This document shows positions 1 to 60,000 of a stretch of 60,000 nt of DNA, in pieces. Source of the stretch: Strigamia acuminata (Eukaryota; Arthropoda; Chilopoda; Geophilomorpha; Linotaeniidae); contig OX442314.1 in assembly GCA_949358305.1 (NCBI GenBank), positions 11,651,060 to 11,711,059 of the forward strand, written 5' to 3'. A program made the translations under genes and the position numbers. The number at the start of each line of letters is the position of its first letter. Within the stretch, counting starts at the first letter, position 1. A model generated the notes under the pieces. That model was not told where the DNA came from, made no database searches, and saw only the letters and a program-made list of their open reading frames with translations.

Positions 1-179
1 TTTTTTTACTTGTGTGGGTTTAATTGGATTTTATTTGTGAAACAAGTGTTGTGTTTGCAACTAGTTTTTTGGATGGACAATATACAATGCATTTTCGGAC
101 ATATTCCATCTTTATTTCATTCGCAAATGGAAAAACTCACTATATAAAATTCAGCAGAAAAATTATTGGACAAATTCTC

Positions 180-545
180 GCGGTTCGTGCAGGAGAATAG
201 AGGCCCAAATGGCGACAGGGGGACCCCCGAACAACAACAAATAATAATAATAATAGTTAATAGATGTCAAAACTAATTTTTGGAACAATTTTAGAATACA
301 GGGCCCCAAAAGGCTGCGTTTCTTGCAGAGAAGGGGCCCAAACGGCGACAGGGGCCCCCGAAAACCAAAAAAAAATATTTAAAAACCCATTTTTAAATAT
401 TTTTTTTCAAATAAGGACGAAAAAAGCTGCGAGAAGGGCTCCAAATAGCGACAGGGACCCCCAACACCAAAAAAAAAATTTTCAAAAGGTTTGCAAGGAC
501 CATTTTTTTAAAAAAAAAAATTTTCAAATAAGGACCCCACAGATC
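180..545. repeat. Degenerate tandem repeat, about 100-130 bp unit
   Basis: Three diverged copies of a unit are seen. Each has a GC-rich core (GGCCCAAATGGCGACAGGGG type, near 201, 335 and 436) followed by an A-rich tract that decays into AAATTTTCAAA. The short reading frame across it is low-complexity and looks non-coding. Confidence 0.6.
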
Positions 546-1864
546 ATAAATTGATCTCTGTTAGGGCATATTAAATAAAACCCCGTAACTTGGTATAAAA
601 GCTTTTAAAATAATGAATTCGTTAACATTTTGCTTTAGAAATCTTATTAACGTTGTATGAACACAAAATTCGGGTCCAAATATATAAAAAAAATCAATCA
701 AAACACCACAAATTTCCACCGGAATAAATAAATAAAAGTTACAAACAGTAGCTGCATTCAAAACCAAGTATTCCTATTCTTTAACACCACAAAAAATAAC
801 AAAAACACTTAAAACATTAATCCGTAATTAAATTTTTTACAATTTCACCACCAACATTTCCACTCCAAATCCCCCCTCTAGGCCTCCATCCATCAATTTC
901 TCACCTGCCTACTTACAAACCCAAACCCCCAAATCGATACACCACTCCGAATCAATAAACCAACTCGTCCGAACTCCTTGGCATCATTACCACCACCAAC
1001 ACAGCACAACGCCACGCAAAACGCACGACAACAGTCAAATACCTGGCCATAGAAAACGGACAAAACACACCTCGTTCAACAACCCGCGAGTCAACAGTAG
1101 ACGAAACAAACATTGGTTTAAGGTCTGCTCCAAGCAATAGAAAAAGAAAAAGAAAAAGAAAAATCTCTCCCTCCTCCTTTTACCTCGTTTCGTGTTTGTT
1201 CGTCCGCGTGAACAAGGTGGGGCTGGGAAAGCACGGGCAACCATGGGCAGTCATGGGCCGACACCTCCTGGCAGAGAGAGAGAGAGAGACCGAGACCGGT
1301 AGCTAATCCGGATGCGCGCTCCAAGAGCCCCGGGCCCGCCCCACGGGGGTGAGCGAGGCGAGGGAAACTCTAACTGACCCCCATCAACCATCACAATTGC
1401 AGCTGGTTCGAGCGAGGTTCCCTTTTCAACACGACCGCTCCGCTCCGCTATATTTATATCCTTAGAACACCTTTCGCGTGAATACGTGTCAGGTCTAATT
1501 TCGCTAACTACTTTGTCACCAAATGTTGCGCGGTTTGGAAGCTTTTTCACATGCGAGATACGGAGCCGTCAGAGAGCTTGTGTTGTATAAAAGGGAATTT
1601 GAACGGACCCTGGAGACAAGAGAGGGCAATGTGAGACGCTCTGTGTGATACGATTGAAATGCTGGGGTCACAGATGGACCCTCCTCGGCGTGGACAAGAG
1701 AGCACGTCAACAATTTTTCACTTTTGCAGCGATTGGGATGGGGATGGATGGAATGGGGAGTAAATAAGAGGACAACGTGTTATTATTTTAGGGAATGGTA
1801 AATTGTTTATGACGGAAGTGTGTTTGTTTGGTTCCGGGTTGGAGGAAGAAATTTTTAATCATAA
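546..1864. other. No gene recognised; simple repeats
   Basis: No convincing exon. There is an (AGAAAA)n run near 1140-1164 and a (GA)n run near 1274-1289. The stretch from about 1200 to 1700 is GC-richer and of higher complexity, but its frames lack conserved domains and are interrupted. Confidence 0.5.
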
Positions 1865-2230
1865 ATTTAATTCAATTCAATGATTTTTATTAAATTTCGA
1901 ATTGAAATCAGTGATTTGTAATAATTTTCATCACATTTCGAATCAAAATCAGTGATTTGTAATCAATTTCATTACATTTCAAATCAAAATCAGTAATTTG
2001 TAATAATTTTCGTCACATTTCGAATCAAAATCAGTGATTTGTAATCAATTTCATTAAATTTCGAATCAAAATCATTGATTTGTAATCAATTTCATTACAT
2101 TTCGAATCAAAATCAGTGATTTGTAATAATTTTCATTAAATTTCGAATTAAAATCAGTGATTTGCAACAATTTTCATTAAATTTCGAATCAAATTCAACT
2201 ATTTTCATTGACTATCGAATAAATTTCACA
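1865..2230. repeat. 41-bp minisatellite, about nine copies
   Basis: Head-to-tail copies of a 41-bp AT-rich unit built around TTTCGAATCAAAATCAGTG and a TTTGTAATNAATTTCATTA part. Copies differ by a few substitutions, and the last copies are more diverged. Confidence 0.85.
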
Positions 2231-3186
2231 AGATTTCTAATCAATTTCAAATAAAAAACCACTCGCATTAAAACCGTTTCACGTCGGTCTTCACTCACAC
2301 TCCACTCCATTACGCCAAATAATATCAAAACCATCTAAAAATCCAACAAAAACAAAAAAAAACTCCCCTATCCACCAAATTTAAAGATAAATTACATCCT
2401 TTTCTTTTCTATTCGAGTCGAGCAAGCATTGAAATAAGCCTAATTCAATGGAGATTTGGCTTATTTAACGAAGACTGTTTTGAATATAAAAAAAAAATTT
2501 CTTCCCTTCCCTTTCTCCCATGTCTTGGGATAGTATATATAAGTAAAAAGGGACTTTTTTCCTTCCAACTGTCGTGCTTGTTTGCCCTCGGGGATTGGTT
2601 TACGTGTGCCTCTGTCAAGACCCCTCCAAATCTAGCGTCCCTTATTATCTTTGACATCTCACCAAACTTGGAGGCGACAGAGGAAAAGAGAACATGAGAA
2701 TAAATATAAAAAGAGAAAAGAAGGAAGCAAAAAGAAAAAAAGAAAAAAAAAAAAAATCACCTCGTGGCATTCTTCGGGAGGTGGACAAAAAGGGCGGGAA
2801 AAATGCCTCCTCCCTCTCATTAGGGAACCGCTCAGCCATTCTCCCGTTTCGCCGAGGACTCGTTCCCTGTCACGAGCCTATCTGCGTCCCATCGGGTTTC
2901 CCTCGGCTGAATGGACTTGACAGTCCCAACTCCCCCTCAACCCCCTCCCCCCCCCGCACCTTCCCTATCCTCTTTCGCACTTCAAGTCGCTATCAAAATC
3001 TTGAATGAAAAAATTTCAAAACAAAACAATTAACTGCGAGTTGTGTGGAAACAAACACCGAAGTATTCGTCTAATATTTTAAGTAGGAATTCACACAAAG
3101 TTTACCATTCGTTTGGGTTCAAAGGGGGGAGTAAGTGGATCTGCAGAAAATACATTATATCCCAATATTTTTTGCAATTTAGATTT
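2231..3186. other. No gene recognised
   Basis: Holds a purine-rich tract (about 2680-2757), which creates a lysine-rich false frame, and a C-rich stretch near 2930-2960. Nothing else was recognised. Confidence 0.5.
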
Positions 3187-3925
3187 TTTTTTTCGAGAAT
3201 GGACATTAAAACAGTCATAAATCGTCACCATAAACTGCAAAAACAGACAAAAAATTACTAGAGTGGTTTTTCAAGTGGTTTATGCAACCTGGTTTTGATT
3301 TACGCAACCAAATCCAAAATGGCAGCCACACAATTATGTCGGAGTAAAAGTTACGTTTCGTTTCTTCCAGATGAAGTATCCACCGTGTGGAAAGTGAGGA
3401 TAAACCGAATTGTGATTTTGTAATTTTTCGATTTTGGATTTGTCACGTGACATCAGTTCCACCAATCATGTGCATAATTGCAAAAACTCAAATGAGGAAA
3501 AAATGCAAAAATCACAAAATCAAGCAAAAGGTAGTTTTTGCAATTTTGGCAAGCGATTTTGAGACGTGTCAAACACAAAACAAAATGGTGGCGGCCAAGC
3601 TCGATCTAAGTGGCCATCACAAATAATTCGCAATGTATAGCGAAGTATTTTTGAATCCGTAATAACCGGCCATACCAAGAAACAACTACCGAAGATTCAG
3701 AAACACTTATACCGGTAAGTATATGAAAATGTTATTTGTATCAAATTTTTAAAATTTTCGTTTCGGCGTACAAAATTTTTTCTACATCACATTTTATGGT
3801 TGCTTGGGTCATGTGACTTAAATCAACCAAATTTGACGGCATCAAAAACGATTAATTTACAAAATGATAAATTTTTAATTTAATTTACTTGTAAAACCCC
3901 CAAAAAATCATCCAAACTAGAAATA
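3187..3925 (+). mobile_element. Relic of a dispersed repeat, same family as 34735-35010
   Basis: Several blocks occur in the same order here and at 34735-35010: GAATGGACA, CATAAACTG.AAAAACA, AAGTGGTTTATGC, CCAAAT.CAAAATGGC, AC.GGTAAGTATAT and TTTACTTGTAAAACC. The order and spacing argue for two decayed copies of one element. No coding potential was recognised and no ends were defined. Confidence 0.5.
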
Positions 3926-3974
3926 ATGAGACCCATTCATTCAAATTGACAACATTTCAATTCCCAATGCAATA

Positions 3975-4160
3975 CAGTCAAAGCTGTGTAGACCGGACAT
4001 AGGACGGGTCCCAGAAACTTGTCCGGTCTAGGGAATGTCCGGATGGGAGAGGCGATTTAACATTGCTGGGTATAGGGCGGGACCAAATTAGGCCCTCCAA
4101 ACTGTCCGGTCTACACAGCTGTCCGGACGGTGCTATGTCCGGTCTACACAGCTTTGACTG
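3975..4160. mobile_element. 186-bp MITE, TA target duplication
   Basis: Both ends carry an inverted repeat beginning CAGTCAAAGCTGTGTAGACC and continuing into CGGACAT. The element is flanked by TA on each side. Internally, further copies of TGTCCGG in both orientations make it strongly self-complementary. The TA duplication and CAGT ends fit a Tc1/mariner/pogo-type non-autonomous element. Confidence 0.85.
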
Positions 4161-5635
4161 TAATATTAACGTACAAAATCCACAGAAAGGATAAAGGTCC
4201 CGGATACCTAATTACAAGATGGCGACATAACACTAGGTGAGTATACGCGGAAAATTCTATTGAAAATCAATCACCACTCAACATGCATTGAATAACAAAA
4301 CAAATTACTTGCCACAAATGTGCTCGCTTTTTTAATGTGTCATTAGAGCCGAGGGAAAAAGCTTGACATGTACATTTTTATCTGATAAAAAAACAGTCAA
4401 CAAGGTCACGCATTTTCACACCCCGATAGGCAACAACCTTGACCACTGAAAACAAAAGTTTCACTTTTACAAACCCAAAAAAAAATAGAAATAGAAATAA
4501 AAATAAAAATATTATTTCCATTACATTTTCTGGGTGTTATTTAACGTTGGGGATTTGAGACGTGGTCCCGTTTGCCGAGGGTGCATCATTAGACACGTTC
4601 ATCCACACAGACGTTGGGATTCAATAAAACCACATCGTTTGGTGCATTCAAGCAATCGAATCTCTCTCCTCTCTCTCTCTCTCTTCTCTCTCGGGTGTAA
4701 TCACTCGTTCGATTCCAAAGAATCGTCCGCTCTTGTTAATAATCCTCATTGATATTCATAGAAATGACGGTTTCAGGCTCCCCCCAACCGTCCACTGCTA
4801 ATCCTACGCACGATTCCCTTCAATGACATTGGCAGTGTGAATTTTATCAAATTATAACATCACAACTAAAACATCACTCACAAATAAGCGAGAAAAAGAA
4901 GTACAAAGCGAAAACTCCATAATGGCTTTTTAATCTGTAGGTATATAATTGCAATTTACGGATAATTTAGAACGTTCGATTTACTACAATGTGTCAGACT
5001 CTGTAAATTGCTTCAAAACGTGTATAAACGTCTGTAAAACTTATAAATATTCAATTTATCACCGAGATCTTGACGAGTTTGATTTTCACGCGCATTTACA
5101 AAAGTATATAAATGTAAAATGTCATATTCAGACTGGTTTAAAAAGTATAAACAAATTTAAATGACTTTATGAATGCGCCTACTAAACATTTAGACTTTAG
5201 ACTGCTTGTCTCGATCTAAAACTTCAAAAATGGCGGTTGATTTAGTCCGATTTCAGTCGCAGTGGGCGTGTGCACGTCATTTATAAACAAAAAAACGTTA
5301 AACACGGCTTTCTTGCCCTAATAAAATATATAAACTTTTTTCTTGTGCGCAGTGGAAGCATGCTGGGCCCATAACCCACGTTGGTACTAAATCATCAAAT
5401 ACTAAACACATTAGAATTTAATATAGGCCGTCATTAGAAATACATGAAAGCATATTGTTAACAATACATGTTATCATAGCAACACTACAATAGCATAACA
5501 ATCAATTAATCTAAACTCATATTAATTGTCACATTCAAAATACAAGAAATTATGACGAAAACGTGAACACAAGACGTACAATTTAGCGAAATTATAATTC
5601 TCCGCAATTCAATTGATCAAATTTTGCATAAACAA
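4161..5635. other. No gene recognised
   Basis: Contains a (CT)n run near 4665-4690 and AT-rich sequence. A short TGAATGCGCCTA motif at 5170-5181 recurs exactly at 34715-34726, where it forms the end of an inverted-repeat element, so a relic of that family probably lies just left of it. Confidence 0.45.
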
Positions 5636-5899
5636 ATGAGATATTACAAAGTTTCTCCTTCGGTGTTAGTTGAAATAAGTCAAATTAAAACTGCAGAGCG
5701 GATTGAACGCGCGCCTCTTTTAACCAACGAGCAGGTTTCTTATTATTTTCCTATAATTAAGCAAGGCAATCAAGAAATTGACGCCTGCAGCCAATTTATC
5801 TTGTGCCTTAATGAGTTTCATTACCAACTGGACAGCACAGAGGGCTGGAAAAAAGTTATTAAACAACATTGTATGTGTGTCAGCATATATGCGAAATAA
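5636..5899 (+). CDS. Possible small ORF, 87 residues, function unknown
   Basis: An uninterrupted frame from ATG 5636 to TAA 5897-5899. Its composition is less biased than the AT-rich frames around it: mixed charged residues, two tryptophan/cysteine-containing segments and no simple repeat. No family is recognised, no signal peptide is evident, and no splice or promoter context supports it. A hydrophobic frame overlaps it on the other strand. It may be a chance frame or an exon fragment of a repeat. Confidence 0.18.
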   Translation: MRYYKVSPSVLVEISQIKTAERIERAPLLTNEQVSYYFPIIKQGNQEIDACSQFILCLNEFHYQLDSTEGWKKVIKQHCMCVSIYAK

Positions 5900-7249
5900 A
5901 AAAAAAGCTGATTCTTTTAAGTAATTTGGCCACCAACGTGCAATCACTTAGAATAATCGCAGAAAAAAATCAATCTATTCCCTTATACTTCAAAAAATGC
6001 AACGTTAATTTATAATTAATTATCTCAATCCAATTGAAATTCCAAAAATAATAGTTCCTCCGTAATTTAACGTTACCTGGTGCTAAAAAACACAACTAAA
6101 CCACAAAAATTGCAAAATTGGACGAGAAATCAAGACAAATATTTTCAAATGATTTAAAAATGGAAATAAAAATAGTTACGTACCGTATTGATAATAATAA
6201 TAATTATTTTTTTTAAATATATATATTTTTAGATTGGAAAATTGTTAATTTTGTGTATAGAGAAAGAGTATTTTAAAAAACGAAAAATGTGGATATACCT
6301 GAAACAGACAAACACATTAGATAAACAGGAGCAGATCGAGTCCGAACGCATTTTCAAAAGCCCTCTGGCAAAGCTGTGAGGGACGCTCGGAGGAAACGCG
6401 TCTGCATTTTAGCCGCATGCGCATTGGCAACACAATGGGAGAAATGCGGATGGGAACAACACGAAATGCGAAAAGCGCGACAGGGGAGATGAACGCCACT
6501 CAAGGTTGCCATGGTGATGACTGATGATTTGACAGGAATTTTTCGATTAATTGACAGTCCCATTCTCACTAAACACGTGACACGATAAATCAAAATGAAT
6601 TAAAAAGTTCATTAATCATAAAAGCAAAAAAAAAAAAAAAAATTAAATTAAAAAAAAATTTATTATCATTATTTTAAAAAAAAAAATTATAAATTTTATT
6701 TAAAAATTCTTCTAAAATTTATTTCTTAGAATAAAATTCAGTGTCACCCAGTTGAAGCCAAAAATCAATGCGTTGTTGACTCCTAATGTTTACACATCGC
6801 GTCGTAATCGTGACGTGAGTGACGGCAGCAGCGTGATCGTCAGGGGAAGCTGAAGAGAAGAGAGACGGTCGAGTTGGATCGCCAGAGAGTCCCATTTATC
6901 ACCACACTTCCGCCCGGAATCACGAAACGAGACGTCATTTTCCGTTTTACTTTTTCCCCCCCGTCCCCTATTTACCACTTGCAAAGAAATCGATTTCATT
7001 CCATCCGAAAATCAAAGCCGGAGCAGAAAAATTCATTTCCGGCTCCAAAGATGAGCAATGTTATTGTAACGAGGGTGTGAACAAATCTTTTATTTCTTAA
7101 ATGAGGAAATAGCAGTCGATATCACACGCAGGAAGTGCAGAAAAACGAGCGGAAAAGACATTTTCACCTATTCCAATTCACCCAATCAAATTACAATTTT
7201 TATATACAAAAAAAAATAACAAATAAAAAAAAAAAAATTTTTAATTAAA
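5900..7249. other. Upstream flank of Six3/6, no gene recognised
   Basis: AT tracts at 6180-6240 and 6610-6730 surround a more complex, CpG-containing block at about 6320-6590. That block carries an X-box-like site. A second complex block lies at 6770-7080. Both could be proximal regulatory DNA of the homeobox gene downstream. Confidence 0.4.
6505..6518. promoter_or_regulatory. X-box-like (RFX) site
   Basis: GTTGCCATGGTGAT: the first half matches the RFX consensus GTNRCC exactly and the second half matches four of six positions of RGYAAC. It lies 1.5 kb upstream of the Six3/6 start codon. Confidence 0.35.
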
Positions 7250-7633
7250 AAAATGTGAAAAAATAAAGCGACGCAGGAAAGCGGCGCATTTTAATTAAGA
7301 CGGGCAGCGCGCGACACTTACATGGGCGTGGGCGGATTTAGCGCGCAACTCGACTCGACTCGACTCAACTCCCTCCTCGGTTCTCGCTCTCATCCGGTTT
7401 CTCCCACCCGATCAAATCCGGTGTCCAGCACCATTTCATAATTGAAGCTCGGCGTCAAAGCGACGTTCGATGCTTCTCGCGCGCGCGCAAACAGATCGCG
7501 TCATCATCTCGCGCAACTTACCCGAGGCCGAATCCCCGCAACACCCCTCCCACACCCTCCACCCCGTCGTCCGATTCGCTCTCTCATACCGCCCCTCCCT
7601 CCGTGATTGACACTTCCGACACTGATGGACGTG

Positions 7634-7647
7634 GTCTCCATGGCAAC
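7634..7647. promoter_or_regulatory. X-box (RFX) site in Six3/6 promoter zone
   Basis: GTCTCCATGGCAAC matches the RFX palindrome GTNRCC-NN-RGYAAC at 11 of 12 specified positions. It lies 22 bp upstream of a CCAAT box. Confidence 0.5.
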
Positions 7648-7667
7648 CGAGTGATGCACTTCCTCTC

Positions 7668-7677
7668 AGCCAATGGG
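7668..7677 (+). promoter_or_regulatory. CCAAT box
   Basis: AGCCAATGGG, the typical NF-Y context. It is located in the GC-rich promoter zone close to the X-box. Confidence 0.45.
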
Positions 7678-8058
7678 CGCTCATTGCGCCGACAAATAAC
7701 TTGCGTGATTGCGTTGATTAGAGGGCCACTGACACCGGGTCTCTTGATAAAAACTGACACGGATCTCGCGGCCGACTCCACCCCGGTATTTAGTGTTGCT
7801 AATAGTGTGTGAGTGAGTGTGTGTGTGTCGTCGGAGTCGGAATCGGAGGCGGGCGAAACGCAGACGGCAAAGCAGGGCGCTGCAAGCGAGCGAGAGAGAG
7901 CGAGAGAGAGTGAGAGAGCGAGTGAGGCGAGGCGAGGCGAGCAGAGCAGCAGGCTGAGAGAACCAGTCCCAGTCGTCATCGGCAGAGCGGACGACGACAG
8001 CAGCAGCGGCGTTCGGCTCGGGCGGGCCGGGCCAGCTGCGCCTGCCAGGTCCCTGTGC

Positions 8059-8684
8059 ATGGCACTCGGATTGGGAGGGCTGGGACCGGGTAACCCGCTC
8101 GCTCCCAGCCCCATGTTCACCTTGCCCACGCTCAACTTCACCGCGACTCAAGTGGCGGCCGTGTGCGAAACGCTGGAGGAGAGCGGAGACATCGAGCGCC
8201 TCGGCCGGTTCCTGTGGTCGTTGCCGGTCGCGCATCCCAACTGCGCCGAGCTCAACAAGAACGAGTCGGTGCTGCGAGCCCGGGCTCTGGTGGCGTTCCA
8301 CGCCGGCCACTTTCGCGACATGTACCAGATACTGGAGAGCCATCGGTTCACCAAGGAGTCGCACGCAAAGTTGCAAGCCATGTGGCTCGAAGCGCACTAC
8401 CAGGAAGCGGAAAAACTGCGCGGGAGGCCCCTCGGCCCCGTCGACAAGTACCGCGTGCGCAAAAAGTTCCCGCTGCCTCGCACCATCTGGGACGGCGAGC
8501 AGAAGACGCACTGCTTCAAGGAGCGCACGAGGAGCTTACTGCGCGAGTGGTACCTGCAGGACCCTTATCCGAACCCCACGAAAAAAAGGGAACTCGCGCA
8601 GGCCACGGGACTAACGCCCACGCAGGTTGGCAATTGGTTCAAAAATCGGCGACAACGCGATCGGGCTGCGGCTGCTAAAAATCG
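8059..8684 (+). CDS. Six3/6: Six3/6 (optix class) homeobox protein, exon 1: SIX domain and homeodomain
   Basis: Encodes residues 1-208 plus two bases of codon 209. After a short Gly/Pro leader (1-19) comes the Six3/6 signature FTLPTLNF, then the SIX domain (about 27-139, including [20 protein letters not shown] and [19 protein letters not shown]) and the homeodomain (about 140-202). The homeodomain's recognition helix reads [15 protein letters not shown] and is followed by DRAAAAKNR. The match to vertebrate SIX3/SIX6 and fly Optix is nearly residue for residue across both domains. Family members are nuclear transcription factors of anterior brain and eye development, and many repress with Groucho/TLE partners. 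ATG 8059 is the first in-frame ATG after a stop at 7810; ATG 8113 (MFTLPTL) is the alternative. The exon ends at a CG|GTAAAT donor in phase 2, where vertebrate SIX3 is also split. Confidence 0.95.
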
Positions 8685-9892
8685 GTAAATACTAACTTAT
8701 CTTTCCTTCAATTTTTCTCTCTGTTTTTAGCGTTTTTCTTTTCTCCTTTTTCGCTTTCTCTGCTCGTTTGGATAAGTTTTTTCTTACTCTCTGAGCCCGG
8801 TTTGGTGCATCAACAGCGTGTCTCGTTTTTAGGCTTAAACTCGAGTTTACTTTACAACGCGTGGTTTCTTTGTCGAAAAATGAAAAGTACAAACTCATTG
8901 AAATTAGTCATCAAAATGACCTCGATTTCAGTTTGAAAAACGCTGTACAAATTGTCAAAAAATGATTTTAAACTGAAAATGATTTATCACACTAAAAATC
9001 ACGTAAGGAAAATTTTAAAAACGAAAAGAAAATTAGCAAAATTCAAGATAAAATATTGCAAAATAAAATCTTATTCGGGTTCCCGGGGTCGTGAAATCAA
9101 TTACGGCAGAAGCCAATCAAGTAACCGAGCTAACAATCTATTTATACAGAAATTCAACAAATATTTATACCGCTGTTCGTTTTAAATATCCAAAATTTAA
9201 AAATTTTCATAACAAAAAAAAGAAAAAAAGAAAATCGATTAGAAAAATTTATCCAAAATAAGCCGATACACCCCGAACATTTTTCCGACAAGCCCATTCA
9301 CCATTTTCCAACTGACATTAATTGAATTGCCAACATGCTCTCATTTTCCCCGCATCCAACGATCTCTTTCCCACCCCGTCCCGACATACCTGACACGGCA
9401 GCAGCCACCGATTTTTGCCGGGCCTATTGAGTTAAGCCTCTCAGCAAATACCTACCTTTATAAAATTAGATCAGCGTAAATGGCTTTTGATTTTATTGCT
9501 GCCACGTGTGCGACTGAATGCTCCTACTAATACATTCGCACATTTTTTTTATCCTAAATTATTTTTCCCGATTCAAACAGCACTAAAAATTTGCGTTTTT
9601 AAATTCATTTTTACACCGCGAGATGTGACTTTTCGGCTCATGTTTGTAGTCGAGTTTTACTGCAGTCAGGTTTTTCTATAACTCAATTTCCTTCCTCCGT
9701 CGTCCAAGATTCGAAATTGACCGTTTACTTTGTGGTTCTTTTCCGGTATCAGTTTTCTCTCGATATAACGATTTTGTAGAAATAAAGAGATAAAATTTAT
9801 TAAAGCAGTTTTTGCGTCCCGAATGAAAGGAAATAATGCAAATTATTCAAAACAATTAAATTCTCTCCATTTTTTTTTAGATTTTTAAATTT

Positions 9893-10322
9893 CTAGAAAA
9901 AGTTTACGTAACTTATATCAACAGCCTTTGTCATAATATCCGCGGGATTATCACCTGTATTAACATGTTTGATTTTTAATTTCTTATCTTTCACACAAAA
10001 TGATATTACCGTATTTTATCGATTAAGAGCCGCGGCTCTAATTCTGCCATTTTTGTCAGCAATTACAATTTCGGTTTTTCGTTTCTTACATTTGTTTAAT
10101 GTAACAAACGAAGTCTGAACGTCACGTTCGTGAGTTTAAATACGGAAACAATATCGTAGTTTTGCAAAAATACGGTATTCTTGGTGTCTCAGCCGCGGCT
10201 ACTATTCGAGAGCGACTCTTAATCGGTAAAATACGGTACTATTATTAAGTATTGTTTATTATCTGTCAACCCCTTTAATTTAATATCGGTATGTTTTGTA
10301 CGACTTTTCTCGAAAGGTACGA
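9893..10322 (-). pseudogene. Decayed copia (Ty1/copia) RNase H fragment, split by a MITE
   Basis: On the minus strand, 10,322 to 10,238 reads a frame containing SRTKHTDIK, the copia RNase H motif RTKHIDI. After the MITE at 10008-10237, the frame resumes with KIKHVNTGDNPADIMTKAV and reaches a stop at 9893-9895. This matches the conserved copia C-terminal segment (typically K.EHV.T..NPADI.TK). Only this terminal piece of pol is present, with no LTR found, so it is a dead fragment inherited in the Six3/6 intron, antisense to the host gene. Confidence 0.8.
10008..10237. mobile_element. 230-bp MITE, ACCGTATTTT family
   Basis: Terminal inverted repeats begin ACCGTATTTTATCGATTAAG and include AGCCGCGGCT. 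The right end mirrors this (CTTAATCGGTAAAATACGGT). It lies inside the copia relic, so it inserted later. The same family recurs at 14382, 25373, 29182 and, as a stub, at 54250. Confidence 0.85.
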
Positions 10323-10432
10323 AATATCCTTTATTTCATAAATCCTTCCCTATGGCAAATGCGAAATTTATTTAAAAACTAATTAACAAGACCAGTTTTA
10401 TTTTCTTAATTAATTTTTATTATTAATTCCAG

Positions 10433-10652
10433 GTTACAACAACAACAAATGCAACAGCAACAGCAACAACTAGCACAATCATCGGCAGGTGGCCGGCGGC
10501 CGGAGTCGACCGAGAGTCGACCCGAGAGCCGGCCACACTCCGAAGACCTAAGCTGCACGTCCGGACACGCGCACAGTCCCGGTGGTTTGTCCACATCGTC
10601 CGAGTCGAGCAGCGGCATTCTGTCGCCGTCGCCTCCGCCGACGCGTACGTGA
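10433..10652 (+). CDS. Six3/6: Six3/6 exon 2: glutamine-rich C-terminal tail
   Basis: The first base completes Arg209. The frame then reads LQQQQMQQQQQQLAQ followed by a Ser/Pro/Glu-rich tail ending SPSPPPTRT and a TGA at 10650-10652, giving a 281-residue protein. KNR-LQ at the junction is the Six3/6 hallmark (vertebrates read KNRLQHQ). The GC content and codon bias match exon 1 and contrast with the flanks. A strong splice donor, GTGAGA, overlaps the stop codon (from 10649), so the last codons and stop could be removed by splicing to a later exon. This form, terminating here, is the simplest reading. Confidence 0.85.
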
Positions 10653-13600
10653 GATGAGCTCAGCCCTCGCGCTCCCTGAAGCAATGCGAACACACCAGCA
10701 CACGGTAGAAAAACGAGCTCAACTTCATTTCCCTTGTGTCATGTGTTGTGTTAAATATTTCTTTGATAAATTTTCAATCTCATGAACTGTGACTGTACAG
10801 ACTATTTGCAAAATTGCAGTTTTTTCATAACTGTACATAATTCAATGGTGAACTTAGCGGATATTTTAATTTTGTTTATTATTTTTTAATTTTTAATTTT
10901 CATTTTCTTCATATCAGTCCCTTATACTGCATATCCAAAGGTATTGACTTTTGAGGTTTACATACAAAACAAGATACTTTTCGTCTAAGTGTGATTCTCT
11001 CTGTTTATAGGTAAATATACGGTATATATAAAACAAAAAAATTTATATATATATATATAGAGGAAAAAAAATCTTCTTCTGCAATATTAAATAATCATGT
11101 GCAACAAAAGTAGAGACAGAGGTGTTTTTGTTTGATTTTTTTAAAATTTTTTCATTTGATTTTTTAAGTTTAGGGTTAAAAATACGCGTGTATCACGTGG
11201 TAATTTTTTTTAAAATGAAATTGTAGCCGAGTGTTTTTTTTTTTATTTTAATTATTATTATTATTTTTTTTTAAAAAAATAGAAACTGAATTTAAAATAC
11301 TTTTAAAAAAATTGTTTATTTATAATTTTATGAAGAAATGTGAATTTTGTTTTAAAAAAAAAAGATAAAAAATTGGGTTTACTAGTTTTAATTGGAAATT
11401 TTATTATTTTTATTATTTTACTATTATTTTATTATTTTTAAAAAATTTAAACAAAAAATATGAAACATAATTGTATAAAAAAAAATTCGTGTATAGAAAA
11501 AATTGAGCACCTCTGTGTTTGATCTCAAGATAAAAAAATTTTAAAAGGAAAAACTAATTTTGGTATTTGACTCCCTTCATTACGACTTACGAAAATACAA
11601 AAAAAAAATTAAAACATTCAAATTACGGTACAACAATAGAAAGAAAAAAAACAAAGAAAAAAAAATGAAAAACTCAAGAAAAGAAAAAAAGAGAAAAGAA
11701 AATTTAAATAATGAAAAACTAAGGAAACTAGAAAATAAAACGAAAGCAACCAATGCTTTCCTTCCTTCAACGGCAATTGTGGCCAATCGATAAAGGCGAC
11801 CGGGCACACAAAACCTATTGGACGACGAAGACTGTTAATTTTCCGACTGCGAAATCGACCAGACGTAAACAAACGCCCGCTCAAACGCGTTTCATCAAAA
11901 CATTTTCACCACAGCTGCATTCAAAAACTAAAATATTTTGTGTTTTACTTCAATTTTAAAACAAAAGTGACATCATTTCCTCTTTAAAACTTAAAATACA
12001 CTTAAACTAAAATCGTTAAAACACGAGTATTTTTATTTTTGAACGCAGTTACCGATATACCGAAAAATACAACTTTAAAACTAAAAAAAAAAAATAATTT
12101 ATACTTAATTCCCCTCAATTTTCAACACTAAAACGCGCACAATTCTCCAATTAATTTCCAAAATGTTTATTTCTGGTGCAAGTATCACCAAACCCAATTT
12201 TAATTTCCTACGAAAAGAAAAAATTGTGTGTATTCACTGATCGCATGAAAAAAGCGCCCAAAGTGTCTATTATTAATTTTCAATCTATTTTAAACCCATC
12301 ACGGCATTTATCCTTTGGTCAAAGCATTTTGTTGGTAAGCCGCTAATGCATTCGGTCCCGGTTACGCACGGGGGCCAATGAGCAACCCGCTTGGGGAGCA
12401 TTAAGAGCCGCCACCTGAATGCGGACAAAAGCTCGTCTCTTGGCATCTCAATAGACCTTTTTCCTCATTGACGAGGTTCGGTGTCGGGCTTCTGTTACTT
12501 CATTGATTCGCCCCAATGGACGTGGACCGGAGGAACACGAGAAGCCCCACTCCACCTCCTCCCACCTTCCATCATGAGAAAAGGCCACGCACATACCCAC
12601 CAGGAGGCCCCTGTTTACCCACCAAACACCCCCTGCATCAAAAATCGACCAACGGCGGCTCCCAAACCCCAAAATGAGCAAAAAAAAATCACGAAATCAT
12701 CACAAATCTCCAAATAAAATACCAAAAACTCAAACAAAACCTCGAAAATCCGAATAAATGAGCACAAAACCCAAACATTTCGACTCCTACCTCCGTAAAA
12801 CCTAAAAAAAAAGCTACAAAAAACCCAAAAATAAGCAAAAATATCTGAAAATTTCGATTTCCTGAAATAAAACCCGAAAAAACGGAAAAAACTCGGAAGA
12901 AAAAGTGGAAACCCTCGAAAAAACGGGTATATAGTGTCGAAACGCGCTTGGCTTTTGGTGTGGGCGAACGCCATCAAAATGTGTTCACTCCATTAGTAGG
13001 TGTCAAACGCAGAAGCATTTTCATGAGAGGGGGGTAGCGGTGAGGGCGTGTGCAAAGTCGCACCAACGCCTGACAGCCGGGGCGAGCAGAGGAAATGCGC
13101 CGAGGCGACGATTGAACGTTTCAATATCGAAAATGATATAATATGACCCTACCCCTGCCATGGCACCGAGTCGAGGATCGGCTACGAGAAGGCGGAGGGG
13201 TGTACATGAAGGCGGGCTGGAGAGGGCTGAGTCGGGCAAAAGGGAAGAAGAGCAAACACAGACGTCATTTACTCTTTGCCACTTCTCCCTTCCCTTCCCT
13301 CTCCTCTCCTTCCACACTCCTCATCTCTAATCTACTGCAGCCTCCCACAATGCACTTTCACCGCTCTCCCCAACCAGTTCTTTGATAGAAGGCGAATGAT
13401 TAACTCACCTGGATTCTCCTCCCACCCCCACGAGACAACCTCGCCCACACCCTTGTCACTCGATTGGCTTTACGCCAACGTCCGCACACAGTCGATAGCA
13501 GCGAAATTTTACACACAAAGGGTTGCAAATTGTTGTAGATTTCGCTGCTTGATCAATGTGTAATGCGAAACTTTAATAATAACTCGTTTATTCGACTGGA

Positions 13601-13789
13601 CACACAGGTGGCGCTTAAACAACAAAACACTCGAGAAATAAAGCGGAAAATATTGAAATTTAGCAAAATTTCCATTTTCTGAGTTTAATTTTTAATCGCG
13701 TCGTTTAAGGCGGTAAAAGTGATGTTAACGTCACGATATTTCATATGTTAGTTTAGTTTTACAAGATCGGAATCTTTGTTTGTGTTATT
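10653..13789. other. 3' flank of Six3/6, AT-rich, no gene recognised
   Basis: Contains a TATATA tract near 11040-11062, long A/T homopolymers and a lysine-coding purine run (11600-11735). The first AATAAA I find on the plus strand lies at about 11734, which could serve exon 2 as a distal poly(A) signal. A CTCF-like CAGGTGGCG core occurs at 12405-12420 (reverse) and another at 13602-13616. A GC-richer complex block spans 12330-12620. Confidence 0.45.
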
Positions 13790-14200
13790 AGCGTTGCGTG
13801 CATGTTAGTGCGAGTGCGAAGAAAAAGGGATCCATTGGAGACTCGTTAGATGTAAAAGACGGAATCTCTCGACAATAAGCCTAATGGCAGCTAGACTAAT
13901 TATGTGCTCGTGAATCCACCACCGATCACACCAAATTGGCGGGGATCAGAATCCGGGGGCGAATTGATTGACGGCAGGGGTTCATACACAGAGTTATATA
14001 TCAAAATCAAATGTGTGAGTCACTGCTGCTGACCAGACACTGGGGTCCTGACACCTGCGGATCAAATTAGGAACCCACGTGACATTTCAGATCAAAAAAA
14101 AATTATCTGGGGGCGGAACTGGCTTCACTTTCGTACACTCACACCTGGCGTCTAATTATGGACTTTGGGATTAATCAACTTATGCATGAATGCAATTTCT
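13790..14200. promoter_or_regulatory. Complex-sequence island, candidate enhancer
   Basis: A non-repetitive block between AT-rich repeats. It contains homeodomain-type TAATTA sites (near 13897 and 14153), a TGATTGACGG Pbx/Meis-like site near 13966 and a GGATTAA Otx-like site near 14168. The motif content suits a developmental enhancer, but motif clusters of this size also arise by chance. Confidence 0.2.
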
Positions 14201-14277
14201 ACATTTTAACAAGTCCAAATAAATAAATAATTGATTAAATAAAAATTTATTTCAGTGAGCACGTTTCACCCGTATGA

Positions 14278-14812
14278 TTAAAAAATATATTTTACAATAT
14301 ATTGCTTTTCACGTAATGTATTCCATTTCGCAGAATTAAGTATACTATTTATACGTTAAAAACAATGCATTTCATAACGTTCCGTATTTTACCGAGTAAT
14401 AGTCGCGGCTTTTATTCAAAACTGCGAGTTTCAGTCGCGGCTATTAATCGAGTGCGGCTCTTAATCGAGGGTGGCTCTTATTTTAAATAGTGGCCGATAT
14501 CTCAATGTTACGTTCATAGATTTACCATATATTCAAGTCATTTCGTGCGTTTCGTTCCCATTCGATTCGTTTCTCGTTACACTAGTAGTAATAACCTCGT
14601 TGTAGCCGGAACTTATATCAAATCGCCTCTCTCGGTCGCGGCTCTTATTTGAGGGCGGCTACAATTCGAGGGCGACTCTTAATCAGTAAAATACGATATG
14701 TTAAAAAATATATTATCATACGCAAACCAATTTAACGCTAAAATGTATTACAAAATGCTTTCTCATGAAACCAAAAATACATTTCAAAATATACATTGAG
14801 TGCGTTCAATCT
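14278..14812. mobile_element. Relic of dispersed repeat family B, split by a MITE
   Basis: The left part (14278-14381) and right part (14697-14812) match, in order, blocks of the copies at 19054-19300 and 58340-58720: TATATTTTACAATATAT, GAATTAAGTATA, TTAAA.AATGCATTTCATAA, then ACAAAATG and ACATTTCAAAATA. The two halves are separated exactly by the MITE at 14382-14696. Confidence 0.55.
14382..14696. mobile_element. 315-bp MITE, ACCGTATTTT family
   Basis: Ends CCGTATTTTACCGAGTAATA and CTCTTAATCAGTAAAATACG form the terminal inverted repeat. Several internal copies of GCGGCTNTTATTNGAG in both orientations are present. It is inserted into repeat family B. Confidence 0.75.
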
Positions 14813-17506
14813 TAAACGGATTTCTTTGATTTCGCTGATTTTCCTGATTTCGGGAGACCGGAAGTGACGATTTTTACGTCATAAAATCCAAATCCGATTT
14901 TCGAAAATCCGATTTTTGGAAATCCACGCGTATCTAGAATCACTTTTCTTGATTCCAAAGTGGATTTTCAGCCGTTATTTTGCACGTTATTTTTGTTTGC
15001 AATTTAACAATTAACATGACTTCCAAACGAAATAATTTCAATCTATTTCCGAACCACAATGGGCAGCCTCATTGGTCGACAATATCGATTTCCCCATTTG
15101 CCAATTCTCTAATTAGAAACGAAAGAAAGAAAAAATAAATAAAAATGCGCAAATAAATAAATAATAAAAAAAAAAAGAGAGCAAGATGACAATCAATTGA
15201 GGCTCGACTCCCTCCATCTTTTAGTAAACTGCCATGGGAGAATGATGAAGTGAGCATCCTGCACGCGTTGGCTAAATATTGGCGCGCGGCGAGGGAGGTT
15301 CGCGTCTCTCTCGAGGGCTTATCAATGTCTGCTCGCAGGCACAGCCCAGCATCCAATCAAGCATCCTTCAGTGCTTGGCTCTTTTTCTCCTGCCTGTTAT
15401 TGCTCCTTCCCTGAAGGCCCAACATATCACACAATAAGAATCTCGAGCCGTGACACCGTCACTATGATGGACACCCCACTCGACAACAAATCGAGACTGC
15501 AACTGGGAAACAAATGACAGTCCGCTTATAGATTTCTTCTTCTCGCAAAAAAGGAACCACCAAAAAAATCTCTTTCCCACATTCGGTGACCAGTTAAGTT
15601 TTTTATTATTATTTTTTTTGTGTTGTCTATAGAAAATTTTCCATCCCATTTTCAATTTATTTTCACGTTTTGCTGCTTTATGTAGCAATATTTTCCGGAA
15701 TATCCATACGGCAAGGTGTCTAGGGGCATCTAGGAGCACCTAACTTCCATTATTTGGTCAGAAATTTAATTTATTTGATTTATTTTTTCCCACACAAAAT
15801 GCTCCAAATTTTGATCTAAAATGGCATCGAGTCTAAAATATCTAAAATTTGCTTTATTTTTGATAGAAAAATTTTTTTTTTGTAAAATAAGCGAATTTGA
15901 GTCTATACCTAAAAATGGCATTTTTGTAACCGATCCGACTATGGGGCCCTAAAATACCTGTGTCTAGGGACCCCAGAGTGTATTAATCCAACACTACATC
16001 TAAACCGTCTAAATTTCCTCTTTTTGTGACGATTAATCAAGTCAAGTTATCACATTTAAGACATGATTGATTATAAAATCGATCGAAATTGCCCTTTTTA
16101 TTAATCATTTAATTAATTTAACAAAAAAAATCCCTTAAATGTTGTTTTCCTTCCAAATTTATCAAAATCCCTCACAATTTCGCTACAATATACAGCGCAC
16201 ACGCGCTATAGTTGCAACCTTCACTCCATTATTTCAATAAACTCGAATCCAAACAGCAGTGGGGCCCTGTGAAGGCTTTTCATGTCAACTCTTCCAAGCG
16301 TAAAATCAACGACTAAACTGTGACAAGTCGAGGTGAAGAGTGGGCCCCTAATTGGTGCCGGGTGATTTGTCAATCACCTACCGAGGAAGGAGGGATAAGA
16401 ACTCGAGACGACATTTACCCCTTTCTCCAAACTAAACTCCCCAACACCCCTCTTTACCCCCTACCCACGCATTCTTTCCACAGCGCGACATCGCCACATT
16501 GTTTACACCTGGACATTTACGCACAAAAAGAAAGAAAAAAAAAAAAAAAAAAAAAAAAAAGCGGTCGAAGCCGGACACGCGCTGCCCAGCACCGCGTGAC
16601 CACCAAAAAACCCATTCATCATTTGGCACGAGATTTGTGCACGCGCATTGTCTTTTCCCTCGATCCGGATTTGACCCTCGAGTGTGCGAGTGCCAGAGAT
16701 CACTCGACAACAAAACCGAAACGCCATCGCCAGTGGTCAGTCGCCATATCAATCGGACAATGAACGAAAAAAACAAACTTATCGATCATGTAAAACACGT
16801 GCCCCATTAACAAACGTAATAACAACAACAATAAAAATATAATATCCACACCACCACACGCCACTTCAACTCCCCGACTAAATTTGCATTGCGCGCCACC
16901 TGTGCTCATTTACGCCACTACCCGCCATCTTTTCTTCGCCGTTTTGTCTGCCCCCCTACCACTGCGACCCCCACTTTCCTGTCAACAAGCTGTCAATCGC
17001 CATCACCTTCGACACCCCAACTCAAAGACGTTTTCAGGGATTAAAGTCCCGTTTGAAACGTGTCTCTAATCCCACAAACCCAATATGGCGTCTCCCCAAG
17101 GATACGTTGGGCTGCGGGTCTCCCCACACTGGCCACCATCATTCCTAGCATTCATCATCATCAGATAAAAGATGGTCGATTAAGACGAGGGCTACATTAC
17201 CAGACTTAGGTTGGTCGAGTCCCCGTTGGGAGATTCCTCTCAGCGTGCTAATCCTTTTCCCCCTCTGCACCTGGTCAAGAGCTGGTGTGAAAACGAACCT
17301 CCTTCACTGCAGGAGAGGAACCACCTATTCAATTACCAGCCCACAAAATTCGCCTCTTTTCTTAGCCCCCACCCGCGCCAAAGTTTCATCCCGTTTTGCT
17401 GCGTCACAAGCAAATAAGAAAATCAATCAATACCCGTATAGAGGGCAAAGCTATCCTAATAGTAAAATTCCATTTTTAACATCAAAAACTCCCTTTTTGG
17501 ATGTTA
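14813..17506. other. No gene recognised
   Basis: Includes an A-tract of about 30 bases at 16529-16560, C-rich stretches at 16430-16480, and a CTCF-like CAGGTGGCGCG core at 16890-16905 (reverse). Longer frames here run through the A-tract and are artefacts. The GC-richer part (16320-17420) is non-repetitive and otherwise unexplained. Confidence 0.45.
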
Positions 17507-17985
17507 CGTTCGTTTTTTGGTCGAAAAATTGAACATAAATTCATTTTTTAACCAAAAATTAACCAAAAATTAATTATTTTTAACCAAAAATTGAACATAA
17601 ATTCATTTTTTAACCACAAATTAACCACAAATTAATTATTTTTAACCAAAAATTGAACATAAATTCATTTTTTAACCAAAAATTAACCAAAAATTAATTA
17701 TTTTTGACCAAAAATTGACAATAATATCATTTTTTTAACCAAAAATTGACCATTATTTTTTTAAACCAAAATTGAACATAAATTCATTTTTTTGACCAAA
17801 AATTGACCACAAATTCATTTTTTTGACCGAAAATTGACCACAAATTCATTTTTTTAACTAAAAATTGAACATAAATTCATTTTTTGACCAAAAATTGACC
17901 ATAAATTCATTTTTTTAACCAAAAATTGACCAAAAACATTCAATTTTTGGCCTTAAACATTTAATTTTTTACCATACACATTTAA
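17507..17985. repeat. AT-rich minisatellite, about 31-bp subunit
   Basis: Roughly fourteen subunits of the form ACCAAAAATTGACCATAAATT followed by CATTTTTTT. In the left part they pair into a 62-bp higher-order unit with a TTAATTATTTTTA variant. Confidence 0.8.
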
Positions 17986-19053
17986 AGTACACAGTCGCAT
18001 TTTTTTTCATGCCTTCCTCGTCTTCTCATCACTTGGAGTAACTTGCACTGGGATAATCTGCTCTTTTGGAATCCCGTTCAACAAATCCCACAATCCTCCT
18101 CCCCTTTGCAGAGTCGCAATCCCAAACCCTCGTGGTCACTGACTGGGGTCACGATGCAATTTATTAGCTCCATCTCGCGTCCAAACAAAAATAATATCAT
18201 TTCTGCATTTCTCGCCATCAAAACGCAAAAATCCACCTCAAACTCAAACAAAACGCTCTTAAAACGTGTCTTGGCAATTTCCGTTTCGTAAAAGCCAGAT
18301 TTTAAAACGTGAAAAACAAAACAAAAAAAAAAGATGGGTTATTTATAATAGGGCCATCATCTTTGTTGTCCGTCCAACATGGACCCCTTGGGTGCACAGC
18401 TGTCCCCTTCTGTTCCCCTCCTCTCACTCCTGCAACCAGAATCCCAGCAGCTCGTGTTACAGAACCGACCACAGCCCCAACCGTAGTACACAGGGAGACG
18501 CTACTCTCGTCTCTTTCTACCCTTTTGTAATTACTGCAACAAGAAACGAAAAGCGCACACAGGTTCGTTTCGTTTCAAGCAACGCGTGCACGGCCCCGGG
18601 AAATTCGCGAATATTACTGGCCGAAAATTAGATCTCAGCGTTTTACTTTATAATTTATATGTAAAAGAAAGAAAAAAAAATGAAACTTATACGGTAAATC
18701 AAAATTGTCGTGCAGATTTTGTGCTTTAATGTAATCAAATGCAGTGTTTCTTGGATGCCATTCAATTAAGTGTGCGCAGCGGCCATTTGCACGCATGCTT
18801 GATTACCCCGTAATTATATACAGAATTAGGCAAGAGAAACGCAAAACGCTTAGTAAACGCACTAATGGCCACTGTTGTCGACGCCATTGTGTAGTCGGCC
18901 GCGCCGCTCTGCCCATGCACGACGATTCAATTCGCCATGTTTGGGGTTGGGAAAATAAAATTAAACGAATTAAATTTGTTTCCACAATTTTTATGTGTCA
19001 ATTTGAGCGGAGAAATTAATGTAATCTTGTTTACCGCTTATTTTTTTTTATTT
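17986..19053. other. No gene recognised
   Basis: Mixed-complexity DNA without a supportable exon. The block 18340-18620 is GC-richer and non-repetitive. Confidence 0.4.
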
Positions 19054-19300
19054 TCTATCGTAAAAATATATTTTACAATATATCGCATTCAAAAATGTAT
19101 AGCACTTTGCGGAATTAAACTTATTATTTGTACATTAAATAATGCATTTGGTAAAACAATTGGAAAAAATGCGTTTGGTAAAACAATTGGAAAAAATGCA
19201 TTTGATAAAACAATTGGAAAAAATGCATTTGATAAAACAATTGAAAAATATGCATTTGATGAAACAATTGTAATTTTTTTTTACAAAATGTAATATCATT
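19054..19300. mobile_element. Dispersed repeat family B copy with internal tandem expansion
   Basis: Shares the blocks TATATTTTACAATATAT, GAATTAAAC.TATTATTTG and CATTAAATAATGCATTT with the copies at 14278 and 58340. Its middle has been expanded into a 27-bp tandem array, which gives a repeated NAFGKTIGK-like false peptide. Confidence 0.6.
19142..19272. repeat. 27-bp tandem array, five copies
   Basis: Units read GCATTTGATAAAACAATTGG plus AAAAAAT with few substitutions. The period is a multiple of three, so both strands stay open across it. Confidence 0.85.
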
Positions 19301-19360
19301 TTTTGTCGTCACAATATTGGTGTCACAATCATTTTATTAAGTTTGCTTAATTGCCCAAAG

Positions 19361-19391
19361 ATAAAATAAAATAAAATAAAATAAAATAAAA
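19361..19391. repeat. (ATAAA)n microsatellite
   Basis: Six perfect ATAAA pentamers. Confidence 0.9.
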
Positions 19392-19609
19392 TCTGCAATT
19401 TTAATTTTATTTCTTTAACATAAATCCCAAAATTTTATTTTTTTTAAAAAAATTTTTTACATCAAAAACTTCTAAACACATTTTACGAATCAAATCGCAC
19501 GCAAAACACAAAAAGCATTCACGGAACATTGCAGCGAAGTTCCAAGGGGTCCAATATTAATTCGACCAAAACAAAAATTACTTTAATCCCTTCCACCACC
19601 ACTATACCT

Positions 19610-19910
19610 TAAATATTAAGGGATACATCCAGTTTTACAACACTGGCAACAGATTGTACCATTCCCACACACTAGAAGTATATACAGTGTAGTGCGCACG
19701 GTCCAAATCCACCAATCCGATTTGGAGGCGGCACTTGGTTCCCGAGCCACTCTGCGGAGGCAGTCAGTTACGCAAGCAATCCAATTAATCTGCCGCCAGC
19801 ACTCGCACAACTTTGCCCCGTGCCGAATATAATTGAACCCACAAACTTCAATGACGTGACGATACGAGCCGTCATAATTTCCGTTGCCACAGCAACCGTT
19901 TTACAGCCCT
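19610..19910. promoter_or_regulatory. Complex-sequence island with a perfect X-box, candidate enhancer
   Basis: Non-repetitive block with CCAATTAATCTG and TGACGTGACG motifs. At 19883-19896 lies GTTGCCACAGCAAC, a full match to the RFX consensus GTNRCC-NN-RGYAAC. It is 9 kb downstream of Six3/6 exon 2 and may act on it. Confidence 0.3.
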
Positions 19911-20788
19911 TCTCCCATCATTGCACCAACACAATATAAATATATAACAAAAAGTGTTTGCTCAAACGTTTGCCACTATTTCCCTAATTAAAACGTCACT
20001 TAACTTGCCAGAACCCCGCGTCGTAATGCGATTGTCACGTGTTACGAGCAACTCGAGTGGCATTCACACGACACGTTTCTCAATCAAAGTGCCACGTGAA
20101 AAGGAAAGAAGAAAAAGAAAAAATATATATTCCATTAACCTCCCCGGATCACAAATTCACCAAAATAAAAAGATAAATAGAAAGAAATATCAAATGAAGA
20201 AGAAGAAGAAGATCCGGGATATTTGTATCGATTGAACTGTTCATATCCAAGTGGGTGAGCCGACGGGGAGGAAGGGGGAAGAGCGGATATTATGGCCTCC
20301 GATTGTTCACCTGTTTACTCGACTGTAGGCGCAGATACCAAAGCCCCTTATGGATTTTTGCTTGGGGGTTGCCATTCTTTGTGACAAATTGTCAATAATG
20401 AAATTACAATTGAAGAGTTGGGTACTCGAAACCCTCCCCGCTCCTCCATGCCAGCGTCAGCCATCACCACGACCCGTTAGATATCAATCTGTATCTTATG
20501 TTTTTCAATTCATTAAACAGCGTGGGATATGAAAAGTGCTGCTCCTGAGCTTCCCTGCTGATCACTCATTAGAATGCAAATAGAGATGTGTCAAATTGGG
20601 TTTAATGTTTCGTCCGAATGGTTTTTTCGGTGGGATTTGTGTAAATGTGTCGACATTTGTGGGGTTTTTTGTGAAATGATTTCGTGTGATTTTGTTGTTC
20701 AAATTGGAGCTTAAACACCGATATGCGCATGTGCCAACAACTCGGTTGTGGCCGAGCTCAATGCTGAGTTATTTGTGAATTCATACTA
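19911..20788. other. No gene recognised
   Basis: A (GAA)n run at about 20194-20211. Otherwise mixed sequence with no exon I can support. Confidence 0.4.
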
Positions 20789-21031
20789 CAGTCAGACCTC
20801 GTTATAACGAATCGCAAAAGACCCGAGAAATCTGTGGTCGTTACAACAAAAAGTAGTAATTTGCGATTCGTTATAACTAAACCCCGGATATATATGTGAA
20901 ATAAAATTCGTTTTATGCACATAAAATATGCACTAAAAATTCCATTTTATACAAAAAAAATTAAAACATGCAATATATAACTTATAACAAAAAATCGTTA
21001 TATCGCAATGATTTATAAACGAGGTTCGATG
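20789..21031. mobile_element. MITE, pogo/Tigger-like TTATAACGA family
   Basis: Begins after TA with CAGTCAGACCTCGTTATAAC and ends in a mirrored AAACGAGGTTCGATG, with further internal CGTTATA motifs. Same family as 54058 and 55559. The right end is decayed. Confidence 0.65.
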
Positions 21032-21546
21032 ACCGCTTTTGTGATTAATGCAAAATCATAAAATTGCTAAATCGTACATTTAATTAAACCATTTATTAAG
21101 CATTTGGAATTCTCTATACCTACAGCTGATTATCTCGTTTATTTAGAATAATTTATCCTGATCAAACCAAATATAGGTCTAAATTCCCATATGAATTAGC
21201 ACTGCATCAACGCAATTTATTATATTAGGGTTTTAAAAATAAAATAATATTTTCTAGGATTTTCTTGTTTCTCCTTTACCAGATCCATATCTTTTTCTTA
21301 TTTTCATTCCATTTTTTATTTTTACCTCATTTTATTTTTTGTTCAAATGTTATCATAGCTCGAGGAGATCGCTTCTTGTTCTTTTCAGCTTACACAGAAT
21401 GAAAACTTGTTTCTTTTCTCAGCGTATTGGCAAACAGAGCGGCGCGGGTGCCTTGAGAGCACCGATTCTTGCTTCCTCCAATCGATATTTATCAAAGATA
21501 CGGGCAACGGATAGGCGCTATTGACTGTGACATCCGGCGGCAAAAG

Positions 21547-21706
21547 AGGCTCAGCAACACACACACACAGCGCACGACCTCTTGCACGCTGCCCACTGAA
21601 CAACCAGCGTCCCCGAGCAACAGCGCAGTCTCACACAACCCCAACCTCAATATCAGCAACATCGGGTCTGTCGGATGAATCAGATACGTCGCTCGGGGGC
21701 AGATGA
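21547..21706 (+). CDS. Possible alternative 3'-terminal exon of Six3/6
   Basis: A GC-rich island in AT-rich DNA whose frame ends SDESDTSLGGR before TGA 21704-21706. That ending resembles the SDSDISLG segment of fly Optix and, more loosely, the vertebrate SVTSSDSECDV tail. AG acceptors at 21546 and 21570 both accept a phase-2 donor, which is what exon 1 and the GTGAGA donor at 10649 offer. AATAAA repeats at about 21769 could supply polyadenylation. Against it: weak polypyrimidine tracts at those acceptors, better acceptors at 21388 and 21422 that lead into other frames, and a neighbouring frame with more exon-like codon use (ending ISNIGSVG at 21678). Confidence 0.3.
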
Positions 21707-21896
21707 AGAGAAGATTGATTTCACTATAAACACCTTTTACATGCCAACATTTAACCAAAAACATTTATAAATAAATAAATAAACAAATAAGTAAATAATT
21801 TCTTCAAGTGTGTTCAAATTGGTGAAGCAAATACCGCTATAATTCAAGTTTGCTTAAAGTGAAATAAATGACTTACAAGTAAATAATAAATTATTA

Positions 21897-21958
21897 CTAA
21901 TGCGCATGCTTTTGCGCAGCTGACATCTGAATGTTCAGCTGAGCATGCGCAAATCGCA
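21897..21958. repeat. Inverted repeat (hairpin), 62 bp
   Basis: Arms contain TGCGCATGCT and CAGCTGA on the left and TCAGCTG and AGCATGCGCA on the right around a CATCTGAATG loop. It is probably a remnant of a small palindromic element; no associated gene. Confidence 0.6.
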
Positions 21959-21964
21959 TCATTG

Positions 21965-23212
21965 TTAAAGTTAAAGAAAATTAGCTTCACAACCCCTTTA
22001 AGCCAAATAAATGGACTAAGTTAATCAAAATAAAACCTTTTATTTCTTGTATTGTACGTAAAAAATAATAAATAAATAATTTAAGCCTATTTTGTGATGA
22101 AATTTGATTTCCCCCGTTTTATAACCTTGATTTTATATTTTTGTAAATTACTTTTCCCATTTATATTTATTTTTATCTCCACACATCCCAAAAAAAAAAA
22201 AAAAAAAAATGGTTATTAAATATTTCATTACTTTAGCTAATTTGAGCCAATTTTCGTATTAAAATATGATCCTCATTACCATTAACTTGTTGTTTTTTTT
22301 TATTACAGTATTATTATTTTTATTATTGAAGATACGTGCTATTCCATTCCATGCAATGTTAATTAGATGACAGCTGATTGAGGGGGCGGCTCATTCGGAG
22401 CTCCGGATATTGCAAATGGAGGCCGAGCAGCGTCCGCACTTACACGCACGAGGGCGCTTTAGCCACCCAATCAAACTCGAATCACCTAGACTCAATTGGT
22501 GACATTTGCCAATTACAACCCTTTAACGCCGCATCACTTTTTCCCTTCCCATTCGCGCACCCCTCGCGTCACGCACGAGACAATCTCGAGACCAACTGTC
22601 ACTTTAACAAATAACATCAAACGCCAGAGGTCAGACTCGACTCTGCGGGGGTCATCAAACATTCCATCCCGTGCACCGAGACCTTTTTGTACCCCGTGTT
22701 GAAAAATGTTCTCCTTAATTAAAATCTCTCTGATTAAATAGACGCCTTTTCCCTTTCCTCCTGCGGCTGCTTCGAGCGATCGCTACCCAAAGAGTTTCGC
22801 AGCTCGAGGCCCCGAGTGGAACGGGGTTGGGTGTGGTGCAGTGGGGTCCTTGTGGGAGGCCACGGTTACTTTCTCTCTCTTATCGATTGCACTTGTGGCC
22901 TGCTAGCGTCTTATGAAATTACGCTTTTCGCACACAAAGAACAAGCATTAAACCTAACGCCATTACATGTTGGCTAAAAAGCAAACATGGCGTCCAATTA
23001 AGTCTCAAAACACAAAAATAGAATTGAAAAAATAGGGGAAATAGACGGAAATCTCGACTGATTAGATAGTTGGGTATTTTTCTAATTTTTTCTAATTTTT
23101 TCTGCTTTTGTTCGTTGTTTGAACCAGTTTGCGCTCATTCAACCGACTTTAAGAAGAAAGAGTGTATTCGTCAATTGGAAATACAATTCCAAATGATTTG
23201 TTTCTGTTTGCA
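21965..23212. other. No gene recognised
   Basis: A 20-base A-tract near 22190-22209, then a more complex block at 22330-22900 that is GC-richer and non-repetitive, without a supportable reading frame. Confidence 0.4.
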
Positions 23213-24025
23213 TTAAGCTAGGTTCACACTTGTGTTCACACTAGACACAACGCAACACAAAGAAAAATTAGTCAAACGCAATGCAGAGTCCGTTCACATT
23301 GTAGGGCATGTATGAACAGAGCTGAAACAATTGATGTTGCGTCTGGCCAATCAGATGGTTTCAATAAAACCTGGAATTGGATATAGTTCTAGAACTAGTT
23401 CCAGAATCCAAAAATGGCGGCCTGTTTGTATGTGGCAAAGTCTCGCCAACCAGACGTGAAACGACGAGAATTGGATCGTGATTAACCTTTCCTTGCGTTG
23501 TGTCTCTTACTTCTACTTGGAGTTGAAGCAGGAATTGACGTCAACGTCAAGAATTTTTGGACGCAAGCAGCTTGCGTTGCATCAGCTTTCTCGCGTTGCG
23601 TCTAGTGTGAACACAAGTGTGAACCTGTACGCTTTCCACACTCAAGAAGAGCCCTGGAATCTTGGCTCCCATTAGCCAAGCCATTTCACTTATGTAGTGA
23701 TACATAAAAAAAGACCCAAAACACCAGAAATGCATTATACAGACATACAGATATAAATAGAAGTACAGACATTGCAATCAATTTCCAAGCAAGTAATAAA
23801 CTTAACAGACATGAATTTTAAAATAAAAACAACATAAAATTTTATTTTAAAAATGGAAAATACTTTTTATTCTAGAATAACATTAAAATTACATCATTTC
23901 AATCATTATTATACTAAAAAAGACTAAAAATTAGAACTTCAACTACAGTTCTGTAGTAATCAGACTAGGCCAATGAGAGCCAAGATTCCAGGGCTCTTCT
24001 TGAGTGTGGAAAGAATATAGCTTAA
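23213..24025. mobile_element. Hairpin-type element with long inverted repeat, carrying a nested insertion
   Basis: The right arm (23969-24025) is the reverse complement of the left arm, which consists of TTAAGCTA at 23213-23220 plus CTTTCCACACTCAAGAAGAG and onward at 23632-23677. The two halves of the left arm are separated by another inverted-repeat element (23220-23626). Once that insert is discounted, the arms pair over about 55 bp. Confidence 0.7.
23220..23626. mobile_element. 407-bp MITE nested in the element at 23213-24025
   Basis: Terminal inverted repeat AGGTTCACACTTGTGTTCAC continuing CACTAGAC.CAACGC on both ends, about 35 bp. No clear target duplication is visible. The interior includes AAAAATGGCGGCC, a motif shared with several other repeats here. 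Family not identified; the end structure recalls hAT or Harbinger miniature elements. Confidence 0.75.
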
Positions 24026-25372
24026 CGTGTTTTGTTTAAACAACAAAAACAAAGACAAAAATACTTGTTTAACTAAGAATATGTGAGAGATTATTTTGTT
24101 TATAAGTTTAAAATTAAAATTCCTTAATTTTCACCCAATAAACAAATAATGGCCCACTTTTGTCGACACAATTCTGCTTTTATTCACTTTTTTATGATGC
24201 TTCACATGAAATGGATACTTAAACTATAACCATCGTCTCTGTAGTCACATCCGATTTGATACACAGAAGCAAAAGCACTCAAAAAGTAGACATTTACACA
24301 GCTGTCTACACACACACATTTAGCAGTGTTTTGAAAAGTCATTTAGAAACGTGTAAACCGAAAACACATGCTGAAATTGACTTTCCAAACCCAACTGAAG
24401 GTGTAAATTTTCTTCAAAAAACATATTTTTTCATAGTTTATATTTTATTTGAAATTCCATCCCTCAATGCAATTTCCAATAGCTGTTTTCAAATCCCCTC
24501 TGTGGGGAGAGAGTTAAACCAATTACATTTATTTAATTTCTCTCGAAAAACAATTGCTGGAACCATCTCGTGTATAACTTCTTTTCACCCCATAAAAAAT
24601 AAACAGCAAAGTGATAAAACGCTTCATGAAGTCGAATGACCATCCACTAACTAACGAGGGCAATTAAGTGAAGACGGGCCGATGCGTGACATGAAGAAAC
24701 TGCTCACTAGTCAAGAATCAAGATAGTGACTGCAATAATCTCATTTTGAGAACTAGTGTTCTTCCTGCACCTCAATCACTCACGCACGCGCACACATGCC
24801 ACCAAAATACGAGAGAGAGAGAGAAATCCTGACAAGTTTTCTCCTCGGCTGATAGAAATAGAATTTCCGAAATACAGTAACAATGAAAGACGCAACCTTA
24901 ATCACTTGTGTGCGTAACGAGAAAGAGGAAAAAAGTTAAAACGGTAATTACACCGTGCCTTCAATGTTTCCATCATTACAGCATGTGAAAATCTCACAGT
25001 GGAAAACACCGGATCCAAGTATCATTGCTTATTCTCACCTTTAAAGATGCCATCTAACTCCCAGCCCTTCTATCCCACCAACAGCGGTTCAGGATAGTTT
25101 TAATACGCTAGCTTTTTGGGTCTATTTTGCTGACCTGATGAAATAAGTTCTCGGTGTGAATGCAAGGTTGGCTCCCCAAGAAAATCGTTCCACAGACTGT
25201 TTTGACACTTTACATGACCATAGCCGCGTCAATAGAGTCGTTGTCTGCAGATTAAGGCAGTGCAAGCTGCAAATCTGTGTGGGTGTATCACGGGAAACTC
25301 TCCTGTACGCTCAGAAAATAAGAGTTCCTTAAAAACATTAACAGTAATTTAATTGACACATTAAATTTAAAT
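24026..25372. other. No gene recognised; fragment of a dispersed repeat
   Basis: A (GA)n run near 24812-24823. The stretch 25125-25190 carries GGTGTGAATGCAAGGTTGG, part of a repeat also seen at 25600-25700 and 26040-26115. Confidence 0.4.
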
Positions 25373-25590
25373 ACCGTATTTTATCGATTAAAAGCCCCGG
25401 CTCTTATTCAAAACTGCCATTTTTGTCAGCAATTACAATTTCGGTTTTTCGTTTGTTCCATTTGTTTAATGTAACATATACGAAGTCTGAACATCGCAAA
25501 CGAAGCGTACGTTCATCGTTAGTGAGGTTAAATACGGAAACAATACCGTACTTTTGCAAAAATACGGTATTCTTGATGTCTCAGCCACGG
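25373..25590. mobile_element. Truncated MITE, ACCGTATTTT family
   Basis: Matches the intron copy at 10008-10237 closely from its left end through TACGGTATTCTTG, but stops at the GCCACGG block. The right inverted repeat is missing. It abuts a different repeat fragment, so it was probably cut by a later rearrangement. Confidence 0.75.
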
Positions 25591-25599
25591 CCCATAGAC

Positions 25600-26115
25600 C
25601 CATGCAACACATCTGCTTGAAGACCCAACCTTGCATTAGCACTGAGAACTGGAAAAACCATGACAAACCCAGTTGGAAGGGCGTGGCAGATGTTCCTTGT
25701 CCTAGAAACATTACCTTAGTCGGACAAAGATGAAAAACAACTGAGATTTGCAGCCGGTCAGCCATCCAATTCAAGTATGCTGCTTAACTTGTGTGTTCTA
25801 ATGGGAACAGGTGAGATCAGCATGAATAGCCGTTCCTAACTGATCTGAGTTCCATAATTTAATACCTCTCATGGGCATTCAGCGTAAAAAAAACTTCCCT
25901 TCAGTTTAGCTGTTTTAAGTTTATTTATCATTATCTGCCCGGTCAGGGCAAGACTAGAGACCTGGTCAAGATTGATGTCATTGAATCTCAATGGACTAAA
26001 CTAAAGGGAAGTTTTTTTTGTCCAAGACTGTACATCTATCACCCACCTCAACTGGGTGTTCTGTGATTTTCCCAGTTCGCGGTGCAAATGCAAGGTTGGG
26101 ACCTAAAAAAAGTCC
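25600..26115. repeat. Inverted pair of dispersed repeat fragments
   Basis: 25600-25700, read in reverse complement, matches 26040-26115 over blocks CAACTGGGT, CCAGTTC..NGTGC and AATGCAAGGTTGGG. A third copy lies at 25125-25190. The shared blocks suggest an old repeat family; ends undefined. Confidence 0.5.
25886..26019. mobile_element. 134-bp MITE with A-rich inverted ends
   Basis: Left arm AAAAAAAACTTCCCTTCAGT and right arm CTAAAGGGAAGTTTTTTTT pair, followed inward by AGTTTAG and CTAAACT. It lies between the two repeat fragments described at 25600-26115. Confidence 0.65.
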
Positions 26116-26419
26116 TTCCATACAACGCTCCTTGCACAGCCTAACACCCAGACAGGCATTCCACCTAACGAGGTCAAGACCATGCTAAGTGAAACAGAAC
26201 CAAATACAAAAAAATCAATCCAACTACAACAAAAATCAAAACACGCCAAAAACGAAACTCAATTTCAGTTACACAAACGTGACATTACTTCTGCAAAACA
26301 AACGTATTAAAAGTAAAAATAAATAACAGAAATTTAAAAAAAAAATTTATCCCACCAGTAATTGAGTAAAGCATAAACTTTTATTAACATTGATGATGCC
26401 ATGGCAATAAAAGAATAAT

Positions 26420-26885
26420 TAAACTGTGTTTTCCAGTTTCCATTTATTTGCTCATATCGTGTTCGTTGCTATAAACATGCTAATCATAATGATCGGCTCC
26501 ACTGCAAATGACCACACCACGCACCTTGCTCATTTTCCACTCGTGTTATATTTTATTATTTTTATTAGTATTTTTTCCCCCCTTTCGTTGACCAATCGAC
26601 TGACACGTTTTTCATTTGACAGGTGACTATAGCGTGATCTTTGCAAATGATTATATTTTTCATCGCAAGTGGGTCCCATACACGTGGGGTGGTTCTTCAA
26701 AAGTGGCCAGGAAATTAAATCATTTCCTCTGGTCATTCCCGAGCGATTCTAACGGACGATACAGATTCGAAACGAACGACCAACGAGCCATTAATGATGT
26801 CCATATATCACCGAGGGAATCATCAGAGGAAAAAACAAACGATTCATCATTTTTATTTATTTATTTTTATTTATTACTTTTGTAA
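26420..26885 (+). promoter_or_regulatory. Complex-sequence island, candidate enhancer or exon
   Basis: Contains TTGACAGGTGAC (Meis plus E-box-like), CTTTGCAAATGATTA (POU-like) and CCATTAATGATG. The part after a TTTTTCATTTGACAG acceptor-like sequence is also open for 90 codons from 26616 with balanced composition, but no protein family is recognised and the frame ends in a hydrophobic AT-rich run. I favour regulatory DNA; an internal exon is possible. Confidence 0.2.
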
Positions 26886-27689
26886 ACCAAAAAAAAAAAA
26901 TAATAATAATTGAGAAATAAAATCATTTCTGTTTTATTCAACCCTTCAACACGTGCAATTTATTACGTATAATTTTAGACTTTTCATTAATACACGTTCC
27001 TAATTACTGTATTCATTTCTTGCGTGAGACACATCCGAAATGAAACTTTTAGGTTTCAACATGTTCCAACACTTTCTGCCTGCTTGGTGCTCAACCGTGC
27101 ATGTAGAATGGAATCAAATGAGTCAGACTCGCAAGTCCAGAAGTAAACAAAAAAAAAATTAATTAATTTCGAAAAAAAAGACACGTATTGACCACTCGAA
27201 AATACGCTAGAAATATATGTAATTAAAGATAAGGTATAGCGTGTAAAGCGGCGTAATCTATTTTCTTTTATTTCATTTTTGATAGCTTTGATGCCTATTC
27301 TAGCAGAGATATTGTTACCAATAATTATAGATACTCCGTTTGAAATACGAGTGCTGTAAAGTTATAGTCGAGTGTTGTTTTGTTCATGTGCTCTGGCAAT
27401 AAATAAGTATTTAATTAAATATTAACTTTTTATTGCAAGTCGTTATATCGTGCACATGACCACAATCACCATGTTACGACGTCATTGGATATACAATTCA
27501 ATGAGATATAGAAATCTGCTCTTTTATTTTCGACTTATTTAGTATTTCCGGTTTAAATCGCAATTGATATTTCTAATTTTTTCTAATTAGCTATACCACC
27601 TGTCTAAATTCCCATTGTAAAACGCAGAAAATAACCAAACGACAAAATAGGCGATAATTAAAATAGATTTTTAATCTATAAAAGTATTT
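26886..27689. other. No gene recognised
   Basis: AT-rich, with no repeat array or frame worth recording. Confidence 0.4.
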
Positions 27690-27986
27690 AGCATTTTTGC
27701 ACCTTAAAAGTGCACTTTGCACCTTAAAAATGCAATTTTGCACTTTAAAAATGCATTTTTGCGCCTTAAAATGCTATTTTGCACCTTAAAAATGCATTTT
27801 TGCGCCTTAAAATGCATTTTTGCACCTTAAAATGTATTTTTGCGCCATAAAAGTGCATTCTTGCGCTTTAAAAATGCATTTTTAAAACTTAAAATGCATT
27901 TTGGGCACTTAAAAAATAGATTTTTGAACTTAAAAAATAGATTTTTGAACTTAAAAAATAGATTTTTGAACATAAAAATGCACTTT
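27690..27986. repeat. About 21-bp minisatellite, some fourteen copies
   Basis: Units of the form TTTTTGCACCTTAAAAATGCA, grading to a TTTTTGAACTTAAAAAATAGA variant at the right end. The array matches no known element boundary. Confidence 0.85.
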
Positions 27987-29181
27987 TGTGTAGTATTTAT
28001 TCATTTATTCTCACTTTGTCTTTGTTTGTCACACATAACGAACAAATGGCCTCCAATTTCCCCTATACATTCCCTGATATCGCGCGCAAATCCAAATATT
28101 GCACATAATATCCTTGCAAATGGATTGATATTGTCGTTCAATCAATGAAAGCGCCGTGACGAGGGCGTTTTGGTTGCTGAACCTGATCTAGTGTCTATGA
28201 GAAGAGTAAACAGACGAAACGTTAGTAACTGGTCGCTTCTAATGAAATTTACGGAAGCGAGTCTAGCACCAATAGCGCCTTGGGTTCGATATTTTATTAA
28301 GCCAGAGACGCCTCATACTACATATGTCTTGATACGAGCGTCAATACTCTCTCCTTTTCATAATTGGATTTATTCGAAAACTCTAATGAAACCGTTTCCA
28401 CAACTCCTTTGTCACTAAACCCGAACCGCTTTTAAATTAAATGAATTCCTTATACAAACGACACCTAAAAATAATCCCAAAAAAATAAAAAAATAAAAAA
28501 AATTATTTTATTTTTTATTTTTTTCTTTCTCAAATTTAACATACGAGATGACGGGCCTCACGTTAATTAGAGAAGAGTCAACGGCTGGCTGGTGCAAAAC
28601 TGAATGCACAGGTACGTGAAGCGGGTCGAGTAATGAAAGAGTGGCGCAGAGTATAAGATGACAAAAGGCATTCAATTTTCCAATTTTGACTGCTTCGTTA
28701 ACTATCATAGGGAGGGGAAGGACAAAACATAAGGAGTCGATCCTCAGGGAAGGATCCGTGCACTTTTCTGCCAAGTCAGCAGCATGAGAAAAGCACGTCG
28801 CGCTGTTTCATTCCATGCCGGATGCATGTATTGTTTTACATATATTTCCGTTATAATTCACGCAACTTTGATCTTGGCGATTCCCACGTGAGATGCTTGT
28901 CACCGCTACTGTAGCAAACAATGGTCTTTGCACTTATTTTCGCCATATTCTATTGAAAAAAATCAATTTTAGAATTTAGATGTAAATTCGAGAGTGTTTG
29001 CTTCAATCTGCTAAAGCGAATTGATGAATATGGTAATTGAGCTCACAAATCGTATTCAAAACAATTGGGTGCATTCTAGCATCAACATATAAATTACCTA
29101 GATTTTTTTGATAGATTCATTCAAAGTTTGTTTATAAAAACAACAAAAACATAAGGCAAAAACTTGCCTACAACTGTGAAT
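27987..29181. other. No gene recognised
   Basis: The segment 28140-28420 is GC-richer and open for 82 codons from 28170, but has no recognisable domain. An A/T-homopolymer stretch spans 28475-28530. Confidence 0.4.
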
Positions 29182-29919
29182 ACCGAATTTTCTCGAGTAA
29201 GAGCCGCAGCCTTTATTCAAAACGGGCATCCTGAGCCGCGGCTGTTTACCATATTTTGATTAAAATTTCAATTTTTCATTAAAATTTCACTTTTTCCATT
29301 AAAATTTCTAAAATTTCACTTTTTTATTAAAATTTCACTTTTTTTATTAAAATTTCACTTTTTTATTAAAATTTCACTTTTTTATTAAAATTTCACTTTT
29401 TTCATTGAAATTTCACATTTTTCCATATAAATTCCAATTTGTGCATTAAAATTTCACTTTTTTCATTAAAATTTCACTTTTTCATTAAAATTTCACTTTT
29501 TTCATTAAAATTTTATTTTTCTCGGTGAAATTTTATTTTTCTCGGTGAAATTTTATTTTTCTCGGTGAAATTTTATTTTTCTCGGTGAAATTTTATTTTT
29601 CTTGGTGAAATTTTATTTTTCTCGGTGAAATTTTATTTTTCTCGGTGAAATTTTATTTTTCTCGGTGAAATTTTATTTTTCTCGGTGAAATTTTAATTTT
29701 TTCCATTGAAATTTCACTTTTTTAAAAAAAATTCTATCTGAATAACCATTATCATCGACGAATGTTTTATTAACCATTTCTTGCTCGGTTACAAAAGCCC
29801 TTGAATAGTAGTTGCGGCTACTATTCGAGGCGGCTCTTATTTAAAACCGCTTCTCTGAGGCGCAGCTACTATTCGAAGGCGGCTACAAAACGAAGGCAAC
29901 TCAATCCAGAAAACACGGT
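29182..29919. mobile_element. ACCGTATTTT-family MITE enlarged by internal minisatellites
   Basis: Left end ACCGAATTTTCTCGAGTAAG with AGCCGCAGCC, right end GGCTACAAAACG and onward to AACACGGT, with internal GCGGCTCTTATT blocks as in the family. About 460 bp between the ends is tandem repeat, making this copy more than three times the size of the intron copy. Confidence 0.75.
29262..29725. repeat. Two fused 20-bp minisatellites inside a MITE
   Basis: The first half is TTAAAATTTCACTTTTTTCA-type units of 19-20 bp. The second half is a very uniform GGTGAAATTTTATTTTTCTC array of about ten units. The second looks derived from the first by drift and re-amplification. Confidence 0.85.
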
Positions 29920-31589
29920 AAATTCGTTTTTCGGTCTGTTTATTACACACAGTTGAAACTTCTGAATTCCACCCAGAACATTATTAACTAAATAAACCAA
30001 ATCCAAAATGCCCGACATTGCCCCTTCGTGATGGAACCTAATTGAAGGCACGTGCCTCATTCCGAGCACCCCATGACATCACATCCGGTTGAAAACTGCG
30101 TCGCGTGAACTCAAACAACAAAAGGACGATTTATATAGAACCTGCTATTAAATTAATAATTCATTTCATTTGAATGAATGCACTCGTATTCCAGGTACAC
30201 TACAATGATTTTTTTCACCACCCACCTCCCCCAGTCCTTTTAAGAATAATAAAAAAAAATAAAAAAAAAATAAAAAAATAAAAAAATAAAAAAAAAATCG
30301 AAAAGTACACAAAATGAAGCAAGGGCGGAGTCATAACCAAGTGCTCATTTTCCAGATCAATGCAACCTCACAGCGAACCGAGTTGAGATAATATAGTGCG
30401 ACGCCACAGCACAAGGAGTTAGAACGAGAGCATTTGTCGATTAATTTTTTCTCCCATTCTCTCCCCTTTTCAGGTGGGTCTGTGGCTATAATTGGGCGGC
30501 AAATGCACGTGTCACGAGCAGGTCTCATGTTCCCACCGGTCAGGTGACTAGGTGAGGCGAGTATAGATTGAGGGGGAGAGAAATTGTGTTGTCGAGCAGA
30601 CAGAAAACAGTTTTGACCAAAGAAAAAAAAAAGAATAAATAAATAAATATAAAACAAAGATGGGAATTTTTCGCAATTTTTATTTTTTCATTCTAAAGGG
30701 GCATCAAACATTCCAGTTTGGCGATATTCAAATGAGCGCAGGGCCTGGGAAATGCATTCTGGGACGGCTAATGGAGGTTGCTTGTTTTTCTAGCTAAACA
30801 GAGAAGGATTTTCGAGGGAGGGCACACGAGATTAGACCCCAGCCCCCTTCCCAAACCCCCTTTTCTTTCTTTCACCACACTTTCTCTCTCCTCTTCATCA
30901 CGCCACCTTCATCCATAGATGGCGCTACTCATTTCCATGCCATCATCTCGGTTTGAACTACTGTTTTGTGATGGAAATGGTTTAACCAATATCGGATATG
31001 CCCTGGGAAACAGAGCATGCGTACTTTATTCACCTTTTTTTTTTTTTTTTATTTATTCCACAAAACCACCAATACAATTGTGGAGTTAAATTCCAACCTT
31101 AATTAACTTTAGCCTCGTGGGAATCACAGCAAGAAACCATAAAGAAAAAAAATAGGTGCATTAGCAAATGTTTTTATCTTGTCACATTAGGCCTAATATA
31201 ATCCATAAATTTTCCCTTTGCAAGATTTTAAAAAAAGTGAATTAAATTATTATTATTTTTTTTTTTTAATTTTAATTTTTTTTTTGTGTATATTGCAGCT
31301 AAAGACCCACAAACAATCTTGTTCCAGGTGTGTGAAGAAGGTAAGGAGACAGGGAGTTCATTTCGCGGATCCTTTTCACTTCCTTTTCTCTTTAGTCACG
31401 GACTCCACAACAAACTAATCCATCATTTACTGCGCACTGACCCTTTAAGACCACTCAAAATACTTAATACTGTTATTTATAGTTGTTTTTCTTGTATTTT
31501 TAAAAAAAAAGAAACCACAAAAAGACCAAAAAATTAGAAAACTAGAAAATTTATGACAAAAATTCTTGTATGGTTGAAACACACTGCTT
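29920..31589. other. No gene recognised
   Basis: An A-rich (AAAAAAT)n stretch at 30250-30298, a T-tract at 31037-31055 and another at 31257-31285. The block 30320-31020 is more complex and holds a GATGGCGCTA motif at 30917-30929, but no supportable exon. Confidence 0.4.
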
Positions 31590-31686
31590 TTTCACTTTAT
31601 ACTGTACGCATTCCAAAATGTATGGCATTTCCCAAAATTAAATGAATTATCATCAATACATTGCAATACAATTTCAAAGTAAAAAA
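31590..31686. mobile_element. Fragment of dispersed repeat family B
   Basis: Contains the family blocks CGCATTCCAAAATGTATGGCA and AAAATTAAATGAATTATC in the same order as the other copies. It ends where the pogo-like MITE begins. Confidence 0.4.
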
Positions 31687-31688
31687 TA

Positions 31689-32186
31689 CAGTAGAACCTT
31701 GATTATCGAAACACCGGTTATCCGAACAGCAGTCAAGCAAATTTTTATCGATTTTTATCGGTTTTTTAATCGATTTTTAATGTTTTTTGACGATTTTCAC
31801 ATACTTTTAGTCAATTTTTAATGTTTTTTGACGATTTTCACATACTTTCAATCGATTTTTCATGTTTTTTGACGATTTTCACATACTTTTAATCAATTTT
31901 TAATGTTTTTTGACGATTTTCACATACTTTCAATCGATTTTTAATGTTTTTTGACGATTTTCACATACTTTTAATCAATTTTTAATGTTTTTTGACGATT
32001 TTCACATACTTTCAATCGGGTTTTAATGTTTTTTAACAATTTCTATCCATTTTTGATCGGTTTTAATGCTTTCTAACTACATAACTTTATATTTTCGTAT
32101 GCAGAACAGTATGTTTGATTATCAGAGCAATTCGGTTTTACGAACACACATGTCCCTAATTAGTTCGGATAATCGAGATTCTACTG
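31689..32186. mobile_element. 498-bp pogo/Tigger-like MITE with internal minisatellite
   Basis: Terminal inverted repeat CAGTAGAACCTTGATTATCG at the left, mirrored as CGGATAATCGAGATTCTACTG at the right, with TA duplications at 31687-31688 and 32187-32188. These are textbook pogo/Tigger ends. No transposase remains; the centre is a tandem array. Confidence 0.9.
31770..32030. repeat. 41-bp minisatellite with alternating A/B subunits
   Basis: About six 41-bp units built on AATGTTTTTTGACGATTTTC and ACATACTTT. Units ending TTTAATCA and TTCAATCG alternate, so the real repeat is an 82-bp dimer. Confidence 0.85.
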
Positions 32187-32188
32187 TA

Positions 32189-34139
32189 AATATAAAATAA
32201 ACATTTCGCCTAAACACCACTTCTTTTTAATATTTAAAACAAACCAAAATTAAAACATCACTTTTATCCTAAGTAAATTTTCCAAAAAAAAAAAAAAAAA
32301 AAAAGTCGGTGACCATGAGCAAACACAGTGCGAAGGAGGCGTCGGCAACTTGTAACAAATGGTAGTTGAGTGCGCGTCCGTCACGCCGTTCCATCCATTA
32401 CCTCAACAGACGCAATCCCGACGGCTTCGTGATGGATGATGGGACCTAGGGGTCTACGAAAAACCTCATCCCAAAAAAAAATACCCACACCTCAAAGAAT
32501 CCCCGTCGACTCACGTGTCTATGCACTAATCACATTAAAAATAAAAAAAATAAAAAAATATTTTAGTCCCTTCTTCATAACCAAATCTGCCCCCCCCCTC
32601 CCTCCCCCGCCCCCCGCCCAACATTTTCATCGGGTCACCAAACACAAACACACCTGTTCATTTTTTCCCCCTTCTCCTCGCTTTCTTCAACAGACTGATC
32701 CAAATTGAAGGCCAGCGTGAGAAGAGTGGACAAATACCTGCATGACTCAGCATTTCAGGCTCAGGTGTCGTTTCGCCTTTCGCTACCGTTTTGCCGTCTC
32801 ATGGCGGAATTTGCACTCCTGTCCACACCCTCGATTCAAGTACCGTGTTTCCCATCTGTTATCTGTTCACGACACGCTGGCACCCCCAACCGACGTATCA
32901 GTAAACATCTTTTTTTTCTCGCAAAATAAAGACAAAAATTAAATAAATAGATAACCGTTAAACCCAAACAATATATTCAGTCTCTCTTTCTTCCTGCCCG
33001 ACTACCCGCACGCACATTTGGACGGCATGTCACCGCTCGTTTTCCGCGTGCGTGCCGCTGACAATCGCCGTCCGTATGTCGCCCTGTATCGAGTGACAAC
33101 CGGGCAAAGTGTTTGATTAATTCCGCAGTTCGCGGTTCGATTTTGCGGGGATTTAGCGGGCAAAATGCAAGAATAATTGGAGATGGTGACAGGGGTGCTT
33201 TGAGGATCTGAGATCGTTCACTGCGGGTGGGTCCGTGAAGCGTCTTCTTGCTGGTGTCAGTTAGAAAGATCCTCCATTTAGCATAGTCGAGTTGAATGCA
33301 TTCACTTAGAACGTAACGCTATCCGCGCTTTTATGGAGTCCATTTTTCTTTGACGTGACTCAAAAGATATCCGATGTCACTGGCTTTGTGCGAGGAAGGG
33401 GAAGAGGTGCATCAGTGCCCACCTGGTCATTGATTGGATTTGATTTGACACCCATTGATGGCGAGCAGTCTCTTCGGCACCTCCAGTTTGCAGAAATGTT
33501 GTTTACTCATTGCAATCAAATGAGTGGCTTCACTGTACAAACCGACAAACAAAATAACAATTTTTTAACATTATCGTTCAATATTTGAGAAAGATATAGA
33601 AAAATCGAATGGTTTTAGACCCGGGAGGACTGTAATTGCTTCCAGAAGCCACATCCGTTGGCCCATTTACCGAAAAATGTCAGGAATCTGTCAATCACAC
33701 AGTATGCTAAGTGTTTTTCCAGGAATACGCAAACCCCTGAACAATTTGCGCTTTTATTCCTTCCAAGCAAAGAAATAATTAGCACACATGTCTTTTGTAT
33801 CCACTCCCAGCACATCTTGTCTCAAATTGGGGCTTTGGAAATCCGATCACATTACTAACAATGATATCAATACTAATGGCGAAACAAAAGCTTCATGTGT
33901 GTTGAAATTCCTCTGTTATTATCAACATTTACCCGCGTAGAATCTGATCCATATTGAGCACACATGTGCCAATTTAAAATGCATGTCCTACTACTCCTAT
34001 TAGAACGCAAATAATAATCAGTGGCACATTTTAATATGGGTGTACTGGGCACCCGCCTTGGGCCCCAGATTTTGATACCTGATACTGGATGACAATATGA
34101 CATATAGCAGAAATATTTTTTGTGTGTGGCATTTTGGTC
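32189..34139. other. No gene recognised
   Basis: An A-tract at 32284-32304 and a C-rich stretch at 32590-32620. The block 32980-33580 is complex, non-repetitive and GC-richer. No exon could be supported. Confidence 0.4.
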
Positions 34140-34280
34140 TTATTTTATTAATGTAAATTGGTGGGCCCCCATTTGGTGCCAGTTCTCAGGACCCCGGGCC
34201 CCATTTAATGCTAATCCTCAGGGGACAAGGACCATAGGCCCTTATTTTGTGCCAGCGATCGGGGCCAGGCCCCCAAGTGA
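34140..34280. repeat. Short degenerate repeat of GGGCCCC.ATTTGGTGCCAG type
   Basis: Three related units: GTGGGCCCCCATTTGGTGCC, CGGGCCCCATTTAATGCTAA and AGGCCCTTATTTTGTGCCAG. A similar unit lies at 16341-16362. The end of this block (34265-34279) shares 15 bases with the border of the right-hand LTR at 46665-46679. Confidence 0.5.
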
Positions 34281-34355
34281 CAGTATAATTGATTTTCACA
34301 CTTTTAACAGCAAAAAAATAGATGCATTCTAAGTTTACATTTATCTAGTTTTTAG

Positions 34356-34726
34356 TAGGCGGATTCAATTATATTTCGTCTAAATTTTTGTCTCTGTACA
34401 AATTTTTAGACGAAATGTTATGTTTCTGAATGCAATCGTTTATTTGGTAAATAAACAATTGTTTAACTGTCAAACTTGATCTGAGATTCCAGATCACGAT
34501 ATTCTTACAGTAATGATTATTATTGTTGTTTACTCTAAACAATTAATAACTGGCGCAAAATTGTACTTAGATCTCTGATCATTGAGACCGACCGATCTAC
34601 CGGAAATCCAAAATGGCGACCAAAACGACCTACTTAGCTCGTTTATTTCACTTTTAAACGAGAATCTCGTTCAAAAGTTCGTTCAAACGGGTTTAAACGA
34701 TTTTTATCCGTTTCTGAATGCGCCTA
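34356..34726. mobile_element. Inverted-repeat element, about 371 bp
   Basis: TAGGCGGATTCA at the left end pairs with TGAATGCGCCTA at the right end (one mismatch). The right end recurs exactly at 5170-5181. The interior contains CAAAATGGCGACC and several TTTAAACG/CGTTTAAA motifs. Confidence 0.5.
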
Positions 34727-34734
34727 ATGTTTGT

Positions 34735-35010
34735 ATAAACAGAATGGACACCAAAAATAGCCATAAACTGTAAAAACAAACCATGGCTGGAGTTGCTTTT
34801 GAAGTGGTTTATGCCAGGTTTGGGTTTTCACAGCCAAATTCAAAATGGCTGCCTCATGCGTTATAATGTATACAGGTAAGTATATCCACCACAAAAACCG
34901 CGAGTTAAAGCATAATTGTGTTCAAACAAGCGAGTCATCATTCATTCATTGGGTGAAAATGAAGAAATTTTAACTGACATTTACTTGTAAAACCTCCAAA
35001 CGAAACTTAA
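34735..35010 (+). mobile_element. Relic of a dispersed repeat, same family as 3187-3925
   Basis: Colinear with the copy at 3187-3925. This copy is shorter, with less sequence between the GGTAAGTATAT and TTTACTTGTAAAACC blocks. Confidence 0.5.
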
Positions 35011-35900
35011 AACAACCCCAAACCGAAACATTCTCCACAAACTCGCAGGTCGGCATGGAGACATCTTGTTTTCGCTGTCCATCGAAACACCCAAAACGAC
35101 ATAAACCGAAACTTTAAACGCACCTAATAATTTTACTTTTAATTTAAACCTTCCACGTGAAAAAAGCAAAGTGCTGTAAAAATGCCAAGTCGTGGGACTG
35201 GCAAGCAACAACTGGCGAGAAAGTGGTGTGCGTGGAATAAAATTGACGTGTCCGCATCAAAAGTCGAAGGACAAGCTCGTTTCAAGAGGCCAGGCGCGTG
35301 CTAGTCACCAATTGCCCAATCGCCGCGATGTTTTCCGCCAAATCCAATCTGGCCGAGGCACTTCAACCGGCCACCGATGATGAACACGGCAGACCTGGGC
35401 TTGGCTAACAGGATTTGTACGCTGGCCCAACTCAATTTATCGCAGCGACAAGAATCACGATGGACTTGGCTTCCCCTCAAAAACTCCTCTTTCACGTCCG
35501 TCTTCTTGATTGCTCCTGATGCGATTTCAGCCTCGACGAGTGTCCCATGTCCGACGCTAAAACATCCCCCTCGTATAGGATTAACCACTCTTCCATGCTC
35601 GAGTTTCGATACACTTCAAACTCGCTGTCGAGAGCCCGTGGAACCACAAACGTTCCCTCAGCCCACTCCAGTTGGCTACGAGCAAAACCGCATTAACAAC
35701 TGAATTTTAAATTAACCACACACAAAAAAAATCTTGTTGGCATAACGTGGGAAAAAGAATTACAGTACAACAACAGAAATGATTTATTTTTATTTCTATT
35801 GAGATTTCGGTCTGTTTTGTGTTGATTTTCAAAATTTCAGAAATGTTCTCACGATTTTCTAAAAGTTAGAAACTTCTGATTCCAAAAGACAACCGTACTA
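35011..35900. other. GC-richer island, no gene recognised
   Basis: 35180-35700 is non-repetitive and GC-richer than its flanks, and is open for 95-108 codons on both strands (35377-35703 plus; 35301-35588 minus). No family is recognisable in either direction, and the plus frame starts with an ill-supported ATG. It could be a retropseudogene, an exon or a regulatory block. Confidence 0.3.
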
Positions 35901-36234
35901 CAGGGTGGGCCAAAAGTCACGAACTCGTGTGAAGTCTTAATAACTTTTTTAAAAATTTTTCTTTAACTATTTTACTAACAAACCCGAAGATTAATAATTC
36001 TGACCCAAAATCCAACAATCAAACATCCAATCATTGATATGCTCGTTGGGTAAGAATTAACCATTGCTTTTGATAGTTAAATTCCCAATTTGTGTTTGCT
36101 GTTTGGCTGTAAACTTTTCCATGATTAATCTCCTAAGTTTTCTTTACAAAATAGTTAAAGAAAATTTTTAAAAAATTTATTTTAAAAAGAATTATTAAGA
36201 CTTCAGACTGGTTCGTGACTTTTGGCCCACCCAG
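35901..36234. mobile_element. 334-bp mariner-like MITE
   Basis: Terminal inverted repeat CAGGGTGGGCCAAAAGTCAC then GAAC, and GAAGTCTTAATAA, mirrored at the right end with few changes (about 45 bp). TA duplications lie on both sides. GGGTGGGCCAAAAGT ends are typical of mariner elements. No transposase is left. Confidence 0.9.
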
Positions 36235-38569
36235 TACAATTGGCTGAGATGGAGTCAGTCACAAATGTATGAATAAAATCCTTAATGCACAATGCAGATA
36301 TTTTTTTTACCGTTTATTATTTTCATTACACAGTTTGCGACAGGTACTTACTTCTCTTTTATAAAAACCCCTGTTAAGCCTATATTATAAGTATATTGGA
36401 AAACTTATAACTCCACCGGAGCTTCCACTATAACTGAAAATAGCGTAGCCAATCCGTTAGTTTTCCACTATTTACGTCACTGACTAAAAATCTGGATTAG
36501 CATTGACCTCTTTTGCCGCCATTTTGAATTCTCTGCGGCGGAGCACATGTTTCGGTTTATCTAATTGATTGTGCTTTTAATTCTTTTAAATTCACAATAA
36601 TAAAGTTGCAGCATTGTATTGAAACAGTTAAAAACAGAAATTCTCTCTTTTTATGCGAATGAGACATTACTAGTTTCAGTAATCACGTAACATGTATAAG
36701 GTTAACTCTAATCTTATAACTACAACTTAAAACTTCAACTGCAACCCACTTTTACTTTCCACTAAATATAGTGTAAAAAATGTCTTAATTGTAAGGGAAC
36801 AGTACCTGCTGAAAACTGTGTATTATCAAAAAAGGTAACGTTATGCTAATTATCCATTTCCAGTTTTTTGTGAACTAGAGAACTCTTGGACGTTGCGGAG
36901 GACCTTGGACAGTTTATAGCAAAACTACTGTATACAAATCCTTTTCAGTAAAGCTTTGCTGTGTAGCGATGCAATTGCTTTCACGAATCAGAATCGTACA
37001 CTAAGTACATTCAAAAAGTCCTCTTTTTAGTGTTTTAGGTGCTTGTGTTTTTGTTTTTGTATCTTTTAACATCACAAAACAAAACACAAACATCCAAAAC
37101 CCTTAACACAAGAGTTTTCGAATGCAGCTACTGTAAAAAAGAGTTTTAGTTAATAATTTACAGGTGAATTATCGTAAAATTATAGGTAAAAACCTGTGTT
37201 TTCAACGAAAATCTTCCGTTCACTTGCTGAATAATATCTATTTGTTCTCTTAATAGTAAATACAGTATCATGTAAGAAACGGAATTGCCTGTTTTCACAA
37301 ATTACAGAATATCCGTTTCTTTACACCAAATCCAGATAGTGAAAGTCAATCATTTAATTTTACAGAAATTTGTGCTGACAGAATCTGATTTCTTTATGCA
37401 TTTTTTCTATTAGTTTCAGTAAATTAAAATAAGCCCTAAAATGGTACATGCACATACTGTATAATGCGATACTATAAATGCTCCAGAACAATATGAATTA
37501 ACAAAAGAAATTTTCTTTTACTTTATGAAAAGTTTCTGTTATGACATACCTTATGCATAAAATAATTCTGCAAATGCAATTCTGTTGAAGACATAAGAAA
37601 CTTTTCAAAGTCTAGTTTCACTTAAAGGCAGTGCTGGAAAGCCATCCAGCACTGTCTTCAATAAAATGCTATGTATAGACACCTTTTTTCTTGCAGCATT
37701 GTACATGCACATGCCTAAGTGCAGGAAATTAAGCAATACATTCATTCCTCGCAGCTTTGGCCTTCCCACATTGCAGATGCATTGAGCAGTTATCTCCTTA
37801 GCACTTTTGCTTAGTCCCAAAATGATTAATCCTTTTTCTTTTCATGACAGGGTCAGAGTCCTTGCAACCTACAAAAGCTTCGTTCCATCCCTCAGGTAGT
37901 TCAACGACGATTCAATTAACTTTTCTTTTCTTAACACTTTTTTCTTCTTTCTTTTTTGCAACTTTAAAGAACAATAAACGTGTACGAGATAATCTTCTTT
38001 GCATTTCCCTCAAACAAACTGGTTTGCGCATTAAACCAGTAGACAAGCAGCAAATTTAACCCACAAAAAAATCGCACCTGTGAAATCAACTTGACTCACA
38101 ATGTAATGGTTAGAAAAATGATGTTTTCGAGGATCTTTGATACACTTTATGAGTGAGTGCACCCATACAAGTGTCTTAATCAGGCGAAGAACAGGAGGAG
38201 GAGGAGATAGGGTGTGTGGAAGAAAGAAAGAGTAGGCACTCGTTGATTTGCACGTGCGGAGCTCAGTAATTGCCGGCCGCTCAGCTGACGTCTTCATAAG
38301 TGGGCGGCGGGCCATTGGCCGCGAAGAGGCCTCTTGGGCAGTGTAGGAGACCGAAAAAACAATCCATCACTGGGATGGCGAGAAGCAGGAGTTATTAACT
38401 TTTCTTAAAAAGGAAAGACGGAAAAAGAAAAACGTGAACTTCATTTTCTTTTAGAAAATAATAAATAAATAAAAAATTTCTAAAAAGAAGTGACTCCTGG
38501 TTTTGAAAAGATGCACGGTCATAGAAAGTGAGAACATGAATTTTTAATCAGTTTATTTCTTCAATAAAT
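36235..38569. other. No gene recognised; one small hairpin
   Basis: AT-rich unique DNA. At 37629-37654 lies a perfect 10-bp stem, CAGTGCTGGA with TCCAGCACTG, around a six-base loop. The block 37840-38340 is slightly more complex, with no supportable exon. Confidence 0.4.
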
Positions 38570-38574
38570 CGGTA

Positions 38575-38845
38575 ATCTAAAAATCAGATTAAAAGTCATA
38601 ATTTTTAGAAATTATAATCAAAAATCATAAATTTTAGAAATTATAATAAAAAATCATAATTTTTAGAAATTGTAATCAGAAATTATAACTTTTTAAAACT
38701 TATCTGATCAAAAATCATAATTTTTAAAAATTCTGATCAAAAATCATAATTTTTAAAAATTTAAAATCAAAAGTCAATTATAAAAAATTTAATACCAAAA
38801 ATTATTATTTTGAAAAATTTCAGATAAAAATAATAATTTTAGTTT
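38575..38845. repeat. Degenerate AT-rich minisatellite, about 28-30 bp
   Basis: Eight or so diverged units of AAAAATCATAATTTTTAGAA followed by ATTATAATC. Confidence 0.7.
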
Positions 38846-38960
38846 TAAAGAAATTGACAAATTGAAAAATCTTACAAATTTTCAAATTTTCCAATATTAA
38901 AAAAAAAATCAAATTTCATTTTGTGCATCAAAAACGTCGCGATTTGGTTCAAAGTTTTCA

Positions 38961-39125
38961 CTAAACTCTATTCCAAAAAGTATTACAAATACTCCCATTG
39001 GTTGGGAGATTCACAGTTCAGTTGTGTCTTGAATATGATGCTGTTTTCAGATTCCAGTAGACTTAAAGTGTCTCAACCAACCAACCAATGGGAGTATTTG
39101 TAATACTTTTTGGAATAGAGTTTAG
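38961..39125. mobile_element. 165-bp hairpin MITE with near-perfect arms
   Basis: Arms of about 47 bp (38961-39007 and 39079-39125) pair almost perfectly; the outer end is CTAAACTCTATTCCAAAAAG and the inner part is CAATGGTT-like (CCCATTGGTTGG). The high arm identity suggests a recent element or strong constraint. Confidence 0.75.
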
Positions 39126-39470
39126 ACTATTTTATTAAGCAAAAAATTTCCATTTTATAACCTCTTCTCCCAGATCCCTGGTGGTGAGATCTCGCAACCT
39201 GCAAACCAGTGTGAACAAAGGGTGAATAACTAAAAAACACAATAACACTCAAAAAATTCAAAAAATCCACAATTTCCACACCCAATTTACCAAACAATCC
39301 CATAATCCCGACTCATATTCCTCCCCAAACCCATTATTCCATAAACCAAAACCAATACCTAATTAGGCCGCAGCCCGAGCAATTCACACAACGACGATTC
39401 GCAAACCCCCGTAAAAAAAATAGCGGCGAGTGAAAGTCATAACACAACTCCACCCACACTTAAAAACCGC
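39126..39470. other. No gene recognised
   Basis: A- and C-rich unique sequence without features. Confidence 0.4.
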
Positions 39471-39960
39471 TTAAGAATGGCATTGCAAAATGACCCTGCA
39501 ATTAACGCGGCTGACGCTGATTTACTGTCATATTGTGAAAGTTACATGATCAGCACGCATGATTTAAGACGCAAAAAAACAAAATAAAACACGTCCTTAC
39601 ATCACACCCGAACCGCACAAAATCGCACTTTATGCACATCTGACAGACGCTTGTTATGTCGGCTGGAGCTCCGGCTCGGCCCCTCACCCCGAGTAATACG
39701 TCACCGTCACAGTTGGCGGCAACTCACCTTGACGGCTTTGCCGCTTCATTATCACCTGACCGCCCTCGTACACCTCTCAGTGCCCACATAAACCATTGCC
39801 ACCATCTGCAAACATGTCTGCCCCTTCGATTATGCATTCTGCAGCTAATCCAACCTCCCATTCCTTACTCCATCACCATGATCCGGTGTCAGAGGTCGCA
39901 GGTGACTTCCCAGGTCGTGTGTCCATGTCAAGTCGTTTGTGTGGCGACATATCAGCCATA
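39471..39960. promoter_or_regulatory. Complex-sequence island, candidate regulatory element
   Basis: A GC-balanced, non-repetitive block in AT-rich desert with AATTAACGCGG, CATGATTTAAG, GATTATGCATTCTG and two GACCTCC/GAGGTCGC nuclear-receptor-like half-sites. No reading frame shows domain content. Confidence 0.2.
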
Positions 39961-40229
39961 AATGAACCTCCGTGACCTCCAAAGGTTGCTATCATCATTG
40001 GTCAAACTCAAACTCTAAACCCCTATTTGGGAAAATACATTTTAAACCGCTGTATCAACATTAGGGGTGTTCAAAGCTTCTTCCTTTTATCATGATTTAT
40101 GGGGCCCTTTTTCAACCGGAACTGCGTCATTCTCGTCGCATTTTTACGCTATTATTATTACATTCTTGTTACGGCGTCATGAGCTTAACCTATTTAATGG
40201 GTACACTACCAAGCTTCAATAAATCACAC

Positions 40230-40400
40230 TACCGTCTTCCCCCGAAAATAACACCATGGTGTTCTATTCGAGTTTCTTTGAAAACTGCAATTTGTGAAAC
40301 ATTGTTGAAAAATTCGAATATAACAGCACGGTATATTCGGATTTTTTTATTGTTTTCAAATACAAAACCATGGTGTTATATTCAGATTTGGGCATGGGCA
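40230..40400. mobile_element. MITE relic with ACACCATGGTGTT palindromes
   Basis: ACCGTCTTCCCCCGAAAATA leads into the palindrome AACACCATGGTGTT, and a second ACCATGGTGTTATATTC lies at 40369-40385, with CGGTATATTCGG between them. This recalls the widespread miniature elements that begin ACCGTATTTCCCCGAAAATA. The 174-codon frame crossing it (40092-40616) is therefore not a credible gene. Confidence 0.5.
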
Positions 40401-40924
40401 CAAGAAAACGGGCATAAACCATCATCAAAATTCATATTGCGCATCTCAGTCTGCGCAGTTGATTTTCTAGTTTTAAGCCTAATATTAGGCATACACGGCA
40501 ATAGAAGACGCTTTGCTTTTGGAGCGCCCAATAAAGCTGACACAGTTACAGGAATTAGGACAAAGAATCATCAAAGACCACAGGGCTCCGAGTCGCGTTT
40601 CGTGTTCTATAATTAATTCTCAATTAGTTTTACGTATCATCAATTCCCCATCAATCTTAAACCACCGGATCATAGGTACTAATTAACGGCTTCACCGGAC
40701 CCACTGGAACCCGAGCTTTAACATTAGTGTGTTTTCTTTGCATCTTGCCACTTATACACCTGTGATTAAACCAAGGCAATTCCTAAAAATACCTCGAAAA
40801 AGAAAAAAAACAAAACATTTCAGTTTGACAACTAATTCTTTTTGCAAAAGATAAATCGTGTTCGATGTTCATTTATCACATCAAAACTTGTTATTATGGC
40901 TGCAGGTGACATTGAGGGTAAGCT

Positions 40925-42084
40925 TGTAATGAGCTCAAATTTCACTATAAAATAATAGTGAAATTTCTTTCTCATTGGTGCCGCATCGGGACTTATCAAA
41001 ATTCTACTAAAACTCAACTCTAAAATCTTAACTGACTAATCAAAGAAGAAATAATCACTAATTAGTTCTTAAATAAAGGAAAAAGATTTATTCTTGGCTT
41101 GAATAAACTAATAGTAAAATACAATTAAATAAAAGGAATTAAAGGTAAAAGTAATAATAATTGAAGGTGAAATGGCGAAAATAATACAAAATAGCGGCGA
41201 TGGCTTGTCGCTCGCTCTCGAACTTCGTTCTTCACTCGACGCTCGCTCTCGAACCTCGTTCTTCACTCGACGCTCGCTCTCGGACCTCGATACTCGCTCT
41301 CGGACCTCAATGCCCGCTCCAAACCTCAATGCCCGCTCCAAACTTCACTCTTTACTCACGATGTTCATTCCTGGTTAAACCGGACAAATTTCCGAATTCT
41401 TGGTGACTTGAACTCGGACACAATTCCGTTTCTTCTCTCTCAAAACTCGCAACAGATTCGGACACAATTCCGACTCTTCTTCCTTGATGACTCCGTGGTT
41501 GCGGCAAATTCCGCTTTATGTTGACTGGGACAAATTTCCCAATGAGGATTTCTCATCCAAACAATGGCTGCTTGGCAAGAATGATGATCTCTCCAAACAA
41601 TGGCTGCTTGGCAAGATGAAAATCCCACTGATGAATATGCTCAATCAGCAAGATAAATTTCCCACTACTGGATGTACACAGTAGCAAGAACTCCCACAAT
41701 AACTTTATGTTATTGTAAGAAATGAGTCTCAATACTCAAGAACATCTCAAAACTGCTTTAGCAATTTGCAAGAAGGAGTCTAAATACTCAGGCAATCTTT
41801 CACCAAATCCACTTGAAGAATTGTATTTTCCCAGGGTAGATTTTGTGACTTGTTGCTCTCAAAGTTGATTTCAGACTGAAGATTTTTCCTCATTCTCTGC
41901 AGGAAGCATTTCCTGTTACAGGAAGCTTATGGGCTGGTTGCCCTGGCAACCACCCTCATGTCTTCAAGTTATGCCAGACTTCCTGTTCAGGCATAAAAAA
42001 TAAACTCAAATAAAAATATGAAATATATAAAATATTTCCAGACACATTTCTGTTCTTCATCTAGTGACCACTAGGGTCACTACA
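40925..42084 (-). repeat. 3' LTR
   Basis: Read on the minus strand it starts TGTAGTGACCCTAGTGGTCA, contains a TTTTATATATTTCATA TATA-like run about 50-65 bases in, a palindromic X-box, and a tandem CGCTCGCTCTCGAACCTCG-type block (about 41205-41345). AATAAA (41084-41089, reverse) is a possible poly(A) signal. It differs from the other LTR at about eight positions, six of them clustered at 41324-41331. Confidence 0.93.
41936..41951. promoter_or_regulatory. Perfect palindromic X-box in 3' LTR
   Basis: GGTTGCCCTGGCAACC contains GTTGCC-CT-GGCAAC, a full match to the RFX consensus. It lies about 135-150 bases into the LTR on the transcribed strand, close to the TATA-like run. Confidence 0.6.
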
Positions 42085-42098
42085 CTTCCCCCCTTTTT
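42085..42098 (-). other. Polypurine tract for plus-strand priming
   Basis: Minus strand AAAAAGGGGGGAAG directly adjoins the 3' LTR. This fixes the element's orientation. Confidence 0.85.
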
Positions 42099-42120
42099 AG
42101 GAAGTTAGTTCCTAACTTCT

Positions 42121-45100
42121 CTAAATCTCATCATCGATCCTCGAGGCGAAGTCCTTGATGGGGATTTCAGATTCGGAGACCGAAAACTTCAGTTTGTCTT
42201 GGGATTTCGTTGAATCATTCCTTGTCGTAACCGATTGATTCTGTCCAGCAATTGCAGATGGTGTCCCGCTCCCAGGACTGAAATCCTGCCATCCGCTTCT
42301 TCCGGCAGCTTCCTTCAAGTGACCGGTCCAGTTGGCTCGAACAGGCAATTGATTTTCAGTTGTGTGTTCAAATGATCTGAAACAGGCATCTTGCAAAACT
42401 TTGCCTGAGTCAGCTCGATCATTCTGAGTTTTAACATTCATTTCTGGTGTTGTCGCCACTAATTGTTGTTGCACAGCTGATGCGTTTGTTGCTTCAAAAT
42501 TCAATGGCTTTTTGCTTTCCATTAATGTGATTTTATTCCCTGCAATCTTCTCAATTTCAAGCCACTGCTTCTGGATTTCCGGTTGAGTGTTTGGCAAATC
42601 TACATGTTGAATTCTGAACTCCTCCAATAAAAAACTTGCAACTGGCTGTTTTCCTTCAGATGTACTCTTAATTGTAACTGTAGTGGGCACTGTAGCTCTG
42701 CTGTCTGAATTGCTACAATCAGATTTTTTAACAGTATCTGAAAAATTAATCTTGGACTTATTTCCAATTGCAACTGCACTGACAATATGTTTCTGTAGGT
42801 CAGTTGATTCAGTGTAGCTTGCGTAACTAAGCTTCATTGCAGTTTTAACTTCACTGGACTCCATGAAGTGTTGATCAACTTGGATTATTTGATTTGGTTG
42901 CTTTTCCAATAAATTAATTTTTGAAATGTTTTCAGTTGTGATTGAGCTGGCAGCAAATTTTGGTAACTCAATTGATTGAGTGTTGTGTTGCTTCAAGTCA
43001 ATTCTCTGCAAAGTTTTTTCCAAAATTCTGTTTTCTTTTTCTGTTGGTCGTGGACCTTGTTTTTCAATTTGACCAATTGATGTTAATACTTGGCAATCTT
43101 GATTTTCTGGTCGTCCTTTCAATCCTGTATTTGTATGCTGTTTACTGCAAAGCATCTTGTAATCATCTGTTTGTAGAGGTTTTTCATTTTCATGTTCACT
43201 CCTTGTATCTCCAGATGTTTGGATTGTTTCTACCAGTTTAACTTCAGACCTTTCCTCTAATTGAATCAATTGCTGTTTAGCTTGGATTCTTTTCTTTGGC
43301 AGCTTCTCCACTTTTTCTTTGGTGTCTTGAGTTTCATTTGCCAAATCCAGTCGCTGATAACAATTTTTGATCAAAATTTTTACTTCCTGTAGGTCTTCAG
43401 AAGTTATATTTTCCAGTATGTTCTTCAGAGCCACGATGAAATATTTGGAGGGCCACTCTGAATTCTGCCGACATAATTTCGGTGAAAACGTGGAATCTTG
43501 TAACATTACATTATCTGTCAGTCGTTTGATCACTTTTCGAAGTTGTTTTCGAACAATTTTCGTTTCTCGAACCAGACATTTATTTTCTGATTTTCTAGGA
43601 TTCCTGGATGAATTTTGATTCTTTTTCTCTTTTTCCATCACTCTTCCCCCCTTTTTTGGAAATGGTTGAACTTGTTCATCAGTTTCAAAATCTACACTTT
43701 TTGGAAAAAGCAATGGATTTTCTTCTAAGTTTTCAAAAATCAAATTTTCTGTGTCCGATTCGATAATTTTTTCTGCAATCTGTGCATCATCTTGGTTCTT
43801 CTTATCATCAGAATTTTGTGTATCCTGTAGAGGTTGCGCATTTTTGTGAGCTTGCATTTTGTCCGATTTGGACGCACTTTGTGTAATTTTATCACTTTCG
43901 ACACCCTGTGTGCCTTCTGCATGTCGTGTGTCTTCTGCACTTTGCACACTTTTTTCTTCTTGTTGTCTACCATCTATGGCTGTTTTTTGGTCATTGAAAT
44001 TTTCGAAATTGATTGATCTTTGATGGTGACGATCATTTTCGTTTGGCCAGCCTGCCATACATGTGTCAACTTGTGTTTGGCCAAGTTCTCTGTTTGCTGT
44101 GGACATTCTGATGTCATCTGGTTGTTGGAGGTTCTGCTTGTCCATGACATCAAATAACATTTTCTTCTGAGCAGGTGTTGAGGTTTGGTTATTATCTCTA
44201 CGATATTTTGTATCGTCATTTCCTCGCTTTACTGCATTTCCTGTTGAATCCGTAATTGACTGTTCAACTTTCGACTGATGCATGACACTTGCTGTATTCC
44301 TAACTGGTGGACACCGTGAATGTGCCATGTACCGCAGCTCTTGTGGATCTGGTTTTGACTTCTTTGCGTCTTCCTGAGCTGGTGGAGATGCTTTAGGAAA
44401 ATTTTCGTTTTCAACATGCAATGATGATTCCATTGTCTTCCCTTCTACGACGAGTGCTTGATTAAAGCTGTCAATCTTTTCCATTTTTTCAGAAGGTGTC
44501 TTTTTTGCAAAATTAATCGAAAATGTTTTCATTTCTAGAATTAAGCTTTTCCTCGATTCAGACATTGTTTCTGTTTCTTCACCAGATGTAGATAACCTTT
44601 TTAATGCCTTCTTGACTGCATCCATTGCTACTGGCAATGACAATTTTCTGGCAACTTCAGAAAACCTTAAGTCCACTGGTGAGTTGTGTCTTTTCCTTGT
44701 GGTTACCTCAGCACTGGTCCCATATCTTAAAATTTTCTGGTCATCTCTGGATTGACGTTTCGTCTCTGCAGGACTGTCTCTAGTTTCGGTCTGTAAACGG
44801 CGACGTACTTCTTGTAATTTAAGTCGGGTTGGCGAGCGTACTGCTGATAATGCCGTGCTGTCAACTGATTTTCTGGTCGAAGTCTTCTTATCCGCCTTTA
44901 TTAAACAACCTCTTTCTTCGGTTATTTCGATTGGTTCTTCGAACAACAATTTCGTGAGATCGCTTTTGCTTCGTGGAATGGATTTTACATTTTCAGATAA
45001 TGAACGTACTGGAGATGTGGTGCGCGATACGTAATGTCTTCGTGATTGTACTTTGTTGGCTTCGAATTTATTTTGTGTTTCGCGTATTTCAAGCTCCATT

Positions 45101-46413
45101 CTTATTTGCGCGAGTTTATTGTCCAATTTGGTTTCACGTTCCTTGCGCTCTTCCACAAGTAATTGTTCCTGTAGTTTTTGCTCTTCTAATCTGTAACATT
45201 CCCTCCGCTGATCTCGATCATTCGCCGCAGCTATCCATGCAGCATATTCCTCGTGGGACATTGGTTCATTTATGTGGCAATAACATGCTTCATGCGTAAT
45301 GTCTAGCATCCGGTCTTGTACTTCTCGCAGCTTGAGACGTGTTGGCGAAATTATTCTTTTCAACTGTGTCAAGTCGGTCCTGCAACTGGGTGAGAATCTT
45401 GCGCGATTTAGCAATAAACACTTTTGACATGTGGCACGTGGTACGCATTGTTTTGGTGATTGCACTGTTTGCATTGTTAAATCCACTGATTCCTGGGAAC
45501 TCGAGGGAGATTTTGCTAGACTTTCATCCGTTTGTTTCAAGACGAATTCTTGTTCTTTTATTGCGTTTGCTGGTGAACCAAAGTTATACGACTCATTTCG
45601 ATAAGAGTAACCATACTCGTTTTGCTGACACGCTTTGTCTTTGAAATGTGATTCACTTTTCTGGCGGGCTTCGTCCTGATAACGCGACTCATTTCGCTGA
45701 TTTGAGTCCTCGTTTGGACGTGAGTTGTTCTTAAAACGTGATTCACTTCTGTGGCAAATTTCGTCATGATAATGCGACTCATTTCGCGGATCTGAATTTT
45801 CGCGTTGACGTGATTCGCAACAATAACGCGACTCGTTTCGCGAATGTGAGTCCTCTTGTTGACACTCTTTGTCACGGTAGTGCGACTCATTTCGCGACTG
45901 GAAGTCCTCGTATTGGCGGAAATCGTCTTTGAGCGAACGTTCTCGTGACGTAGAAGGACCATGTTCTTCTTTTCTTTGATTAACTTCGCTTCGACTATCA
46001 AGTCCCGAATCATTTCGGTTATCATATCGAATGTCGTATTTTGGTATATCCTGATCTCGTTGATCGCATCTTCTTTGATAGTTCTGTGGTGAAGAAGAAT
46101 GACGCATTTCATTTTTATCTCTTGATTGCCGTGTCTTATGGATTGTTAATGTACCACTTCTACTCTGGCTGGCTTGTAGTTGGTGGTCAGCCATCTTGAT
46201 TGTAAAATCTTGGAAAAAATTTTCTTGATCCCGTTGAACAATCTTGGAATGTTTTCTGTCATCTGTGTTCTTAATGGCAATCGGAGACGACATATCTTCT
46301 GTGTGGTGTAACAATCCCAAATGTGGTGGCAAACTATATCTTTTCAATCGCAATGATGATTGTTGAACTTCCATGGTTGGTCTTTGTACTTGTTTCTTAT
46401 GATGATCAGACAT
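42121..46413 (-). CDS. Orphan 1,430-residue protein of the LTR element, function unknown
   Basis: One uninterrupted frame from ATG 46411-46413 to a stop at 42121-42123, filling 93% of the interior. No known family is recognised and no polymerase or gag motif is seen. Visible architecture: a basic, Gln/Ser-rich N-terminus; an array around RNES(H/R)Y with 18- and about 30-residue spacing (about 174-275); a Cys/His cluster (C323, C329, C332, C344, C377, C379, H380) that could bind metal; a charged coiled-coil stretch (about 400-455); a motif SPTRLKLREVQDRM at 356, repeated at 527 (SPTRLKLQEVRRRL) and more loosely at 578; then a long Lys/Gln/Asp/Glu-rich, mostly disordered part with a hydrophobic helical patch (SKYFIVALKNILENITSEDL). 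No signal peptide or membrane segment is evident. It might be a highly derived gag-like or a captured host protein; neither can be shown from sequence. Confidence 0.8.
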   Translation of the reverse strand: MSDHHKKQVQRPTMEVQQSSLRLKRYSLPPHLGLLHHTEDMSSPIAIKNTDDRKHSKIVQRDQENFFQDFTIKMADHQLQASQSRSGTLTIHKTRQSRDKNEMRHSSSPQNYQRRCDQRDQDIPKYDIRYDNRNDSGLDSRSEVNQRKEEHGPSTSRERSLKDDFRQYEDFQSRNESHYRDKECQQEDSHSRNESRYCCESRQRENSDPRNESHYHDEICHRSESRFKNNSRPNEDSNQRNESRYQDEARQKSESHFKDKACQQNEYGYSYRNESYNFGSPANAIKEQEFVLKQTDESLAKSPSSSQESVDLTMQTVQSPKQCVPRATCQKCLLLNRARFSPSCRTDLTQLKRIISPTRLKLREVQDRMLDITHEACYCHINEPMSHEEYAAWIAAANDRDQRRECYRLEEQKLQEQLLVEERKERETKLDNKLAQIRMELEIRETQNKFEANKVQSRRHYVSRTTSPVRSLSENVKSIPRSKSDLTKLLFEEPIEITEERGCLIKADKKTSTRKSVDSTALSAVRSPTRLKLQEVRRRLQTETRDSPAETKRQSRDDQKILRYGTSAEVTTRKRHNSPVDLRFSEVARKLSLPVAMDAVKKALKRLSTSGEETETMSESRKSLILEMKTFSINFAKKTPSEKMEKIDSFNQALVVEGKTMESSLHVENENFPKASPPAQEDAKKSKPDPQELRYMAHSRCPPVRNTASVMHQSKVEQSITDSTGNAVKRGNDDTKYRRDNNQTSTPAQKKMLFDVMDKQNLQQPDDIRMSTANRELGQTQVDTCMAGWPNENDRHHQRSINFENFNDQKTAIDGRQQEEKSVQSAEDTRHAEGTQGVESDKITQSASKSDKMQAHKNAQPLQDTQNSDDKKNQDDAQIAEKIIESDTENLIFENLEENPLLFPKSVDFETDEQVQPFPKKGGRVMEKEKKNQNSSRNPRKSENKCLVRETKIVRKQLRKVIKRLTDNVMLQDSTFSPKLCRQNSEWPSKYFIVALKNILENITSEDLQEVKILIKNCYQRLDLANETQDTKEKVEKLPKKRIQAKQQLIQLEERSEVKLVETIQTSGDTRSEHENEKPLQTDDYKMLCSKQHTNTGLKGRPENQDCQVLTSIGQIEKQGPRPTEKENRILEKTLQRIDLKQHNTQSIELPKFAASSITTENISKINLLEKQPNQIIQVDQHFMESSEVKTAMKLSYASYTESTDLQKHIVSAVAIGNKSKINFSDTVKKSDCSNSDSRATVPTTVTIKSTSEGKQPVASFLLEEFRIQHVDLPNTQPEIQKQWLEIEKIAGNKITLMESKKPLNFEATNASAVQQQLVATTPEMNVKTQNDRADSGKVLQDACFRSFEHTTENQLPVRANWTGHLKEAAGRSGWQDFSPGSGTPSAIAGQNQSVTTRNDSTKSQDKLKFSVSESEIPIKDFASRIDDEI
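43643..43657 (-). other. Internal copy of the polypurine tract (central-PPT-like)
   Basis: Minus strand AAAAAAGGGGGGAAG contains the same 14-mer as the terminal polypurine tract, in frame within the orphan gene (encoding PKKGGR near residue 919). Central polypurine tracts are used by lentiviruses and some LTR retroelements as a second plus-strand start. Confidence 0.45.
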
Positions 46414-46677
46414 GATGTTAATTTTTAGTAGATAGGATAATGAAGAAAGAAATAGTTTAACTTAGAAAAATATCTTCTAAACTCTGTTAACCATTTTCCC
46501 CCTTTTTTGTTTGAGAACCAAAAAAAAAAAAAATTCACACCTATTCTTACTACAAATCAAAAAATAGAAGTTCCTCAATCTAATTAACCTATCACAAAAC
46601 AATTTTCCAAACAAATTAGGTCCTTCAACTAAATAAAAGTTGTTAAGGTTCAAATCTTTCAGGCCCAGGCCCCCAAG
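46414..46677 (-). other. Leader between 5' LTR and orphan gene
   Basis: 264 bp without a long frame. It includes another purine run, AAAAAAGGGGGAAAA (46494-46508, minus strand), and the primer-binding candidate next to the LTR. A packaging signal would be expected here but cannot be identified by eye. Confidence 0.6.
46658..46675 (-). other. Candidate tRNA primer-binding site
   Basis: Two bases after the 5' LTR the minus strand reads TGGGGGCCTGGGCCTGAA, beginning TGG as needed to pair with a tRNA CCA end. I cannot assign it to a tRNA, and the GC content is atypical. Confidence 0.35.
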
Positions 46678-47837
46678 TGTAATGAGCTCAAATTTCACTA
46701 TAAAATAATAGTGAAATTTCTTTCTCATTGGTGCCGCATCGGGACTTATCAAAATTCTACTAAAACTCAACTCTAAAATCTTAACTGACTAATCAAAGAA
46801 GAAATAATCACTAATTAGTTCTTAAATAAAGGAAAAAGATTTATTCTTGGCTTGAATAAACTAATAGTAAAATACAATTAAATAATAGGAATTAAAGGTA
46901 AAAGTAATAATAATTGAAGGTGAAATGGCGAAAATAATACAAAATAGCGGCGATGGCTTGTCGCTCGCTCTCGAATTTCGTTCTTCACTCGACGCTCGCT
47001 CTCGAACCTCGTTCTTCACTCGACGCTCGCTCTCGGACCTCGATACTCGCTCTCGGACCTCAATGCCCGCTCCAAACCTCAAAACGGCGTCCAAACTTCA
47101 CTCTTTACTCACGATGTTCATTCCTGGTTAAACCGGACAAATTTCCGAATTCTTGGTGACTTGAACTCGGACACAATTCCGTTTCTTCTCTCTCAAAACT
47201 CGCAACAGATTCGGACACAATTCCGACTCTTCTTCCTTGATGACTCCGTGGTTGCGGCAAATTCCGCTTTATGTTGACTGGGACAAATTTCCCAATGAGG
47301 ATTTCTCATCCAAACAATGGCTGCTTGGCAAGAATGATGATCTCTCCAAACAATGGCTGCTTGGCAAGATGAAAATCCCACTGATGAATATGCTCAATCA
47401 GCAAGATAAATTTCCCACTACTGGATGTACACAGTAGCAAGAACTCCCACAATAACTTTATGTTATTGTAAGAAATGAGTCTCAATACTCAAGAACATCT
47501 CAAAACTGCTTTAGCAATTTGCAAGAAGGAGTCTAAATACTCAGGCAATCTTTCACCAAATCCACTTGAAGAATTGTATTTTCCCAGGGTAGATTTTGTG
47601 ACTTGTTGCTCTCAAAGTTGATTTCAGACTGAAGATTTTTCCTCATTCTCTGCAGGAAGCATTTCCTGTTACAGGAAGCTTATGGGCTGGTTGCCCTGGC
47701 AACCACCCTCATGTCTTCAAGTTATGCCAGACTTCCTGTTCAGGCATAAAAAATAAACTCAAATAAAAATATGAAATATATAAAATATTTCCAGACACAT
47801 TTCTGTTCTTCATCTAGTGACCACTAGGGTCACTACA
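46678..47837 (-). repeat. 5' LTR
   Basis: Same length as the 3' LTR, without indels. An 11-bp inverted repeat, AATTTCACTAT with ATAGTGAAATT, lies near its U5 end (46689-46717), and TAGTGACC with GGTCACTA at the U3 end. The promoter should lie here, with transcription running leftwards into the orphan gene. Confidence 0.93.
47689..47704. promoter_or_regulatory. Perfect palindromic X-box in 5' LTR
   Basis: Identical to the site in the 3' LTR. In this promoter-proximal copy it would lie upstream of the presumed transcription start. Confidence 0.6.
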
Positions 47838-49499
47838 AGCTTTACACCTGCCCTCTAGTGTTGGGGGGATTTGCCGGGGTTCAGGAAGACCACCAGCACC
47901 TCAAACTACAAATCGCTGCTTCATATATAATGCACATTTCCGACTTCAACGCTAGAGATCGCCACCCAAATGTCAACAAAATCAGATAATTGTTTCAAAG
48001 CTCAAATCGATTATTAAAACTGATTGCATTGTATTAAACCACTTTTTTATTTCTACTTGTAATTGGCGCTGCACAATCAATTTATTTGACGAAAATTACG
48101 TCACTTCCCGTTGCAAGAACTGACAAAAAACAAACAAACATGGCGCCAAAACGTCTTACCGGTAACTTATTTTCAATGCATTTCTATGCGCAAGAGGCCA
48201 AGATGGTCAATTTTTTCCCGCCTGATGCCTGATTAAGACCCTCTACTTCTCACTTTATCTTTATTATATTTTTTAAAAAATAACCCGGCAAAGAATGAAT
48301 CGAAGTGACGTCACCCCGACTCATCATCAATCAGGTTGTCGTGCAAGTTTCTTTGCTCCTTGTAATTAAGAGCCACCGTTCCCTACACAGATACGTGCAG
48401 TACAAAGCGACACACCTCAAAGGCAAATTGCATTGCATCTGTCTTCATTTTCGGCCACTGATGCGCTTTAACAACACACAAAGATCATCGTTGGCTATTA
48501 TTTATTATTATCATCCCGTATTAGGGGGATTCACGCAACACATTATAATCCAAATAATTACTCGTCCAAACTGCACAAAAATAAAAACTTAATTTCATCT
48601 CGAATTGCAAAAATTAATTATGCTGCCACCATTTTTCTATTGCGCCGCCCTGGTGTTGATTTGGAGCATCGAGTTAATTCCGCTTTGATTAAATGTAAAA
48701 AATAATCTAAGATCTCACGTCTCGTGTTATAATCTTAAGTTTTTTGCTTGGATTATTATAATAGGAATAAAATTATAATCTGTTGCGTAAAATCCCTTAT
48801 TATAACTCTCTTTATTTGCTTTTTTTGTTTCCAAATAGGTGAATCTCTACCGGAAATGCATGATTGCTGGCGTTATTTGTGTAAGTGTAGAGCTGAGACG
48901 TGAGATTGCTTGTACATTTACTCATTGATTGGCCGTCGGTGTGTTGGTCGCGTGACCGATTCGCGGCTCATCTCAGCGCGTCGAAACGACACGAGAGAGA
49001 AAAGGTGCATTCAATCGCTTTGTAAAAACTCGCCACTCGGTCCACCTACAATTCAATTTTCCACCTTCGCCCTCGAAGGACCGTGACGGATAGACGCACG
49101 CGTCCGATTCGATCCGCAACGTCAAAGCCGAGCTAAAAATATTGTAATGTGTTGAAAGACACACGATAGCGGAAATGGGCTGGAAGGACAGCATAAAGAG
49201 ACACAATTATTGTTATTATAAGTGTATTATTTAGTGTACAAAACATGGGAATAAAAGACTGACATCAACAAATTAGTCGAATCAAGGTCGTTTGTGAATC
49301 TGTGACAAATGACAAATGACTAAATAGAATAAAGTCACTAACTAGAACTAATTTTTTTTTTCAACTTTTAGGAAAAGTTAAAAGTTTGTTGCAATCATCA
49401 TCCGCTCCAAAACATTGAATATCAGGCACCAATTAATTGCTTAGTGCAAAATTAAAAGACTAGAAATCCCCCCCCCCCACCTAGCAAAAATTAGTTATT
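47838..49499. other. No gene recognised; CTCF-like site beside the LTR element
   Basis: At 47846-47862 the reverse strand reads AACACTAGAGGGCAGGT, close to the CTCF core CCACTAGRGGGCAG. The part 48860-49210 is more complex and GC-richer. A C-tract lies at 49469-49478. No exon is supported. Confidence 0.35.
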
Positions 49500-49740
49500 A
49501 TAAAATTCCAAAAAATTAATAAAATTGATGAAATTCTAAAAAATTATGTGTAAAATTGATGAAATTCCAAAAGTTTATGTGTAAAATTGATGAAATTCCA
49601 AAAAATTATGTGTAAAATTGACGAAATTCTACAAAATTATGCGTAAAATTAAAGAAATTCTTCAAAATTATGCGTAAAATTAAAAAAATTCGTCAAAACA
49701 ATACATAAAATTAATAAAATGCTACAAAATTGAGTATAAA
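49500..49740. repeat. 31-bp minisatellite, about seven copies
   Basis: Units of AAAATTGATGAAATTCCAAA followed by AAATTATGTGT, diverging towards the right end. Confidence 0.8.
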
Positions 49741-52140
49741 ATTAAACTTTCCAAAACCCACGCGCAAATAAATCAAATTCCAAAAATCCCAAACGATCAA
49801 AACACATTCAAAATCAAACCCCAATCAATCCCCATTGATCAACACTCCAAACCTCCCCACATTAAAAACCCGCAAAATCCCCAATCAAGCCCTTCAATAT
49901 CTCCCTCCACATTTCAATCCAACAAAACTTTTCCCAACTCGAATAAACAACCCATCTCGAGACAAATGCTCCTAGATTCCAATTACCCAAGGTGAAAATA
50001 TTGCTTCCCAACCCCTCCTACGATGATCGAGTTTGTGCAATTTTTTCCCCTTCCTTCCTTCCTTCCTTCTATTCTCTCCATTCCTTCAACGCACTCATTT
50101 CTCTTGGCACCATTCATTGATTGCCACTGGCAACTCATATGGTCTCATTCGCATGTCTTTCGCTCGCACTCCCCCCTGCCCCAGCATCGTTCACCTGACT
50201 CGCATCTTGCGAGCACGCACATGTGCATCAACTGCCCCCTACCCCTTCCAACTCTGTCATTACGCCCCTCGGCTACTGGGCGTCGCGACCTCGGGATCAC
50301 GGACAGATCGCGCACCCACCATCAACCGAGATCGACGTTGATCTGGCACCGCCTACGCCACCCTCACCTGCACTCACCTGGGATTTAATCAAGTAGTGTT
50401 CCCTTGATTTTTTTGAAGGGGGGGAAAGGGGGGGCGGTTTTTTCTTTTCTTCTTATATGCTTTCATTTTTTTTTCTATCCATCAACTCACTCTGCGCACC
50501 CTATCATTTGGGGAAAATCCACCCACAGCAATTTCTGCTTCTTAATCCTTTATGCACTGTTTATGTAAGCAACATAAGTCACCCGAGGATGCTTAAATTA
50601 CGTGTTTTTGGGGATGAATTCAATCACGTAACTTTTGTCTTTATAGTTAGAATGACTCAGTCTTATTTTATATGAAAATAGGCTTTATTAAAAGAGTTGG
50701 AAATTTAACCACTGTTAAATATCCGGTACGACTCTACCGCGTGACAGTATGTTTATTCATTTAAAATATCGTGATATATGAAAATATCAATTTTTGGTTA
50801 AGATTTTTAGTAAATAGAGCGAGAATAAATGATATTTACGTAATAGAACTTACACTGCACAAAAAAAATGAGATTTCCGGTATGGGGAAAGTTATGGAAA
50901 GACCTACTTTCCGTGAGTGGAAAGGTTAAATTTCCATACTGTGTAAAGGTTATGTTTACACATCATATTTCCACATGGAAAGACATCTTTTCCACACCAT
51001 CTTTCCATACGATTTCCATACTTCTTGATTTCATATTTCCATTATATTTACGTACTGTTTGATTTCATTAAACGAAAAGTCTGAAAAATAGCAAAAAACA
51101 TTTTGATTTTAATCCAAATCGATAAAATTTTGTGCTGACCAACCCCGCATTCACATACGACCGCTCAAGCTGGACATTAGACATTCAAAACAGCGATTTT
51201 GAAGAAAGAAAGAAAACAAAGCGAGCAAAATATAATTGAAAACGAATTCTAGCCTCGGTCTCACGACTCCAAACTGGCAAATATTAAGCCTAAAGCCGTG
51301 CTATCTCTATCTGGCGTAGTGACCTTCTTCCAACCTATACTACTATCAATAATATAATGGCGGTTGTCACTTAAGACCACTAACAAGGCGGCTCCCGAGA
51401 TAACAAACGCGTGCTGCTCTGTAATCCGATCAGCGATGTTGCTATAAAATCTGGGACCGATTGATCAGCTTTGATCAGGGACCACCGCCACCATTCGAGA
51501 GACGACCAGTATGTGTGTAGCAAGCAGCGCTTCTTTCTGTCTCGCAGCTCCCAATTAAGAGAGGAAAGGAAAACTCCAGAGCGAACTGAACCACACGGGA
51601 TAATTGGCCACACGATTCCACGCTCGTGCTAACGGAGTGACAAATGAACGAATTTTTACAAGGTCAACCTGAAATAATTTTGCACCAGGTAAACGGAGCT
51701 GAGCTTGAAACCGCTAATTATCCAATTAATTCTGCTCTTTGTTTATGGCGCAGGGATGTTCTATGCAGCCGAGCGCAAATTTTAACATGAAATATGGATC
51801 CGCTACTCATTTTACTTTCCGTTAATAAAAAAAATTTAATGGAAATATCTCAATTAACTCAAGAAAAAAAAATTATTTTTTTTAAATTTTAATAAAAGTT
51901 TTAATTGCTGCAAATCCTTTAATTGTGCACCCGCGCACTATCGGCAGAATCAAGTTCCCCTCCGCGCTCTAATGGAGACCCGCACATGTACTATTAGATC
52001 CCCAAACGGGGAAACTGCATCAAAATGTTAAGCAAAAAACTCAATTTTTCGTTACAAATTCAAATTTCTCTCAAAGTTTCCCTTAAAAATTCAAATTTTA
52101 CTAAATTTTCTTTTGAAAAAATTCGAATTCTACTAAATTT
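49741..52140. other. No gene recognised
   Basis: C-rich, GC-balanced block at 50030-50400, open for about 100-120 codons in two frames but without domain content. 50865-51035 has repeated TTTCCATAC/GTATGGAAA motifs in both orientations, probably a decayed inverted-repeat element. 51370-51640 is complex and unassigned. Confidence 0.4.
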
Positions 52141-52149
52141 TCAATTAAA

Positions 52150-52510
52150 AATGGAAAATTTCAAATTTTCCATCAAAAATTACAAATTTCCCATCAAAAA
52201 TTACAAATTTCCCATTAAAAAAACCAAATTTTCCATTAAAAAAACCAAATTTTCCATTAAAAAAACCAAATTTTCCATTAAAAAAACCAAATTTTCCATT
52301 AAAAAAACCAAATTTTCCATTAAAAAAACCAAATTTTCCATTAAAAAAACCAAATTTTCCATTAAAAAAACCAAATTTTCCATTAAAAAAACCAAATTTT
52401 CCATTAAAAAAACCAAATTTTCCATTAAAAAAAACAAATTTTCCATTAAAAAAACCAAATTTTCCATTAAAAAAACCAAATTTTCCATTAAAAAAAAACA
52501 AATTTTATTA
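52150..52510. repeat. 21-bp minisatellite, about sixteen copies
   Basis: Very uniform AAATTTTCCATTAAAAAAACC units, with older CCCATCAAAAATTACAAATTT variants at the left. The period is a multiple of seven codons, so open frames of 95-168 codons arise on both strands (KFSIKKT or FFNGKFG repeats). They are not genes. Confidence 0.9.
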
Positions 52511-52801
52511 AATTTTACCTTAGGTGATTAAAATTTTACTAAATTTTCCATTAAAAATTCAAATTTTAATAAATCTTCTATCAAAAAATCGTAAAATTTT
52601 ATTCCATCCACAGAATCTCTAATATTATGATAGAGACCCGAGCACTAATTACAAATTCTCCCCGCGCACAATTTGAGAAAATAAGGTAGTTAAGCTTTTT
52701 TTCCTTCTCAAAATGCAACCATTTGAAGCCAACTTGAAAAAATAAAAACAGAGAAAAGACGTTCACCCATCCGTTGGCTATCTAATTCTATCTGACCGCT
52801 G
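52511..52801. other. No gene recognised
   Basis: AT-rich flank of the minisatellite, becoming more complex after 52600. Confidence 0.4.
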
Positions 52802-53041
52802 TCAAGTAGCCGTCATCGGTTCATCCGCTTCCCATGGACAGTGTTTTCCACTTTGTAACAAAAACACTACCTGCATGTGGACAGAGGAAGTGGACTCGGG
52901 AGGTGGGGGTACGAATTCCACTGTCACTCCACGGACAATAGGCCCCACTGGAGGGACAATAACGGTCCTCTGGCCGCAGATACGATCTCCAATTAGCCTT
53001 CTGGCATAGACAAGGCCAATTACATACTCCTGTGTTGTCAT
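52802..53041 (-). CDS. Possible small ORF or first exon, 79 residues
   Basis: Minus-strand frame from ATG 53039-53041 to TGA 52802-52804 in a GC-balanced block. Its composition is protein-like (YVIGLVYARRLIGDRIC, then a proline-rich PPPPES segment). A CAG|GTAGTG donor-like site inside it near residue 57 would allow splicing to an exon further left. No family is recognised and no promoter is visible. Confidence 0.2.
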   Translation of the reverse strand: MTTQEYVIGLVYARRLIGDRICGQRTVIVPPVGPIVRGVTVEFVPPPPESTSSVHMQVVFLLQSGKHCPWEADEPMTAT

Positions 53042-54057
53042 TGTAGTTACATCAGATTGATATTATTGATAAAAACCAAAACAACGGCGCTCTATGTGCC
53101 AAAAACTCTCCTACTTTTAATTACCAACTTCCCCCAACATTAAAAAAATAAAAAATAAAAAATAAAAAATAAAAATAAAATAAACACAGCTTTTGTCTTA
53201 TCAATTGAAATTTGCTGTAAACTAATCCCGTAAACTTGTCTTGTCGCGTGACAAGTGGCAGGTGCGTTGCTGACTCCCGTTCACATTGACATTTAAAAGA
53301 AAAAAAAAATTCGTCCGACGCACCTATTTCAATCTGTGGAAGGCACACGAATGACCCACAGAAAAGCACTACTTGGCAAATCGATGCTCGTGTATGGAAA
53401 AGTTGAAACAGGTGGACGTTGTCCCACCATCACAACAACAACAAAACCCACACCTCCACACAGCCAAGAAAACCGCCACTCGAGTTTGTTTGCTTAATAC
53501 ACTTCGGACGGCGAGTACCCGTGGCGGCCATTGTGGTGTAGCCATCAAAACGGCGCGCACGAGACGCTTGTCTCGTCTCTTTTATCGACGCCTGGAAAGG
53601 CATGTCAAAACGCATTCAGCGCCGGATGCCATTCTCGAGATTGACGCGACGCGCTGCGCTGCGCTGCAGTGACCCCAGGAATTTTTCGGATATTTTCCAT
53701 TCAAATCGGGCGAAATAAAACTTGCTCGTGTTTTACTTAGACAATTTTTTTGATTCTTCAACTTTGTGTGACCATTAAAGTGAATGCAATTTAAATTTCT
53801 CAAAGAGAAAGTGAAAATCGATGCAACTCGCGAGGAACAACACCATCAATTTTTTTTTCCACCAGGAAAGAGATTATTAGATAAATGCCCTTCGTGCGCA
53901 TGTCCACTTTTATTCCAGGTGACATGAATCCGACCCCGTCACGTGATTCTCATCGCCCATCTCTCAAGACGGCCGTCTGGTGAGAGAAAAAAATAAAAAA
54001 CAAACAAAAACTCCTTTAAAAATTAGTCAAATACCGATACCATATTTCTTGAGAGGA
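53042..54057. other. No gene recognised
   Basis: (AAAAAAT)n near 53143-53180. 53340-53690 is GC-rich, ending with GCTGCGCTGCGCTGCAGTG; its frames are open on both strands without recognisable domains. Confidence 0.35.
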
Positions 54058-54227
54058 TTCTCCGACCCTCGTTATAACGAATCACAAGAAACCCAAAAAA
54101 TCGGCTCGTTTTAACGAATTTTTTTAACATGGTGTTCTAAGGCCAACCAACCAAACAAGCCATTTGTAAGTATTCGTTATAACAATAAATTCGTTATATC
54201 GTAATTCGTTATAAAGAGGTTCGACTG
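54058..54227. mobile_element. MITE, pogo/Tigger-like TTATAACGA family
   Basis: Right end AAAGAGGTTCGACTG followed by TA; the left end, CTCCGACCCTCGTTATAACG, is slightly decayed. Related to 20789 and 55559. Confidence 0.7.
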
Positions 54228-54249
54228 TATAGTGGTTTTTCAAGAGTGG

Positions 54250-54271
54250 ATCTTAATCGGTAAAATACGAT
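54250..54271. mobile_element. Stub of an ACCGTATTTT-family MITE
   Basis: TCTTAATCGGTAAAATACG matches the right terminal repeat of the family. The rest is absent. Confidence 0.55.
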
Positions 54272-55558
54272 AATAAAAAAACCAAAATAAAAATATTGTA
54301 TCATAAGACAATACTAGACACTAAAACAAAACGACAAAGGTAATAATGTAATAACAAAATCTTCCGAGTAAACAAAACCGCTCCCCACACAGTTCACTTA
54401 TTTATTTCCCCCATTTCTAATCAACTTGCATAACTGACACGTCTCTTCTATTGACTCAATCCACCGCAAGGCGATCGCATCATCAATAACCAGACGGTAA
54501 ACTATCCCCAAACAGAATACGAAGACAGACCTTTGTGGAAACGAAACCGGAAACCGAAACCAGAGATTTATTTGAGGGTCCCATTCACAACAACCCCGGC
54601 TACAAGTTTGTGGGTTTTGAATTCTTTCCACAAATTTAATCCCAACCGGTTTGCCCACATCTGTTATTCACATCCCTTATCATCATCTTTAACAACAAGT
54701 CTGCTGATACTGTGTATCTTCTTTTAAACCACATACTTCCAGATCAAATTACACCTTCAAAACCAGCCCCCCCCCCCCACCACCCCCTTCACCCAAAAAA
54801 AATTTAAAACATAAATAAAACTGACCCAACCACAAAAAAAAAATTTTAAAAAATGGCGATTCAAAATGGAGGATGTATTGAATGGTATGTGTGTGTTTGT
54901 GCTTCGGCGTTTAGATGGCTGAGCCGTAAGTTTTAGCTGGGGATTTGGGCAAGAGGGCTTTGATGAGGTGAAGAAGGGGGAGGGGTTTGTGGACGAAAGA
55001 CCCACATACAATGGTGGGCGCCTGCTGCCGGATCTGCTCGGCCTCTCGCCCGCCAACAAAAGTGTCCTTTGTGGCTGGCGTTGAAGCTCCGCTTCAGGAG
55101 CCCAACTAAACCCTTCGTGTTGTGTCCATGGCAAATTGAGCGTGGGAAGTCCCTCAATAGAAGGGGAGGAGGATCAAGCGTACACAAGAGGAGCAAGGAG
55201 GTGGTGAACGTCCATGTACCATCAAATACCTTTCCACGTGAGTGGTGAGCAAGCTCAAACTAACTCGAGTCTTTTACGCGTAGGTTTAATGTGGTTCTGT
55301 GCCTGATCCTGGGCTTAGTCTGCTTGCAATTGGATCACGGTGCTCACACCTGGTGGCAATTTTTTTATGTCGACAAATAAAATATTTTTTATTTTAGTTT
55401 AATTTTTAATTTTTTATATTTTATTTGCGTTTAGTGTTAATTTATATCTTTAATTCAATTTTTTTTAAACATTACAATCTATCGCAACCCACTTCATCGT
55501 TGGTGCGTTAAATGTTTTTAGTGCGATCTTTAAAAATTACGTTAATATATTTTAAATA
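54272..55558. other. No gene recognised
   Basis: A C-tract at 54768-54778. The block 54880-55350 is GC-richer and open on the minus strand for 87-125 codons (54757-55196), but it crosses the C-tract and shows no domain. Confidence 0.35.
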
Positions 55559-55742
55559 CAGTCGAAACTCTTTATAACGAATCGCGATATAACGAATTAT
55601 CGATATAACGGATACCTAAAAATGACTGGTTTGTTTGCCTGGCCATAGAACACCATGTTAAAAAATTTCGATATGACGAATTCTCGTTATAACGAATCGA
55701 TTTTTCGGGTCCCTTGCTATTCGTTGTAAAGAGCTTCAACTG
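55559..55742. mobile_element. 184-bp MITE, pogo/Tigger-like TTATAACGA family
   Basis: CAGTCGAAACTCTTTATAAC at the left, mirrored by GTAAAGAGCTTCAACTG at the right, TA on both sides. Internal GATATAACG and CGTTATAAC copies. Confidence 0.85.
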
Positions 55743-58339
55743 TATATAAATTTTAGCCGAAAAAATCAAATCAAAACTGACTTTTTTTTCCCTTAGAATT
55801 TTTTTTTTTAAAAAAATGCTAATTTTTTTATTTATACAAACAAGATTACGTAAAGTGTAATTTCACCTTTTACTAGGAAACATTTATTATTTTTTTACAT
55901 AACAATCCCAATCTCGCAATTTCTCCTACTTTTTTTTAAAAAAAAAAACCGGTCACGATTTTCCTTATTGCAGCATGCAGCCTCGAAAAACTACGTTATC
56001 TCAGCGCAGCTCCAAACGCCATCTGCTGACAAATCCTGACATGAATTTGGAGTAAGTTGCATTCTCATTGGCGTATTTGAAGCACGAGGGCGGGATCGTT
56101 GAGGATGGTACGACAGCGATGCGGGGCTCACGAGACTCCACCCACGGAGACTGCGATCAATACGGAGGCGGGATCAACGACCATCAACGCAGCTCTACGC
56201 CCCACCCGTCCATGGCTGACGCCTGCCTGCCTGCTTGCTTATACATCTTCTTTCAAAGAAAAACTCACAAATTTCTCCAAACCTAACCCGTTTTTATCAC
56301 GTCAAATCACAGATGCCTTTCAAAACAATAAAAATTAAAGATACCCTGAACTATTACGGATCTTGTGTAATTTAATTACTTTCGATAAGCCAGAAACAAT
56401 TTCTTTCAGTTTTTCTAATAAAATTTCTTCGCTTATTTTAGTAAAGCGTCATGTCTACAATCATGTCTGCCTTTCAATCTTTCGAATATCGGCAGTGGTT
56501 TACCACTGACGTTGATTTTAATTCACGTTATAGAGATGTCATTTAAACTTGTTTATATAAGTAAAATTCTACACGTTAAATTTTGAATTTAGACTGGTTT
56601 AAAAGGCGTGGCCTTTCACGTGCGTACTTAAATATATAAAAGGCTTAACTGATATGATACGTTTACAAAACGTATCACGGATAGACGATACGTATCATTT
56701 TCGTATCATAAAAACTGCAATTTATGCATTTATTTCCGATTTTCGGAAAATATGCATTAATAGCAGATTTTGGCTTTATATTGAATATAAATATATTCCA
56801 TGCATTTATGCATTTATCCGGTCTCTACTAATTAGTGATTATCCTTTTCCGATTAATGCTTAAATATTTTATATATTTAATACAAACACGCGCATTCCTC
56901 TACAATTGGTAGCAGAGGATGGTTGTTTTATTGCATGTTAAATATATTATTTAAGCATAAACATTCTTAGAATTATTTGATAATTAATTGATTTATTTAA
57001 ACACGCTATGACCTTATTAAAAAAAATTAAATGACAATTAAAATACGCTAGTCTTTCCATAGGCCTTTCGGCTGTTACCAGCCATCTTCAGTGGTTTGTA
57101 ACGATGTTTGCAACGACGGTGCATCTGGTAATTCTCTACAACTACCGGTAAGTAACTTAAAACTTGATTCTATACGAGTTTCCTATAGTATTTAACACAC
57201 CTATTTATACTCCCTTCTACTTCTACTTCTATTCATCCATTTATTTTTAAAAATGTCTAAGCAAATTCCAAATTTCACACCCAGTCGTGCCATTACATTA
57301 CCCATAGAATTTGCATTCGAATGAGTTAAGCCTCTCAGGTGGCATCTAATTTGCCATTTGTTCGCATTTGCATAATGTTGTACATTTCTCTTCGCATCAA
57401 GAATGACACAAAAATAAGCAGACGTGGTGAAAACTAATCACCACAATCTTCCATTCCATTCGTCAAAGAGACTCACGAAACGAAAGAAAAAAGAAAAAAA
57501 AAACAAGTATGAGGAGGGGTACCTCGAAGCAGGCAAAGAGACTCGACTGAAGAGAGAGACTCAACCTCCCATAACTCAATCAGCAACACCATCACTTGAT
57601 GGTCACCCACCAGGGGCCGCCACGACAACGAATTACGCTTGCGCGCGTTTCTCATTAGCGCCACCTGGCAGGAGAAAGAGACCCGAGAAGCAAAATTTAA
57701 AAAAAAAAAAAATACGTATCTCGACAAAAGAGATTTCGCATCCAGATAGCGTTTCTTAAAATTCACACCCTGCAACACTGCGTTTGACAGCGTCAGAAAC
57801 GCCTATAGGGTTTGGTGGTTGAGGCTGATTACAATGCAGGATTAGGACTAGCGTTGGTTGTTTTTTTTCTTTTTTTGGTAAGGGGGTGGTGAAAATAGAG
57901 GGTGGTTGCGCAAGTTGGGCCGGCAGACACGGCACTTGACGAAGAAATCAACTGTTGTGTTATGGCTGATGACATGTCTTGCCTCGAGGCTCCTAACAAG
58001 ACGCTGGATTGATCATGGAGGGTACGTGAGATTGCCATCTTTACATGTCAGTCGCAGGGGTCCATTCGATCACTGCAGCACACAGCCGCACACAAAGAAA
58101 ACGTTCATTTCGCATTTTCATTTGAATATTCCCAGCCATTATTTCGCTTTGAAAAAATATGGCAATGAGTTTCGAGAGATTTATTTGTTTGATCACAATT
58201 CGTTTATTTGCTTGTCAATGTAATTGATTAATGCAATTTTGGTTTACACGAATTATCGACAATTCAGATTACAGAGGGCAGAGTACTCAGAAATGAAACA
58301 CTACTATTTTTAATTTATTTCCTTTAATACACGTTTGTG
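55743..58339. other. No gene recognised
   Basis: 55960-56260 and 57420-57800 are more complex. The latter holds CCAGGTGGCGCT (57657-57670, reverse), a CTCF-like core. 57322-57338 repeats 17 bases found at 9428-9444. 57842-57905 is G/T-rich. No exon is supported. Confidence 0.4.
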
Positions 58340-58720
58340 AATTGTACAGCATTCAGCAAAATTAAGTATGTTATTTGTGCATTAAATAATGCATTTCATA
58401 ATAAAATTGAAAAAAATGCATTTGAAAATTTATTCAAAATATACCGCTTATTGTCGATTACTACGCGGGCCTCTAATAGCCCACGGACCTCGAACTGCGC
58501 GCAGGGCAAATTTTATTTTTGCCAATAACGCGCGGGCCTCGATTTGCACGCGGGTACACAATTGGAGGCCCGAAATGTGCCAAAAAATGATGACAAATGA
58601 CGCGTTTTGCATACGTTTCGGCAGAAAATAACATTTCGTAATAACATTTTACAAAATGTATTATCATTTGCAAACCAATACGTTTCAAAATACATTTCAA
58701 TACTTCGCAATAGAATTTTA
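58340..58720. mobile_element. Dispersed repeat family B copy, longest example
   Basis: Blocks GTACAGCATTCAGCAAAATT, TTATTTGTGCATTAAATAAT and GCATTTCATAATAAAATTG at the left, and ACATTTTACAAAATGTATT, GCAAACCAATACGTTTC and AAATACATTTCAATAC at the right. About 190 bp in the middle contains GCGGGCCTC repeats that have no counterpart in the other copies. Confidence 0.6.
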
Positions 58721-60000
58721 ACGGTATGTGATAAGTGTAATTTGGATTTTAACTTTGAATGCACCTATTGTTTATTAAATTTCATCAAATTAATCTGTTT
58801 ATTTGTATTTGGAAGTGTCGTTGATGGATCGCGAGTCGGTTCTCATTCGTGTAACGATGATGTTATTATCTCGATGTTGGCTTGTATACATCTGGACATT
58901 GTACGCCCTGTTATCCACTTTCATTATGGACATCACGGCACAGTTTACCAGTGGAGGAAAATTTGATAGGGCGCGCAGCTCCGGTGTAGCGAGCGCGTTT
59001 GTGGGCGGAATGATAAATTTGGATGCACACGTTTCCAGAATACTGAGTCTAATAAAGCAACGAGTGAAGTTCTCGCTTGCTTTTTCGCTTACCAAATGAG
59101 TTTTTACACGATACAATTTCAAGTTTGGTTCAAAATTCACTCGCTCTAAGCATCAAATGCATGATTTATGCTTTTCTAAGTCAGTTGCTGAATGCTGACA
59201 CCGGAATAAACAGATACTGCATTTTGGCGACTGTCAGATCCCAGAATATTACAATTTTCGATTTTTCACACAAATAAAAACCATGGAAAAACTGAAAAAT
59301 CAATAGGTGCATTCAAACCTGCCGTTCCTTCTGCTTCTAGTGTTTCTGGACAATGAATGGACATCCAAAACAGTCAAAAACATCATAAAAACAGCAAACC
59401 TAACACCAAAACGTGTAAAATTTTGTATTTTCGAATGAAGCTAACTCTGTTTTCAACTTCACACTACAGTTTGTAGAAAAGTCACTTGTCAAAAAATAAA
59501 AGAAAGAAAAAAGGAGGAGAAAAAGTCACAATTGTCTATGGAAATTGCAATCATAATGCGTCCGCAACTCTCCAAAGCGGAACCCTAGGGATGCGCCGGG
59601 TGAGCGCAAATGCTCGTAATGAAATCTGCATCGTATCGACACAGTCAATTTCGATAGATTCATTCGGCTCCGAATTCAGCAGACAACGCCAAGACAAATT
59701 AAAAGTGGAGTCATCTGAAAATTCAATTCCACTCGTTTTTATTTTCACTTCTTTGTATAATTACCTTGTCTTGGATTGTGTTAAAATTGCACGTTTTAAT
59801 TCAATTACAATCCACGTCCATTCCTACGCACGGAGAAAAGAAAGAAAAGAACAAGAAAAAAAAAATTTTTGGGCGAAAAGAGCAAAACTTTCTTTTCCAA
59901 TTTGCACAAACCTAATGCATTCGCAAATTGTTCTTTGCTGATTAAATATCAGCGTTAGAAACAAACAAATCTCTTCTTTCCCATCAAGTCTCTCGCAAAC
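58721..60000. other. No gene recognised; one small repeat relic
   Basis: 58800-59100 is open for about 98-113 codons on both strands without domain content. 59303-59447 runs from TAGGTGCATTCAAA to TTCGAATGAAGCTA, an imperfect inverted pair, and contains a GAATGGACATCCAAAACAG block shared with 3187 and 34735. 59460-60000 is unassigned. Confidence 0.35.

Follow-up and report, generated by a model that had tools for sequence, protein, structure and literature searches.

A probable LTR retrotransposon satellite of Strigamia acuminata, and the patchwork of Ty3/Gypsy partner sequences apparent in its single long frame

Closest described systems

Non-autonomous LTR retrotransposons are usually explained through their cis sequences alone. 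Elements of the TR-GAG/BARE-2 type are multi-copy, carry one gag-related frame, retain a capsid-bearing gag or descend from one, and occur beside an autonomous partner in the same genome; LARDs combine long LTRs with an interior of more than 4 kb that has no gag-pol and is described as noncoding. Autonomous Ty3/Gypsy elements (Metaviridae) possess TG...CA LTRs, 4-bp target duplications, a primer binding site (PBS) and a polypurine tract (PPT), together with a zinc knuckle, reverse transcriptase (RT), RNase H, H2C2 and rve integrase in a characteristic order. The defective-interfering RNAs of coronaviruses have internal deletions that keep the ends and the packaging parts and leave a fused in-frame product, and it has been argued that their fused frames reflect a need for translation. 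Finally, lentiviruses and Ty1 have a second, central PPT.

The window, by which we mean the whole stretch of 60,000 nucleotides that was analysed (GCA_949358305.1, contig OX442314.1, positions 11,651,060 to 11,711,059), contains an element that resembles each of these systems in part. Its LTRs, duplications, PBS and PPT are those of Ty3/Gypsy elements, but it has none of their domains, which are found in Gypsy order in a partner element of the same genome that is itself unusually large and endowed with a third gene. It shares with TR-GAG and BARE-2 the multi-copy, non-autonomous state, the gag-related frame and the autonomous partner, yet it has neither the capsid nor the zinc knuckle, one or both of which TR-GAG elements keep by definition, and the ends of pol and probably of the third gene are fused into its frame. 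The long LTRs and an interior of more than 4 kb free of gag-pol recall LARDs, whereas this interior is almost wholly one open frame. Internal deletion with retained ends, packaging parts and a fused product recalls defective-interfering RNAs, from which the satellite differs in being integrated and vertically inherited, with diverged sister lineages that show long persistence. The pol region of the partner contains the 3' PPT sequence a second time, without any change, and the satellite has kept it; this candidate tract resembles the central PPT of lentiviruses and Ty1, but it lies in the pol tail past the integrase. The genome presents a satellite with several diverged branches that keeps a fused protein without capsid or enzyme; its likely helper is there in 41 copies, as is one element in which the two have recombined. 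Such a pair is a concrete and testable system for asking whether retrotransposon satellites rely on a self-encoded protein to ride or hinder their helper.

Structure, copies and age of the element

The element (table 1) is 6.9 kb long and lies on the minus strand, its 5' LTR, PBS, leader, frame, PPT and 3' LTR following each other from right to left. It has the paired LTRs (5 mismatches and 2 gaps between the two), target-site duplication, PBS and PPT of a non-autonomous LTR retrotransposon, and the gag-pol of an autonomous Ty3/Gypsy element is absent from it. An earlier note, written from the letters of the window, had placed the LTR pair, the AGCT duplications, the PPT and one intact frame precisely where we find them. 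Elsewhere in the window there are an exon of the SIX homeobox family on the plus strand (7813-8688; SIX1_SD E 6e-48, homeodomain), AT-rich tandem repeats at 38559-38848 (unit about 29 bp) and 49489-49736 (about 31 bp), and a perfect 45-bp inverted repeat with a loop of 75 bp (38961-39125).

Table 1. Features of the element, in coordinates of the window
Feature	Position	Strand	Remarks
Target-site duplication AGCT, left	40921..40924	.	
3' LTR	40925..42084	-	1,160 bp
3' PPT AAAAAGGGGGGAAG	42085..42098	-	
Frame	42121..46413	-	1,430 codons; patchwork of partner protein parts
Residues 1401-1427, probable partner third-gene end	42133..42213	-	48% over 27, E 0.2 alone
Residues 945-1060	43234..43581	-	no partner match found; 38 genome hits, nearly all satellite-type
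Residues 858-930, pol tail past integrase	43624..43842	-	36% over 96, E 1e-6
Internal PPT AAAAAGGGGGGAAG, in frame	43643..43656	-	candidate central PPT; 14 bases identical to 3' PPT
Residues 476-540, worn copy of Gag pre-capsid domain	44794..44988	-	37% to Gag 96-160, E 4e-8
Residues 118-268, RNES-rich repeats	45610..46062	-	27-43% to partner Gag 528-686
Residues 1-98, conserved N-terminus	46120..46413	-	dN/dS 0.38 vs L051
5' leader	46414..46657	-	part resembles partner leader
PPT-like copy within leader	about 46496-46508	-	
PBS, TGGGGGCC...	about 46658..46675	-	starts two bases past LTR; first bases common to satellite and partner
5' LTR	46678..47837	-	1,160 bp
Target-site duplication AGCT, right	47838..47841	.	

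We searched the genome that contains the window (237.5 Mb in 157 contigs) and found its LTR in at least 40 places (40 of 283 candidates scored). A search with the protein, in which 33 of 1,146 candidates were scored and all counts are lower bounds, gave at least 27 window-type copies including that in the window, 25 of the 27 being free of stops in their matched parts, as well as diverged and longer relatives at six places, only three of them stop-free (C8:3794842, C3:11629352, C135:84143) and three with stops. Twenty full-length copies were read, namely the window element and 19 more, 18 of which have a frame of 1,430-1,455 codons; in the sole exception, L044, a stop interrupts the frame at residue 481. 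The two LTRs show no mismatch in their aligned part in 16 of the 20 copies, in 14 of these over the full 1,160 bp. Another 12 LTR pairs were tested for the target duplication, among them the two outermost LTRs of a tandem array; each is flanked by identical 4-bp duplications and none has a duplication of 5 bp. The family of the window element is therefore multi-copy and has moved recently. The description of the earlier note, a recent non-autonomous LTR element with a long open frame as its only gene, is borne out by these multiple copies and near-identical LTR pairs, and the genome check for other copies that it had proposed yielded a normal gag-pol in none of the 20 near-identical copies read. 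A tandem array of the form LTR-interior-LTR-interior-LTR lies at C3:24911030-24923689 (L040 and L041), with its middle LTR common to both units, inside a single AGTT duplication.

The partner and the make-up of the fused frame

General database searches returned no match for the window protein in Pfam or NCBIfam, and the viral Rep proteins that emerged from a PDB search (E 0.21-0.81) were taken as chance. A large protein database had no match at E 0.001 for the window protein, nor for the Gag of the partner; since it is equally blind to the latter, its blank says nothing on orphan status. Structure predictions for residues 930-1080 (mean pLDDT 50.8) and for the capsid region of the partner (46.6) were too poor to use.

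The partner was sought with patterns spanning either the LTR end and PBS or the PPT and LTR start. The first pattern has 92 exact occurrences and the second 86 with no more than one mismatch; a downstream tract could be assigned to 81 of the primer sites, while 11 remain unpaired. The spacing between PBS and PPT is 4.58-4.73 kb in 27 pairs (window type), 5.3-6.3 kb in seven (sister type and one hybrid) and 12.4-13.7 kb in 41 (the partner), plus three pairs at 7-11 kb and three above 14 kb. The partner is a Ty3/Gypsy element of about 15 kb carrying gag, pol and a third gene, and all its 41 copies enclose a match to the capsid region (84-100% identity) and one to the third gene; a single copy, on contig C12, was read, in two pieces, the others being known from their PBS-PPT pairs and protein matches. 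In the C12 copy, gag has 1,260 codons with a zinc knuckle (E 6e-7) and the pol frame contains RT, RNase H, H2C2 and rve integrase domains. The protease match is weak (PF13975, E 1e-4, under its curated cut-off); the order PR-RT-RH-IN and the Gypsy-type domains place the element in Ty3/Gypsy. Its third frame (L054:3351-6395, about 1,015 codons) sits where env would lie and has no match in Pfam, but has at least 135 matches in the genome at 32-100% identity (109 of 1,251 candidates scored), which points to an accessory gene, conserved and evolving fast, in several Gypsy sub-families.

A BEL/Pao origin was considered and rejected: the pol of the partner is of Gypsy type, and the BEL pol match nearest to the sister element L052 (C1:41241804) lies outside that element. 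BEL pol is abundant in the genome, with at least 150 matches (150 of 1,068 candidates scored), and a BEL/Pao-type DUF5641 frame is found on the opposite strand just beyond the same sister (L052:8975-9475), with BEL pol further on.

Identity between satellite and partner is 78-82% where the LTR end runs through the PBS into the start of the leader, and 94-96% over the PPT and LTR start. The autonomous partner that the earlier note had recommended looking for, sharing LTR ends, PBS and PPT, is thus present in 41 copies, the LTRs having been compared at their ends. In terms of coding capacity, this pairing creates a question: What does a frame of 1,430 codons contain, if not the domains of its partner? 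Across the 20 window-type copies and the sisters L051 and L052, the capsid-knuckle region of the partner produces chance-level matches alone (E 0.48-0.68), while its protease, RT, RNase H and integrase produce none up to E 1; capsid, protease, RT and integrase are absent from all 20 window-type copies read. A capsid role for the protein, one of the options in the earlier note, is consequently unlikely, the satellite having no credible match to either the capsid or the zinc knuckle of the partner.

When compared with the remaining parts of the partner proteins, the frame is an in-frame patchwork that combines the Gag region before the capsid, which is coiled and disordered in the partner, with the pol tail and, probably, the last part of the third gene. 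The window protein matches Gag twice (E 4e-8 and 5e-8) and the pol tail once (E 1e-6), the identity to the latter rising to 54% over residues 894-930. The sister L051 matches Gag at E 2e-22 and 4e-16 (Gag 576-834, 98-222, 319-461 and 144-251), the pol tail at 4e-7 and the third-gene end weakly, and residues 316-507 of L052 have 66% identity to Gag 86-277 (192 residues, E 2e-73). The similarity to Gag ends in both sisters at Gag residue 834, near the start of the capsid region. No hits were obtained with five shuffles of the window protein or with two reversed proteins. A global alignment of four proteins was uninformative, the pieces being permuted. The match to the third-gene end is weak by itself (E 0.2 in the window protein, 0.015 in L051), and was assigned because KFSVSESE, with 19 of 24 bases, occupies the same position right before the PPT in partner and satellite.

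For the coiled pre-capsid domain (L053:405-980) the genome yields at least 142 matches (150 of 183 candidates scored), and several of its Gypsy gag families have a comparable region, some with as little as about 23% identity. Its occurrence in several other Gypsy gags, down to 23-24% identity, would suit a different direction of descent, in which the partner took its Gag extension from the satellite, or both owe it to a more ancient common ancestor and the satellite does not derive from the partner family; the comparison of the LTRs at their ends alone leaves room for this too. The pol tail and third-gene end, in partner order at the 3' side, point instead to loss from a full element, and we consider such a reversed or shared origin quite improbable. 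Loss from a full element would have been anything but simple, for the order of the Gag pieces differs from that of the partner and the pre-capsid domain is repeated, which implies several rearrangements behind the frame; the permuted pieces together with the unmatched residues 1-98 and 945-1060 indicate a history exceeding one clean deletion.

The unmatched segments bear on the capture of a host gene, which the earlier note had also raised and with which the blanks in Pfam, NCBIfam and PDB would be compatible. The pieces of Gag and pol tail refute this for the frame as a whole, and the unmatched segments hit satellite-type places almost exclusively: all 34 hits of residues 1-98 fall on such places or on one further short frame, and nearly all 38 hits of residues 945-1060 lie in satellite-type places, C3:632121 and C1:19590695 being among the latter without class assignment. 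Host-gene capture thus finds no support and is hardly credible, and the terms 'orphan' and 'without gag' no longer describe a frame that holds pre-capsid pieces of the partner Gag, a pol tail and probably a third-gene end. C3:632121 has a frame of 1,045 amino acids with 69% identity to residues 945-1035 and stands outside the main classes, as do two short satellite-like 3' pieces at C6:15019068-15022947, each with a PPT.

The polypurine tract provides a further link between the two elements. Its internal and 3' copies co-vary, being GGGGGGAAG in the satellite and GAGGGGAGG in the partner with 14 identical bases in each, and the partner's own variant, AAAAAGAGGGGAGG, also occurs twice, in its pol tail and before its 3' LTR. 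When the satellite interior was resampled 60 times under a first-order model, no run contained an exact match of 12 bases, and matches with one mismatch averaged 0.017 per run. The internal tract looks like a central PPT, which would be a cis reason for keeping the pol-tail segment, and plus strands may be initiated there; its exactness and co-variation in the two elements suggest that an animal Gypsy lineage starts plus strands at a central site. The leaders of the satellite and its sisters, but not that of the partner, contain a third copy that differs slightly.

The best-supported explanation of this anatomy is that the window element is a non-autonomous satellite that is very probably propagated by the proteins of its partner. 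Its RNA would be made from its own LTR and packaged in particles of partner Gag-Pol, as the leader and primer site common to both suggest; it would then be copied by the partner RT, with plus strands starting at the 3' and internal PPTs, and the partner integrase would insert it, leaving duplications of 4 bp. Counting against this account are the broken frame of L044, the stops in three of the six diverged relatives, the low share of frame indels against L051 that are multiples of three, the weak third-gene match and a history of more than one deletion.

Constraint on the frame and exchange with the partner

The two sisters that were read allow the history of the frame to be followed beyond the young window family. 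L051 (C8) measures 7.4 kb between LTR starts and has a frame of 1,990 codons and LTRs identical over 1,147 bp; L052 (C1) has two frames of 929 and 922 codons with a stop between them and LTRs 98.7% identical. Their LTRs show about 71% identity to that of the window element across the initial 298 bases, and similarity returns in patches beyond. Between the window element and L051, dS is 0.165, dN 0.109 and dN/dS 0.66 (0.54-0.82) over 1,234 well-aligned codons, and with the two frames of L052 dN/dS is 0.55 (0.38-0.82) and 0.65 (0.45-0.85). Because the fused layout is common to the window element, L051 and L052, constraint acted after the fusion, and the protein appears to have been under mild constraint ever since; in this respect dN/dS below 1 between sister lineages favours the option, included in the earlier note, that the protein is useful to the element. 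By segment, dN/dS against L051 is 0.38 for residues 1-98, 0.23 for residues 861-944 (the lowest), 0.41 for residues 1331-1430 and 0.50-0.89 elsewhere; in the comparison with L052 the ratio is as high as 1.0 and 1.5 in two segments. Amino-acid identity by segment is 70-89%. The pre-capsid domain of L052 compared with partner Gag has a saturated synonymous difference (pS 0.80) next to a pN of 0.22, implying strong constraint in one or both lineages. Indels in multiples of three, counted in plain nucleotide alignments, make up only 9 of 22 in the frame against L051 and 8 of 10 against L052, versus 11 of 59 and 9 of 35 in noncoding sequence.

The frame might alternatively be leftover coding sequence, open because the copies are young and without function as translation or as protein. 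The absence of LTR mismatches in most copies agrees with this, as do the values of dN/dS within the window family, 0.65 (0.47-1.01) and 0.61 (0.35-1.15), whose intervals include 1, the several stretches at 0.7-0.9 and the stop in L044; this copy has identical LTRs and 31 private changes in a comparison of six copies, from which it follows that a frame-broken copy may have moved. However, the divergence of the window element from L051 postdates the fusion and its dN/dS interval lies wholly below 1, with three segments at 0.23-0.41. Moreover, when 15% change was simulated without selection, the frame acquired an average of 26 stops, with a minimum of 17 among 200 runs, whereas L051, chosen for reading partly for its open frame, has none. 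We therefore judge a functionless frame to be improbable.

A different possibility is that the frame matters as translated RNA and not through its protein, translation shielding the RNA from decay or bringing it to the site of packaging; a long translated frame that keeps the satellite RNA stable would help in cis. Consistent with this, the frame is kept while its sequence changes fast, as the overall dN/dS against L051 and the segment identities attest, and the C-terminal ends vary between sublineages through frameshifts close to the end. A pure need for an open frame does not predict the clear differences in constraint between segments, an objection softened by the nucleotide constraint that the internal PPT adds to one of them. 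This reading has some merit, although we are rather inclined to doubt it. Slightly more attractive, while still tentative, is the idea that the fused protein helps in cis by joining the particles of the partner through its Gag-derived coiled region. An extended version, that the satellite lineage built a stable gene from the tails of Gag, pol and the third protein, and that the coiled region enters partner particles to re-program or partly poison their assembly in favour of satellite RNA, seems unlikely; if true, it would be an endogenous counterpart of defective-interfering particles equipped with a dedicated protein.

Returning to the satellite as a probable passenger of partner particles, one further element combines sequences of both. 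At C6:12505638-12510976, a partner gag with its capsid (99%) is joined to the 3' half of the satellite: residues 945-1060 are present from position 21 onward (99%), the final 101 residues match at 100%, and the tract is of satellite type. A switch of template within a particle common to both appears to be the likeliest origin of this recombinant, with an exchange between DNA copies being less likely. The join, read over 561 bases (L055, C6:12509000-12509560), is partner-like, with 92.5% identity to L053, as far as a short stretch common to both elements, and its last 21 bases are identical to the satellite.
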